This document shows, in pieces, positions 1 to 42,975 of a stretch of DNA of 42,975 bases. The first letter of the stretch is position 1. Each line of letters opens with the position of its first letter. The stretch covers positions 1 to 42,975 of the forward strand of contig JAGOQT010000002.1 of NCBI GenBank assembly GCA_018007255.1, read 5' to 3'. The notes under the pieces are model-generated. The model was not told the origin of the DNA, did no database searches, and saw only the letters and a program-made list of their open reading frames with translations. Source of the DNA: Phycisphaerae bacterium (lineage in GTDB: Bacteria; Planctomycetota; Phycisphaerae; Sedimentisphaerales; Anaerobacaceae). The position numbers were made by a program, and so were the translations under genes.

Positions 1-120
1 GTGGGTATGTGCTCCGCACCATTTCGGTCCACCAGGACACACCCCCTCCGCCCCAACGTGACCACTGCATGGCGAACGCCCCGTGCCACGAGCTCGGACC
101 CGATCATCTTGGCCGCGTGG
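1..120. repeat. 120-bp exact direct repeat, copy 1
   Basis: Bases 1-120 are identical to 741-860 by direct base-by-base reading. The identity ends exactly at base 120, where copy 1 continues with porin-like sequence and copy 2 with kinase sequence. It starts at the first base of the window, so its true left limit is unknown. Confidence 0.97.
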
Positions 121-302
121 TAGGCAGCCGTGACCCCCGGTTGAAACACGGGCTCCTTGTTGAGCCGTTGCCCCCTCCACACGTACTCGGAGAGGAGGTC
201 CGATGTGAACCCAGCGGACGCCGCTCCTTCCGCATACGAGGGCTGCCCCATGCCCAACGCCACTGCCCCTGCAGCACACACAACCCATCGTCCCGGTCTC
301 AT
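1..302 (-). CDS. Chimeric partial ORF: TorF/Gcw_chp-like porin N-terminus joined to PfkB kinase fragment
   Basis: An ORF starts with ATG at 302 and stays open to the window edge (100 codons). Residues 1-23 look like a Sec signal peptide. Residues 30-56 contain SEYVWRGQRLNKEPVFQP and the following VTAAY, the typical opening of TorF/Gcw_chp family outer-membrane barrels (family recognition by motif). At position 120 the sequence changes abruptly into HAAKMIGSELVARGVRH, which is residues of the PfkB kinase encoded at 536-1498, in the kinase's own frame. Bases 1-120 are identical to 741-860. The product as written is neither a complete porin nor a kinase. It may be a true in-frame recombination or a misjoin at a contig end; the second is at least as likely. 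Confidence 0.6.
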   Translation of the reverse strand, partial: MRPGRWVVCAAGAVALGMGQPSYAEGAASAGFTSDLLSEYVWRGQRLNKEPVFQPGVTAAYHAAKMIGSELVARGVRHAVVTLGRRGCVLVDRNGAEHIP

Positions 303-535
303 GCCTTGCACTCCAACTCACCCCTGCACCACACTGGGTAGAGACTTCAACCCCTAGTGCATATCCTGTGCCAAGACCATGAGATGATTATATAAACTCA
401 TTTTATACAAAGGCTTATCATCAAATTGTGCATGTTGATGGCCTGTCATTCTCAAGACATGAATGGAGGCTAGGCAGCCGCGTGCTACGTTTTTGTGGGA
501 AGACTACGGACCGAGCGGCTATGGAGCGGTGCGGG
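303..535. other. Intergenic region with an AT-rich patch
   Basis: No gene is seen. It lies downstream of the PfkB kinase and upstream of the minus-strand ORF starting at 302. Bases 380-425 are AT-rich against a GC-rich background and hold a minus-strand TATAAT (392-387), a possible -10 element for the porin-like ORF. No good -35 stands at the right distance. Confidence 0.4.
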
Positions 536-1498
536 CTAAGCCCTCTGCTGCAGGAGTTGGATGATCTCCGCCTTGGTGGGCATGGCCTCGAGGAAGCCGA
601 ACTTCGTGCAGGCCAGGGCCCCGGCCGCAGAGGCGAACTCCACGGCCTTCTTCAGGTCGTCCTCAACCGCCAGATACGCTGCCAGCGCCCCGGCGAAGGC
701 ATCCCCCCGGCCGGTCTGGTGGACCAGCTCAACCTCGAAGGTGGGTATGTGCTCCGCACCATTTCGGTCCACCAGGACACACCCCCTCCGCCCCAACGTG
801 ACCACTGCATGGCGAACGCCCCGTGCCACGAGCTCGGACCCGATCATCTTGGCCGCGTGGATGTGGGTCTGTCCGCCGAAGGGACCCTCGGCGATCTCCG
901 CCGCCTCCAAGAGATTGGCCAGGAGCAGATCGGCAGAGAAGCACTCGATGGGGAGATCCCCTGCGGGCGGACTGTGCGGTCCGCACTGCGGGGCCGGATT
1001 CACGATCACACGGGTCCCGTGGACCTGGGCCAGACAGATGGCCTCGACGATCGCCTCTTGCGGCAACTGCCCATGGATCAGACAGACCGAGGCCTCTGAG
1101 ATGGCCTGTTCGGCGACCTCGACGTCCCGGGCCTGCAGCGCGGCGTTGGCCCCAGGGCACCGACATGCTGCGTTCTCGCCCGCTGCATTGACCAGGGTGA
1201 CGACCACGCCGGTGTTGAGGGCCTGGGCGACCTGCACATAGTCCGTGTGCACACCCCACTCCTCCAGGCTGGACCTGAGCATCTCGCCAAAGGGGTCTCC
1301 GCCCACCTTGGTGACCAGGTGGACCGCACATCCGCACAGCACGGCTTGCACCGCCTGATTGATGCCCGGGCCTGAGGGCGAGTAGTTCAGGCCGGATCCG
1401 GTCATGGCCTGGCCCGCAGAGGGGAACTCCGGGCAGCGAAGCGTCATGTCGACGTAGGCCCCCCCCACCACGACGATCCCTGATCCCTTTCTGGACAT
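536..1498 (-). CDS. PfkB-family carbohydrate kinase, ribokinase-like
   Basis: A 320-aa sugar kinase of the ribokinase/PfkB fold, which transfers phosphate from ATP to a sugar or nucleoside in the cytoplasm. The N-terminus carries VVVGGAYVDM, the first PfkB signature GPGINQAVQ appears near residue 45 (ribokinases have GGKGANQAV), NPAP lies in the middle, and TGRGDAFAGAL near residue 255 contains the catalytic Asp and the anion hole. ATG at 1498 is preferred over the GTG one codon upstream because AAGGAG stands at the right distance from it. The substrate cannot be told from sequence; ribose is the default guess. The gene stands alone, with its own promoter at 1519-1547. A 120-bp piece of it is repeated at 1-120. 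Confidence 0.85.
   Translation of the reverse strand: MSRKGSGIVVVGGAYVDMTLRCPEFPSAGQAMTGSGLNYSPSGPGINQAVQAVLCGCAVHLVTKVGGDPFGEMLRSSLEEWGVHTDYVQVAQALNTGVVVTLVNAAGENAACRCPGANAALQARDVEVAEQAISEASVCLIHGQLPQEAIVEAICLAQVHGTRVIVNPAPQCGPHSPPAGDLPIECFSADLLLANLLEAAEIAEGPFGGQTHIHAAKMIGSELVARGVRHAVVTLGRRGCVLVDRNGAEHIPTFEVELVHQTGRGDAFAGALAAYLAVEDDLKKAVEFASAAGALACTKFGFLEAMPTKAEIIQLLQQRA
741..860. repeat. 120-bp exact direct repeat, copy 2 (inside PfkB kinase gene)
   Basis: This copy lies in the C-terminal third of the kinase gene and encodes HAAKMIGSELVARGVRH and the following segment in its normal context, so it is the parental copy. Copy 1 is at 1-120. Confidence 0.97.
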
Positions 1499-1518
1499 CA
1501 CGGACTCCTTTCCGGCAA

Positions 1519-1547
1519 AGTCTACTCTGGATCGCCGGAGAGATCAA
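1519..1547 (-). promoter_or_regulatory. Promoter of the PfkB kinase gene
   Basis: On the minus strand TTGATC (1547-1542), a 17-bp spacer and TAGACT (1524-1519) form a sigma-A type promoter. The start codon lies 20 bp beyond the -10, with the ribosome-binding site between them. Confidence 0.6.
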
Positions 1548-1704
1548 GGGGCGCGATCGCCGGATGGGCTGGTGGGGATGGACGCCTGGACAGGGACCCC
1601 GCCAAGGCCTAGTACAGGCCCAGGTCAGGGTTCATCTGTGGGGTCCGTCGGGTCTGGGGTCTACGTGCCCAGGGACCGGGCCCGCTCGATCGAGACGGAG
1701 ACGA

Positions 1705-1854
1705 CTAGCCGGCCACGGCGGACTCGTCTAGGTCCAACTGCATCAGGTGTGCAAGGTAGTCGTGGAGCTGGTCTTCGCTGAAGGCATCCAGAAACTCAGG
1801 CTTGGCGGTGCGGTTGATCTCGCGAATGCACTCAATCAGCTCGTTCTTGCTCAT
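1705..1854 (-). CDS. Small conserved-looking protein, 49 aa
   Basis: A short ORF begins MSKNELIECIREINRT and ends in LDLDESAVAG. It starts with ATG at 1854, preceded by GAAGGA about 8 bp upstream, and stops with TAG at 1705. The composition is that of a real, mainly helical acidic protein (KPEFLDAFSEDQLHDYLAHL), unlike random frames in GC-rich DNA. No enzyme motif is visible. I believe similar short proteins occur in planctomycetes but cannot name a family. It lies alone between the kinase and rsmA, about 90 bp downstream of a candidate promoter at 1901-1932. Confidence 0.65.
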   Translation of the reverse strand: MSKNELIECIREINRTAKPEFLDAFSEDQLHDYLAHLMQLDLDESAVAG

Positions 1855-2180
1855 GCCGGCCGTCCTTCGTCCTGTCTTCTTGAATCCATCTCAACCAGGA
1901 GATTATCGACCGACAGGCCCCTTTTCTTTAGGCACGGGGTCTTCCGTCCACCCCATGTCCCATAAGGCGATACGCCAGATCTAGAGTCCATGCTGCCTGC
2001 GGACACTACACGTTGTTGGCTCCCCCGGGCGCGAGCAGGGCCGCGCAGGGACTGTCCAATAAAACCCATCTGGCCTGAGGCAATCCTCGCGGGGGCGGAT
2101 TTTCCGGATTTTCGCGCAGACCGCATACGAGGATCCGCCTCGCCATGCCCGGCCTCCTCTCGGGATCCGGATCTGTCCGG
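1855..2180. other. Intergenic region between rsmA and the 49-aa gene
   Basis: The 326 bp contain the candidate promoter at 1901-1932, a short palindrome-like CGAGGATCCGCCTCG near 2129-2143 and a tandem ggattttc near 2097-2113. An ORF at 2006-2146 was considered and rejected. Nothing else is supported. Confidence 0.4.
1901..1932 (-). promoter_or_regulatory. Candidate promoter of the 49-aa gene, sigma-28-like or sigma-A -10
   Basis: The minus strand reads TAAA, 16 bp, GTCGATAA. This resembles the FliA (sigma-28) consensus TAAA-N15-GCCGATAA with one mismatch and one extra spacer base. The embedded GATAAT could also act as a sigma-A -10, but no TTG-type -35 is present. A similar arrangement occurs upstream of the FlgM-like gene (31951-31979). 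Confidence 0.3.
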
Positions 2181-3095
2181 TCAGGCGTGCCGGCCCGTAC
2201 CGGGGCCCGCGAGACAACCCCGCACAGCCCGGGTCAACGCCACATAGGCCTCAGGACCGAGGTGGTCCGGCCTGGCCGTCGGTTCGATTCGGCACTGCTC
2301 GAACAGGGCCGGCCACTCGGCCACACCGGCCCACATGCCTTGGGCCCCTGCAGACTTGGCGACCGCCTGGATCATCTTGCGGCGATGGCCCATGAAGAGG
2401 TCCACGACCTCTGTGAGCAGGCCCATGTCCGCCACGCCCTGGACCTTCTTGGGGTCCCGGACAAACCGGACCATCGCCGAGTCCACCTGGGGCTGCGGCC
2501 AGAACACAGAGGGCTTGAGCACCCGCACGAGCGCGACCTGCCCCGTGGCCTGCAGGAGGATGCTCATGACCCCGTACGCCCGCGACCCCGGCGCCGCAAC
2601 CATGCGGTCCGCCACCTCCTTCTGCACGGTCACCACCATGGCGTCCGCCACGAGCGGGCCCACGATCAGGTTGAGGATGAGAGGCGAGGCCACGCCATAG
2701 GGGAGGTTGGCCGCAAGCACCAGGCGTCCCCGGTAGATCTGCCTGGCCTGGTGGATCGCGTCGCGGACCCCGGGGTGGAGGGCATGCTTGCCCTGCAGCA
2801 CGTCCCCGGCCATCACCACTGCGTTGGCCTTGTGGGCCACCTCCGCGGCGGCTATGGGCCCCAGGGCAGGATCGATCTCGACCCCGATCACGAAGCCGGC
2901 CCGGTCGGCCAGGGCATGGGTCAGTGAACCCGTGCCGCACCCGACCTCCAGGACCACGTCATCCGGACGGATCCCGGCCTGCTCCACAAGCACGCGCATC
3001 AGGTTCAAGTCGATCAGGAAGTGCTGGCCGAACCCCTTCTTCGGTATGGTCCCCGCCTCCGTGAGCAGCTGTTCGATCTGGCTCTTGGTTTGCAT
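2181..3095 (-). CDS. rsmA: 16S rRNA (adenine(1518)-N(6)/adenine(1519)-N(6))-dimethyltransferase RsmA
   Basis: A 304-aa Rossmann methyltransferase that dimethylates two adjacent adenines near the 3' end of 16S rRNA during small-subunit maturation, using S-adenosylmethionine. The family hallmark KKGFGQHFLID is near residue 20, the SAM-binding VLEVGCGTGSLT near residue 48, the acidic GVEIDP near 72, and the catalytic motif IV NLPYGVASPLI near 134. The length is slightly above the usual 260-290 aa. It is the last gene of the six-gene minus-strand operon, 31 bp after pdxA. The pdxA-rsmA pairing is also found in many other bacteria. Confidence 0.95.
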   Translation of the reverse strand: MQTKSQIEQLLTEAGTIPKKGFGQHFLIDLNLMRVLVEQAGIRPDDVVLEVGCGTGSLTHALADRAGFVIGVEIDPALGPIAAAEVAHKANAVVMAGDVLQGKHALHPGVRDAIHQARQIYRGRLVLAANLPYGVASPLILNLIVGPLVADAMVVTVQKEVADRMVAAPGSRAYGVMSILLQATGQVALVRVLKPSVFWPQPQVDSAMVRFVRDPKKVQGVADMGLLTEVVDLFMGHRRKMIQAVAKSAGAQGMWAGVAEWPALFEQCRIEPTARPDHLGPEAYVALTRAVRGCLAGPGTGRHA

Positions 3096-3126
3096 GCTCC
3101 GCCCCGGCCCGGAGGCCCGCCGCGAC

Positions 3127-4194
3127 TCAGTCCGCCACCCGCAGGTGTGCCCCCCGTTTGCACCGGACCATGCCCAGGGCCGTGCGGATCGCCGCCTTCA
3201 TGCTGGATTCGTCGGCCCGATTCCGGCCCGCGATGTCGAAGGCCGTGCCGTGGGCCGGTGACGTGCGGAGGATCGGCAGGCCCAGCGTGATGTTGACCGC
3301 GCCGGCCGGGTCCAGGAGCTTGACGGGGATCATGCCCTGGTCGTGGTACATCGCCAGCACGGCGTCGAATTCGCCCCTGACCGCGCGGAGGAAGAGCGTA
3401 TCTGCGCTGAAGGGCCCCGAACATTGGATCCCCTGTTCCTGGGCCAGCAGGATCGCGGGCGCGATGATCCGCTGCTCCTCGTCGCCGAACTGGCCGTTCT
3501 CGCCGGCATGGGGGTTGAGCGCGGCCACGCCGATCCTGGGCGTGTCCAGGCCGAAGTACTCCTTCAAGGCGTCGTTGAGCAGGTCGAGCGGTTCAAACAC
3601 CCGGCCGATGGTGAACCGGTGGCGGACCTCGAACAGGGCCTCGTGGATCGTCGCGAGGGCCAGCTTCAGAGGCCCGCTCACGAACATCATGGCCTTGCGT
3701 TTGGACTTGGTCCGCTCCGCGAACATCTCGGTGTGGCCCGGCCACTTGGACCCGGCCAGCTTCCAGCTGGCCTTGCTGATGGGGGCCGTGACCACGGCGT
3801 CGATCAGCCCCCCCTGGGCCGCGTCGATCGCGTCCGCGCAGAACTGGATCGAGGACTCGCCCGCCGCGCGACTGGGGCCCGCAGCCCCGGGAGGCATGGG
3901 GACCTCGTCGTAATCGGCCACGACCACCCGATACGGGTTGTCCCTGCCGACCTTCTCGTGGGGCACACGGCCCCAGTACGCCTCGACCTCGGCCGCATCC
4001 GCGGCATAGGCCAGGTACTCGGCCATCCCGAATACGATGTACCTCGCGGAGCGGCGGATCAGCGGGTCGTTCAGGGCCTTGACGATGACCTCGGGGCCGA
4101 TCCCCGCCACGTCGCCCATCGTGATCCCGATCACGACCGGCTCGGACACGCCCTGGTTGTTCTCGCCCCTGTTGTTCATCGCAGCCAGGTCCAT
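3127..4194 (-). CDS. pdxA: 4-hydroxythreonine-4-phosphate dehydrogenase PdxA
   Basis: A 355-aa enzyme of pyridoxal 5'-phosphate synthesis: NAD-dependent, metal-requiring oxidation of 4-phosphohydroxy-L-threonine in the DXP-dependent route. Family signatures are GITMGDVAGIGPEV at the start, APISK, the metal-binding His of WPGHTEMF, ALNPHAGE, AMYHDQGMIP and RTSPAHGTAFDIAG. The ATG at 4194 overlaps the ribE stop as TGATG, so translation is probably coupled. An internal ATG at 4179 would drop five residues and cannot be excluded. Its presence implies that the cell makes vitamin B6 de novo by the PdxA/PdxJ route. Confidence 0.95.
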   Translation of the reverse strand: MDLAAMNNRGENNQGVSEPVVIGITMGDVAGIGPEVIVKALNDPLIRRSARYIVFGMAEYLAYAADAAEVEAYWGRVPHEKVGRDNPYRVVVADYDEVPMPPGAAGPSRAAGESSIQFCADAIDAAQGGLIDAVVTAPISKASWKLAGSKWPGHTEMFAERTKSKRKAMMFVSGPLKLALATIHEALFEVRHRFTIGRVFEPLDLLNDALKEYFGLDTPRIGVAALNPHAGENGQFGDEEQRIIAPAILLAQEQGIQCSGPFSADTLFLRAVRGEFDAVLAMYHDQGMIPVKLLDPAGAVNITLGLPILRTSPAHGTAFDIAGRNRADESSMKAAIRTALGMVRCKRGAHLRVAD

Positions 4195-4838
4195 CAGAAC
4201 CCCATGGAGGCCAGGGTGTCGGCCGTCCACCCGGACCGGGGGGCCAGGAGGCCCTGCAGGGTCCTCCGCACGGCTTTGACGATCAGGTCGGTCTCCACGT
4301 GGACGCGGTCTGCGACTGCAGCGCAACCCAGGGTCGTCGCCGAGGCCGTCTCCGGGATGACCGCCACCGAGAACCCGTTCTGGTCCAGTGCGGCCACGGT
4401 CAGGCTGACCCCATCCACGGCCACGGACCCCTTGACCACCATCTGCCCCAGGAGATCCGCGTTCGCCTCGAACGCGATCTCCAAGAAGCCGCCCTGCCCT
4501 CGCACGGACCTGACCGTGGCGAGCCCGTCCACGTGACCCAGCACGATGTGCCCGCCAAACCGGTCCCCGACCTGGAGCGCCCGCTCCACGTTCACCCGGC
4601 TGGCCGGGCGCAAGGTCCCGAGCGAGGTCCGTCCGAGCGTCTCCTGACTGAGGTCGAACCAGGCCACCGTGCCGGCCGTGCGGGTCACGGTCAGACACAC
4701 GCCGCGGACCGCGATGCTGTCGCCGACCCGGGTGCCCTGGGCTAGGGACCCCAGGTCCACGGCCAGCCTCACGCCCGCGCCGCTGCGCCGGGGCGCCGAC
4801 TGGACCGTGCAGACGGATTCGATCAACCCCGTGAACAT
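4194..4838 (-). CDS. ribE: Riboflavin synthase, alpha subunit
   Basis: A 214-aa protein with two tandem lumazine-binding domains. It catalyses dismutation of two 6,7-dimethyl-8-ribityllumazine molecules to riboflavin. The start MFTGLIE is diagnostic. The N-terminal repeat contains GVCLTV, and the second repeat begins near GGHIVLGHVDG and contains GVSLTV. The chosen ATG at 4838 overlaps the TGA of the upstream 92-aa gene (TGATG) and has GAGG 7 bp upstream. It lies in the operon with pdxA, giving two cofactor-biosynthesis genes side by side. Other riboflavin genes are not in the window. Confidence 0.95.
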   Translation of the reverse strand: MFTGLIESVCTVQSAPRRSGAGVRLAVDLGSLAQGTRVGDSIAVRGVCLTVTRTAGTVAWFDLSQETLGRTSLGTLRPASRVNVERALQVGDRFGGHIVLGHVDGLATVRSVRGQGGFLEIAFEANADLLGQMVVKGSVAVDGVSLTVAALDQNGFSVAVIPETASATTLGCAAVADRVHVETDLIVKAVRRTLQGLLAPRSGWTADTLASMGF

Positions 4839-5116
4839 CACCGACCTCGCTGGGACTGGTTCCACTCCTGGAGGTTCTTGGCCAGGACCTGGACGTCTCG
4901 CGTGGCCAGGATGTGCCCGGCGATGTCCGGGGGGATCTTCAGGTTCACCAGGGCGCTGCCGACCCGCTGCCACAGCCTGTCCTTCTTGGCCTCTGTTTCG
5001 GCCACGTAGAGCTCGCTGACCAATTCGGCCACCTTCTGGAGCATGATCCCATCCAGGTTCCGGTAGTATCCCCCGATCACGGCCTTCTGATATGCGCTGT
5101 ATTCCCTTTTCGCCAC
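4838..5116 (-). CDS. Conserved-looking hypothetical protein, 92 aa, between pyrG and ribE
   Basis: Begins MAKREYSAYQKAVIGGYYRN with a GTG start at 5116, one base after the pyrG stop, and ends in TGA overlapping the ribE ATG. It is charged and probably fully helical, with no signal peptide, membrane segment or cysteine motif. The tight coupling on both sides shows it is really translated as part of the operon. I recall similar proteins in planctomycetes but no function. A role tied to nucleotide, riboflavin or ribosome metabolism would be a guess from position only. Confidence 0.75.
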   Translation of the reverse strand: MAKREYSAYQKAVIGGYYRNLDGIMLQKVAELVSELYVAETEAKKDRLWQRVGSALVNLKIPPDIAGHILATRDVQVLAKNLQEWNQSQRGR

Positions 5117-5117
5117 G

Positions 5118-6908
5118 TCACTTCCCGTACACCGGCTGGACCTGGGACTGAAGTCGGATCTGATCTGCCGCGCTGACCGGGTCGGCCAGGCCCAGATCCG
5201 GGAATCGCCTCTGGCGGGCAGCCGCCACCAAGCCCACGAACATCGGATGGGGGCGCAGAGGCCGGGAGGTCAGGCAGGGGTGGGCCTGGGTCCCGACGAA
5301 GAAGGGGTGGCCGGGGATCTCCAGGATCTGCATGATGGGCTGGTCCGGGGCCCTGCCCGAGAAGACCAGACCTCCCTTCTCGAGCATCTCGATGTACTGG
5401 GGGTCCACCTCGTAGCGGTGCCGGAACCGCATCCGTGCACTGGGCACCTGGCCGAAGAGCCGCCAGGCCAGGGTGTCGGGCTTGAGCTCCACGTCCCGTC
5501 CGCCCAAGCGCATGTTCCCGCCCAGCCCCTCGATCCGCTTCTGCTCGGGGAGGATGTTGATCACCGCCTCAGGACACTTGGCATCGATCTCTGCGCTGTT
5601 CGCCCCGGACCGGCCGCACACGTTGCGGGCGAACTCGATCACGGCCATCTGGAAACCGAAGCACAGGCCTAGGTACGGCAGGGCGTTCTCCCGGGCATAT
5701 CGGATGCAGGCCATCTTGCCCTCTGCCCCTCGGGTGCCGAACCCCCCCGGCACGATGATGCCGTCCACGTCCTTGAGCTTGACCGCCGCGTTCTTGTCCG
5801 TCACGCCGGTGGTCTCGATCCACTCGATCTTGACGTTGCAGCCCAGGGCCAGTCCCGCGTGCTCCAGGGCGTTCAGGATGGAGGCGTAGCTGTCCCGCAC
5901 CGACGTGTACTTGCCGGTGACGCCGAGGGTCACCCCGTGCGCGGCCGCGCCGATGCGATCGGTGAAGTCGCACCACCGGCCCCAGACCCTGCGTTCATGG
6001 CGGAGGTTGATCCGATCCTCGATCCGCAGCAGGCGGAGGACCTCGAAGTCCAGACCGTGGTCGCGCAACATGGCGGGGATCATGTAGATCGAGGCCGAGT
6101 CGGGCAGGCTGACGACCCGCTCGATGGGGACGTTGCTGTACACGCTGATCTTCTGGCGGGCCTTCTCGTTCACCGGATTGCTGGCCCTGCACGCGATGAT
6201 GTCCGGCTGGACCCCGCACTGCATCAGCTGTTTGATGCCCAACTGGGCGGCCTTGGACTTCTGCTCGCCCAGGGTGGGGGGCTCCATGATGTAGGTCAGG
6301 GCCACGAAGCATCCGCTGCCCGGTCCCTCCTCGTAGGCCAGCTCCCGCATGGCCTCGATGAAGTAGGCGTTCTCCAGGTCGCCCACCGTGCCGCCGATCT
6401 CCACGAAGACCACATCCGCGTTGGAGTGGAGGGCCAGCTCCCGCAACCGCAGCTTGACCTCTCCCGTGACGTGGGGGATCATCTGGACGTCGCGGCCCAG
6501 ATAGTCGCCGTGGCGCTCCTTGTGGAGCACCGAACTGAAGATCTGGCCGCTCGTGGCGAAGTTCACCCGGGACAGGTCCTGGTCCAGCATCCGCTCGTAG
6601 GTGCCCAGGTCCATGTCGCACTCCATGCCGTCATCCAGGACGAAGACCTCCCCGTGGCGGAGGGGGTTCAGGGTCCCCGAGTCCACGTTCAGGTAGCCCT
6701 CCAGCTTGAGCGGGGCGACCTTGAGCCCCTTGTCCTGGAGCAGCTTGGCCAGGCACGAGGAGAAGATCCCCTTGCCCAAGCCGCTCATGACCGTGCCCAT
6801 GACAAAGCAGTACTTGGTCTTGCCCTTCTTGTATCCGGGCGGGATGGGCGAGAAGAACTCACTGTCCGTGGACGTATCACTCACCGAAGCCAACAACTCC
6901 TTGGTCAT
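5118..6908 (-). CDS. pyrG: CTP synthase
   Basis: A 596-aa enzyme that aminates UTP to CTP with ATP and glutamine-derived ammonia. The synthetase domain has the P-loop region FVMGTVMSGLGKGIFSS, EGYLNVD and the KERHGDYLG region. The C-terminal glutamine amidotransferase domain has VPGGFGTRG and the nucleophile Cys416 in LGLCFGFQ. Residues 543-545 read HPC where class I amidotransferases have HPE, so the Glu of the Cys-His-Glu triad appears replaced by Cys; codon 5276-5274 is TGC. It is longer than the usual 530-550 aa because of both termini. ATG at 6908 has GAGGGA upstream. It is the second gene of the operon, 67 bp after kdsB; CTP is the co-substrate of KdsB. Confidence 0.95.
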   Translation of the reverse strand: MTKELLASVSDTSTDSEFFSPIPPGYKKGKTKYCFVMGTVMSGLGKGIFSSCLAKLLQDKGLKVAPLKLEGYLNVDSGTLNPLRHGEVFVLDDGMECDMDLGTYERMLDQDLSRVNFATSGQIFSSVLHKERHGDYLGRDVQMIPHVTGEVKLRLRELALHSNADVVFVEIGGTVGDLENAYFIEAMRELAYEEGPGSGCFVALTYIMEPPTLGEQKSKAAQLGIKQLMQCGVQPDIIACRASNPVNEKARQKISVYSNVPIERVVSLPDSASIYMIPAMLRDHGLDFEVLRLLRIEDRINLRHERRVWGRWCDFTDRIGAAAHGVTLGVTGKYTSVRDSYASILNALEHAGLALGCNVKIEWIETTGVTDKNAAVKLKDVDGIIVPGGFGTRGAEGKMACIRYARENALPYLGLCFGFQMAVIEFARNVCGRSGANSAEIDAKCPEAVINILPEQKRIEGLGGNMRLGGRDVELKPDTLAWRLFGQVPSARMRFRHRYEVDPQYIEMLEKGGLVFSGRAPDQPIMQILEIPGHPFFVGTQAHPCLTSRPLRPHPMFVGLVAAARQRRFPDLGLADPVSAADQIRLQSQVQPVYGK

Positions 6909-6975
6909 AGGGCGTCCCTCTGGGGAAGAGGACCTCTCGGGGCGGTTCCCCGCCCGTGTTTGCGCGAACACGACA

Positions 6976-7737
6976 TCACAACCCGTCCTGACCGGACCCT
7001 CCATGCTCCGCGTGGCGCTGGACGAACTCCGCGTACTGCTGCGGCGTGTCGATCCCGTCACACGTGTGCTCCACCTGGCCGACCAGGATGGCACGGCCGT
7101 TCTCAATGACCCGGAGCTGCTCGAGCCTCTCGAGCCTCTCCAACGGCGTTTGGGGCAGGGCCGTCAGTTCCAGGAGGAACTCCCTGCGGTACGCATAGAT
7201 CCCAATATGCCTCATGTAGTAGGGCAGGGGCCCCACTCCGCGGGCGTCCCGATCATACGGGATCACGGACCGCGAGAAGTAGATCGCCCGGCCAAAGCAG
7301 TCGGTGACTACCTTGACCACATTGGGGTCCGCGACCTGCTCCGCGGACTGAAACGCCGTGCCCAGGGTCGCCATGTCGCCCTCCCCGGACTCGGTCAGCA
7401 GCTCCACCACGCGGTCGATGTGCGCGGGATCGATCTCGGGTTCGTCGGCCTGGAGGTTCACCACGATGTCGACCTTGAGGCCGGCGGCCACCTCGGCGAC
7501 GCGGTCCGTCCCGCTTGCGTGGTCCTTGGAGGTCAGGATGCACCGGGCGCCGAAACTGCGGGCCGCGGTGACGATCCGGTCATCATCCGCGGCGATCACG
7601 ACCTCGCAGGCGAGCCTGGACATCCGGGCCCGTTCATAGGTGTGCTGGACCAGGTACTTGCCCGTCTCCTGGGCCAGGACCTTCCCCGGAAACCGCGTCG
7701 AGTCATACCGAGCCGGGATACACACTGCAGCCTTCAC
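6976..7737 (-). CDS. kdsB: 3-deoxy-manno-octulosonate cytidylyltransferase (CMP-Kdo synthetase)
   Basis: A 253-aa cytoplasmic enzyme that activates Kdo with CTP to CMP-Kdo for the lipopolysaccharide inner core. The N-terminal nucleotide-binding IPARYDSTRFPGKVL is typical. It also has SGTDRVAEVA, the metal-binding NLQADEPEIDP, LPYYMRHIGIYAYR and LERLEQLRVIENG near the C-terminus, then GIDTPQQY. It starts with GTG at 7737, since no ATG fits the conserved MKAAVCIPARYDS start. It is first in the operon and is followed by pyrG, which supplies its CTP. It indicates an outer membrane with LPS. Confidence 0.93.
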   Translation of the reverse strand: MKAAVCIPARYDSTRFPGKVLAQETGKYLVQHTYERARMSRLACEVVIAADDDRIVTAARSFGARCILTSKDHASGTDRVAEVAAGLKVDIVVNLQADEPEIDPAHIDRVVELLTESGEGDMATLGTAFQSAEQVADPNVVKVVTDCFGRAIYFSRSVIPYDRDARGVGPLPYYMRHIGIYAYRREFLLELTALPQTPLERLERLEQLRVIENGRAILVGQVEHTCDGIDTPQQYAEFVQRHAEHGGSGQDGL

Positions 7738-7858
7738 GCCCTAGCACACCCCCAGACCAAGGACCCAATCCGCACGCAACGCGATGGTCTCCAACGCCTA
7801 TCGAAGGGCATCCATCAACCAGGAAAGACGGTACACAGTCCAAAACAACTGGGACACC

Positions 7859-7887
7859 ATCTTAGAGCGCGGCCCGGCCCGTGTCAA
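7859..7887 (-). promoter_or_regulatory. Promoter of the kdsB-pyrG-ribE-pdxA-rsmA operon
   Basis: The minus strand shows TTGACA (7887-7882), a 17-bp spacer and TAAGAT (7864-7859), a near-consensus sigma-A promoter. The leader to the kdsB GTG would be about 115 nt; I see no recognisable riboswitch in it. Confidence 0.7.
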
Positions 7888-7943
7888 CGCCGGCCCAGGC
7901 AATCAGGAGCAGGCAGTTCCCGCATCCAGCGGGCGGCAGGCCC

Positions 7944-9899
7944 TCACTGGGCCCGGAACTCATAGGCGCGGTAGAGCAGGTCCAGCTCGGCCGTCTTGGC
8001 GGCCAGGTCCTGTTCGAGCTGGGCCAGGCGGGGGGGGACCCTGTATACGTCGGGGTCGCCGAACCGCTCCTTCAGCTCGGCGATCTCCTGCTCCAGGTCC
8101 ATGATCTGCCCCTCGATCTGGTCCACGGAGTACCGGTTGAATCGCTTCAGTTCCTCCGGGGCCTTCCTGCGGGGCCGGTCCTGGGCTGCTGCGGGTCTGC
8201 GTTTCCTGGGCGAGGAGGCGGAGGAGTCCTGGGACGCCGCCTCCTGCTGGCGCCGGTGCTCGACCTGCGCGGCATAGGTGGAGTACACGGGCCTGCCGGA
8301 CACGAACTCGATCCTGCCCAGGGCACGTCTGCCGTGGGGGTCTGCGCCGAGCACGAGCAGGGTGTCCGCGACCTCGTCCAGGAAGTACCGATCGTGGCTG
8401 ACCACCACGACCGCGCCTGCGAAGCCGTCCAGGGCCTCCTCGAGCCTCTCGGAGCTTGGGATATCCAAGTGGTTGGTCGGCTCATCCAGGACCAGCACAT
8501 CGGGGGCGCTCAGCACCAGACGACACAGCATCAGGCGGTTCCGCTGGCCCCCGCTCAGGTCGCCCGTCTTCTTGAACACGTCGTCCCCAGTCAACAGGAA
8601 GGCCCCCAGCTTGGACCGGGCCTGCTCGGGCGAGAGGGCAGGGTTGGCGGCCAGGGCCTCCTCGAGGACCGTGCGCTGCGAGTCCAGCACATCCCCATGC
8701 TGGTCCAGGAATCCCACGGTGTACCCGGGACCCACCCGGATCGAGCCGGACGTGGGAGTCCATCGGCCCAGGGCCAGCTTGAGCAGGGTGCTCTTGCCCG
8801 TTCCGTTGGGACCTGTGATGCCGAGGCGCTGGCCGGCCAGCAGGTCGAAGGTCAGGCCTTGGAACAGCACGAGGTCCCCGAAGGCCATGCCCAGGTCCTG
8901 ACAGCGAAGCACGAGATCCCCCTTGCGGCGGGCGTCCGTGAAGGAGAACTGGATCGTACGCTCCTCGGTCGGCTTGTCCAGGAAGTCCGGGTTCTCCTTG
9001 AGCAGGCGCCTGAGCCGGGTCTTTCGCCCCTTGGCCGTGCCCCGCATACCCTCCTGGTCCTTGTTGCGGGCGATGAAGTCCAGGGTCCGCTCCACCATCT
9101 CCGCTCGCCGGGTCTGCTCCCGCTGTTGGTGCAGGCGGACCGTCTCCTTGGTCTGGGTGTACGTGCTGTAGTTGCCGTTCCACACATAGGCCTTCCGGTC
9201 CTGGACCTCGATGATCCTGCAGGCGATCCGGTCCAACAGGTACCGGTCGTGGCTGATGACCACAGCAGCCCCGCCGTACCCCGCCAGGAACTGCTCAAGC
9301 CACTCCGTGGCCTCCAGGTCCAGGTGGTTGGTCGGCTCGTCCAGCAGCAGGAGATCCGACTCCACCATCAGCACCTTGGCCAGGCCCAGGCGGGAGAGCT
9401 GGCCCCCGCTCAGGGCCGAGGTCTTGACCTGGTAGAGGGCCGGGTCAAAACCGAGCGCGGCCAGTGTGCTCCGGATGCGGGTCTCGATCCGGTACCCCCC
9501 GGCCAGGTCAAAGGCATGGACCAGCCGGTCGTACTCCTTCATCGCCGCGGCCAGGGCCTCGCCCTGCAGCTCCGCCAGGGCCTGCCCAGCCTGGTCGATC
9601 TTCTGCTGGGTGCGGAGCAGCGACTCCAGGCCCGCGTGCATCTCCTGCCAGACCGTGAGGGTCCCGTCGAACGCGGCCTCCTGAGGCAGGTAGGCCAGGC
9701 GGAGGCCCTTGGCCTTGATCACCTCGCCCCGGTCCGGCGCAACCTCCCCCAGGATCAGCTTGAGGATGGTGCTCTTGCCCGAACCATTGGCTCCCACCAT
9801 GCCGACCTTCTCGCCGGCATGGAACTGCAGGTGCAACCCCTCCAGGACCACGTCGGCGCCGAAGGCCTTGTGGAGGTCGCGCATAGTCACGATGGCCAT
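7944..9899 (-). CDS. ABC-F family ATP-binding cassette ATPase (Uup/EttA type)
   Basis: A 651-aa soluble protein with two ABC ATPase domains and no membrane segments. ABC-F proteins act on ribosomes, resolving stalled or structured states; some give antibiotic resistance. Domain 1 has Walker A GANGSGKST, signature LSGGQLSRL and Walker B LLLLDEPTNHLD followed by SHDRYLLD. An Arg/Lys-rich P-site linker follows (about residues 240-320). Domain 2 has GPNGTGKST, LSGGQRNRL, VLVLDEPTNHLD and SHDRYFLD. The C-terminus (about 540-651) is charged, with a predicted coiled coil as in Uup. ATG at 9899 has AGGG upstream. It diverges from the prenyltransferase gene with only 52 bp between. The subfamily is not certain. 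Confidence 0.93.
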   Translation of the reverse strand: MAIVTMRDLHKAFGADVVLEGLHLQFHAGEKVGMVGANGSGKSTILKLILGEVAPDRGEVIKAKGLRLAYLPQEAAFDGTLTVWQEMHAGLESLLRTQQKIDQAGQALAELQGEALAAAMKEYDRLVHAFDLAGGYRIETRIRSTLAALGFDPALYQVKTSALSGGQLSRLGLAKVLMVESDLLLLDEPTNHLDLEATEWLEQFLAGYGGAAVVISHDRYLLDRIACRIIEVQDRKAYVWNGNYSTYTQTKETVRLHQQREQTRRAEMVERTLDFIARNKDQEGMRGTAKGRKTRLRRLLKENPDFLDKPTEERTIQFSFTDARRKGDLVLRCQDLGMAFGDLVLFQGLTFDLLAGQRLGITGPNGTGKSTLLKLALGRWTPTSGSIRVGPGYTVGFLDQHGDVLDSQRTVLEEALAANPALSPEQARSKLGAFLLTGDDVFKKTGDLSGGQRNRLMLCRLVLSAPDVLVLDEPTNHLDIPSSERLEEALDGFAGAVVVVSHDRYFLDEVADTLLVLGADPHGRRALGRIEFVSGRPVYSTYAAQVEHRRQQEAASQDSSASSPRKRRPAAAQDRPRRKAPEELKRFNRYSVDQIEGQIMDLEQEIAELKERFGDPDVYRVPPRLAQLEQDLAAKTAELDLLYRAYEFRAQ

Positions 9900-9934
9900 A
9901 GGGACCCTATCCTATACAGCATGGACGTGGAGCA

Positions 9935-9943
9935 TGGTACACT
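9935..9943 (+). promoter_or_regulatory. Candidate extended -10 element of the prenyltransferase gene
   Basis: TGG followed by TACACT (9938-9943) matches an extended -10 (TGnTAnnnT). The ATG follows only 8 bp later, so the transcript would be almost leaderless, in keeping with the missing ribosome-binding site. No convincing -35 is seen. Confidence 0.4.
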
Positions 9944-9951
9944 ACGGGGCC

Positions 9952-10911
9952 ATGGATGCCAACAGACCGAGGGAAGGGGGGCCGGTCCGCCCCCCCCGTG
10001 GATGGAGCGTATACTGGCTGGCCACCAGGCCCGCGTTCCTCACGGCCAGCGCAGCGCCTGTGCTCGTGGGCTCTTGCGCGGCCCTGGCGAGCGGAGCGGC
10101 CTTCCACTGGCCCCTGTTCCTCCTGGCCCTGGTGGGCATCATGGCCTTGCACGCAGGGGCCAACGCAGTCAACGACTACTGCGACCACCTGTCCGGCAAC
10201 GACTGGGTCAACACCAACCCGACGCCCTTCTCCGGAGGCCGGCGGTTCATCCAGCAGGGCCTGCTCACGCCCCGCGCCACACTGGCGACCGGCCTGGCGT
10301 TTCTAGGGGTCGGGGCGGCTGCGGGCCTGGTCATCCTGGCCATGACTCGGAGCCTGTTCATCCTGGGCATCGGCCTGGCCGGCATCTTGGGCGCCCTCTT
10401 CTACACGGCCAAGCCCGTGCAACTGGCCTATCGGGGCATCGGCGAGGTGGTGATCGCCCTGCTCTTCGGGCTGCTCCCCGTGTACGGCAGCTACATGCTC
10501 CAGACCCGGCGCATCGACGCCGTGCCGCTCGGGCCCGCCCTGATCGTCAGCGCACTGATCTTCCTGGTGATCTTCGTCAACGAGTTTCCGGACCGCAGGG
10601 CGGACGCCCAAGTGGGCAGGCGGACGCTCGTGGTCCGCCTGGGTGTGCCCCGGTGCGCGCGGCTCTACAGGCTGGCCCTGGTGTGCACCTACGCGGTCGC
10701 CACGGGTATGCTCGTCCAGCAGGCGACCTCTTGGGCAGGGGTCTTGTATCTCCTGACCGTACCCCTGGCGGTCCCGGCTTGGCGAGCGGCCAACACGCGG
10801 GCCCTGGAGGCCCCTGGGCAATGGAGGGCCAATCAACTCACGATCGTGCTGCACACCGTGGGCAGCCTGGCCCTGGCCCTGGGCCTGACGCTACGCTGGG
10901 CCTGGGCATGA
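9952..10911 (+). CDS. UbiA-family prenyltransferase, MenA-like
   Basis: A 319-aa integral membrane protein with about eight to nine hydrophobic segments. UbiA enzymes transfer a polyprenyl chain to an aromatic acceptor. The first Asp-rich motif NDYCDHLSGND (about residues 80-90) and the second NEFPDRRADAQVG (about 210) bind Mg-prenyl diphosphate. The general look (PFSGGRRFIQQGL, LAYRGIGEVVIALLFG) fits 1,4-dihydroxy-2-naphthoate octaprenyltransferase of menaquinone synthesis, as expected in an anaerobe, but no other men gene is near. ATG at 9952 was chosen by the Met-Asp-Ala start; ATG at 9934 is in frame but overlaps a likely -10. There is no clear ribosome-binding site. Confidence 0.88.
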   Translation: MDANRPREGGPVRPPRGWSVYWLATRPAFLTASAAPVLVGSCAALASGAAFHWPLFLLALVGIMALHAGANAVNDYCDHLSGNDWVNTNPTPFSGGRRFIQQGLLTPRATLATGLAFLGVGAAAGLVILAMTRSLFILGIGLAGILGALFYTAKPVQLAYRGIGEVVIALLFGLLPVYGSYMLQTRRIDAVPLGPALIVSALIFLVIFVNEFPDRRADAQVGRRTLVVRLGVPRCARLYRLALVCTYAVATGMLVQQATSWAGVLYLLTVPLAVPAWRAANTRALEAPGQWRANQLTIVLHTVGSLALALGLTLRWAWA

Positions 10912-10917
10912 CCGGGA

Positions 10918-11061
10918 TCAAGTGGAGTGGCACGCGGACGACAGCAGACGGAGGGTCTCCATCTTGCTCTCCCACTTATGGGTGTCGGGCCCCAGCGAAC
11001 CCTGCTGTCCAGCGGCCCACGCCTGGCAGAACCACTTGAACATCATCCGTAACGCGCCCAT
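10918..11061 (-). CDS. Possible small protein, 47 aa
   Basis: An ORF MGALRMMFKWFCQAW...SACHST begins with ATG at 11061 and has AGGGGG about 8 bp upstream. The C-terminal half (HKWESKMETLRLLSSAC) looks protein-like, with lysines and a helical pattern uncommon in chance frames of this GC content. The same frame is open further upstream, but that part does not look coding. No family is recognised. Confidence 0.35.
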   Translation of the reverse strand: MGALRMMFKWFCQAWAAGQQGSLGPDTHKWESKMETLRLLSSACHST

Positions 11062-11324
11062 GGTACGACCCCCTACACTCGGCCATCCGCCGTGTCCCAG
11101 CCGCCCAACCCGGCGACCTGTGCTCCTCCATCCCCAATAGGCCGCTACCGCCCAAATGGTCACAGGCAAGTCTGCGGTCCGGTCCGTGCACCCCAGCCCG
11201 GCCGGGTGATCGGCGAAGGGACACTGCGGGCGCGGGGTCTGCGAGCGAGCGAAACCGCCCACTGCGAATGAGGGCGTGGGGACCAGCGACAAGGGCAGGG
11301 GCTTGGCCCACAAGGGTCTGGAAC
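11062..11324. other. Intergenic region upstream of tRNA-Val
   Basis: This region lies between the end of the prenyltransferase area and tRNA-Val. I see no gene, strong promoter or terminator here apart from the possible 47-aa ORF just to the left. Confidence 0.4.
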
Positions 11325-11398
11325 TGGGCGATATAGGATTCGAACCTATGACCTCACGGGTGTGATCCGTGCGCTCTAACCAGCTGAGCTAATCGCCC
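11325..11398 (-). tRNA. tRNA-Val (anticodon CAC)
   Basis: On the minus strand the acceptor GGGCGAT pairs with ATCGCCC, the D arm reads GCTCAGCTGGTTAGAGC, and the anticodon stem CACGG/CCGTG encloses loop ATCACAC with anticodon CAC (codon GTG). The T arm is TAGGTTCGAATCCTA and the discriminator is A. CCA is not encoded. Promoter at 11410-11438. Confidence 0.95.
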
Positions 11399-11409
11399 AA
11401 ACGGGTGCT

Positions 11410-11438
11410 ATTAGACCCTCTGGCCGTGTGCCTGTCAA
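11410..11438 (-). promoter_or_regulatory. Promoter of tRNA-Val
   Basis: Minus-strand TTGACA (11438-11433), a 17-bp spacer and TCTAAT (11415-11410). The -10 ends 11 bp before the mature tRNA 5' end. Confidence 0.65.
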
Positions 11439-11522
11439 GCGGATCCCTGGCCCCCCCATGCCTGATGCCTGCGATCCACTGGTCTTCGGGCCTGCCCTGT
11501 CCTTGCGTGGGCCGGCTACAGG

Positions 11523-11551
11523 TTGACACGATGCCGGACCCCGGGGACAAT
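11523..11551 (+). promoter_or_regulatory. Promoter of coaX
   Basis: TTGACA (11523-11528), a 17-bp spacer and GACAAT (11546-11551). This gives a leader of about 60 nt before the coaX ATG. It diverges from the tRNA-Val promoter. Confidence 0.6.
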
Positions 11552-11618
11552 GCGTCTCAGGAATCCGGCGGGCCATGCCCTGCCGTTCACACCACGTAAG
11601 GGCCCAGAGACAGGACGG

Positions 11619-12413
11619 ATGAACATCGTCGCCATTGACATCGGCAATACCAAGATCGCCGTGGGTCTGTTTCTCGACGGCCAGGAGCAGTTCATCCGGT
11701 CCGTGCCCGGGGAGGAGGAAGAACCGCTCCGTACCCTCCTGAAGGACGCGTGGGCCCAGGTCCCTGTGGCCAAGCCGCCCAAGGAGGGCAGGCACGACGG
11801 GACGATCGTGCTCAGCAGCGTCAAGCCGGTCTGGACCCGGCTGGTGCAGCAGATTGCCGAACAAGACCTGGGCGAGAAGGTCAAGGTCCTGGGCAAGGAC
11901 GTGCCCCTGCCCATGCCGGTGTGGACGGACGAGCCGGCCAAGGTGGGGACGGACCGCGTGGTCTCCGCAGCCGCGGCCTATGCCGTGGTGGAGAATGCGG
12001 TGGTGGTCGCCGACTTCGGCACAGCGGTGACCATCGACCTGGTCGATGCCCACGGTGTCTTCCAGGGCGGCGCGATCTTCCCCGGCTTCGACCTGTCGGC
12101 CCTCACGCTCCACGAGAACACGGCCCTGCTCCCCAAGGTGAAGGTCACCCGGCCCACCGAGCCCCTGGGCAAGAACACGGCGGACGCCATCAACTGTGGG
12201 CTGTACTACTCGGCGATCGGGGCCTTGGAGGAGATCGTCCGGCGGTACGCCGAGAAGATCGGCACCTGGCCCCAGGTGATCCTGACAGGCTCCACAGGTG
12301 AGCTGATCCGCGAGGACTGTCCTTTTGTGGACAACTACGTGCCCAACCTGGTGGTCAAGGGGATCGTGCTGGCCTACATGAACGCCATCGGGGACCAGGA
12401 CCCGGGCGCCTAG
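11619..12413 (+). CDS. coaX: Type III pantothenate kinase
   Basis: A 264-aa ASKHA-fold kinase that phosphorylates pantothenate in the first step of coenzyme A synthesis. The phosphate-1 motif IDIGNTKIAVG is at the start, the pantothenate-binding region GTDRVVSAAAAY near residue 108, the phosphate-2 motif VADFGTAVTIDLVD near 123, and GGAIFPGFDLS near 145. ATG at 11619 places the DIGNTK motif at the normal distance from the N-terminus. It is followed after 3 bp by a MnmE-like GTPase gene, so the two are co-transcribed. Confidence 0.92.
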   Translation: MNIVAIDIGNTKIAVGLFLDGQEQFIRSVPGEEEEPLRTLLKDAWAQVPVAKPPKEGRHDGTIVLSSVKPVWTRLVQQIAEQDLGEKVKVLGKDVPLPMPVWTDEPAKVGTDRVVSAAAAYAVVENAVVVADFGTAVTIDLVDAHGVFQGGAIFPGFDLSALTLHENTALLPKVKVTRPTEPLGKNTADAINCGLYYSAIGALEEIVRRYAEKIGTWPQVILTGSTGELIREDCPFVDNYVPNLVVKGIVLAYMNAIGDQDPGA

Positions 12414-12416
12414 CGC

Positions 12417-13595
12417 ATGGCAACCAGGGCGGCTGCGATGACCGGCAAGGGCACGGGCGCGATCGCCACCGTGCAGGTCCTGGGCGACCAGGCCGCCCAG
12501 ATCCTGTCCCGCATCTTCAGGCCTGCAGGCCCCAGCCCTGGGGCCTGGACACCAGGCCAGATCGCCCTGGGCGAGGTCATGGACGGCCAGCAGGTCCTGG
12601 ATCAGGTCGTGCTGGGGTGCGAGGGCCGCAACCTCTTCGCCCTGCACTGCCACGGCAACCCGCTCATCGTGGAGTCCGTGATGGCCCTGCTGGCCCGGAA
12701 CGGGGCCCAGTTGGTGCAGCCAGAGGCCTTGTGGGCGGAGGTCCTCTGCTCCAGGGGGGCCACGACCCTGGAGGTGGAGGCACACCTTGCCCAGTCCAAG
12801 GCCAGGACCCTGCACGGGGTCCGGCTCATTGCGAATCAACTGCGGACCGGCCTGGTACCCATGGTCAGGAGTTGGCTGGAAAGGCCGGCGCAAGAGGTCC
12901 GAGACCAGGCCCGAGTGCTCCTGGCCGGGAGCACGCCCGCGAGATGGGTCGTGGAGGGCTGCACTGTGGCGATCGTGGGCCCACCCAACACGGGCAAGAG
13001 CACACTGCTCAATGCAATGGCCCGACAGGCCAAGGCCCTCGTGTCGGACGTGCAGGGAACGACCCGCGACCCGGTGCGGGCCCAGTACTGCACCGGCCCC
13101 CTGTATCTGGAACTGATCGACACCGCCGGGCTGACCCCGGACCCGGCCAGCGAGGTGGACCGGGCAGCCCAAGACCAGGCCTTCCTGGCACTGGAGGCAG
13201 CCGATCTGGTCTTGTTGGTCCTGGACGCCGGCCAACCCGCGGACCAGGTCTCCGCCCTGCCCCTGGACCTGCTGGCCAGGAGGCCCTTGCTGACCGTGAT
13301 CAACAAGTCCGACCTGCCGATCCGCCTGACCTCCGAGGACCTGCCCCCTCCCTTGACCTCGCCCGTATGGATCAGCGCCCGATACTGGACGGATCTCGGG
13401 GCGCTCGATCAGGCCATACTCCAGTGCTCCGGTGTGGCGGGTCTGGGCCCGGACACCCCGGTCGTGTTCACGGCCAGACAACACTGCCTCGTGGAGGAGC
13501 TCGTGCATGGAGACCCGTGTCCGGACCCCCTCCCCATCGTCCGCCAGCTCTTGTACGGTCCCCTGACGCCCGAGGCCGCAGGGGCCCCGGCTTGA
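12417..13595 (+). CDS. MnmE/TrmE-like GTPase lacking the C-terminal cysteine motif
   Basis: A 392-aa protein with MnmE architecture: an N-terminal folate-domain-like part (GAIATVQVLGD, about residues 14-24; FALHCHGNPLIVESVM, about 74-89), then a GTPase inserted in a helical domain. GTPase motifs are G1 GPPNTGKS (188-195), G2 TT (215-216), G3 DTAG (235-238), G4 NKSD (296-299) and G5 SA (320-321). MnmE installs the carboxymethylaminomethyl group at wobble U34 with MnmG and needs a C-terminal FCIGK cysteine. Here the protein ends in PLTPEAAGAPA, and it is about 60 residues shorter than usual. It may be a divergent paralogue with another role. It sits between coaX and hisS. Confidence 0.8.
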   Translation: MATRAAAMTGKGTGAIATVQVLGDQAAQILSRIFRPAGPSPGAWTPGQIALGEVMDGQQVLDQVVLGCEGRNLFALHCHGNPLIVESVMALLARNGAQLVQPEALWAEVLCSRGATTLEVEAHLAQSKARTLHGVRLIANQLRTGLVPMVRSWLERPAQEVRDQARVLLAGSTPARWVVEGCTVAIVGPPNTGKSTLLNAMARQAKALVSDVQGTTRDPVRAQYCTGPLYLELIDTAGLTPDPASEVDRAAQDQAFLALEAADLVLLVLDAGQPADQVSALPLDLLARRPLLTVINKSDLPIRLTSEDLPPPLTSPVWISARYWTDLGALDQAILQCSGVAGLGPDTPVVFTARQHCLVEELVHGDPCPDPLPIVRQLLYGPLTPEAAGAPA

Positions 13596-13620
13596 CCGGT
13601 GCACAGGGGTGCCGTATAGT
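13592..13620 (+). promoter_or_regulatory. Promoter of hisS
   Basis: TTGACC (13592-13597), a 17-bp spacer and TATAGT (13615-13620). The -35 overlaps the stop codon of the preceding GTPase gene. The hisS ATG is 12 bp after the -10, giving a leader of only about five or six nucleotides. Confidence 0.65.
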
Positions 13621-13632
13621 CGGACCCCAGAC

Positions 13633-14919
13633 ATGAAGATACCGCCGGTCAAAGGTACTCGAGACTTCTACCCGCCCCTCATGGCGGTGCGCAACTCCAT
13701 TACCGAAGGCTGGAAGGCGGTCTCCCGCAGAAACGGGTTTCAGGAGTACGACGGCCCCATCCTCGAGCACCTCCAGATGTACACAGTCAAGAGCGGCCAG
13801 GAGATCGTGGAACAGCTCTTCTCGCTGCAGGATCGAGGAGGCCGCGACCTGGCCCTCCGCCCGGAGATGACCCCTACCCTGGCCCGCATGGTCAGCCAGC
13901 AGATCCACGCCCTGCCCAGGCCGATCAAGTGGTTCTCCGTGCCCCGCCTGTGCAGGGCGGAACGGCCCCAGAAGGGCAGGCTCCGCGAGTTCTTCCAGTG
14001 GAACATCGACATCCTCGGGGTGGAAGACGTGGTGGCGGATGCGGAGATCCTCTTCTGCTCGCTGGACTACCTCCAGGAGGCGGGGCTCACGGCCCGCGAT
14101 GTGGTTGCGCGGATCTCCAGCCGCAAGATGCTGGCGGAAGTCCTCATGGCCTTGGGCGTGGCCGAGGACCGGCTGGACGCCCTGTACGTGGTCCTGGACA
14201 AGAAGAACAAGGTCCCCGCCGCGGCCTTTGACCAGATGTTGGCGGAACGGGTGCCGGAGGGGCCTGTGCAGGCCGCAGTGCAGCGGTTGATGGCCTCCCA
14301 GACCCTGGACGAGGTCGAGGCCATGGCCTCTTCCGACCGGGCCCGGCAGGCCGTGCAGGAGGTGCGGCAGTTGTTCGAGATCCTCTCGGCCATGGGCGTA
14401 GCGGACCTGTGCACGTTCGACATCGGGATCGTCAGGGGCCTGGCCTACTACACGGGCGTGGTCTTCGAGATCTTTGACCGGGCCAGTCAGCTCCGCGCAA
14501 TCGGCGGAGGGGGCCGGTACGACAACCTCCTGGCCCAAGTCGGGGGCCCGCAACTGACCGCCACCGGCCTGGGCATGGGAGACTGCGTGCTGGGGATCCT
14601 GCTGGAGGAGAAGGGCCTGCTCAAGGACCGCGTGGCCGCCCCGGGCCTGGACGCCTTCGTGGCCTGTGCGGACCCCCAGTACCTCCGCCAGACCCTTGCG
14701 ATCGTGGCCCAACTGCGGCGCAGGGGGGTCTGCGCGGGCTTCGCCTACAAGCCCGCGGGCCTGGGCAAGCAGCTCAAGGCCGCCTCGGACCAGAACGCCA
14801 GACGGTGCCTCATCGTCGGCGATGAGATCCGACAAGGCCTCCTGGCCGTGAAGGACCTGTCCACCGGCATCCAGGATCTGGTGCCTCTGGATCGCCTTCT
14901 CGCGGAGGGGATGCCCTAA
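13633..14919 (+). CDS. hisS: Histidine--tRNA ligase
   Basis: A 428-aa class II aminoacyl-tRNA synthetase that charges tRNA-His. It begins KIPPVKGTRDFYP. Motif 1 lies around residues 20-60; LALRPEMTPTLARMV and motif 2 CRAERPQKGRLREFFQ with NIDILG follow; the histidine-A/B motifs GLAYYTGVVFEIFD and AIGGGGRYDNLL are present; the anticodon-binding domain is from about 335 to the end. ATG at 13633 fits the family start. It has its own promoter with a very short leader. It ends exactly at the border of the structured intergenic element at 14920-15167. Confidence 0.95.
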   Translation: MKIPPVKGTRDFYPPLMAVRNSITEGWKAVSRRNGFQEYDGPILEHLQMYTVKSGQEIVEQLFSLQDRGGRDLALRPEMTPTLARMVSQQIHALPRPIKWFSVPRLCRAERPQKGRLREFFQWNIDILGVEDVVADAEILFCSLDYLQEAGLTARDVVARISSRKMLAEVLMALGVAEDRLDALYVVLDKKNKVPAAAFDQMLAERVPEGPVQAAVQRLMASQTLDEVEAMASSDRARQAVQEVRQLFEILSAMGVADLCTFDIGIVRGLAYYTGVVFEIFDRASQLRAIGGGGRYDNLLAQVGGPQLTATGLGMGDCVLGILLEEKGLLKDRVAAPGLDAFVACADPQYLRQTLAIVAQLRRRGVCAGFAYKPAGLGKQLKAASDQNARRCLIVGDEIRQGLLAVKDLSTGIQDLVPLDRLLAEGMP

Positions 14920-15167
14920 CCCGCATTTCTCACAAGCCTTCGGTTCTGAGCGGTCCTGTTGTCCGGCTGCTGCGTTCTCGGCCCCGTTTGTCCTCAGCGT
15001 ACCGCAACGGGTACGCCTCCGGGCAACCGGGACCTGCGGCCTTGCTTCCGGCCAACGGGCCGCGCTCAGAACAGTCTGTCGCCGATGCGCGGCCCTCCGG
15101 TCGGGCCCAGTCGGGTCCACAGCCTCCATTCTGCCTCGGCCGTCCGAAGCCTCGTGAGAGATGCGGG
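14920..15167. ncRNA. Candidate structured RNA filling the hisS/DUF362 intergenic region
   Basis: The 248 bp between two convergent stop codons fold as a nested whole. P1 pairs 14920-14943 with 15144-15167 (24 positions, 21 Watson-Crick, one wobble). P2 pairs 14943-14952 with 15063-15072 (10 of 10). P3 pairs 14979-14988 with 15054-15062 with one bulge. Inside P3 are three hairpins: 14997-15016 (7-bp stem), 15019-15030 (CCGG-GCAA-CCGG) and 15038-15053 (GGCC stem). A side arm holds 15081-15085/15136-15140 and 15091-15095/15103-15107. The strand cannot be decided, because each orientation gains one G-U pair in P1. It does not match RNase P, tmRNA or SRP RNA signatures that I know. A bidirectional terminator is the plain alternative. 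Confidence 0.5.
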
Positions 15168-16361
15168 CTACCTCTCCTGTTCCGGCGGCTTGCCTGTGAG
15201 GGCGGCGAGGATCTCGGTGCCCACCGGAGGACAGCCCGGCACAAACGGGCCTTTGCCCCTGTGCCTGGCCGTGCAGTTGCCGATGCAGAGCGTCCCTTCG
15301 GGAAGTTCGGTGTGGCCGCTCCCGATGGCGATGGACAGGGGACCCTCCGCAGGGAAGTAGTCGAAGAGCCGGTCGTGGTAGCGACTGAGGAACAGGAGCA
15401 GCGTGGACTGGCACGCGCTGCAGGAGTTGTTGTCCAACACCCGGACGTTGGGGAACTCGATCTGCAGGTTGCGGGGAGGCGGCGCAAACGGCACGGTCCA
15501 CTGGGCCCAGTGGCCGGGCGTCACGCCCAGGCGATCCAGGTCGATCACGCCGTACCCCCGCTGGGCCCCGATCCGCAGGTGGGGGACCTCCTCCGCGCGC
15601 AACCCCATCAGCCTGCAGGCCACGGCATCCGCGGCAAAGGCATCCGGACTCACGACCACCGCGTCCACGGGCTTGGCCTGCCCCGCTCCCGGACCCAACC
15701 CCTCCATGCCCACGGTCCCGTCCACAATGGCCAAGTCCGGCCGCAGGATCGAGGACATGTCTGCGATCGCCACGTCCAGGGACTTCTGGTCGCTCCCCTC
15801 CATGGGAGGGAGCATGTGGAGCGCAACCTTGCTCCTGCGCCACAGACAGCCCTTCATGTTCTTGACCGCGAGGGTCACGCCCGTGTGCATGTGCGTCTTC
15901 ATCACCGGGATCGAGACGATCAAGTCGTACTCGAGGACCTCCGGGCAGAGCGTCAGGGAGTGGAGCACCTGTCCAGCCGGAACGGGCCTCTCCACGGCCT
16001 CACGGCGGTCCATGTCGATGCAAGGGCAGCTGCGCCCCCGCGCGACCGCAGCCATGCCCGTGGCCTCTATGGCCTCCTCCAGGCGCACGCCTGCGATGGG
16101 GCTCTCGCCCAGGGCCACCTCCGCACCCGCCTCCCTGAACGCGTCGATCGCCGCGGCAACGACCTCCGGATGCGTCGTGACTCCGGATCCGGGCCTGGCC
16201 ACTCGGCCCACATTGGGCTTCAAGAGCACGCGCAGGCCGCGAACGGCGGACAGGTCGATGGGGGCCAGGGCCTGCCGTGTGTTCGCGTACGGACCGGCCC
16301 CATGGGCGACGTGCACCGGCCGTTCTGTAGTCGAACAGAGGAACGGGTTGGGGGTCATCAT
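15168..16361 (-). CDS. DUF362 domain protein with C-terminal cysteine clusters
   Basis: A 397-aa protein. The first 270 residues match the DUF362 pattern: LLKPNVGR near residue 45, THPEVVAAAIDAFREAGA near 65, SIPVMKTHMHTGVTLAVKNMKG near 155, then IVDGTVGMEG and VVSPDAFAADAVA. The C-terminal part has NSCSACQS and CIGNCTARHRGKGPFVPGC, clusters that could bind a metal or iron-sulfur centre. The function of DUF362 proteins is unknown; many accompany iron-sulfur domains. ATG at 16361 (MMTPNP) follows a promoter -10 by only 6 bp, so the message is probably leaderless; an upstream in-frame TTG at 16397 is part of the -35 and is rejected as start. Confidence 0.85.
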   Translation of the reverse strand: MMTPNPFLCSTTERPVHVAHGAGPYANTRQALAPIDLSAVRGLRVLLKPNVGRVARPGSGVTTHPEVVAAAIDAFREAGAEVALGESPIAGVRLEEAIEATGMAAVARGRSCPCIDMDRREAVERPVPAGQVLHSLTLCPEVLEYDLIVSIPVMKTHMHTGVTLAVKNMKGCLWRRSKVALHMLPPMEGSDQKSLDVAIADMSSILRPDLAIVDGTVGMEGLGPGAGQAKPVDAVVVSPDAFAADAVACRLMGLRAEEVPHLRIGAQRGYGVIDLDRLGVTPGHWAQWTVPFAPPPRNLQIEFPNVRVLDNNSCSACQSTLLLFLSRYHDRLFDYFPAEGPLSIAIGSGHTELPEGTLCIGNCTARHRGKGPFVPGCPPVGTEILAALTGKPPEQER

Positions 16362-16367
16362 ACGGAC

Positions 16368-16397
16368 ACCATAGAGGTCCCTTGCCCCGTCTGTCAA
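16368..16397 (-). promoter_or_regulatory. Promoter of the DUF362 gene (leaderless type)
   Basis: Minus-strand TTGACA (16397-16392), an 18-bp spacer and TATGGT (16373-16368), followed by 6 bp and ATG. Transcription would start at or next to the start codon. Confidence 0.7.
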
Positions 16398-16424
16398 GCG
16401 TCCCGGCCGCCTGCGACCGCGGCG

Positions 16425-19326
<2,902 letters not shown>

Positions 19327-19333
19327 CCCGATC

Positions 19334-20443
19334 CTAGCCCAGGTTGATCGGCATGAGCACGTACAAGAAGTCAGGCTCACCCTTGATCACACCCGGCCGG
19401 TCCGGCTGCCCGAGTTGAAGCTCAAACTCCGGGGTTTGCAGAACGCGCAGGGCGTCGCTCAGGAACTGGGGATTGAACCCGATCGCAATGGGAGCCCCTG
19501 TGTAGGCCACCGGCATCTGGATCTCCGCCGCACCCGTCTCCGGGGCCCTCGCGGAGAAGACCATGCCCTCGGGACGGATCGTGACCTTGATGCCCTTGGA
19601 GTCCTCACTGACGAGCAGGGAGGCCCGGCGCACCGCACTCAAGACCACCTCCGTATTCAACGTCAGCTTGGTCTCGTAGTCCCCTGGGATGATGTCCTCA
19701 TACTTGGGGAAGCTCCCCTCCACCAAGTTGGAACTGATCACGACATGGGAGCAGCGAAGGATGAGTTGATTGCCCGCCAGGCGAGCACAAACCACCTCGT
19801 CCTCATCCCCCGAGCCGATCCGCTCCAAGAGACCCATCGTCTTCGCAGGGACAATGAGCCTCTGCTTGGCAACCTCGGGCTTCGCCTGGGACACGAGCGA
19901 GACCCGGCTGCGGGCCAGGCGCCGCCCGTCCGTGGCCACCAAGGACATCTTCTTGCCCTTGACTTCCCAGAGAACGCCATTGATCGCATACCGGCTGCTC
20001 TCTTTGGCCGTGGCGAAGACCACTTGCCTGGTCGCGGTCTGAAGCTCGTCCAGGGGGATCTCCAGATCCGCCTCGCCCTCATACCCGGGAATCGCAGGGT
20101 AGACCTCGGCCTTCTGCGTGAAGATCGTGAAACGGCTGTCCTGGCCCGTGATCTCGCACACCTCATCGGAGCAATCCAAGACGAGCACCTCGTCGCCACT
20201 CTCCCGGACAATCCGGGCCAGCCGATCCGCATCCAGGACCGCATCCCCCTCTCGCTCCACAGTAGCGCCGGAGACCAAGATCGTCAACCCAACCTCCAGG
20301 TCCGTAGCAGACACATGCACCTCCTGGCCTGACGCAAAGAGGCGAAGGCAACGGAGGATGGGTTTGGGTGTACGCGATGGCACGACCGCGGTGATCATGC
20401 TCAGGGCATCGGCCAAAGCAGCTCTGTTGAACTGGACCTTCAT
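19334..20443 (-). CDS. dnaN: DNA polymerase III subunit beta (sliding clamp)
   Basis: A 369-aa sliding-clamp protein that tethers the replicative polymerase to DNA. It begins MKVQFNRAALADALSMITAVV and has three clamp domains, with LRLFASGQEVHVSATDLEVGL, YAINGVLWEVKGKKMSLVATDGRRLA and the C-terminal peptide-binding pocket ending YVLMPINLG. ATG at 20443 matches the family start and has a GGGGG stretch upstream; an in-frame start further up would add five residues. It is first in the dnaN-dciA-gyrB unit. dnaA, usually its upstream neighbour, is absent. Confidence 0.96.
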   Translation of the reverse strand: MKVQFNRAALADALSMITAVVPSRTPKPILRCLRLFASGQEVHVSATDLEVGLTILVSGATVEREGDAVLDADRLARIVRESGDEVLVLDCSDEVCEITGQDSRFTIFTQKAEVYPAIPGYEGEADLEIPLDELQTATRQVVFATAKESSRYAINGVLWEVKGKKMSLVATDGRRLARSRVSLVSQAKPEVAKQRLIVPAKTMGLLERIGSGDEDEVVCARLAGNQLILRCSHVVISSNLVEGSFPKYEDIIPGDYETKLTLNTEVVLSAVRRASLLVSEDSKGIKVTIRPEGMVFSARAPETGAAEIQMPVAYTGAPIAIGFNPQFLSDALRVLQTPEFELQLGQPDRPGVIKGEPDFLYVLMPINLG

Positions 20444-20458
20444 AAACACGACCCCCAA

Positions 20459-20862
20459 TACTCAAGGCGCGGCCTGGATACCAACCTCAGAGGCAGTAGT
20501 GTATACAAGGGCATTGTGTTTTTCTAGCCAATTCCCCGGTGTGCGCATGCACTAGGACCCGGGCTGTCAGGCCGGCCGAGACCAGCACTAACATCCCAAT
20601 CAGAATAGGAATACAGAGATGATGATCTTAGTATTGTTCATATAGGAGTGCAATGTTGTTATAATCCGGATGCCAGCACACATAAAGTAAACTACACCAG
20701 ACCCTTAGGAGATACTTGCGACAAGATGCCCTTGTGGATAACCTGTTAATCGGAGGTCTTGATTGTTGTTTGAACCCCTCTACTCAAGCCCGCTTCGTGT
20801 ACCTTGGTGCCTCAGACCTTGATCATTAGGACTAGGTCCTGTGGATTCCAATAACCAGGGCC
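20459..20862. other. Candidate replication origin region (oriC)
   Basis: About 400 bp without a gene, AT-richer than the surroundings, lying between dnaN (leftward) and marR (rightward). It contains a perfect DnaA box on the reverse strand, TGTGGATAA at 20733-20741, and a 7-of-9 match TGTGGATTC at 20840-20848. It also has an AT-rich part at 20581-20700 and a TATAAT at 20660-20665. The dnaN-dciA-gyrB neighbourhood is typical of origins. The low number of clear boxes and the lack of dnaA keep confidence modest. Confidence 0.4.
20733..20741 (-). promoter_or_regulatory. DnaA box (perfect match)
   Basis: TGTGGATAA on the plus strand is the exact complement of the DnaA box TTATCCACA. It lies in the non-coding region next to dnaN. 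Confidence 0.6.
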
Positions 20863-20903
20863 TTGACAGGTTGTTCATATCCATACAATATACATATAAA
20901 CAA
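20863..20903 (+). promoter_or_regulatory. marR promoter with an inverted-repeat operator
   Basis: TTGACA (20863-20868) can pair with CAATAT at 17 bp (20886-20891) or TACAAT at 15 bp as -10. Across it lies an inverted repeat, TTGTTCATAT (20871-20880), 13 bp, ATATAAACAA (20894-20903), 9 of 10 symmetric. This suits dimeric MarR binding that would block the promoter. The same 10-mer TTGTTCATAT recurs at 20634-20643. Confidence 0.5.
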
Positions 20904-20908
20904 AACAT

Positions 20909-21409
20909 ATGAGTCTACACAGAGAACTCCATCTTGCTCGTCCCTTCACGCTTTGCGCGCACGAGGCTGTCCTGAACATCTACTACACAGGATCGTGCCT
21001 CAAGAAGCGGGTGGATCAGATCCTGGCTACCGTGGGGCTCACAGACGTACAGTTCAATCTCATGATGTTGCTCAAGTACCAGACCGCGGAGGATGGGGGT
21101 CTCGGGCAGAGTGAGTTGAGCGCCATGATGCTCGTGAACCGGGCGAATATCACGGCCCTGGTGGACCGGATGGAGCGTGCAGGCCTCGTGGTGCGAAGGT
21201 CCAGTGACTTGGATCGGCGGCGGAACGTGGTGAGGCTGACCGCCCATGGGGATGCGCTTCTGGATCAGATCGAGCCCTTGTACGCCGGTGAGGTCAACCG
21301 GGTCATGTCTGTGCTCAGCGAGTCGGGGCAGAGACAGCTCATTTCCACACTCGAGTGTATCCGGGGCAACATTCGGCCGGGGAGGCCCGGGCCCGGTGCA
21401 GCCAAGTAG
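20909..21409 (+). CDS. MarR-family transcriptional regulator
   Basis: A 166-aa dimeric winged-helix regulator. The N-terminal helices include LNIYYTGSCLKKRVDQIL, followed by LTDVQFNLMMLLKYQ. The helix-turn-helix is around residues 68-95 (LGQSELSAMMLVNRANITALVDRMERAGLV) and the wing is RRSSDLDRRRNVVRLTAHG. MarR proteins sense small ligands and usually repress their own and neighbouring genes. ATG at 20909 lies just beyond the inverted repeat described for 20871-20903, suggesting autoregulation. The activase gene follows 21 bp downstream, so its control by this regulator is likely. Confidence 0.9.
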   Translation: MSLHRELHLARPFTLCAHEAVLNIYYTGSCLKKRVDQILATVGLTDVQFNLMMLLKYQTAEDGGLGQSELSAMMLVNRANITALVDRMERAGLVVRRSSDLDRRRNVVRLTAHGDALLDQIEPLYAGEVNRVMSVLSESGQRQLISTLECIRGNIRPGRPGPGAAK

Positions 21410-21430
21410 TGGGTTTGTTCGGAGACAGGC

Positions 21431-24400
21431 ATGGACAGGTCTGCTGCAAAGAAGTCGATTCAGCCCGAGGCCGGAAGCCCGTGGTACGTGGGGATCGATG
21501 TGGGGAGCAGTTGTGTTCACTATGCGATCCTCGACGCAGAACAGAACATCGTGTACGCCGCCGCCCCACTCATGCATTTTGCCAACCCGATCGGGGCCGT
21601 GGTGGAGGCCTGGGCGGACATCCAGGCGCACGACACCCAGGCGAGGATAGCGGGCGTGGCCTTCACCGGAAGCGGGGCCAGGGGCTTTGCCAGGGCCATG
21701 CACGGTGTGGTCTACGTCTATGACAGCGTGGCCATTCCCAGGGGCGCAGCCCTGATCCAGCCGGGCGTGCGCCACGTGTTCCATATCGGTGCAAAGGACG
21801 CCTACTTCTTCGAGCTCAAGGGCATCCAAGGCCGGCAAGTCATCCAGGAATGGCGGACCGGGACCAAATGCGGCGGGGGCTCGGGCACCTTGATTGAGAA
21901 GCAGTGCCGACGGCTGTTCGACGCAGAGGTGGGGGTGGCCGATCTGGAGGACACGGCCGATGCGCAGAACAGGGAACAGGCGGACGCGATCCGTGCCCGC
22001 AATCGTGCCCGTCTTCAGGTCCGGCTGGAGCAGATGCTGGCCAGGGCCCAGGCCGAGGCCTCCCGATCGACCGATCCTAGTGAGTTCCTTGCGCGGTGCG
22101 GCGTGGTCATCCAATCCGACCTCATCCACAAACAAAACGAAGGAGCCGTGCGCCCGGACAACCTGGCGGGGCTGTTCCGAACCGTTGCGAGGAATTACCG
22201 GATCGATGTGATCGGATCGCGGACCTTCTCGGGTGCGGCCCACGGGGCCGCCGCAGTGGCGACCGGGGGAGTGATGGCCAGCGATCCCATCCAGGAGCAT
22301 CTGGCCGCGCTGCTGGGCATACCCATCCTGCGCCCCGAGCACTTCGGGAATGTGGCTGCGCTGGGCGCGGCGATGAAGGCCAGAGAAGAGGGGAGCCGAT
22401 CCGTCTTCGACCCGGCCCAACTGGAGCAGGCCGCTCTGGAGAGCCGCAGCCAAAGGGCGTTCGCGCCGGCCCTGTCGGAGTCTCTGGCGGGTGTCCACGA
22501 TCAGACTCAGCCCCTCACAGAGGAAATCCCGGAGGGGACCGAGGTGGTCCTGGGAATCGACGGGGGCAGCACCACCACCAAGGGGGCCCTTGTGGAGCTC
22601 AAAACCGGGCGGTTGTTGGACAAGCTCTACATCAAGACCCACGGCAACCCCGAGGAGTCGCTCAAGCAGGTCATCCGGTATCTGTCCCGGCACAGGGACC
22701 GGGTGGTGGTGCGGGGGGTCGGGGCGACCGGGTCTGCCAGGCGGCTGTACGAGAGGATCCTCGTGAGCCGCAAGAAGGCCGAGGCCCTGGCCCGCGAGGG
22801 GATCGAGAGGGCAGACCGGATCACCGACGAGATCACCTGTCACGCCATGGGGGTCAAGCACTGCAACCCCGCCACGGACACGATCTTCGAGATCGGCGGC
22901 CAGGACATGAAGTTCACCCGGTTTGCAGAGGATGGGACCGTCAAAGAAGCGAAGATGAATTACAGTTGCCAGGCGGGCTCCGGTCAGACGCTGGAGAACA
23001 TGGCGGAGATCCTCAACCTCAATGTGGAGACGACCCTTCAGGAGGCGGCCCTCCGCGCCCCCCGCGTGCCGATCATCGACTCGACCTGCGGGGTGTTCAT
23101 GGAGATGGACGAGAACCGGCTCATTGCGGAGGGGTTCACCCGGGACGAGATCGCCGCGGCCATCGTGCGGGGGACGGCCGCGAGTTACTACTACAAGTTC
23201 GTAGGGGGCGCCCAGCACGTGGGCCAGGTGTGCTCGGCACAGGGGGGACCTCCCCTGGGCAGGGCCTTCCTGGCGGCCCTGGCCCAGGTGACGGAAAGGC
23301 CGATCCAGGCGTATCCCCACCGGGAGATGTTCGGCGCCTGGGGCCAGGCCCTGGATGTGCTCCAGACGATCCAGCGGCTGGACCGTGAGGGGACCCGGCA
23401 GGGCACCGCCTTTCGCGGGTGGGATCTCGTGGACCGCGCATTCGAGAAGCGCAAGGTCGCGTGCCGGCGGCTGTTCCCGGATCAGACGTGCGGTACGCGG
23501 GACTGCCAGTTGGAGGTGTTCTCGATCGAGGACGACCAAATCATCACAGGGGGCTTCTGTCCGCGGGGCAACAGCGAGGGCGCCAAGAAGCCCAAGGTCA
23601 ACTACGTGGACCGGTTTCACAGGATCCTGGAGAAGCACTTCCGGCAGCAAGGAGTCCTCCTGGAGGATCTGAGCGAACCCTGGGTTGCCCAACACGCCGG
23701 GGCCAAGACGATCGGCGTCAAGCGGAGCACGGCCACCCTGAGCGAGAAGGGGATCTGGGCCGCCGCGCTGCTCCGCCGGTTGGGGTTCGTGCCCGTGCTC
23801 TCGTCCCGAAGCGACGCCGAGATCGCCAAGATCGGAGTGGACAACTCCCGCACCGAGTTCTGCATCGCCCGCAAGCTGGCCACGGGCCATGCGGCCGTGC
23901 TCAAGGGGCACCCCCTGGTGCAGTACCTGTTCAACCCCAGCTTCATTGAGCACCGCAAGCCCGAACGACCGGACTTGAAGTACTGCATCTACACCGAGTC
24001 CGAGGGGTACGTGCTCAATGACGTGCTTTCCCTGGACAAGAACAGGCAGTTGAATCCCATCCTCCACTTCGGAGACCTGCCCCTGTTGGTCGAGCAGATC
24101 GGCGTTGAGTTCAAGCGGGTCGGCCTCGAGGTCCCCGCGTCGGGGATCCGGGAGGCCATTGCCCTCGCGGACGAGGCCGAGCGGGCGTTTCTCCAGGAGC
24201 TGTACGCGGAGGGAGACCGTTTCCTGGAACGCGTGGAGAAGGACAACGCAGCCGCCTACGTGGGTCTGGGTCGGGACTACGTGCTGCTCGATCCAGAGGC
24301 GAGCTCGCACTCCGGAGAGATGTTCTCCCAGGTCCGGGGTCTGGACTACATCCCTCAGATCTTCCTGGAGCACAGGTTCCTCGACCTCTCCCTGAAGGAT

Positions 24401-26047
24401 CTGGTGGAGAACGAGTTCTGGGTGGAAAGCGTGAAGATCCTCAAGGCGGGTCTGTTCGTGGCGGGCCACCCGAACCTGTTCGGGATCCGGATGATGAACT
24501 TCGCGTGCGGTCCCGACAGCCTCAAGATCTACCAGGAACGTCGGATCCAGGAGGCGGCCAACAAGCCTCTCCTGGTCCTGCTGACCGACGCGCAGACGAA
24601 CAACGCCCCATTCGTAACCCGGACCGAGGCCCATGAGCGGGTGATTGGCCAAGTCCGGCCCCGGCCGCTCCGGATGCAGGACCTCCGCAGGCGGGTCGAA
24701 GAGCACCGGGACGGGCGGATCTGGCTGGTCCCCTACATGGGAGACGCCAGCCACATCGGCGCGGCGGCGCTGCACCACTTCGGGCTCGAGGGCGAGGTCC
24801 TGCCCACCAACACCGCGCGGGGGTATGAGTTGGCCCGGAAGCACATCTGGACCGAGGTCTGCCATCCGCTCAAGGGCGTGGTGGGCGATGCCCTGGGGTT
24901 CCTCTGGGACCAGGTCGACCGCCGGGGCATGGACTTTGTGCGGAATCGGTACTTGGTCATGCTCCCCACGACCAGCGGCCCGTGCCGGTTCGGAAAGTAC
25001 ACCGAGATCGTGCGCCAGGTCCTGGACGAGGAGGGCTTGCAGGAGGTGCCTGTGGTCGGACCCTCGTCCGAGACGGACTACGTCGATGTGCCGTTCCCGG
25101 AGGGGACCGGCTTCATGGACAAGATGCGGTTTCAGAGGGTTCTGTACAGGGGCATCCAGGCCGTGGATCTCCTGGAGGACACCTGCCTGCGGTTCAGGCC
25201 GTACGCCCTGGACCAGGAGGCGATCGACCGGCTCAGACAGGCCCGCCTGGAGGAGCTGCTGCGGGTGGTCGAGCGAGGGGCGCGCAGGACGGACCTGGTC
25301 CGATGGGGCCGTCAGACCGTAGAGGCGTTCAAGGCCCAGCCCTCGCGCGACGGCGAACGGTTTCCCCTGGTCCTGTACATCGGGGAGATCTACATGCGCC
25401 AGCACGATCCGTACACAGGGCATGTCCTCCGCAGGCTGGAAGCGCAGGGCCTGGAGCTGGTCCGGGACCCGGTCACGGACTGGCTGGAGTACATCAACCA
25501 GACGGTGACCCACAATGCCCGCAGGGACCTACGTCTGGGCTGGAAGTACGGCGACTGGGGGCGGGTCGCGCGCAAGGCCGGCGGGCTGAGCACCTCCGTG
25601 GTCAAGGGCTGGTACATGTCCCGCGTGGGCCAGAGGATCCGGGAGCCGTTTCACGAGGTCCTCGAGGGCCGGCACGTCCTGCCCGGGCCGATGGAGATGC
25701 TCCGGACCCTGGAGGACCGGCATGAGTGTCACCGGAGCATCGAGGGCGAGTCCCCGTTGAGCACGGGGATTGCCTACCACGTCTTGCACGGGCTGACCAA
25801 GCCCGGTGCGGACTGCCGGGTTGCGGGGATCTTCCACGTGGGCCCCTTCACGTGCATGCAGGAAAGCGTGGCCACGGCCAAGATCGAGGCCATGGTCAAG
25901 GAGGTGCGGAGGCAGCATCCGGATCTGGTCCTGCCGATCATCCACGCCTTCTTCGGGGACTCGCCGAATCCGAATCTGGACTGCGAGATTGCGGTCTTTG
26001 CGGAACAGTGCTACCAGAAGCGGGACCTGGTGCAGAGCCCCGCTTGA
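21431..26047 (+). CDS. Giant tandem (R)-2-hydroxyacyl-CoA dehydratase activase-like protein (BcrAD/BadFG x2 + DUF2229-like)
   Basis: A 1538-aa protein. Two ASKHA ATPase domains of the BadF/BadG/BcrA/BcrD type stand in tandem: the first starts with YVGIDVGSSC near residue 20, the second with VLGIDGGSTTTKGALVE near 375. Domain 2 has Cys513 (NYSCQAGSGQ) and Cys553 (DSTCGVFMEMDEN), spaced like the iron-sulfur ligands of HgdC; domain 1 has Cys147 (TKCGGGSG). A DUF2229-like region starts near 757 (KTIGVKRSTATLSEKG). The C-terminal third resembles dehydratase D-component proteins (GIFHVGPFTCMQ, IIHAFFGDSPNPN). Activases drive ATP-dependent one-electron reduction. The substrate is unknown and no separate dehydratase subunits are nearby. 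GGAG lies 7 bp before ATG. Confidence 0.88.
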   Translation: MDRSAAKKSIQPEAGSPWYVGIDVGSSCVHYAILDAEQNIVYAAAPLMHFANPIGAVVEAWADIQAHDTQARIAGVAFTGSGARGFARAMHGVVYVYDSVAIPRGAALIQPGVRHVFHIGAKDAYFFELKGIQGRQVIQEWRTGTKCGGGSGTLIEKQCRRLFDAEVGVADLEDTADAQNREQADAIRARNRARLQVRLEQMLARAQAEASRSTDPSEFLARCGVVIQSDLIHKQNEGAVRPDNLAGLFRTVARNYRIDVIGSRTFSGAAHGAAAVATGGVMASDPIQEHLAALLGIPILRPEHFGNVAALGAAMKAREEGSRSVFDPAQLEQAALESRSQRAFAPALSESLAGVHDQTQPLTEEIPEGTEVVLGIDGGSTTTKGALVELKTGRLLDKLYIKTHGNPEESLKQVIRYLSRHRDRVVVRGVGATGSARRLYERILVSRKKAEALAREGIERADRITDEITCHAMGVKHCNPATDTIFEIGGQDMKFTRFAEDGTVKEAKMNYSCQAGSGQTLENMAEILNLNVETTLQEAALRAPRVPIIDSTCGVFMEMDENRLIAEGFTRDEIAAAIVRGTAASYYYKFVGGAQHVGQVCSAQGGPPLGRAFLAALAQVTERPIQAYPHREMFGAWGQALDVLQTIQRLDREGTRQGTAFRGWDLVDRAFEKRKVACRRLFPDQTCGTRDCQLEVFSIEDDQIITGGFCPRGNSEGAKKPKVNYVDRFHRILEKHFRQQGVLLEDLSEPWVAQHAGAKTIGVKRSTATLSEKGIWAAALLRRLGFVPVLSSRSDAEIAKIGVDNSRTEFCIARKLATGHAAVLKGHPLVQYLFNPSFIEHRKPERPDLKYCIYTESEGYVLNDVLSLDKNRQLNPILHFGDLPLLVEQIGVEFKRVGLEVPASGIREAIALADEAERAFLQELYAEGDRFLERVEKDNAAAYVGLGRDYVLLDPEASSHSGEMFSQVRGLDYIPQIFLEHRFLDLSLKDLVENEFWVESVKILKAGLFVAGHPNLFGIRMMNFACGPDSLKIYQERRIQEAANKPLLVLLTDAQTNNAPFVTRTEAHERVIGQVRPRPLRMQDLRRRVEEHRDGRIWLVPYMGDASHIGAAALHHFGLEGEVLPTNTARGYELARKHIWTEVCHPLKGVVGDALGFLWDQVDRRGMDFVRNRYLVMLPTTSGPCRFGKYTEIVRQVLDEEGLQEVPVVGPSSETDYVDVPFPEGTGFMDKMRFQRVLYRGIQAVDLLEDTCLRFRPYALDQEAIDRLRQARLEELLRVVERGARRTDLVRWGRQTVEAFKAQPSRDGERFPLVLYIGEIYMRQHDPYTGHVLRRLEAQGLELVRDPVTDWLEYINQTVTHNARRDLRLGWKYGDWGRVARKAGGLSTSVVKGWYMSRVGQRIREPFHEVLEGRHVLPGPMEMLRTLEDRHECHRSIEGESPLSTGIAYHVLHGLTKPGADCRVAGIFHVGPFTCMQESVATAKIEAMVKEVRRQHPDLVLPIIHAFFGDSPNPNLDCEIAVFAEQCYQKRDLVQSPA

Positions 26048-26108
26048 GGGCGCGGGCCTGGGACGGTCCGGGGATCCTTCCCGGTTCCCGGAGACGCCTG
26101 TCCGGGGT

Positions 26109-27383
26109 CTACTTGACCTCCAGCACGGAGTCGTACTCCCCGTACGGGTTGATCTCTGTCTTCTCGTTGTACGGGTCCTGCTGCCAGCGCCCGTCCACCA
26201 CGTAGCGGTACCGATAGTGCCCCTCGGCCAGGGGGATCTTGGCCTGCCAGACGCCCGTATTTCCGACTCTCTCCATCGGGTTAAGCTGGGGCTGCCAGTT
26301 GTTGAAGTCCGCGGCGATCTGCACGCTCTTGGCCCGCGGATACAGGGTCACGAACAGGGCCGCGCCCTGGGCCTGGCTGACGCCGTAATAGGAGGCCAGC
26401 CGGGCCTCCGTCTCGGCGGGCTTGGGCTCCTGCGAGGGCGGGGGTGGTGCAATGGTGCGGATCTCAGGTCGGGCCGTGGCCCCGGCCTCGGACGCGGGTT
26501 TCGCCGGGACGGTCGCATCCTTCTCCTGGGTCGCGGCCAGGAGTTCGCTGGCCGTGGTGCTGATGGACTCGAGCTGCTCGGCCAGGGAGTTGATGATCTG
26601 CCGGCTCTCCTGGACCGGCTCGGCCCCAAGGATCTCCTCGGCCAGGCGGCGGAAGTCCTGCTGGCCCTTGCTGGCCGGATCGTATTCGTTGATCGGCTGG
26701 CCGAAACTGGCCGCTTCCTTGATCTTGGTGTTGAAATTGACCACGGTCTTGAGCATATGGTCCGGAAACTGCGTGCGGAGCTCCCCGAGGACCTCGCGGG
26801 CCATCTTCGTGCGGATGTCGTACATGCTGGCCAGGACCATGACGCGGATCTGCTGCTTGCACCGCTGACACAGGAGACGGAGCGTCTCGAGCTGCTTGCT
26901 CAGACCGTGGAGGGCGAAGTAGCCGGTCTCGGCGGGAACGATCACGTCCGTGGCGGCGCGCAGGGCGTTGAAGGTCAGCAGGCCCACGGCCGGGGGACAG
27001 TCGATCACCACGAACTGGTACACGTCGGACACGCGGTCCAGGACCCGGCGCAGGCACATCTCCCGTTCATCCACCCCGGCCATCTGCTGCTCAAAGGCCG
27101 ACAGATCCAGGCTGGCGGGGGCCAGGTCGAGCCGATCGTTGATCTGCCACAGGATCTCCGAGAGGGGGAGGGTCTCGTTTCGAGTCTGGTTGATCAGGCA
27201 ATCGTAGATGCTCTGCTCGATCTGTTCCTCGGGCACAGCCAGGCCCACCGCGCAGTGCGATTGGGGGTCCATGTCCACGAGCAGAACCTTCTGGCCGAGC
27301 TTGGCCAGGGCACTGGCCAGGTTGATGGATACCGTTGTCTTGCCGCACCCGCCCTTCTGGTTGACCACTGCTACGGTTCTCAT
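26109..27383 (-). CDS. ParA/MinD-type ATPase fused to an AMPK-beta/CBM48-like glycogen-binding module
   Basis: A 424-aa protein. Residues 1-255 are a ParA-type ATPase: deviant Walker A KGGCGKTT (10-17), VDMDPQSH (36-43) and Walker B VVIDCPPAVG (125-134). A low-complexity Ala/Pro/Glu linker covers about 285-330. Residues 341-424 follow the AMPK-beta / CBM48 pattern: VQIAADFNNW (354-363, with Trp363), GVWQAKIPLAEGHYRYRYVV (377-396) and DGRW (397-400, Trp400). The two Trp align with the carbohydrate-stacking residues of AMPK-beta. It may position or sense glycogen granules, by inference only. ATG at 27383 fits the ParA start. No parB is adjacent. Confidence 0.88.
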   Translation of the reverse strand: MRTVAVVNQKGGCGKTTVSINLASALAKLGQKVLLVDMDPQSHCAVGLAVPEEQIEQSIYDCLINQTRNETLPLSEILWQINDRLDLAPASLDLSAFEQQMAGVDEREMCLRRVLDRVSDVYQFVVIDCPPAVGLLTFNALRAATDVIVPAETGYFALHGLSKQLETLRLLCQRCKQQIRVMVLASMYDIRTKMAREVLGELRTQFPDHMLKTVVNFNTKIKEAASFGQPINEYDPASKGQQDFRRLAEEILGAEPVQESRQIINSLAEQLESISTTASELLAATQEKDATVPAKPASEAGATARPEIRTIAPPPPSQEPKPAETEARLASYYGVSQAQGAALFVTLYPRAKSVQIAADFNNWQPQLNPMERVGNTGVWQAKIPLAEGHYRYRYVVDGRWQQDPYNEKTEINPYGEYDSVLEVK

Positions 27384-27495
27384 TCCCTTGATCTCCAGAC
27401 AATGGTTCAGCGTCGCACGGCCCTCCCAGCGGGCGATCCCCCGGGTCCGGCAGGGCGAGGCGTGCCCTTTCTTAATACTGCCAAACGACAGACCT

Positions 27496-27523
27496 ATCAT
27501 AACACACCTCCGGGCCATGACAA
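27496..27523 (-). promoter_or_regulatory. Promoter of the ParA-CBM48 gene
   Basis: Minus-strand TTGTCA (27523-27518), a 16-bp spacer and TATGAT (27501-27496). The leader is about 105 nt. Confidence 0.55.
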
Positions 27524-27703
27524 GCAACTTTGTGCCTTTATGGGACGGGTGCCTGGAAACCGCGTAACAACACCAAAAACCCCTCCTGTACAGGCCCTCC
27601 TATGCTGAGAAAGAGGGCGTGCGGGGCCCTGGGAGAGAGGGCATGCAGGACTTGGAGACGCAATGGGCCCCAGCCCGCGGGGTCGAATTCGTACACACGG
27701 GGG

Positions 27704-27732
27704 TTGCCACGGGCCTGCGGTTCGCTTAGACT
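27704..27732 (+). promoter_or_regulatory. Promoter of the nucleotidyltransferase-like gene
   Basis: TTGCCA (27704-27709), a 17-bp spacer and TAGACT (27727-27732). The ATG follows at 27770, with GAGGAC in between. Confidence 0.6.
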
Positions 27733-27769
27733 CCCGCATCTGGCTGGTCCAGTTTGGACGAGGACTCGG

Positions 27770-28528
27770 ATGGCGCGAAACGGACTTCAACCTGTGCTTG
27801 AAGGTCTGCCCGCGGAGGTGGGGCCGCTGCTGGAGGGCTTCTGCAAGCGGCTGCAGGCCCTGCTCAAGGACGACCTGCAGAGTCTCACGGTGGTGGGCAG
27901 CTGTGTGAGCGGGGACTTCCTTCCCGGCGTCAGCGACGTCAACACCCTGGTCCTGCTCTCCGAGCTCCACCAAGGCTCCCTGGCGGGATTGGCCGGGCTG
28001 GTGAAGGCCTTCAGGAGGCACCGGGTCTGTGCACCGTGGGTCATGACAGAGGCATGCCTGGAGCGATCGCGCAGGGTGTTCGGCGTCGAGTGGCTGGACT
28101 TTCAGGCACAGCACCTGACCCTGGTGGGCATGGACCCCTTGGTGGGCCTGACCTTTGAGAAGGCGGACGTGCGGCTGCAGTGCGAGCGGGAGCTGCAGGC
28201 CACGTTGGTGAGGCTGCGTGAAGGCCTGATCGCCGCGGGCCTCGACAGGGCTGCTGTCCGAGGACTGCTCATCCGCGCGGCCAAGTCCCTGTTGCCTGTG
28301 CTGAGGGCCATGCTCTGGCAGGTGGACCTGGAGCGCCCCCCCGGCAGGGGACCGACCTGCGGCCAGGCGTGGGAGGCCTTTGGCGTCCAGATGCAGGGCG
28401 TTCTGTCTGTGTTGAAGTGGCATGAGCAGGGTTGCAGGGTGTCGGCGAGGGACCTGGAGGTGGCCTTTGACTCGGTATACGCGGCGGTGGATCAACTGGC
28501 CTACCTCGTGGACGAGCTGGAGGTCTGA
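27770..28528 (+). CDS. Nucleotidyltransferase-fold protein with a degenerate active site
   Basis: A 252-aa protein. Residues 39-62 read LTVVGSCVSGDFLPGVSDVN then TLVL. This is the GS-x(n)-DxD pattern of the KNTase / polymerase-beta superfamily, but the second acidic residue is Asn (D56-V57-N58). The rest is helical, with many Leu and a C-terminal four-helix-like stretch (LLIRAAKSLLPVLRAMLW; VAFDSVYAAVDQLAYLVDELEV). Such SDVN/SDIN proteins are widespread and uncharacterised; catalysis is doubtful. ATG at 27770 has GAGGAC at a good distance. It is convergent with maf and shows no operon partner. Confidence 0.75.
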   Translation: MARNGLQPVLEGLPAEVGPLLEGFCKRLQALLKDDLQSLTVVGSCVSGDFLPGVSDVNTLVLLSELHQGSLAGLAGLVKAFRRHRVCAPWVMTEACLERSRRVFGVEWLDFQAQHLTLVGMDPLVGLTFEKADVRLQCERELQATLVRLREGLIAAGLDRAAVRGLLIRAAKSLLPVLRAMLWQVDLERPPGRGPTCGQAWEAFGVQMQGVLSVLKWHEQGCRVSARDLEVAFDSVYAAVDQLAYLVDELEV

Positions 28529-28738
28529 ACATGGGTCGGGGGGTCTTTGCGCGGAGCCGTTGGGCGGCCTGGTTGGGCCGAGTGCGAGGACCATCCGGGG
28601 CCGGTGTCTGCACCCTCCCATCGGAATCGGGTTTTGGGGCCGGGTTTGGGGCCTTTGCGGCCGGCCTGGGGGTCTCGGTCTCGCGAGCACAGGTCGGAGG
28701 GCACGCGCCGGGTCCGGAAGGCCCGGACGCAACGGAGG
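28529..28738. other. Intergenic region between convergent genes
   Basis: 210 bp, G/T-rich on the plus strand with several gggttttggggcc-like runs around 28630-28660. Open frames here look like chance frames in GC-rich DNA. No clear hairpin terminator is seen. Confidence 0.35.
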
Positions 28739-29380
28739 TCACGCTGTCCGGTACCCAGCCTTCGCCAGCATCCTGCCCAGGCACTCCAAAGGCAGCCCGA
28801 CCACGTTGGTGAGACTCCCGGCCAGGCGGTCCACCAGGGCGTCCCCCCCTTCCTGGATCGCATAGGCCCCGGCCTTGTCCCGCCACGTGCCGCCTCGGAT
28901 GTGCAGGCCGATCTGTTCCTCCGTCATGGGGCGTGGATACACGATGGTGGTGTCGCTGTCCACGAACTCGAGCCCGGCGGTCCGGCACACCAGGGCAAGG
29001 CCTGTGACCACCCGGTGGGGCCCGGAGAAGAGGCGTCGCACGATCTGCTCCGCGTCGGCCGCGTCGGCCGGCTTGCCGAGGATCCGTCCGTCCGACTCCA
29101 CCACGGTGTCTGCCCCGAGTACCCAGTGTCGCACCAGACCCGCGGCCACATCGCGGGCCTTGGCCAGGGCCAACTGCGTGGCGTAGGTCGCGGCGTCCAC
29201 ACCCTCCGAGGGGAAGGCGGATTCGTCCACGGAGGAAGGGACCACCCGGAAGCGGTACCCGGCCTGGGCCATGAGTTCCCTTCTCCGGGGCGACGCGGAG
29301 GCCAGGATCAGGGGCTGCTCATCGGCGGACCAGTTGGGCGCAGAAGGCAAGGTACTGTCGTTCGATCCCGTCCAGGTCAT
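28739..29380 (-). CDS. maf: Maf/YhdE-family nucleotide pyrophosphatase
   Basis: About 213 aa. Maf proteins hydrolyse dTTP/UTP or modified nucleoside triphosphates and can affect septation. Signatures are LILASASPRRRELM with the substrate-binding Ser/Arg, VDESAFPSEG, VLGADTVVESDGRILGKP with the catalytic Asp, and the terminal GLPLECLGRMLAKAG. The first in-frame ATG is at 29380, which makes the gene overlap the 3' end of the metallopeptidase gene by 62 bp; it lacks a clear ribosome-binding site. An internal TTG near 29350 would give a protein closer to the usual 190-200 aa. Translation is probably coupled to the upstream gene. Confidence 0.88.
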   Translation of the reverse strand: MTWTGSNDSTLPSAPNWSADEQPLILASASPRRRELMAQAGYRFRVVPSSVDESAFPSEGVDAATYATQLALAKARDVAAGLVRHWVLGADTVVESDGRILGKPADAADAEQIVRRLFSGPHRVVTGLALVCRTAGLEFVDSDTTIVYPRPMTEEQIGLHIRGGTWRDKAGAYAIQEGGDALVDRLAGSLTNVVGLPLECLGRMLAKAGYRTA

Positions 29381-30314
29381 CGGTCACATAGTACTCGAAG
29401 AGCTGTCGCCCAACAACGCGGTTCCAGCGCACGGTCTTGGGCACATTGCGGTCCGTGGCCACGGTCAGGGCGTGGGGATCCAACGGCCAGCGCCCCTTGA
29501 GCCCGTCGTTCAGGAGCCTTCGGAAACCGTCCCTATGCCTGCCCCCGTCGGCCTCCCTGAGGAAGCGGATCAGGGCGTACGCCTGGCCGTACAGGGTCTG
29601 GACCCGCTCCGATGGGTCGGTGGCCATGACCTCTCCGGGACTGGTGGTCAGGAGGGGGTCGAGGGGGATCAGGTCCCCCCTCACCATGGTCCTGCTGAGG
29701 GGTTCGATCCGATAGGCGTTGACCGCGGGCTCGAAGCGAATCCTGCCGTCCTCGCGGACGAAGGCCTCGAACATCATGGCCATGCCCTCATCCAGCCAAC
29801 TGGGCAGGCGGAATGCGAAGTGCCGGTTCACGAACTGGTGCCAGCCTTCGTGCGCCAAGGCGGCCAGGGTCCGCTGCAGGCCGATGTCGTAGGCGACGCA
29901 ACTGCCGTTGAAGCAATAGGCCCCTTCCTGGATCCTGAGGAAGAGTGCGGCGTGGGGCCCCGTGATTGCGCGGGTGAAGGCCTCCCATTGGGATCGGTCT
30001 GCGAACAGATACACACCGGAGTGGGTGCGGGGCCGGATCGGATCAGACAACTGGGCGTTGTACGCACAGTGGGCGGATTCCATCAGGTCAGGGACCTGGG
30101 CCAGGAGTCGCGGATCCAGGACGGTCGTGTAGATGAGATAGTGCTCGGTCTGCAGCCGGAGTCCGGGTCCAAAAGGGCTCGCCCACATGAGGACCCGTGT
30201 CCGCGCAGACGCAGCCGGATCAGGGATCCGGCTGCGTGCGGGGCCACCCTCCTCCCAGGGGACCGGCCCGAGACAGGCGCAGGCCAGTCCGACCATCATC
30301 ACCACGCTCCTCAT
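29319..30314 (-). CDS. DUF1570 / peptidase MA-like zinc metallopeptidase, secreted
   Basis: A 331-aa protein with a hydrophobic N-terminus (MRSVVMMVGLACACLG), probably a signal peptide though without a clean lipobox. The gluzincin motif HEGWH is at 155-159, followed by WLDEGMA with Glu176 as the probable third zinc ligand, the pattern of DUF1570-type proteins common in planctomycetes. A mature protease in the periplasm or on the surface is inferred. The start at 30314 was chosen because the signal-like segment begins there; the frame is open further upstream but does not look coding. It overlaps maf by 62 bp, so the pair is a small operon. Confidence 0.75.
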   Translation of the reverse strand: MRSVVMMVGLACACLGPVPWEEGGPARSRIPDPAASARTRVLMWASPFGPGLRLQTEHYLIYTTVLDPRLLAQVPDLMESAHCAYNAQLSDPIRPRTHSGVYLFADRSQWEAFTRAITGPHAALFLRIQEGAYCFNGSCVAYDIGLQRTLAALAHEGWHQFVNRHFAFRLPSWLDEGMAMMFEAFVREDGRIRFEPAVNAYRIEPLSRTMVRGDLIPLDPLLTTSPGEVMATDPSERVQTLYGQAYALIRFLREADGGRHRDGFRRLLNDGLKGRWPLDPHALTVATDRNVPKTVRWNRVVGRQLFEYYVTDDLDGIERQYLAFCAQLVRR

Positions 30315-30601
30315 GACTGGAGATGTCGTGTCTTGGGAGGGGGTGGGTTGAGCCCAATTGCGCGGCCCTCGGAAAGACTTCAAATCTCGGGCCGAACCGG
30401 ACGCGGGCCGCAGGATTATCTGCTCCAGGCGCGGCGGGCTCACCGTGTGCCCGCACGAGTACCGATAAGCGGGTCCGGTCGGGCAGACCCCCACACGGCC
30501 TCCTGCCCGTGGGCGCCCGGCCCGTTTGCCCTGTGCATGGGGGTTCGACTATAATGTCCGCGCCCGGGCCCGGATCCAGTGGAGCATCGGACCACGAGAC
30601 G
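30315..30601. other. Divergent intergenic region metallopeptidase / ispE
   Basis: This region of 287 bp holds the ispE promoter at 30526-30555. No minus-strand promoter for the metallopeptidase is convincing, and no gene is seen. Confidence 0.45.
30526..30555 (+). promoter_or_regulatory. Promoter of ispE
   Basis: TTGCCC (30526-30531), an 18-bp spacer and a consensus TATAAT (30550-30555). An in-frame ATG at 30554 overlaps the -10 and so cannot be the start; ATG at 30602 is used. Confidence 0.7.
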
Positions 30602-31504
30602 ATGAATACAAGACCCCAGTTCACGAGCACAGGCACCGGACTCCTGGTCCGGGCGCCCGCGAAGATCAACCTGAGTCTGCTGATTGCGGGCAAGCGACCG
30701 GACGGCTACCACGAGGTCGAGACCCTCATGGCCAAGGTCGACGTGTACGACGAGATCCGGATCGAGCCGGGTGTCCTTCCGGGCGTGGACCTTCGGTGTG
30801 AGGGCCCCCAGTGGGCCCCGGACGGGCCGGACAACCTCGTATTTCGCGCGGCCAGACTGCTCCTGGACGCCAGCGGCGTCCAGGCGGATATCCGCATCAC
30901 CTTGACCAAGAACGTGCCTGCCGGATCGGGCCTGGGTTCGGCCAGCAGCGATGCAGCCGCAACGCTCTTGGGGGTCGCCCGATTCCTGCACCTGGATGTC
31001 CCAGGGGACCAGTTGATGGATCTGGCCGGCCGGCTGGGCAGTGACACGGCCTTCTTCCTGAACGGTCCGCTGGCCCTGTGCACGGGTCGGGGGGAGCGGG
31101 TCCTGCCCGTAGTCCCGTCCTATGACTTCCTGGCCCTGCTGGTCCTGCCCGGGATCCACGTGTCCACGGCCAGGGTCTACGCCCAGTACGAGCACGACCC
31201 GGATCTGTACCGCACCGCGCATGACCGGATCGCGGCCCTCTTGTCCCAGGACAGGCTGGACCGGATTGCCCGCCTGGGGATGAACATGCTGGCCCCGACG
31301 TGCTTCCGTCTGGAGTGCGATCTGGCCCGGTTGAAGCACGGAATGGAGGCCCTGGGTGTGGGTCCGATGTGCCTGACGGGCAGTGGCTCGGCCCTGTACA
31401 AGATCCTGGGCAGGGGGGACGAGGCTCAGGCCAGGGAGGCCCAGGAAAAGCTCATGGCGCACGTCCATTGCCCAGTGTGGATCGTGGGGAACAACCGTTG
31501 GTAG
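30602..31504 (+). CDS. ispE: 4-diphosphocytidyl-2-C-methyl-D-erythritol kinase
   Basis: A 300-aa GHMP kinase of the non-mevalonate (MEP) isoprenoid pathway that phosphorylates CDP-methylerythritol. The start has RAPAKINLSLLIAGKRPDGYHEVETLM. The ATP-binding GHMP motif PAGSGLGSASSDAAATLLG lies around residues 110-128, and LTGSGSALYKILG is near the C-terminus. ATG at 30602 fits the position of the PAKINL motif. The product feeds isoprenoids such as the menaquinone side chain (MenA-like gene in this window) and undecaprenyl phosphate for MurA-derived peptidoglycan. Confidence 0.93.
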   Translation: MNTRPQFTSTGTGLLVRAPAKINLSLLIAGKRPDGYHEVETLMAKVDVYDEIRIEPGVLPGVDLRCEGPQWAPDGPDNLVFRAARLLLDASGVQADIRITLTKNVPAGSGLGSASSDAAATLLGVARFLHLDVPGDQLMDLAGRLGSDTAFFLNGPLALCTGRGERVLPVVPSYDFLALLVLPGIHVSTARVYAQYEHDPDLYRTAHDRIAALLSQDRLDRIARLGMNMLAPTCFRLECDLARLKHGMEALGVGPMCLTGSGSALYKILGRGDEAQAREAQEKLMAHVHCPVWIVGNNRW

Positions 31505-31549
31505 GAGGAGGGTACCCTGTCTGAGGAGGCGGCCAACACGGTCCCAGGC

Positions 31550-31849
31550 TCAGGCCGTGAGGTCCTCCATGACCCTGTCCAGCGTGGCATCCAGGCGGTC
31601 CTCCAGGTCGTACGTGCCTGCGTCCAGGCGGCGTCGCACACTCAGGACCTTGCCCCGTCGGACCTCCGGCAGCTCGCCGATCTTGCGCAGGACCTGTCCG
31701 ATGGGCGTGGTGTGGATGTTCTCCAGGATGGCCTCCATGAGGACATCATCCGTCAGGCTAGGAAGCCCCGAGGCCTGGCTCCATCCTGCGTCCCCGGCCT
31801 CCTGATGATCTTCGGACCGAATATTGGACATCTGAACTACCTTCGTCAT
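31550..31849 (-). CDS. FlgM-like small protein (possible anti-sigma-28 factor)
   Basis: A 99-aa protein. The C-terminal half (residues 60-99) reads LPEVRRGKVLSVRRRLDAGT then YDLEDRLDATLDRVMEDLTA. This resembles the FlgM C-terminal pattern VRxxKVxxLRxxIxxGxYxV that binds FliA (sigma-28); the N-terminal half is polar and looks disordered, as in FlgM. Related short proteins occur in planctomycetes. ATG at 31849 has GAGG 6 bp upstream. It is convergent with ispE. No flagellar gene lies in the window, so the anti-sigma role is only a suggestion. Confidence 0.6.
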   Translation of the reverse strand: MTKVVQMSNIRSEDHQEAGDAGWSQASGLPSLTDDVLMEAILENIHTTPIGQVLRKIGELPEVRRGKVLSVRRRLDAGTYDLEDRLDATLDRVMEDLTA

Positions 31850-31950
31850 GCGAGCCTCTTGCCTGAGATCCTTGGTCCTGCAACCGGCTCCGGACTCCAC
31901 AACAGTTTGTGGGTCTCAAGAATCCATTCTCAGACCCGGGATCAACATTG

Positions 31951-31979
31951 ATATCGACAGGGCCGACGAGATAACTTTA
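31951..31979 (-). promoter_or_regulatory. Candidate sigma-28-like promoter of the FlgM-like gene
   Basis: Minus-strand TAAAGTTA (31979-31972), 13 bp, then GTCGATAT (31958-31951). The FliA consensus is TAAAGTTT-N11-GCCGATAA; the halves match 7 of 8 and 6 of 8, but the spacer is 2 bp long. It lies about 100 bp upstream of the gene. Confidence 0.3.
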
Positions 31980-32142
31980 GACGAACTGCCCTATTGGAAA
32001 CAGTGGTATGCATGTGCCAACTGGCCTTGATTCAGGCCCAAACCGTGTTATCAGTATCAAAAAAATGGACCCGCCGTGTCTCCAGCCCATCTTGTGGTTT
32101 TCAGCCGGGTGGAGGAGGCCTTGCGTACGCCCCTATTCTATA

Positions 32143-32160
32143 CCATATGTTGTTGTATGG
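32143..32160. repeat. Short inverted repeat CCATA-N8-TATGG
   Basis: A perfect 5-bp inverted repeat with an 8-bp centre (tgttgttg) in an AT-rich intergenic stretch. It could be an operator half-site pair or a small hairpin; no partner gene is obvious. Confidence 0.3.
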
Positions 32161-32258
32161 GGATCTGTTCGAGGTGAGGTCCCGGGGGCAGGGTGGTCCA
32201 GCAAGGGGGTGGGCGACAGCCCATTCCATGTCGCCGGTGTCCTGCCCGGACGCCCTGC

Positions 32259-32288
32259 TTGACTGGTAGTATGGAGGCGTGGTATAAC
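32259..32288 (+). promoter_or_regulatory. Promoter of tRNA-Ser
   Basis: TTGACT (32259-32264), an 18-bp spacer and TATAAC (32283-32288). The mature tRNA begins 37 bp further on. Confidence 0.65.
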
Positions 32289-32325
32289 GCTCCTTCGCAG
32301 AGCCGGTCCCTCTTGTGAAGGTCTC

Positions 32326-32412
32326 GGAGAGGTGTCAGAGCGGCTTATCGAGCAGCCTTGGAAAGGCTGTGTAGGGTTTACCCTACCGTGGGTTCGAATC
32401 CCACCCTCTCCG
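32326..32412 (+). tRNA. tRNA-Ser (anticodon GGA)
   Basis: An 87-nt class II tRNA. Acceptor GGAGAGG pairs with CCTCTCC; the anticodon stem CAGCC/GGCTG encloses TTGGAAA with anticodon GGA (codon TCC). A long variable arm TGTAGGGTTTACCCTA identifies serine, the T arm is GTGGGTTCGAATCCCAC, and the discriminator is G. CCA is not encoded. Confidence 0.96.
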
Positions 32413-32463
32413 GTCTTGCCTGCCGGGCCTGCGCCCACCCCCGCGTGGTCCAGGCCCCTGTGA

Positions 32464-32479
32464 CCGGGCGCATGCCCGG
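32464..32479. terminator. GC hairpin between tRNA-Ser and topA
   Basis: CCGGGC-GCAT-GCCCGG is a perfect 6-bp stem between the convergent tRNA-Ser and topA ends. It lacks a U tract, so intrinsic termination is uncertain. Confidence 0.35.
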
Positions 32480-32497
32480 ACCCGTCCGATGTGCAGG

Positions 32498-34867
32498 CTA
32501 GGCCTTGGCCGGGGTGTGGGCCTTGGGCTTGCGACCCAGCAGGGTGTCTGCCTGATCGGCTGTGGCAGGGGGCCACTGGCCCGAGGCCTGAAGCTCCTTG
32601 AGGTGGTCGAGCTGCTTGATGCTCACGATGGTCCTGCACCGTGGGAACCGGCCGCACCCCATGAAGGGGCCCTTCTTGCCCTGTCGGATGACGAGTTCCC
32701 CCTGGCGGCACCTGTGGCACTTGATCCCGGTCGGCTCCGCAGGGGGTTTGGGCGGCAGGACGTTGCCCTGCTTGTCCAGCCTGAGCGTGGTCTTGCACTG
32801 GGGGTAGTCCGAGCAGCCCAGGAACTCGCCGAATCGGCCCCGCTTGAGGACCATGGGGTGCTGGCAGACCGGACAGAGGTGCTCGGTGACCACATTGTCC
32901 TGGATCATCTTGCCCGCCTTGTCGCAGGGGCTGGCGAACTTGCACTCCGGATATCCCGAGCAGCTCAGGAACCGGCCGTTCTTGCCCAGGCGGTAGACCA
33001 TGGGCTTGCCGCACTGGGTGCAGGTGTACTCGCTCGGTGTGACCTCGGCCTTGGCGTGCTTCATCTGCTGCTGGGCCGTCTCCAGGCTCTCCTTGAAGGG
33101 GCCATAGAACTCCTCCAGCACGCCCGCCCAATCCAAATGCTGTTCCTCGATCTGATCGAGCCGCCCCTCCATGAACCGCGTGAACGCGATGTCCATGATC
33201 GTGGGGAAGTACTCGTTGAGCTTGTCCGTGACCACCTCACCCAGGTCCGTGGTATGGAACTTCTTGTCCAACTGCTCGACGTAGCGGCGGTCCTGGATTG
33301 TGCTGATGATGGCGGCGTAGGTGCTGGGTCTGCCGATGCCTTCCTTCTCCAGGGCCTTGATCAGGGAGGCCTCGGTGTACCGGGCCGGGGGCTTGGTGAA
33401 GTGCTGCTCGGTGCGGAGGTCCACCACCCCGAGCCGCTGTCCGGCCTGGAGGGACGGAAGGGGCTGTTCGTTGGAGACCACGGGCCATACCCGGGTGTAT
33501 CCGTCGAAGACCTGGACGCGGCCCGTGGCCTTGTAGACGCAGGTCCCGAGGGTCGTGCGGGCGTGGATGTCCACGGTCGTGACGTTCCACCTCGCGGGCA
33601 GCATCTGCGAGGCTACGAAGCGTCGCCAGATCAGCTCGTAGAGCCTGGCCTGATCGTCGTTCAGGAAGGACCGGAGGTCCGCGGGCGTCATGTCCACGTC
33701 CGTAGGATGGATGGCCTCATGGGCCTCCTGTGCGTTCTTGTTGGAGGAGACGAAGGACCGGGCCTCCTTGGGCAGGTACCGGTCGCCGAAGTGGGACTGG
33801 ATGTGCTGTCGGACCTCGCGGAGCGCCTCGGCCGAGATCTGCGTGCTGTCCGTACGCATGTAGGTGATCAGGCCGAGCGATCCCATGGACCCCACGTCGA
33901 TCCCCTCGTACAACTGCTGGGCCACGCTCATGGTCCGCTTGGCCGAGAAGCCCAGGCGGGTGGCCGCAGCCTGCTGGAGGGTTGAGGTGATGAACGGGGG
34001 CGACGGCTGGGACACGGATTCCTTGGTCTCCATGCCGGCCACGGCGAACGAGGCCTGCTCGAGGGCCTCGAACACCTTCCGAGCCTCCTGCTCGTTGGAC
34101 GCGCGGAACGCGTCGTCCTGGACCCGCACCAGCTCGGCCTTGAAGGCATGGTGCTCGGCCAGCCACCGGTGGATCTGTTCGGACGAGGCCTCGGCCTTCC
34201 CCTCGCGAACGCTCGTCAGCTCCTGCCAGGAGGCCCGCAGATCCGCGCCCAGGTCCGCGGTGAAGATGGCGGGGATCAGCCAGTACTCCTCGGGCTTGAA
34301 CTGCCGGATCTGCCGCTCCCGCTCCACGATCATCTTGACCGCCACGGACTGGACCCGGCCCGCGGACAGGCCCCGCGTGACCTTCTTCCAGAGAAGGGGA
34401 CTGATCTGATAGCCCACGATCCGGTCCAACACCCGCCGGGCCTGCTGGGCCATGACCTTGTCCATGTTCAGGCGCCCGGGACGGGCAAAGGCCTGCTGGA
34501 TCGCGGATCGGGTGATCGCGTTGAAGATCACCCGGAACACCCTGTCTTCCGGCACGCCCAGGACCTGGGTCAGGTGCCAGGCAATGGCCTCGCCCTCCCG
34601 GTCTAAGTCGGTGGCCAGGTACAGGGTCCCGCATTGCCTGGCCGCGGCCTTGAGGGCGGCCACGGCCTTTCTCTTTCCCGGGAGGATCTCATAGGTGGGC
34701 TCGAATCGGCCCTCGATGTCCACGGAGAGGCCCTTGGAGGGGAGGTCGCGGACATGGCCCATGGAGGCCTTGACGTCATAGCCGTCGCCGAGGTACTTGT
34801 TGATCGTCTTGGCCTTGGCCGGCGACTCGACGATCACCAGGGCCTTGTCAGAGCGTGCTCGTGCCAT
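32498..34867 (-). CDS. topA: DNA topoisomerase I
   Basis: A 789-aa type IA topoisomerase that relaxes negative supercoils, opposing GyrB's enzyme. The TOPRIM domain has VIVESPAKAKTINKYLG and LATDLDREGEAIAWHL; the active-site Tyr lies in GLITYMRTDST. RPSTYAAIISTIQDRRYV is characteristic. The C-terminus carries three four-Cys zinc ribbons (CTQCGKPM...CSGYPEC; CPVCQHPM...CSDYPQC; CHRCRQGE...CGRFPRC) that bind single-stranded DNA, then a basic tail. ATG at 34867 is preferred over an upstream in-frame TTG at 34879 because MARARSDKALVIVESPAKA has the usual spacing. No strong ribosome-binding site is seen. Confidence 0.96.
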   Translation of the reverse strand: MARARSDKALVIVESPAKAKTINKYLGDGYDVKASMGHVRDLPSKGLSVDIEGRFEPTYEILPGKRKAVAALKAAARQCGTLYLATDLDREGEAIAWHLTQVLGVPEDRVFRVIFNAITRSAIQQAFARPGRLNMDKVMAQQARRVLDRIVGYQISPLLWKKVTRGLSAGRVQSVAVKMIVERERQIRQFKPEEYWLIPAIFTADLGADLRASWQELTSVREGKAEASSEQIHRWLAEHHAFKAELVRVQDDAFRASNEQEARKVFEALEQASFAVAGMETKESVSQPSPPFITSTLQQAAATRLGFSAKRTMSVAQQLYEGIDVGSMGSLGLITYMRTDSTQISAEALREVRQHIQSHFGDRYLPKEARSFVSSNKNAQEAHEAIHPTDVDMTPADLRSFLNDDQARLYELIWRRFVASQMLPARWNVTTVDIHARTTLGTCVYKATGRVQVFDGYTRVWPVVSNEQPLPSLQAGQRLGVVDLRTEQHFTKPPARYTEASLIKALEKEGIGRPSTYAAIISTIQDRRYVEQLDKKFHTTDLGEVVTDKLNEYFPTIMDIAFTRFMEGRLDQIEEQHLDWAGVLEEFYGPFKESLETAQQQMKHAKAEVTPSEYTCTQCGKPMVYRLGKNGRFLSCSGYPECKFASPCDKAGKMIQDNVVTEHLCPVCQHPMVLKRGRFGEFLGCSDYPQCKTTLRLDKQGNVLPPKPPAEPTGIKCHRCRQGELVIRQGKKGPFMGCGRFPRCRTIVSIKQLDHLKELQASGQWPPATADQADTLLGRKPKAHTPAKA

Positions 34868-34995
34868 ATCGTTCGTCAATCACAGGGAATCCATCACAGT
34901 CTTCCTGGCCGTGCACAGATTGCCGGTCCCGTGTCAACCGTCCTTGGTCCGATCTCCTGTTTCGGCGGTTGTGCGGACGCGATTTAGGATTTGGA

Positions 34996-35024
34996 CAAAT
35001 ACCCCCGGCCCATGGCCCTGTCAA
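34996..35024 (-). promoter_or_regulatory. Promoter of topA
   Basis: Minus-strand TTGACA (35024-35019), a 17-bp spacer and TATTTG (35001-34996). The leader is about 120 nt. Confidence 0.5.
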
Positions 35025-35064
35025 GCGAAAACGAAACGCCCCGGCCGCGCGCGACTGGGGGGAG

Positions 35065-35919
35065 CTACAGGCTGGAGAGGATCGTGGTCCCGTTGAACAG
35101 GGCGTGGATGAGGATGGGCTGCCACAAGGACCCGCTCCGCTCGTAGGCGTACCCCATGCCCGCGCCCAGGACGAACAGGGCCGGCCAGTGTTCCACGTTC
35201 TGGTGGATCAGGGCGAAGAAGAGGGACGTCACGGCGATCGCGGACCAGGGTCTGTCCACCCAGGAGCGGATCGTGCTCTGCACGAGCCCGCGGAAGAGCA
35301 GCTCCTCGACCAGGGGTGCGACCACCACGGCCGTGACGACGATGGAGGCCGCAAGGGACCAGTGGGGGCAGTCCTGCAAGAGCTGCAGTTCCCTGTGCTG
35401 CTCCATCTGGTACGTGGGACCGCGCACAGACTGCCCGGCCCAGACCGTCACCTGGACCATGGCCAGGAACGGGGGCAGGATCGCCAGGAAGGCCACGCAC
35501 GCGTGGACCAGGTCACGGGGCAGGCCGGCCCATCGCAGGCCCAGGCCCTTGAGGCGCCGGGCGAAGCCTCGCCAGGAGATGACCAGGGCGATGCACGCGG
35601 TGGCCAGGCCGCACAGGGACATCACCAGGTTGGCCGCCAGGTCGATGTGCCACGGCGGGTGCCCGGCCAGGCGCGACCGCACGGGAATCATGGCGTAGGG
35701 GGGCACCAGCATGTACACCATGAGGGCCAGGATGACCACGGCCGGATGGATGTGGTTCCTCCGCACCGGGGCTCGGACCAGGGAGCAACGGCCCAGCGAT
35801 GTCCTCAGCAGCCAGATCACGAGGATGGCCACGCCCGCCGCATAGACCAGGTTGAACGGGTCGACGGTCCGAGCCCACTGCCTGCCCCACTCGGCGAACC
35901 GGGTCACGCTGGTCTCCAT
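35065..35919 (-). CDS. CPBP-family intramembrane glutamic endopeptidase
   Basis: A 284-aa polytopic membrane protein with about seven hydrophobic segments. The CPBP/Abi (Rce1-like) motifs are present in order: EELLFRG (Glu205, Glu206, Arg210), FFALIHQ (His239) and IHALFNG (His272). Members cleave prenylated or membrane substrates or act in bacteriocin immunity; the substrate is unknown here. ATG at 35919 follows a short AGGAC. It diverges from murA across 143 bp. A TATAGG near 35927-35932 on the minus strand may be its -10. Confidence 0.88.
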   Translation of the reverse strand: METSVTRFAEWGRQWARTVDPFNLVYAAGVAILVIWLLRTSLGRCSLVRAPVRRNHIHPAVVILALMVYMLVPPYAMIPVRSRLAGHPPWHIDLAANLVMSLCGLATACIALVISWRGFARRLKGLGLRWAGLPRDLVHACVAFLAILPPFLAMVQVTVWAGQSVRGPTYQMEQHRELQLLQDCPHWSLAASIVVTAVVVAPLVEELLFRGLVQSTIRSWVDRPWSAIAVTSLFFALIHQNVEHWPALFVLGAGMGYAYERSGSLWQPILIHALFNGTTILSSL

Positions 35920-35972
35920 GTCCTGGACCCTATATCTCCCTATCTGCCAGTACTGCTAATTGTGCACCAGAC

Positions 35973-36001
35973 TTGCCGTACCGGCCGATCTACGTTAACA
36001 T
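35973..36001 (+). promoter_or_regulatory. Promoter of murA
   Basis: TTGCCG (35973-35978), a 17-bp spacer and TAACAT (35996-36001), with a leader of about 55 nt to the murA GTG. Confidence 0.55.
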
Positions 36002-36062
36002 GTCGCCCCGCAGGCCAGGGCAGTATGTCAGGGGCATTGCGCGTTTTCAAGGAAAATAGACG

Positions 36063-37367
36063 GTGGACGTATTCCAGATCACAGGACCGGTGCGACTCGA
36101 CGGGGAGCTCACGGTCAACGGTTCGAAGAACGCGGCCCTGCCGATCATGGCGGCGACCCTGTTGGCAGAGGGCAGTTCCGAACTGGTCGGGATCCCCGAT
36201 CTGTCGGATATCGCGGTGTTCGGCCAGCTCCTGGGGCAACTGGGCTGCTTGCTGACAAGACCCGATAAGAACCGGATGGTCATCGATGCAACGCGGATCG
36301 AACAGCCCTTTGGGGACTACGAGATCGTCCGCAAGATGCGGGCCAGCGTGTGCATCCTGGGCCCGTTGCTGGCCCGGTGCCGCCGCGTGGAGGTGTCCAT
36401 GCCCGGGGGATGCGCGATCGGCGATCGGCCCGTGGACATCCACCTGCGGGGCCTGCGGGCCCTGGGCGCACAGATCCACCTCAGGGGCGGCTACATCGTG
36501 GCCGAGGCCCCCAAGGGGCTCACAGGCGCGGAGGTCTTCCTGGGAGGTCCGTTTGGGTCCACCGTGCTGGGCACGGCCAACGTCATGATGGCGGCCACCC
36601 TGGCCAAGGGCCGCACGGTCATCGAGTCCGCGGCCTGTGAGCCGGAGGTCGCGGATCTGGCCCGTTGTCTGAAGAAGATGGGGGCCCAGATCAGCGGCAT
36701 CGGGTCCCCCCACCTCGTGATCGAGGGCGTGGACCACCTGCGTCCGGTCCGGTACACGGTGATCCCGGACCGGATCGAGGCCGGGACCTTCATGGTCGCT
36801 GCGGCGGTGACCCGGGGACGGGTCACGCTCCGGAACGGCCGGCTGGCGGACCTGATGGCCGTGGCGGACAAGCTGAGGGAGGTCGGCGCGGCAGTGGACG
36901 CCCACGCCCACGGATGCACGGTGGCCATGGAAGGGCCCATCCGGCCCGCGGACATCACCACCCTGCCCTATCCCGGCTTCCCGACGGACCTCCAGGCCCA
37001 ATTCATGGTCCTGTTGGCCCTGGCGGAGGGCAACAGCCTGATCATCGAGAAGGTCTTCCCGGACCGGTTCATGCACGTGGCCGAGCTGAACCGGATGGCC
37101 GCCAACCTCCGGAAGGAGGGTTCGGCCGTGCTCGTTGCGGGCGTGCGCCAGCTCATCGCCGCGCAGGTGATGGCCTCGGACCTGCGGGCCTCCGCGGCCC
37201 TGGTCCTGGCCGGCCTGGCCGCCGAGGGGGTCACCACAGTCAATCGCGTGTATCACATCGACCGGGGCTACGAGCGGATCGAGGAGAAACTGAACTCCAT
37301 GGGGGCGAAGATCGTACGTGAGAAGTCCCAAACCAAGACGGTTTTGAAAGAAGGAGAAACGACATGA
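36063..37367 (+). CDS. murA: UDP-N-acetylglucosamine 1-carboxyvinyltransferase
   Basis: A 434-aa enzyme of the first committed step of peptidoglycan synthesis, transferring enolpyruvate from PEP to UDP-GlcNAc. It begins with GTG at 36063 (MDVFQITGPVRLDGELTVNG) with AAGGA 8-9 bp upstream. SKNAALPIMAA carries the catalytic Lys; MPGGCAIGDRPVDIHLRG carries the PEP/fosfomycin-reactive Cys; YPGFPTDLQAQFM carries the catalytic Asp. The Cys (not Asp) predicts normal fosfomycin reactivity. The stop overlaps the DUF481 gene's ATG by four bases. Its presence argues that this lineage keeps peptidoglycan. Confidence 0.96.
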   Translation: MDVFQITGPVRLDGELTVNGSKNAALPIMAATLLAEGSSELVGIPDLSDIAVFGQLLGQLGCLLTRPDKNRMVIDATRIEQPFGDYEIVRKMRASVCILGPLLARCRRVEVSMPGGCAIGDRPVDIHLRGLRALGAQIHLRGGYIVAEAPKGLTGAEVFLGGPFGSTVLGTANVMMAATLAKGRTVIESAACEPEVADLARCLKKMGAQISGIGSPHLVIEGVDHLRPVRYTVIPDRIEAGTFMVAAAVTRGRVTLRNGRLADLMAVADKLREVGAAVDAHAHGCTVAMEGPIRPADITTLPYPGFPTDLQAQFMVLLALAEGNSLIIEKVFPDRFMHVAELNRMAANLRKEGSAVLVAGVRQLIAAQVMASDLRASAALVLAGLAAEGVTTVNRVYHIDRGYERIEEKLNSMGAKIVREKSQTKTVLKEGETT

Positions 37368-38386
37368 GTAGAATGCTGAAGATGGGGATCGTCACGTGCA
37401 TGGTCCTGGTCGCCTCCGCGGGCGCGGACCAGGTCGTGCTCAAGAACGGGGACCGCATGACGGGCAAGGTCGAGGGCGTGGCCGGCGGCAAGCTGACCCT
37501 GCAGTCTCCGGCGGCCGGCCCGATCGTGATCCCCCTGGCGGAAGTCCAGAGCTTCGCAACGGACGAGCCGATCGCGATCCACCTCAAGGACGGCACTGTG
37601 CTCAACCGCAAGGTGCAACTCGCCGATTCCGGCCGGTTCGCCATTGAATCCGGGGACACGGTGCAGCCCCAGGCCCTGCAGATCGCGGACATCACGGCCG
37701 TCAATCCCCCGCCCAAGCCTGCGCCCCGGTGGACCGGCCAGGTCACTGCGGGCCTGACCAAGACCACGGGCAACACCCACATCGAGACCCGCAACCTCAG
37801 CGCAGGGGCCGTGCGGAGGTCGGACAACGACCGGATCACCGTGAGCATGGACTATGCCAGGGGCAGGCAGGAGGTCGGGGGGGTCAAGGCGACCACGGAG
37901 GACTGGTGGCGGGGCAGGGGCAAGTACGACTACTACGTGTCCCCCAAGCTCTATGTGTACGGCGACGGCCGGTATGAGAAGGATGCTGTGGCCCTGCTGG
38001 ATCGCCGCGTCCTGGTCGGCGCCGGGGCCGGGTATCAATGGGTCGAGACCGACATCACCAAGTTCAGGACCGAGATCGGTCTGGCGTCCCTGTACGAGAA
38101 GTTCGACAACGCCGGGGGCAGCAACAGCGAGGTCTCGCTCCAGGCCGGATACAACTTCGAGCACAGGCTCACGGACACCCTGCTGTTCGTCAATGACCTG
38201 GCCTACTACCCCAGCCTCGACAAGTTCTCGGATTACTACCTGACCACCACGGCCGAGCTGCGTGCGAGCATCACGCCGCGGATCTTCGGAAACATCAAGG
38301 TCATCTTCAATTATGACAAGAGCCCTGCGCCGGACCAGGGCAGCACGGACGTCAAGTACATCCTGGGTCTGGGCATGAGCTTCTGA
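37364..38386 (+). CDS. DUF481-family outer-membrane protein
   Basis: A 340-aa secreted protein. Residues 1-21 (MSRMLKMGIVTCMVLVASAG) are a signal peptide. Residues 22-115 form a small beta-rich domain with two repeats of the type VVLKNGDRMTGKV and IHLKDGTVLNRKV. From about 120 to the end lies a DUF481-type barrel of alternating strands (WTGQVTAGLTKTTGNTHIET, KYDYYVSPKLYVYGDGRYE), ending in Phe as outer-membrane barrels do. ATG overlaps the murA stop (ATGA), with AAGGAG 8 bp upstream, so translation is coupled to murA. The function is unknown; a salt-induced or structural outer-membrane role is a family-level guess. Confidence 0.85.
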   Translation: MSRMLKMGIVTCMVLVASAGADQVVLKNGDRMTGKVEGVAGGKLTLQSPAAGPIVIPLAEVQSFATDEPIAIHLKDGTVLNRKVQLADSGRFAIESGDTVQPQALQIADITAVNPPPKPAPRWTGQVTAGLTKTTGNTHIETRNLSAGAVRRSDNDRITVSMDYARGRQEVGGVKATTEDWWRGRGKYDYYVSPKLYVYGDGRYEKDAVALLDRRVLVGAGAGYQWVETDITKFRTEIGLASLYEKFDNAGGSNSEVSLQAGYNFEHRLTDTLLFVNDLAYYPSLDKFSDYYLTTTAELRASITPRIFGNIKVIFNYDKSPAPDQGSTDVKYILGLGMSF

Positions 38387-38399
38387 CCTGAACGACCTT

Positions 38400-38443
38400 G
38401 AAGTCGCGCAAGGCCATCGGTCCATGACGGCCTTGCGCGCTTC
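38400..38443. terminator. Hairpin between convergent DUF481 and ECF-linked genes
   Basis: CGCGCAAGGCC (38405-38415) pairs perfectly with GGCCTTGCGCG (38429-38439), and flanking GAAG/CTTC extends the stem. It serves both converging genes by position. There is no U tract, so Rho-independent function is probable but not certain. Confidence 0.55.
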
Positions 38444-41400
38444 AGGGTCTGTTGGAGGGCGTGGGTTCGGGTTCCAGCAGAACCTGGATCACGGGCCTCA
38501 CGGGGACCAGGGCCAGGAGGTCGTTGGCCTGGATCGCCACGGGGCGCTGCTCGGCCTGGAACCCGGGCTGAGAGACCCGCAGGGTGTAGTCGCCTGCGGG
38601 CGCGATCAGGACCTGCTCGCGGTCGGTCTGGACCCACGGGCGGATCTGCCCGTCGGGCCCCTCAAGCACCACGGCTGCATTGCTCAACGGACTGCCGCTG
38701 GTGCTGGCGACCTGGACCGAGAGCAGGCCGTGGTTGGCCCCGGGCCACTGCCAGGTGTTGATGTCCAGGATCTTGGCCTCGCCCTCGGCCAGGTGGAATC
38801 GGGCTAGCGGGGCCTTGTCCAGTAGGTAGGGGCTCCCCACGAAGTAGTCGCCTTCGGGCAGGTTCGCGATCCGGTAGTATCCCCCCAGGGGCTCCACACG
38901 GACCGACAGGGTCTGGGTCTGGTTGAACACCCAGAGCGGCCCGCCCATCTCGTTCAGCACCCCGCCGTTGACGCTTGCAGTACCGGAGGGGATCTCCAGG
39001 GCCACGGCCACAGGGGCTGCTGCGTCGGGGCAGTCGAGGAGCCGAGTGACCCGGCGTCCGGCGTCCGGCGTGCCCTCCGGTCCCTGGGCCACGAGCAGGT
39101 AGGACCCAGGCAGCACGCGGGTGATCCGATAGGGCTGGCCTGCCTGCGCAGGGGCCTGGGCTTGGCCGATCCTCTGGCCCCAGAATGCCCCGCCCTCCAG
39201 CAGATGCACGGTCCAGTCCAGGGGCGCGTCGGCCCCGCGCCGCGTGAGGAGGACCTCCACGCGTCCCATGGTCCCGGGGAGCGTGCCCACGTCCAGGTCG
39301 TCCGTGCCCACGTCCAGGGTCCGGACCTTGACCCACGAGGTCCCTTCATCCTCGCCCTGGGCGTAGACCCCGTAGCGGCCCGCGGGGACCCCGTTGAAGG
39401 TGAAGGAGCCGTCCGAGTCCGTGGCGGCCCTGCACTGGAACGTCCCGCTCGCCGGGCTGGAGGCGTCGGCCAAAAGGACCTGGGCCTCCGGTGTGGGCCG
39501 GCCCTCCATGGCCAGGACCCCACTCACGTTGGGTCGGCCGCCCAGGTCCAGCCGGATCGTGCGACCGTCCAGGGGCCAGACCGCCCTGCGGATCACGCCC
39601 GGACGGGCCTCTGTGTGGCGCCGCTGCACAAAGCACAGGGTCGCGGGCAGGCGGTCCACGCGGTAATGGCCTTGGGCGTCCGTGATGGCCGTGGCCAACA
39701 GGCCCGCCTCGGTCTCCAGTCCGTCGGGCAGATCTCCGTCATGGACCGTGAGGGCCACGTTGGCCTCGGGCCGGCCCTGGGGGTCGTACACGATCCCTTC
39801 AATGGCCCCACCCGGGTGCAGGATCACGGTAACGCCGTCCGTGGTCCGGCCCTCCAAGGTCTCGACCCCCTCCACGGTCGCCGGGCTGAACTGCGGGTGC
39901 GTGACCCGCAGTGTGTGCAGGCCGGCAGGCACGTGCTCCAGGACAAACGCGCCGTCCTGTGTCTGGGCACGGGGCTGCCCTGTGCCCACCGGGCTGACGG
40001 ACGCCCCTGCGATCGACTCTCCGTGCGCGTCCACCACGCGTCCCTGGATCCGCCCCCCTGTGGGCAGCTCCACGACCAGTTGCCTGGGTCGCCGCGTATC
40101 GACCCTGTCGAGCACCGCGGGGACAAACCCCTCTGCACGGACCTGGACCTCGTACAGGCCCGGCCCGCTGCTGGCGATCTCAAAGACCCCGTTCGGATCC
40201 GTGACCGGGTGCCACTCGACCTGGGGCAGGTAGGTGAACCCGGGCCAGGACCGGATCTTGGTGGCCGCCACGTGGAAGCGTTCCACAGGCTTATTGGAGC
40301 GGGCCTTCAGCACGATCCCCCGGAACGAGGGCGTAGGCACGACCTGGAGGTCCACCTCCAGGTCCGGGCCCGGGACCTGCACGCCCTGGATGACCCGGTC
40401 CTCGATGTTGGGGCCCTCGAAGACCAGGGTGTACAGGCCGGGCCTGATCCCGTTTAAGGCAAAGGTCTCCGCGCCGGGTCCCAGCCTTGCGCTGGCGATC
40501 GTGCCGGGGAACGAATAGGCGGTAACGAGGACCGAGTCAGGCCGGCGATCGCCCGACCAGAGGAGGGTGCCGCCGAGCCGGGCCAGGTCCCTGGGTGCGG
40601 CCTGCTGGGGGATCGTCACCACCAGGGGCTGTCCATCCGCAGTGGGCAACTGGGCCTGGGCGGCCCTGAACGAGTAGGCCAGGCCGTCCCCCTGGGGGAT
40701 GCTGACCTGCAGGTTGAAGAGGCCGTCCTGGACCTGGCCCAGGACAAAGCCCCCGGACGCATCCACAGGGGAGGGCGGCGGCAGTGCGGCTGCGTGCCAC
40801 CAATCCGGAACCGCATAGACTTGGAGGCCCTGCGCGGGCGTTCCATCCGCGTACAGGGCGCGGCCCTGCACCGGGGTGCCCCTGTGAAGGGTGATCTGCA
40901 CGGGGTCCTCCAGGGCCGGATCCGAGCAGGTCACCACCCCGTACTGAAGGGCGTAGTCGGTGCTGACCACTGCGATCTGGTAGGGTACGGCCGAGGGTCT
41001 CAGGGCGCCCATCGTAGCCCTGCCGTCCTCGCCCGTGGTTGCGGGCGGGCACGCATCGTCGCCTTGGTCCGACCCGAGCCAATGCGCGGACAGACGCACG
41101 TCCGGGACGGGCGCGCCTTGTTCATCCACCACCGCCACTGGGACCCGGCAGCCCTGCTCGAGCTGGATGTCCCGCACGACCGGCTCGCGCGGACCCAGGG
41201 ACACGAACCCGCAGGGGTCCTGGGGGTCCAGGCCCAGGTACTGGGCAGACTGGACTTGAACGCGGTAATCGCCCGCCTGCTCGACCGCGTCCAAGCTGTA
41301 GGAACCCTGCGTGTTGGTCCTGGCCAGGTACACCTGCGGACCGGCGATCAGGATCTCCGCATTGGGTATGGGCAGGCCGGTCCGGAGGTCCGTGACCAGA

Positions 41401-42065
41401 CCGCTGAGCGCGGGCTGGGCGGCCACACGCACCAGGGTGTCCGCACCGGTTGGGGCCGCTGCATCGACCGCGCGTGCCACCTGCGCGGTTGCGGGGCCCT
41501 CCTGGTCCAGGATCCGCTGCAGGGCCTGCTCAAAGGGGTTGCTGTCCCCATCCCCGGTCCACTGGCCTGCCAATCGGGCAAGGGCCTCCACGGCCCTGGG
41601 TTCGCGGAGATCGGCCAGGTGCCGGGCGGCCGCGACCTGGGCCTCGAAGACCCCTGATCCGAGCACACCCATGAGACCGTCCGCGTCCAGGGCTGCATGC
41701 AGGGCCTCCACCCGGTCCAACTGGGTCTGCACGTTGCCGGCCACCTGGGGGACGTCGGGCGCTGCGCCCGCCCCCTGGGGTGCGGAGTCCATGGCAACAG
41801 GAGGGACGACCGGTGTCCGCGCACGACTGAGCACCAAGGTCACGGTCACGGCAGCCACCAGGCAGGCCGCCAGGGCCGCCCGGACCGCTGGGCTGGATCG
41901 GACCAAACGGAGGATCCGAGGACCGATCGAGGGCCCGGCCGCCTGGCCGGTCACGAGCTGGGTGCGGACCCGGTCCAAGGCCCTCTGGGTGCACTCCCGA
42001 GAGGGCCTGACCCTTGCGATCAGCTCCAGACTGCGCAGCACCTGCCGATCCTCAGTGTTCGGCAT
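38442..42065 (-). CDS. Large membrane-anchored protein with repeated carboxypeptidase-regulatory-like (Ig-like) domains, coupled to an ECF sigma factor
   Basis: A 1207-aa protein. Residues 1-61 are cytoplasmic and charged, 62-80 form one transmembrane helix (VRAALAACLVAAVTVTLVLS region), and the rest is extracytoplasmic. A helical, HEAT-like stretch (about 100-200) precedes many beta-sandwich repeats of the CarboxypepD_reg type, marked by G-x-V-x-D and the DG-x-F-x-L/I-x-x-V-P-A-G-x-Y pattern (for example DGSFTFNGVPAGRYGVYAQG, DGAFVLEHVPAGLHTLRV). ATG at 42065 overlaps the sigma gene by 14 bp with GGGGGA upstream. The N-terminal segment may hold the sigma factor, as in anti-sigma/sensor proteins; this is inference. 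No catalytic domain is seen. Confidence 0.8.
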   Translation of the reverse strand: MPNTEDRQVLRSLELIARVRPSRECTQRALDRVRTQLVTGQAAGPSIGPRILRLVRSSPAVRAALAACLVAAVTVTLVLSRARTPVVPPVAMDSAPQGAGAAPDVPQVAGNVQTQLDRVEALHAALDADGLMGVLGSGVFEAQVAAARHLADLREPRAVEALARLAGQWTGDGDSNPFEQALQRILDQEGPATAQVARAVDAAAPTGADTLVRVAAQPALSGLVTDLRTGLPIPNAEILIAGPQVYLARTNTQGSYSLDAVEQAGDYRVQVQSAQYLGLDPQDPCGFVSLGPREPVVRDIQLEQGCRVPVAVVDEQGAPVPDVRLSAHWLGSDQGDDACPPATTGEDGRATMGALRPSAVPYQIAVVSTDYALQYGVVTCSDPALEDPVQITLHRGTPVQGRALYADGTPAQGLQVYAVPDWWHAAALPPPSPVDASGGFVLGQVQDGLFNLQVSIPQGDGLAYSFRAAQAQLPTADGQPLVVTIPQQAAPRDLARLGGTLLWSGDRRPDSVLVTAYSFPGTIASARLGPGAETFALNGIRPGLYTLVFEGPNIEDRVIQGVQVPGPDLEVDLQVVPTPSFRGIVLKARSNKPVERFHVAATKIRSWPGFTYLPQVEWHPVTDPNGVFEIASSGPGLYEVQVRAEGFVPAVLDRVDTRRPRQLVVELPTGGRIQGRVVDAHGESIAGASVSPVGTGQPRAQTQDGAFVLEHVPAGLHTLRVTHPQFSPATVEGVETLEGRTTDGVTVILHPGGAIEGIVYDPQGRPEANVALTVHDGDLPDGLETEAGLLATAITDAQGHYRVDRLPATLCFVQRRHTEARPGVIRRAVWPLDGRTIRLDLGGRPNVSGVLAMEGRPTPEAQVLLADASSPASGTFQCRAATDSDGSFTFNGVPAGRYGVYAQGEDEGTSWVKVRTLDVGTDDLDVGTLPGTMGRVEVLLTRRGADAPLDWTVHLLEGGAFWGQRIGQAQAPAQAGQPYRITRVLPGSYLLVAQGPEGTPDAGRRVTRLLDCPDAAAPVAVALEIPSGTASVNGGVLNEMGGPLWVFNQTQTLSVRVEPLGGYYRIANLPEGDYFVGSPYLLDKAPLARFHLAEGEAKILDINTWQWPGANHGLLSVQVASTSGSPLSNAAVVLEGPDGQIRPWVQTDREQVLIAPAGDYTLRVSQPGFQAEQRPVAIQANDLLALVPVRPVIQVLLEPEPTPSNRP

Positions 42066-42588
42066 GGCGTTCCCCCGTGACCATCGGTTTCAACACGGCC
42101 CTGGAGCAGACCCCCCGGACCCTGGCCAAGGCCCTGGAACACAGGGCCCGGACGTGGTGGGGGGTCTTGCCGGTTGCCTCGGCGATCTGTTCGAATGAGA
42201 GCTCCTGGATGTAGCGGAGCACGAAGACCTGTCGCTGGGTCTTGTTGAGCCGTTCCATGGCCGCAAAGACCTTGCGGACCTCCTCGTTCCGGACCAGATG
42301 GGCAAGGGGTCCCCTGTCCTCTGCCATGGGCTCAGGGGCGTCCTCTGTGTCCAAGGACACGCTCGCCCCCTTGCGCCTCCGCCAGTCAAACGCCAGGTTG
42401 ATGGCCACGGTCCGGGCATAGGCGTCCAGGTTGTCTACCCTGTCCAGGTTCGAGCCGGAGAGTCTGATGAACAGGTCCTGCATAAGGTCCTCTGCCACGT
42501 CCTCCCTCAGGGTCAGCTTGGTCAGCAGTCCATGGAGGCTGGGGCCCAGCCTGTCCAAGAGTTCCAGCAGCTTGTCCGAGTTCGGCAT
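42052..42588 (-). CDS. ECF-type RNA polymerase sigma factor
   Basis: A 178-aa sigma-70-family protein with only regions 2 and 4. Region 2 covers about residues 10-80 (DVAEDLMQDLFIRLSG; LDAYARTVAINLAFDWRRRKG). Region 4 covers about 112-165 (LNKTQRQVFVLRYIQELSFE, then QIAEATGKTPHHVRALCSRA as helix-turn-helix). ATG at 42588 is preferred over the TTG one codon upstream. It overlaps the large surface-protein gene by 14 bp, so the two are made together. A 10-bp palindrome AACGGCCGTT lies at 42646-42655 upstream, role unknown. Confidence 0.92.
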   Translation of the reverse strand: MPNSDKLLELLDRLGPSLHGLLTKLTLREDVAEDLMQDLFIRLSGSNLDRVDNLDAYARTVAINLAFDWRRRKGASVSLDTEDAPEPMAEDRGPLAHLVRNEEVRKVFAAMERLNKTQRQVFVLRYIQELSFEQIAEATGKTPHHVRALCSRALARVRGVCSRAVLKPMVTGERHAEH

Positions 42589-42876
42589 CAAGGAAGTCTG
42601 CGTCCTTGATCGTCATAGGGTAGACGTGCCCCGACCCGTACGCGCAACGGCCGTTTTCCCCGGATCGAGACGATCACGGCAATGATAACTGAGGCAGGGC
42701 AATAGCCCACACAAAAACGCGGTGCCCTGGGCTCGGGGGGGCTCAGGCGGACACGGCGGACCGGGCCCGGTCGGCCACAACGAACAAGGGCCACGCCCGC
42801 ACGGGCATGGCCCTTGTTGATCCATGGTGCGGGGGCGTTCGCAGCCCTGGTCACCTGCTTGCGCTGTCAGGGTGGA
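42589..42876. other. Intergenic region upstream of the ECF sigma gene
   Basis: 288 bp with the palindrome at 42646-42655 and the strong hairpin at 42783-42818. No confident promoter for the sigma gene is seen; TTGCGC with TCTACC at 17 bp is weak. No gene is supported. Confidence 0.4.
42783..42818 (-). terminator. Strong hairpin terminator downstream of the PEP-CTERM gene
   Basis: AACAAGGGCCA and TGGCCCTTGTT form an 11-bp perfect stem, extended by GCCC/GGGC after one mismatch, with a 4-base loop. On the minus strand it ends in TTGTTCGTTG, a weak T-rich tail. It lies about 60 bp after the PEP-CTERM stop codon. Confidence 0.65.
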
Positions 42877-42975
42877 CTAGGACGGCCTGCGCCTCCTCAT
42901 CCAGCCCACCAGTGCGGTCCCGATACTGGCGAGCACCACAGCGCCTGGGGCCGGGACCTCCCCGTCATGATTTTC
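42877..42975 (-). CDS. PEP-CTERM sorting-domain protein, C-terminal end only
   Basis: The last 32 codons of a gene entering from the right: ENHDGE then VPAPGAVVLASIGTALVGWM then RRRRPS and TAG at 42877. This is a complete PEP-CTERM signal: a VPAPGA motif (the variant common in planctomycetes), one hydrophobic helix and an Arg cluster. Exosortase recognises such tails and cleaves them at the membrane during export to the surface or exopolysaccharide. The passenger domain lies outside the window. It is followed by the hairpin at 42783-42818. Confidence 0.85.
   Translation of the reverse strand, partial: ENHDGEVPAPGAVVLASIGTALVGWMRRRRPS

Follow-up and report, generated by a model that had tools for sequence, protein, structure and literature searches.

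The DNA analyzed here, a 42,975-nucleotide stretch from a Phycisphaerae bacterium that we call the window, carries a parA-CBM48 fusion gene on its minus strand (27383..26109), encoding a protein of 424 residues. Its features are listed below, with the evidence for each.

26109..27383, minus strand: parA-CBM48 fusion gene, 424 amino acids plus stop (open reading frame, Pfam, PDB sequence matches, homologues, model)
26616..27383, minus strand: ParA domain, residues 1-256, with QKGGCGKTT, VDMDP, and VIDCPP (AAA_31; structural Z to Soj 9a6n and to 8ray)
27333..27359, minus strand: deviant Walker A motif, residues 9-17 (K10 and K15 in 106/106 aligned fusions, the P-loop having been used in choosing the rows)
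26517..26594, minus strand: linker helix, residues 264-289 (model; L..IS..A.ELL pattern in the window's order)
26382..26516, minus strand: variable linker, residues 290-334 (alignment; mostly low model confidence)
26112..26381, minus strand: CBM48/AMPK-beta-type module, residues 335-424 (Pfam, tail profile, model, alignment)

An upstream TTG (27527) would give a longer open reading frame, but we favor the ATG at 27383 because the N termini of homologues begin there too (MRTxAVxNQKGG). Nearby on the minus strand lie consecutive gyrB, dciA, and dnaN genes (16425-20458), an origin-type neighborhood. A plus-strand gene for a 1538-residue BcrAD_BadFG/DUF2229 CoA-enzyme activase (21431-26047) adjoins the fusion, and a relative of it is found near the fusion in a few other loci. 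On the other side, the divergent neighbor (27530-28528, plus strand) has a nucleotidyltransferase match below the cut-off (PF01909, 0.0056) and relatives in five other loci. We considered conserved neighbors as a clue to cargo and abandoned the idea, as none is constant in the window's order and the recurrent ones are lineage-limited.

The original prediction, made from the letters alone, was that a complete deviant Walker A ATPase is fused here to a glycogen-binding type of module. Pfam and PDB sequence matches agree on the two-domain architecture and on the identity of both domains, and a complete ParA with a CBM48/AMPK-beta-type tail in one real open reading frame is confirmed. Residues 1-180 match AAA_31 (1.2e-49), and residues 2-252 match the ParA-family chain 8ray (5e-50). 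For the C terminus, where a profile search had been proposed as a check, both AMPK1_CBM (2.9e-10, 40.6 bits against a cut-off of 26.8, residues 351-424) and CBM_48 (6.1e-10, 39.7 bits against 22.4, residues 349-414) exceed their curated cut-offs. Residues 351-424 also match AMPK beta-1 (1z0n) in the PDB at 3.4e-6, and a profile built from 28 tails matches the same chain at 9.2e-9. The model of the whole protein (53 sequences) has a mean pLDDT of 87.7, with a helix at 264-289 and values below 50 at residues 291-320. The 50 structure matches listed for it are occupied by ParA chains and include no CBM48 structure.

How widespread is this architecture? Among the matches listed for 61 genomes, the window's own included, 43 have a match spanning the ParA part and the tail (in two pieces in two of them). 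Eight further genomes have a ParA part 60-70% identical in frames of 368-503 residues, and one (G007) has only a 134-residue piece. The fusion is missing from the other nine (G015, G020, G022, G025, G027, G038, G039, G044, and G048), three of which (G039, G044, and G048) are single-contig genomes that are 98-99% complete. The best 80 of 452 loci bear planctomycete labels (Planctomycetota, Phycisphaerae, Phycisphaerales, Phycisphaeraceae, Sedimentisphaerales, and so on), apart from two labeled "uncultured bacterium" and one Omnitrophota; 14 of these 80 were fusion-negative by regular expression, comprising seven cut by a contig end, three fused but missed (L122, L124, and L137), and four truly unfused. 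The fusion therefore belongs to a family spread across the class Phycisphaerae. The tail profile itself matches 178 of 392 genomes of the phylum, and in all 12 further loci opened outside the class the module frame lacks a P-loop, so that the module ranges much more widely than the fusion. Among the fusions translated, only L193 and L128 fall outside the class, the latter a 361-residue ParA-CBM48 protein without a partner gene, on a contig labeled Candidatus Omnitrophota (transfer or mis-binning). A fragment of a Phycisphaerae-type fusion (L112) lies on a contig labeled Candidatus Kuenenia stuttgartiensis and is possibly mis-binned. No plasmid record among the best 5000 covers 80% of the query. 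In agreement with the original remark that no described system of this kind is known, the titles and abstract openings of the top literature matches describe neither a ParA fused to CBM48 nor a ParA for glycogen.

For residue-level comparison, we translated 106 distinct fusions, merging rows that share their first 200 residues. Since these rows were chosen by regular expressions for the P-loop and the CBM, and many were fetched by WQQDPYN or [IV]A[GA]DFN[NG]W, the invariance of P-loop and CBM motifs among them is partly built in; a set of 28 homologues, picked by whole-protein similarity, is free of that.

The N-terminal domain is almost certainly a ParA-like ATPase, judging by its motifs and matches. 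Its model is closest to Soj 9a6n (Z 36.4) and ParA 8ray (35.3), followed by MinD (28.1), BcsQ (26.9), and FleN (26.7), and its identity to Soj-type structures is 35-40%. Among family models, none of the 25 NCBIfam matches listed reaches its cut-off (ParA_partition, 105.6 against 180 bits), the BcsQ Pfam model PF06564 matches above its cut-off, and the BcsQ equivalog TIGR03371 scores 95.0 bits against 157.85. Roles of DNA-binding and catalytic positions were taken from PMC12462528 and PMC3778016, the numbering of the former being carried over by hand on the 8ray alignment with D60A as anchor (D60 to D39, R238 to K220). K10, K15, and D39 (the equivalent of Myxococcus xanthus ParA D60) occur in 106/106 fusions, the P-loop having served in row selection. 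Both basic positions implicated in DNA binding are mostly kept: R191 in 97/106, and Lys or Arg at 220 in 103/106, with R191 and K220 in the window protein (mapped by hand via 8ray from Bs R189 and R218, R191 by offset only). Nucleoid binding by the ParA part is thus probable. Much of the ParB-peptide pocket is shared as well. Mapped by hand, V116 corresponds to Q99, L150 to V133, L152 to L135, L155 to F138, L187 to L170, and L192 to C175; one of these six positions, V116, is Gln in 74/106 fusions. The protein thus has in common with Soj/ParA of ParABS systems (Thermus thermophilus, Helicobacter pylori, M. xanthus) the fold, the deviant Walker A motif, the catalytic Asp, in most members the basic DNA-binding residues, and much of the pocket. 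It differs in having a long linker and a CBM48 tail, in reading NFNTKIKE where 8ray has PRNVRLSE, and in the lack of an adjacent parB gene. On that last point the original observation that there is no ParB next door extends further, as the window's own genome (87% complete) has no ParB_N match at all. ParB_N matches occur in 56/61 genomes, and among those listed none is less than 7 kb from a fusion, the nearest being a weak one at 7.4 kb in G016. Further ParA genes are present at 33-43% identity.

We then considered whether the tail could bind sugar. In AMPK beta, W100, K126, W133, and N150 are critical (PMC4032982), L146 and T148 mutants likewise bind poorly (PMC2642990), and T148D abolishes glycogen binding (PMC4416872). 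Alignment to AMPK beta-1 equates W363 with W100, R393 with K126, W400 with W133, E416 with T148, and D418 with N150. The two Trp residues, whose conservation was one of the checks set in the original prediction, are invariant in 28/28 homologues picked without any CBM motif, and R393, an Arg for K126 at a position outside every selection pattern, is found in 106/106 fusions. The N150 position is Asn in 100/106 (L061, for example), and Asp (D418) in the window protein. The T148 position is acidic in 84/106 (E 65, D 19, G 18, Q 4), including the window protein (E416), which thus departs from a strict AMPK glycogen-binding domain at both the T148 and the N150 sugar contacts. The module therefore resembles that of AMPK beta in its Pfam matches, in the W100, W133, K126 (as Arg), and G147 positions, and, in most members, in the Asn at N150; it differs in its mostly acidic T148 position and in sitting on a ParA ATPase rather than in a kinase complex. 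As read from the alignment, the binding platform is kept, with two contacts altered in the window copy (E416 and D418). An alpha-glucan is a reasonably likely ligand of the module.

Outside the window's lineage, the gene next downstream of the fusion, in the same direction, often encodes a second protein of 386-844 residues, which we refer to as the partner. A profile made from 22 seeds, themselves picked as downstream of a fusion, matches beside 34 of the 106 fusions, including 13 whose partners neither served as seeds nor duplicate one; our script scored 30, and L182, L185, L188, and L189, dropped by its overlap and length rules, were added by hand. A shorter candidate at L193 (328 residues), missed by the profile, was accepted by eye, bringing the count to 35/106, with a contig end within 900 bases of five fusions. 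Three more partner-flanked fusions had been left out by the CBM regular expression: L181, L207 (= L179), and L209 (= L192). Fusion and partner also occur together in a complete genome (L122, CP087563.1). On the fusion tree, rooted at midpoint only and with L128 and L193 on long branches, a partner adjoins the fusion in 35 of the 40 rows that do not belong to the window's clade of 66 rows. The presence of a partner changes three times over the tree, compared with a mean of 29.8 after shuffling (0 of 500 shuffles as low). This distribution is compatible with an ancestral fusion-partner pair that would have been lost in the window's 66-row clade, in L116/L118/L125/L137, and in L128.

In the window's family, two profile searches with different alignments detected no partner. 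A relocated partner was entertained and set aside, as the matches in the loci opened were of the FlhG/MinD type with a P-loop. Other matches in this family were a partial one in G036 (0.0013, first alignment only) and one in G009 (second alignment), and a diverged partner may exist there. With Asp at 418 and no partner found, the window protein is a less typical family member. The original suggestion that the module may itself replace the usual adaptor is thus incomplete: it may hold in the window's lineage, but in most of the other rows a partner whose motif resembles that of ParB lies next to the fusion.

What kind of protein is the partner? No Pfam family scores above cut-off in six whole partner proteins, and the C-terminal domain has no notable match in four (best 0.18). 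A model of the partner (ten sequences, mean pLDDT 65.4) resembles FlhG across some 180 residues (Z 13.6, rmsd 3.9 Å), with FleN next. It lacks a P-loop, the segment in question reading G(N/H)LP or HL in the rows examined, whereas the FlhG/MinD-type genes in 26/26 other loci keep theirs. At the N terminus the partners have the motif RGIxSIAHLFLS (LGRGIEDFI in L193), similar to the ParB motif of M. xanthus, L11-x-R13-x-L15-xx-L18-I19 (PMC12462528). Phycisphaeraceae partners read LDxLADLFLT, keeping the hydrophobic pattern and losing Arg-Gly, and the match to the ParB motif is therefore weaker there. Partners of ParA/MinD ATPases are held to work via positively charged N termini (PMC10241942). 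Model and motifs together point to a family without a Pfam match (for example, L113 10286-11719 and its homologues) that is predicted to have an FlhG/MinD-like fold, no P-loop, a ParB-like N terminus, and an extra C-terminal domain; the last three set it apart from FlhG and FleN. Such a family would represent a kind of ParA partner not seen before. We also asked whether the partner motif had been transferred into the linker helix of the fusion. This idea was rejected, as the helix occurs in fusions with and without a partner gene, and partner-bearing fusions have a comparable sequence at that place.

Of the best 80 of 452 loci, four (L102, L108, L115, and L127) contain the module in unfused form. 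These modules are 113-122 residues long and 50-58% identical to the window's module, and 4/4 are preceded on their own strand by a GH57 gene. The module frame of L102 and L115 overlaps the end of the GH57 gene, which is itself preceded by a GT4/GT5-like gene, and further along in L115 the opposite strand carries genes for a 4-alpha-glucanotransferase and another GH57 protein; these two loci are clear alpha-glucan operons. The GH57 frame of L108 matches adh_short as well and is possibly a join. The genomes of L102 and L108 (MHXZ01 and MHYA01) also contain a ParA fusion (L100 and L105, respectively). In a tree of 111 modules, built on 87 columns and thus of low resolution with bootstrap unsettled, the four are nested among the fused ones, under a node supported at 98/97. 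The module's link to alpha-glucan gains support from these closest unfused relatives behind GH57 genes. Since the T148 position is acidic in three of the four, that residue alone does not separate fused modules from GH57-adjacent ones.

Four remoter unfused modules (L171, L200, L204, and L206) have no alpha-glucan match in the stretch examined, and a tblastn search with five alpha-glucan enzymes over 120 loci (up to 20 kb each) matched only the four unfused-module loci, with nothing in the other 116; the same five gave no match in the whole window. An unfused CBM match (L170) in G044, a single-contig genome without a ParA fusion, lies beside a cluster of debranching-enzyme, GlgB-, GlgA-, and phosphorylase-like genes. 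The window's own genome encodes an alpha-glucan phosphorylase (TIGR02094, 864.9 bits against a cut-off of 191.7), a GlgP-type phosphorylase, and two GH57-GT5 fusion proteins of more than 900 residues (L168 and L169), one of which shares a contig with the GlgP-type phosphorylase gene. The contig of the fusion in G001 also has a phosphorylase match, some 16 kb away.

Two enzymes were tried as correlates of the fusion across the 61 genomes and discarded. Classic glycogen synthase is uninformative, as none of the 61 has a glgA match above the TIGR02095 cut-off and the best two scores are in genomes without a fusion. Phosphorylase (PF00343) is found in 58/61 and is absent from G004, G020, and G039, though G004 has a fusion, making for a weak correlate confounded by completeness. 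Among the fusion-less single-contig genomes, G039 lacks phosphorylase and GT5 matches as well, and G044 and G048 retain both a phosphorylase match and a GlgA-like gene, which means that storage can do without the fusion. Glycogen degradation has been predicted in Sedimentisphaerales, in passages that make no mention of the ParA-CBM48 protein (PMC11266412).

Our best reading is that the protein is a ParA that carries an alpha-glucan receptor, or is gated by it. In its main form, to which we assign a probability of roughly 0.45, it would be a ParA/MinD-type positioning ATPase of Phycisphaerae with its own alpha-glucan cargo receptor. ATP-bound ParA-CBM48 dimers would ride the nucleoid, the tail would hold glycogen-like alpha-glucan particles, or the enzymes attached to these, and the partner's N-terminal motif would set off ATP hydrolysis and thereby release the dimer, so that particles would be distributed within the cell or divided among the daughter cells. 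As no adjacent partner was found in the window's lineage, another trigger would have to replace it there: the binding of glucan, the linker helix, or a protein encoded elsewhere. That particle positioning is the purpose is a tentative proposal. More tentative still is the complete scheme of a storage-polysaccharide partition system, in which the ParA tail would grip glycogen-like particles and carry them over the nucleoid, a dead FlhG-fold protein would trigger hydrolysis by its ParB-like N-terminal helix, and the window's glucan-bound ParA would work without a partner. The closest parallels would be McdAB carboxysome positioning and other ParA/MinD cargo systems, which likewise have a ParA apart from ParABS and a partner with a distinct N-terminal motif (PMC10241942). 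They differ in that here a receptor-type module is on the ATPase, the partner has a MinD/FlhG fold without a P-loop, and the cargo would be a polysaccharide.

A serious but less likely alternative is that the protein senses the energy store, the module reading free alpha-glucan and gating an ATPase that regulates other proteins, as FleN acts on FleQ, rather than moving particles. The AMPK domain acts as a glycogen sensor, inhibiting its kinase (PMC2642990), the interdomain linker is long and partly of low model confidence, gene surroundings differ within the window's order, which would suit a general regulator, and the partner is FlhG/FleN-like. Yet the ParA part is nearest to the DNA-riding Soj and not to FleN (Z 36.4 and 26.7), basic residues are mostly kept at both DNA-binding positions, and no conserved candidate target gene lies nearby. 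A second serious rival, slightly less likely, is that the cargo (an appendage, or envelope or polysaccharide export machinery) is set by the partner, in the manner of FlhG and BcsQ, and that the CBM48 fold is a protein-binding module with no sugar ligand. The acidic T148 position, D418 in the window copy, the FlhG-like fold of the partner, and the PF06564 match of the ATPase would all suit this explanation, as would the pair in G040, where it is favored by a divergent run of type IV pilus/type II secretion genes: on L172 1-5717 (the same locus as L113) there are PilM, PilN, PilO, and two T2SSE-type ATPase genes. However, this pilus neighborhood is seen in one locus only, the stacking Trp residues and the basic K126 position are kept in 106/106 (the Trp motifs having been partly used in selection), the nearest unfused modules lie behind GH57 genes and, in three of the four, have an acidic T148 position, and the window's lineage retains the module without a partner. 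Finally, it is very improbable that the protein is a standard ParA for chromosome or plasmid partition whose tail is incidental, for despite the 35-40% identity to Soj-type structures the own genome lacks ParB_N, the ParB_N matches listed in 56/61 genomes never come within 7 kb of a fusion, further ParA genes exist, the tail is conserved across the class, and no plasmid record among the best 5000 covers 80% of the query.

Among the cargoes that ParA/MinD ATPases place via separate partner proteins are DNA, carboxysomes, flagella, and chemotaxis arrays (PMC10241942). In Escherichia coli, glycogen collects by preference at the old pole, which renders both the position of the nucleoid and division asymmetric (PMC12706056), and active placement would thus solve a real problem. 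If the positioning reading is true, stored carbon would join the list of ParA cargoes, with the receptor on the motor itself.
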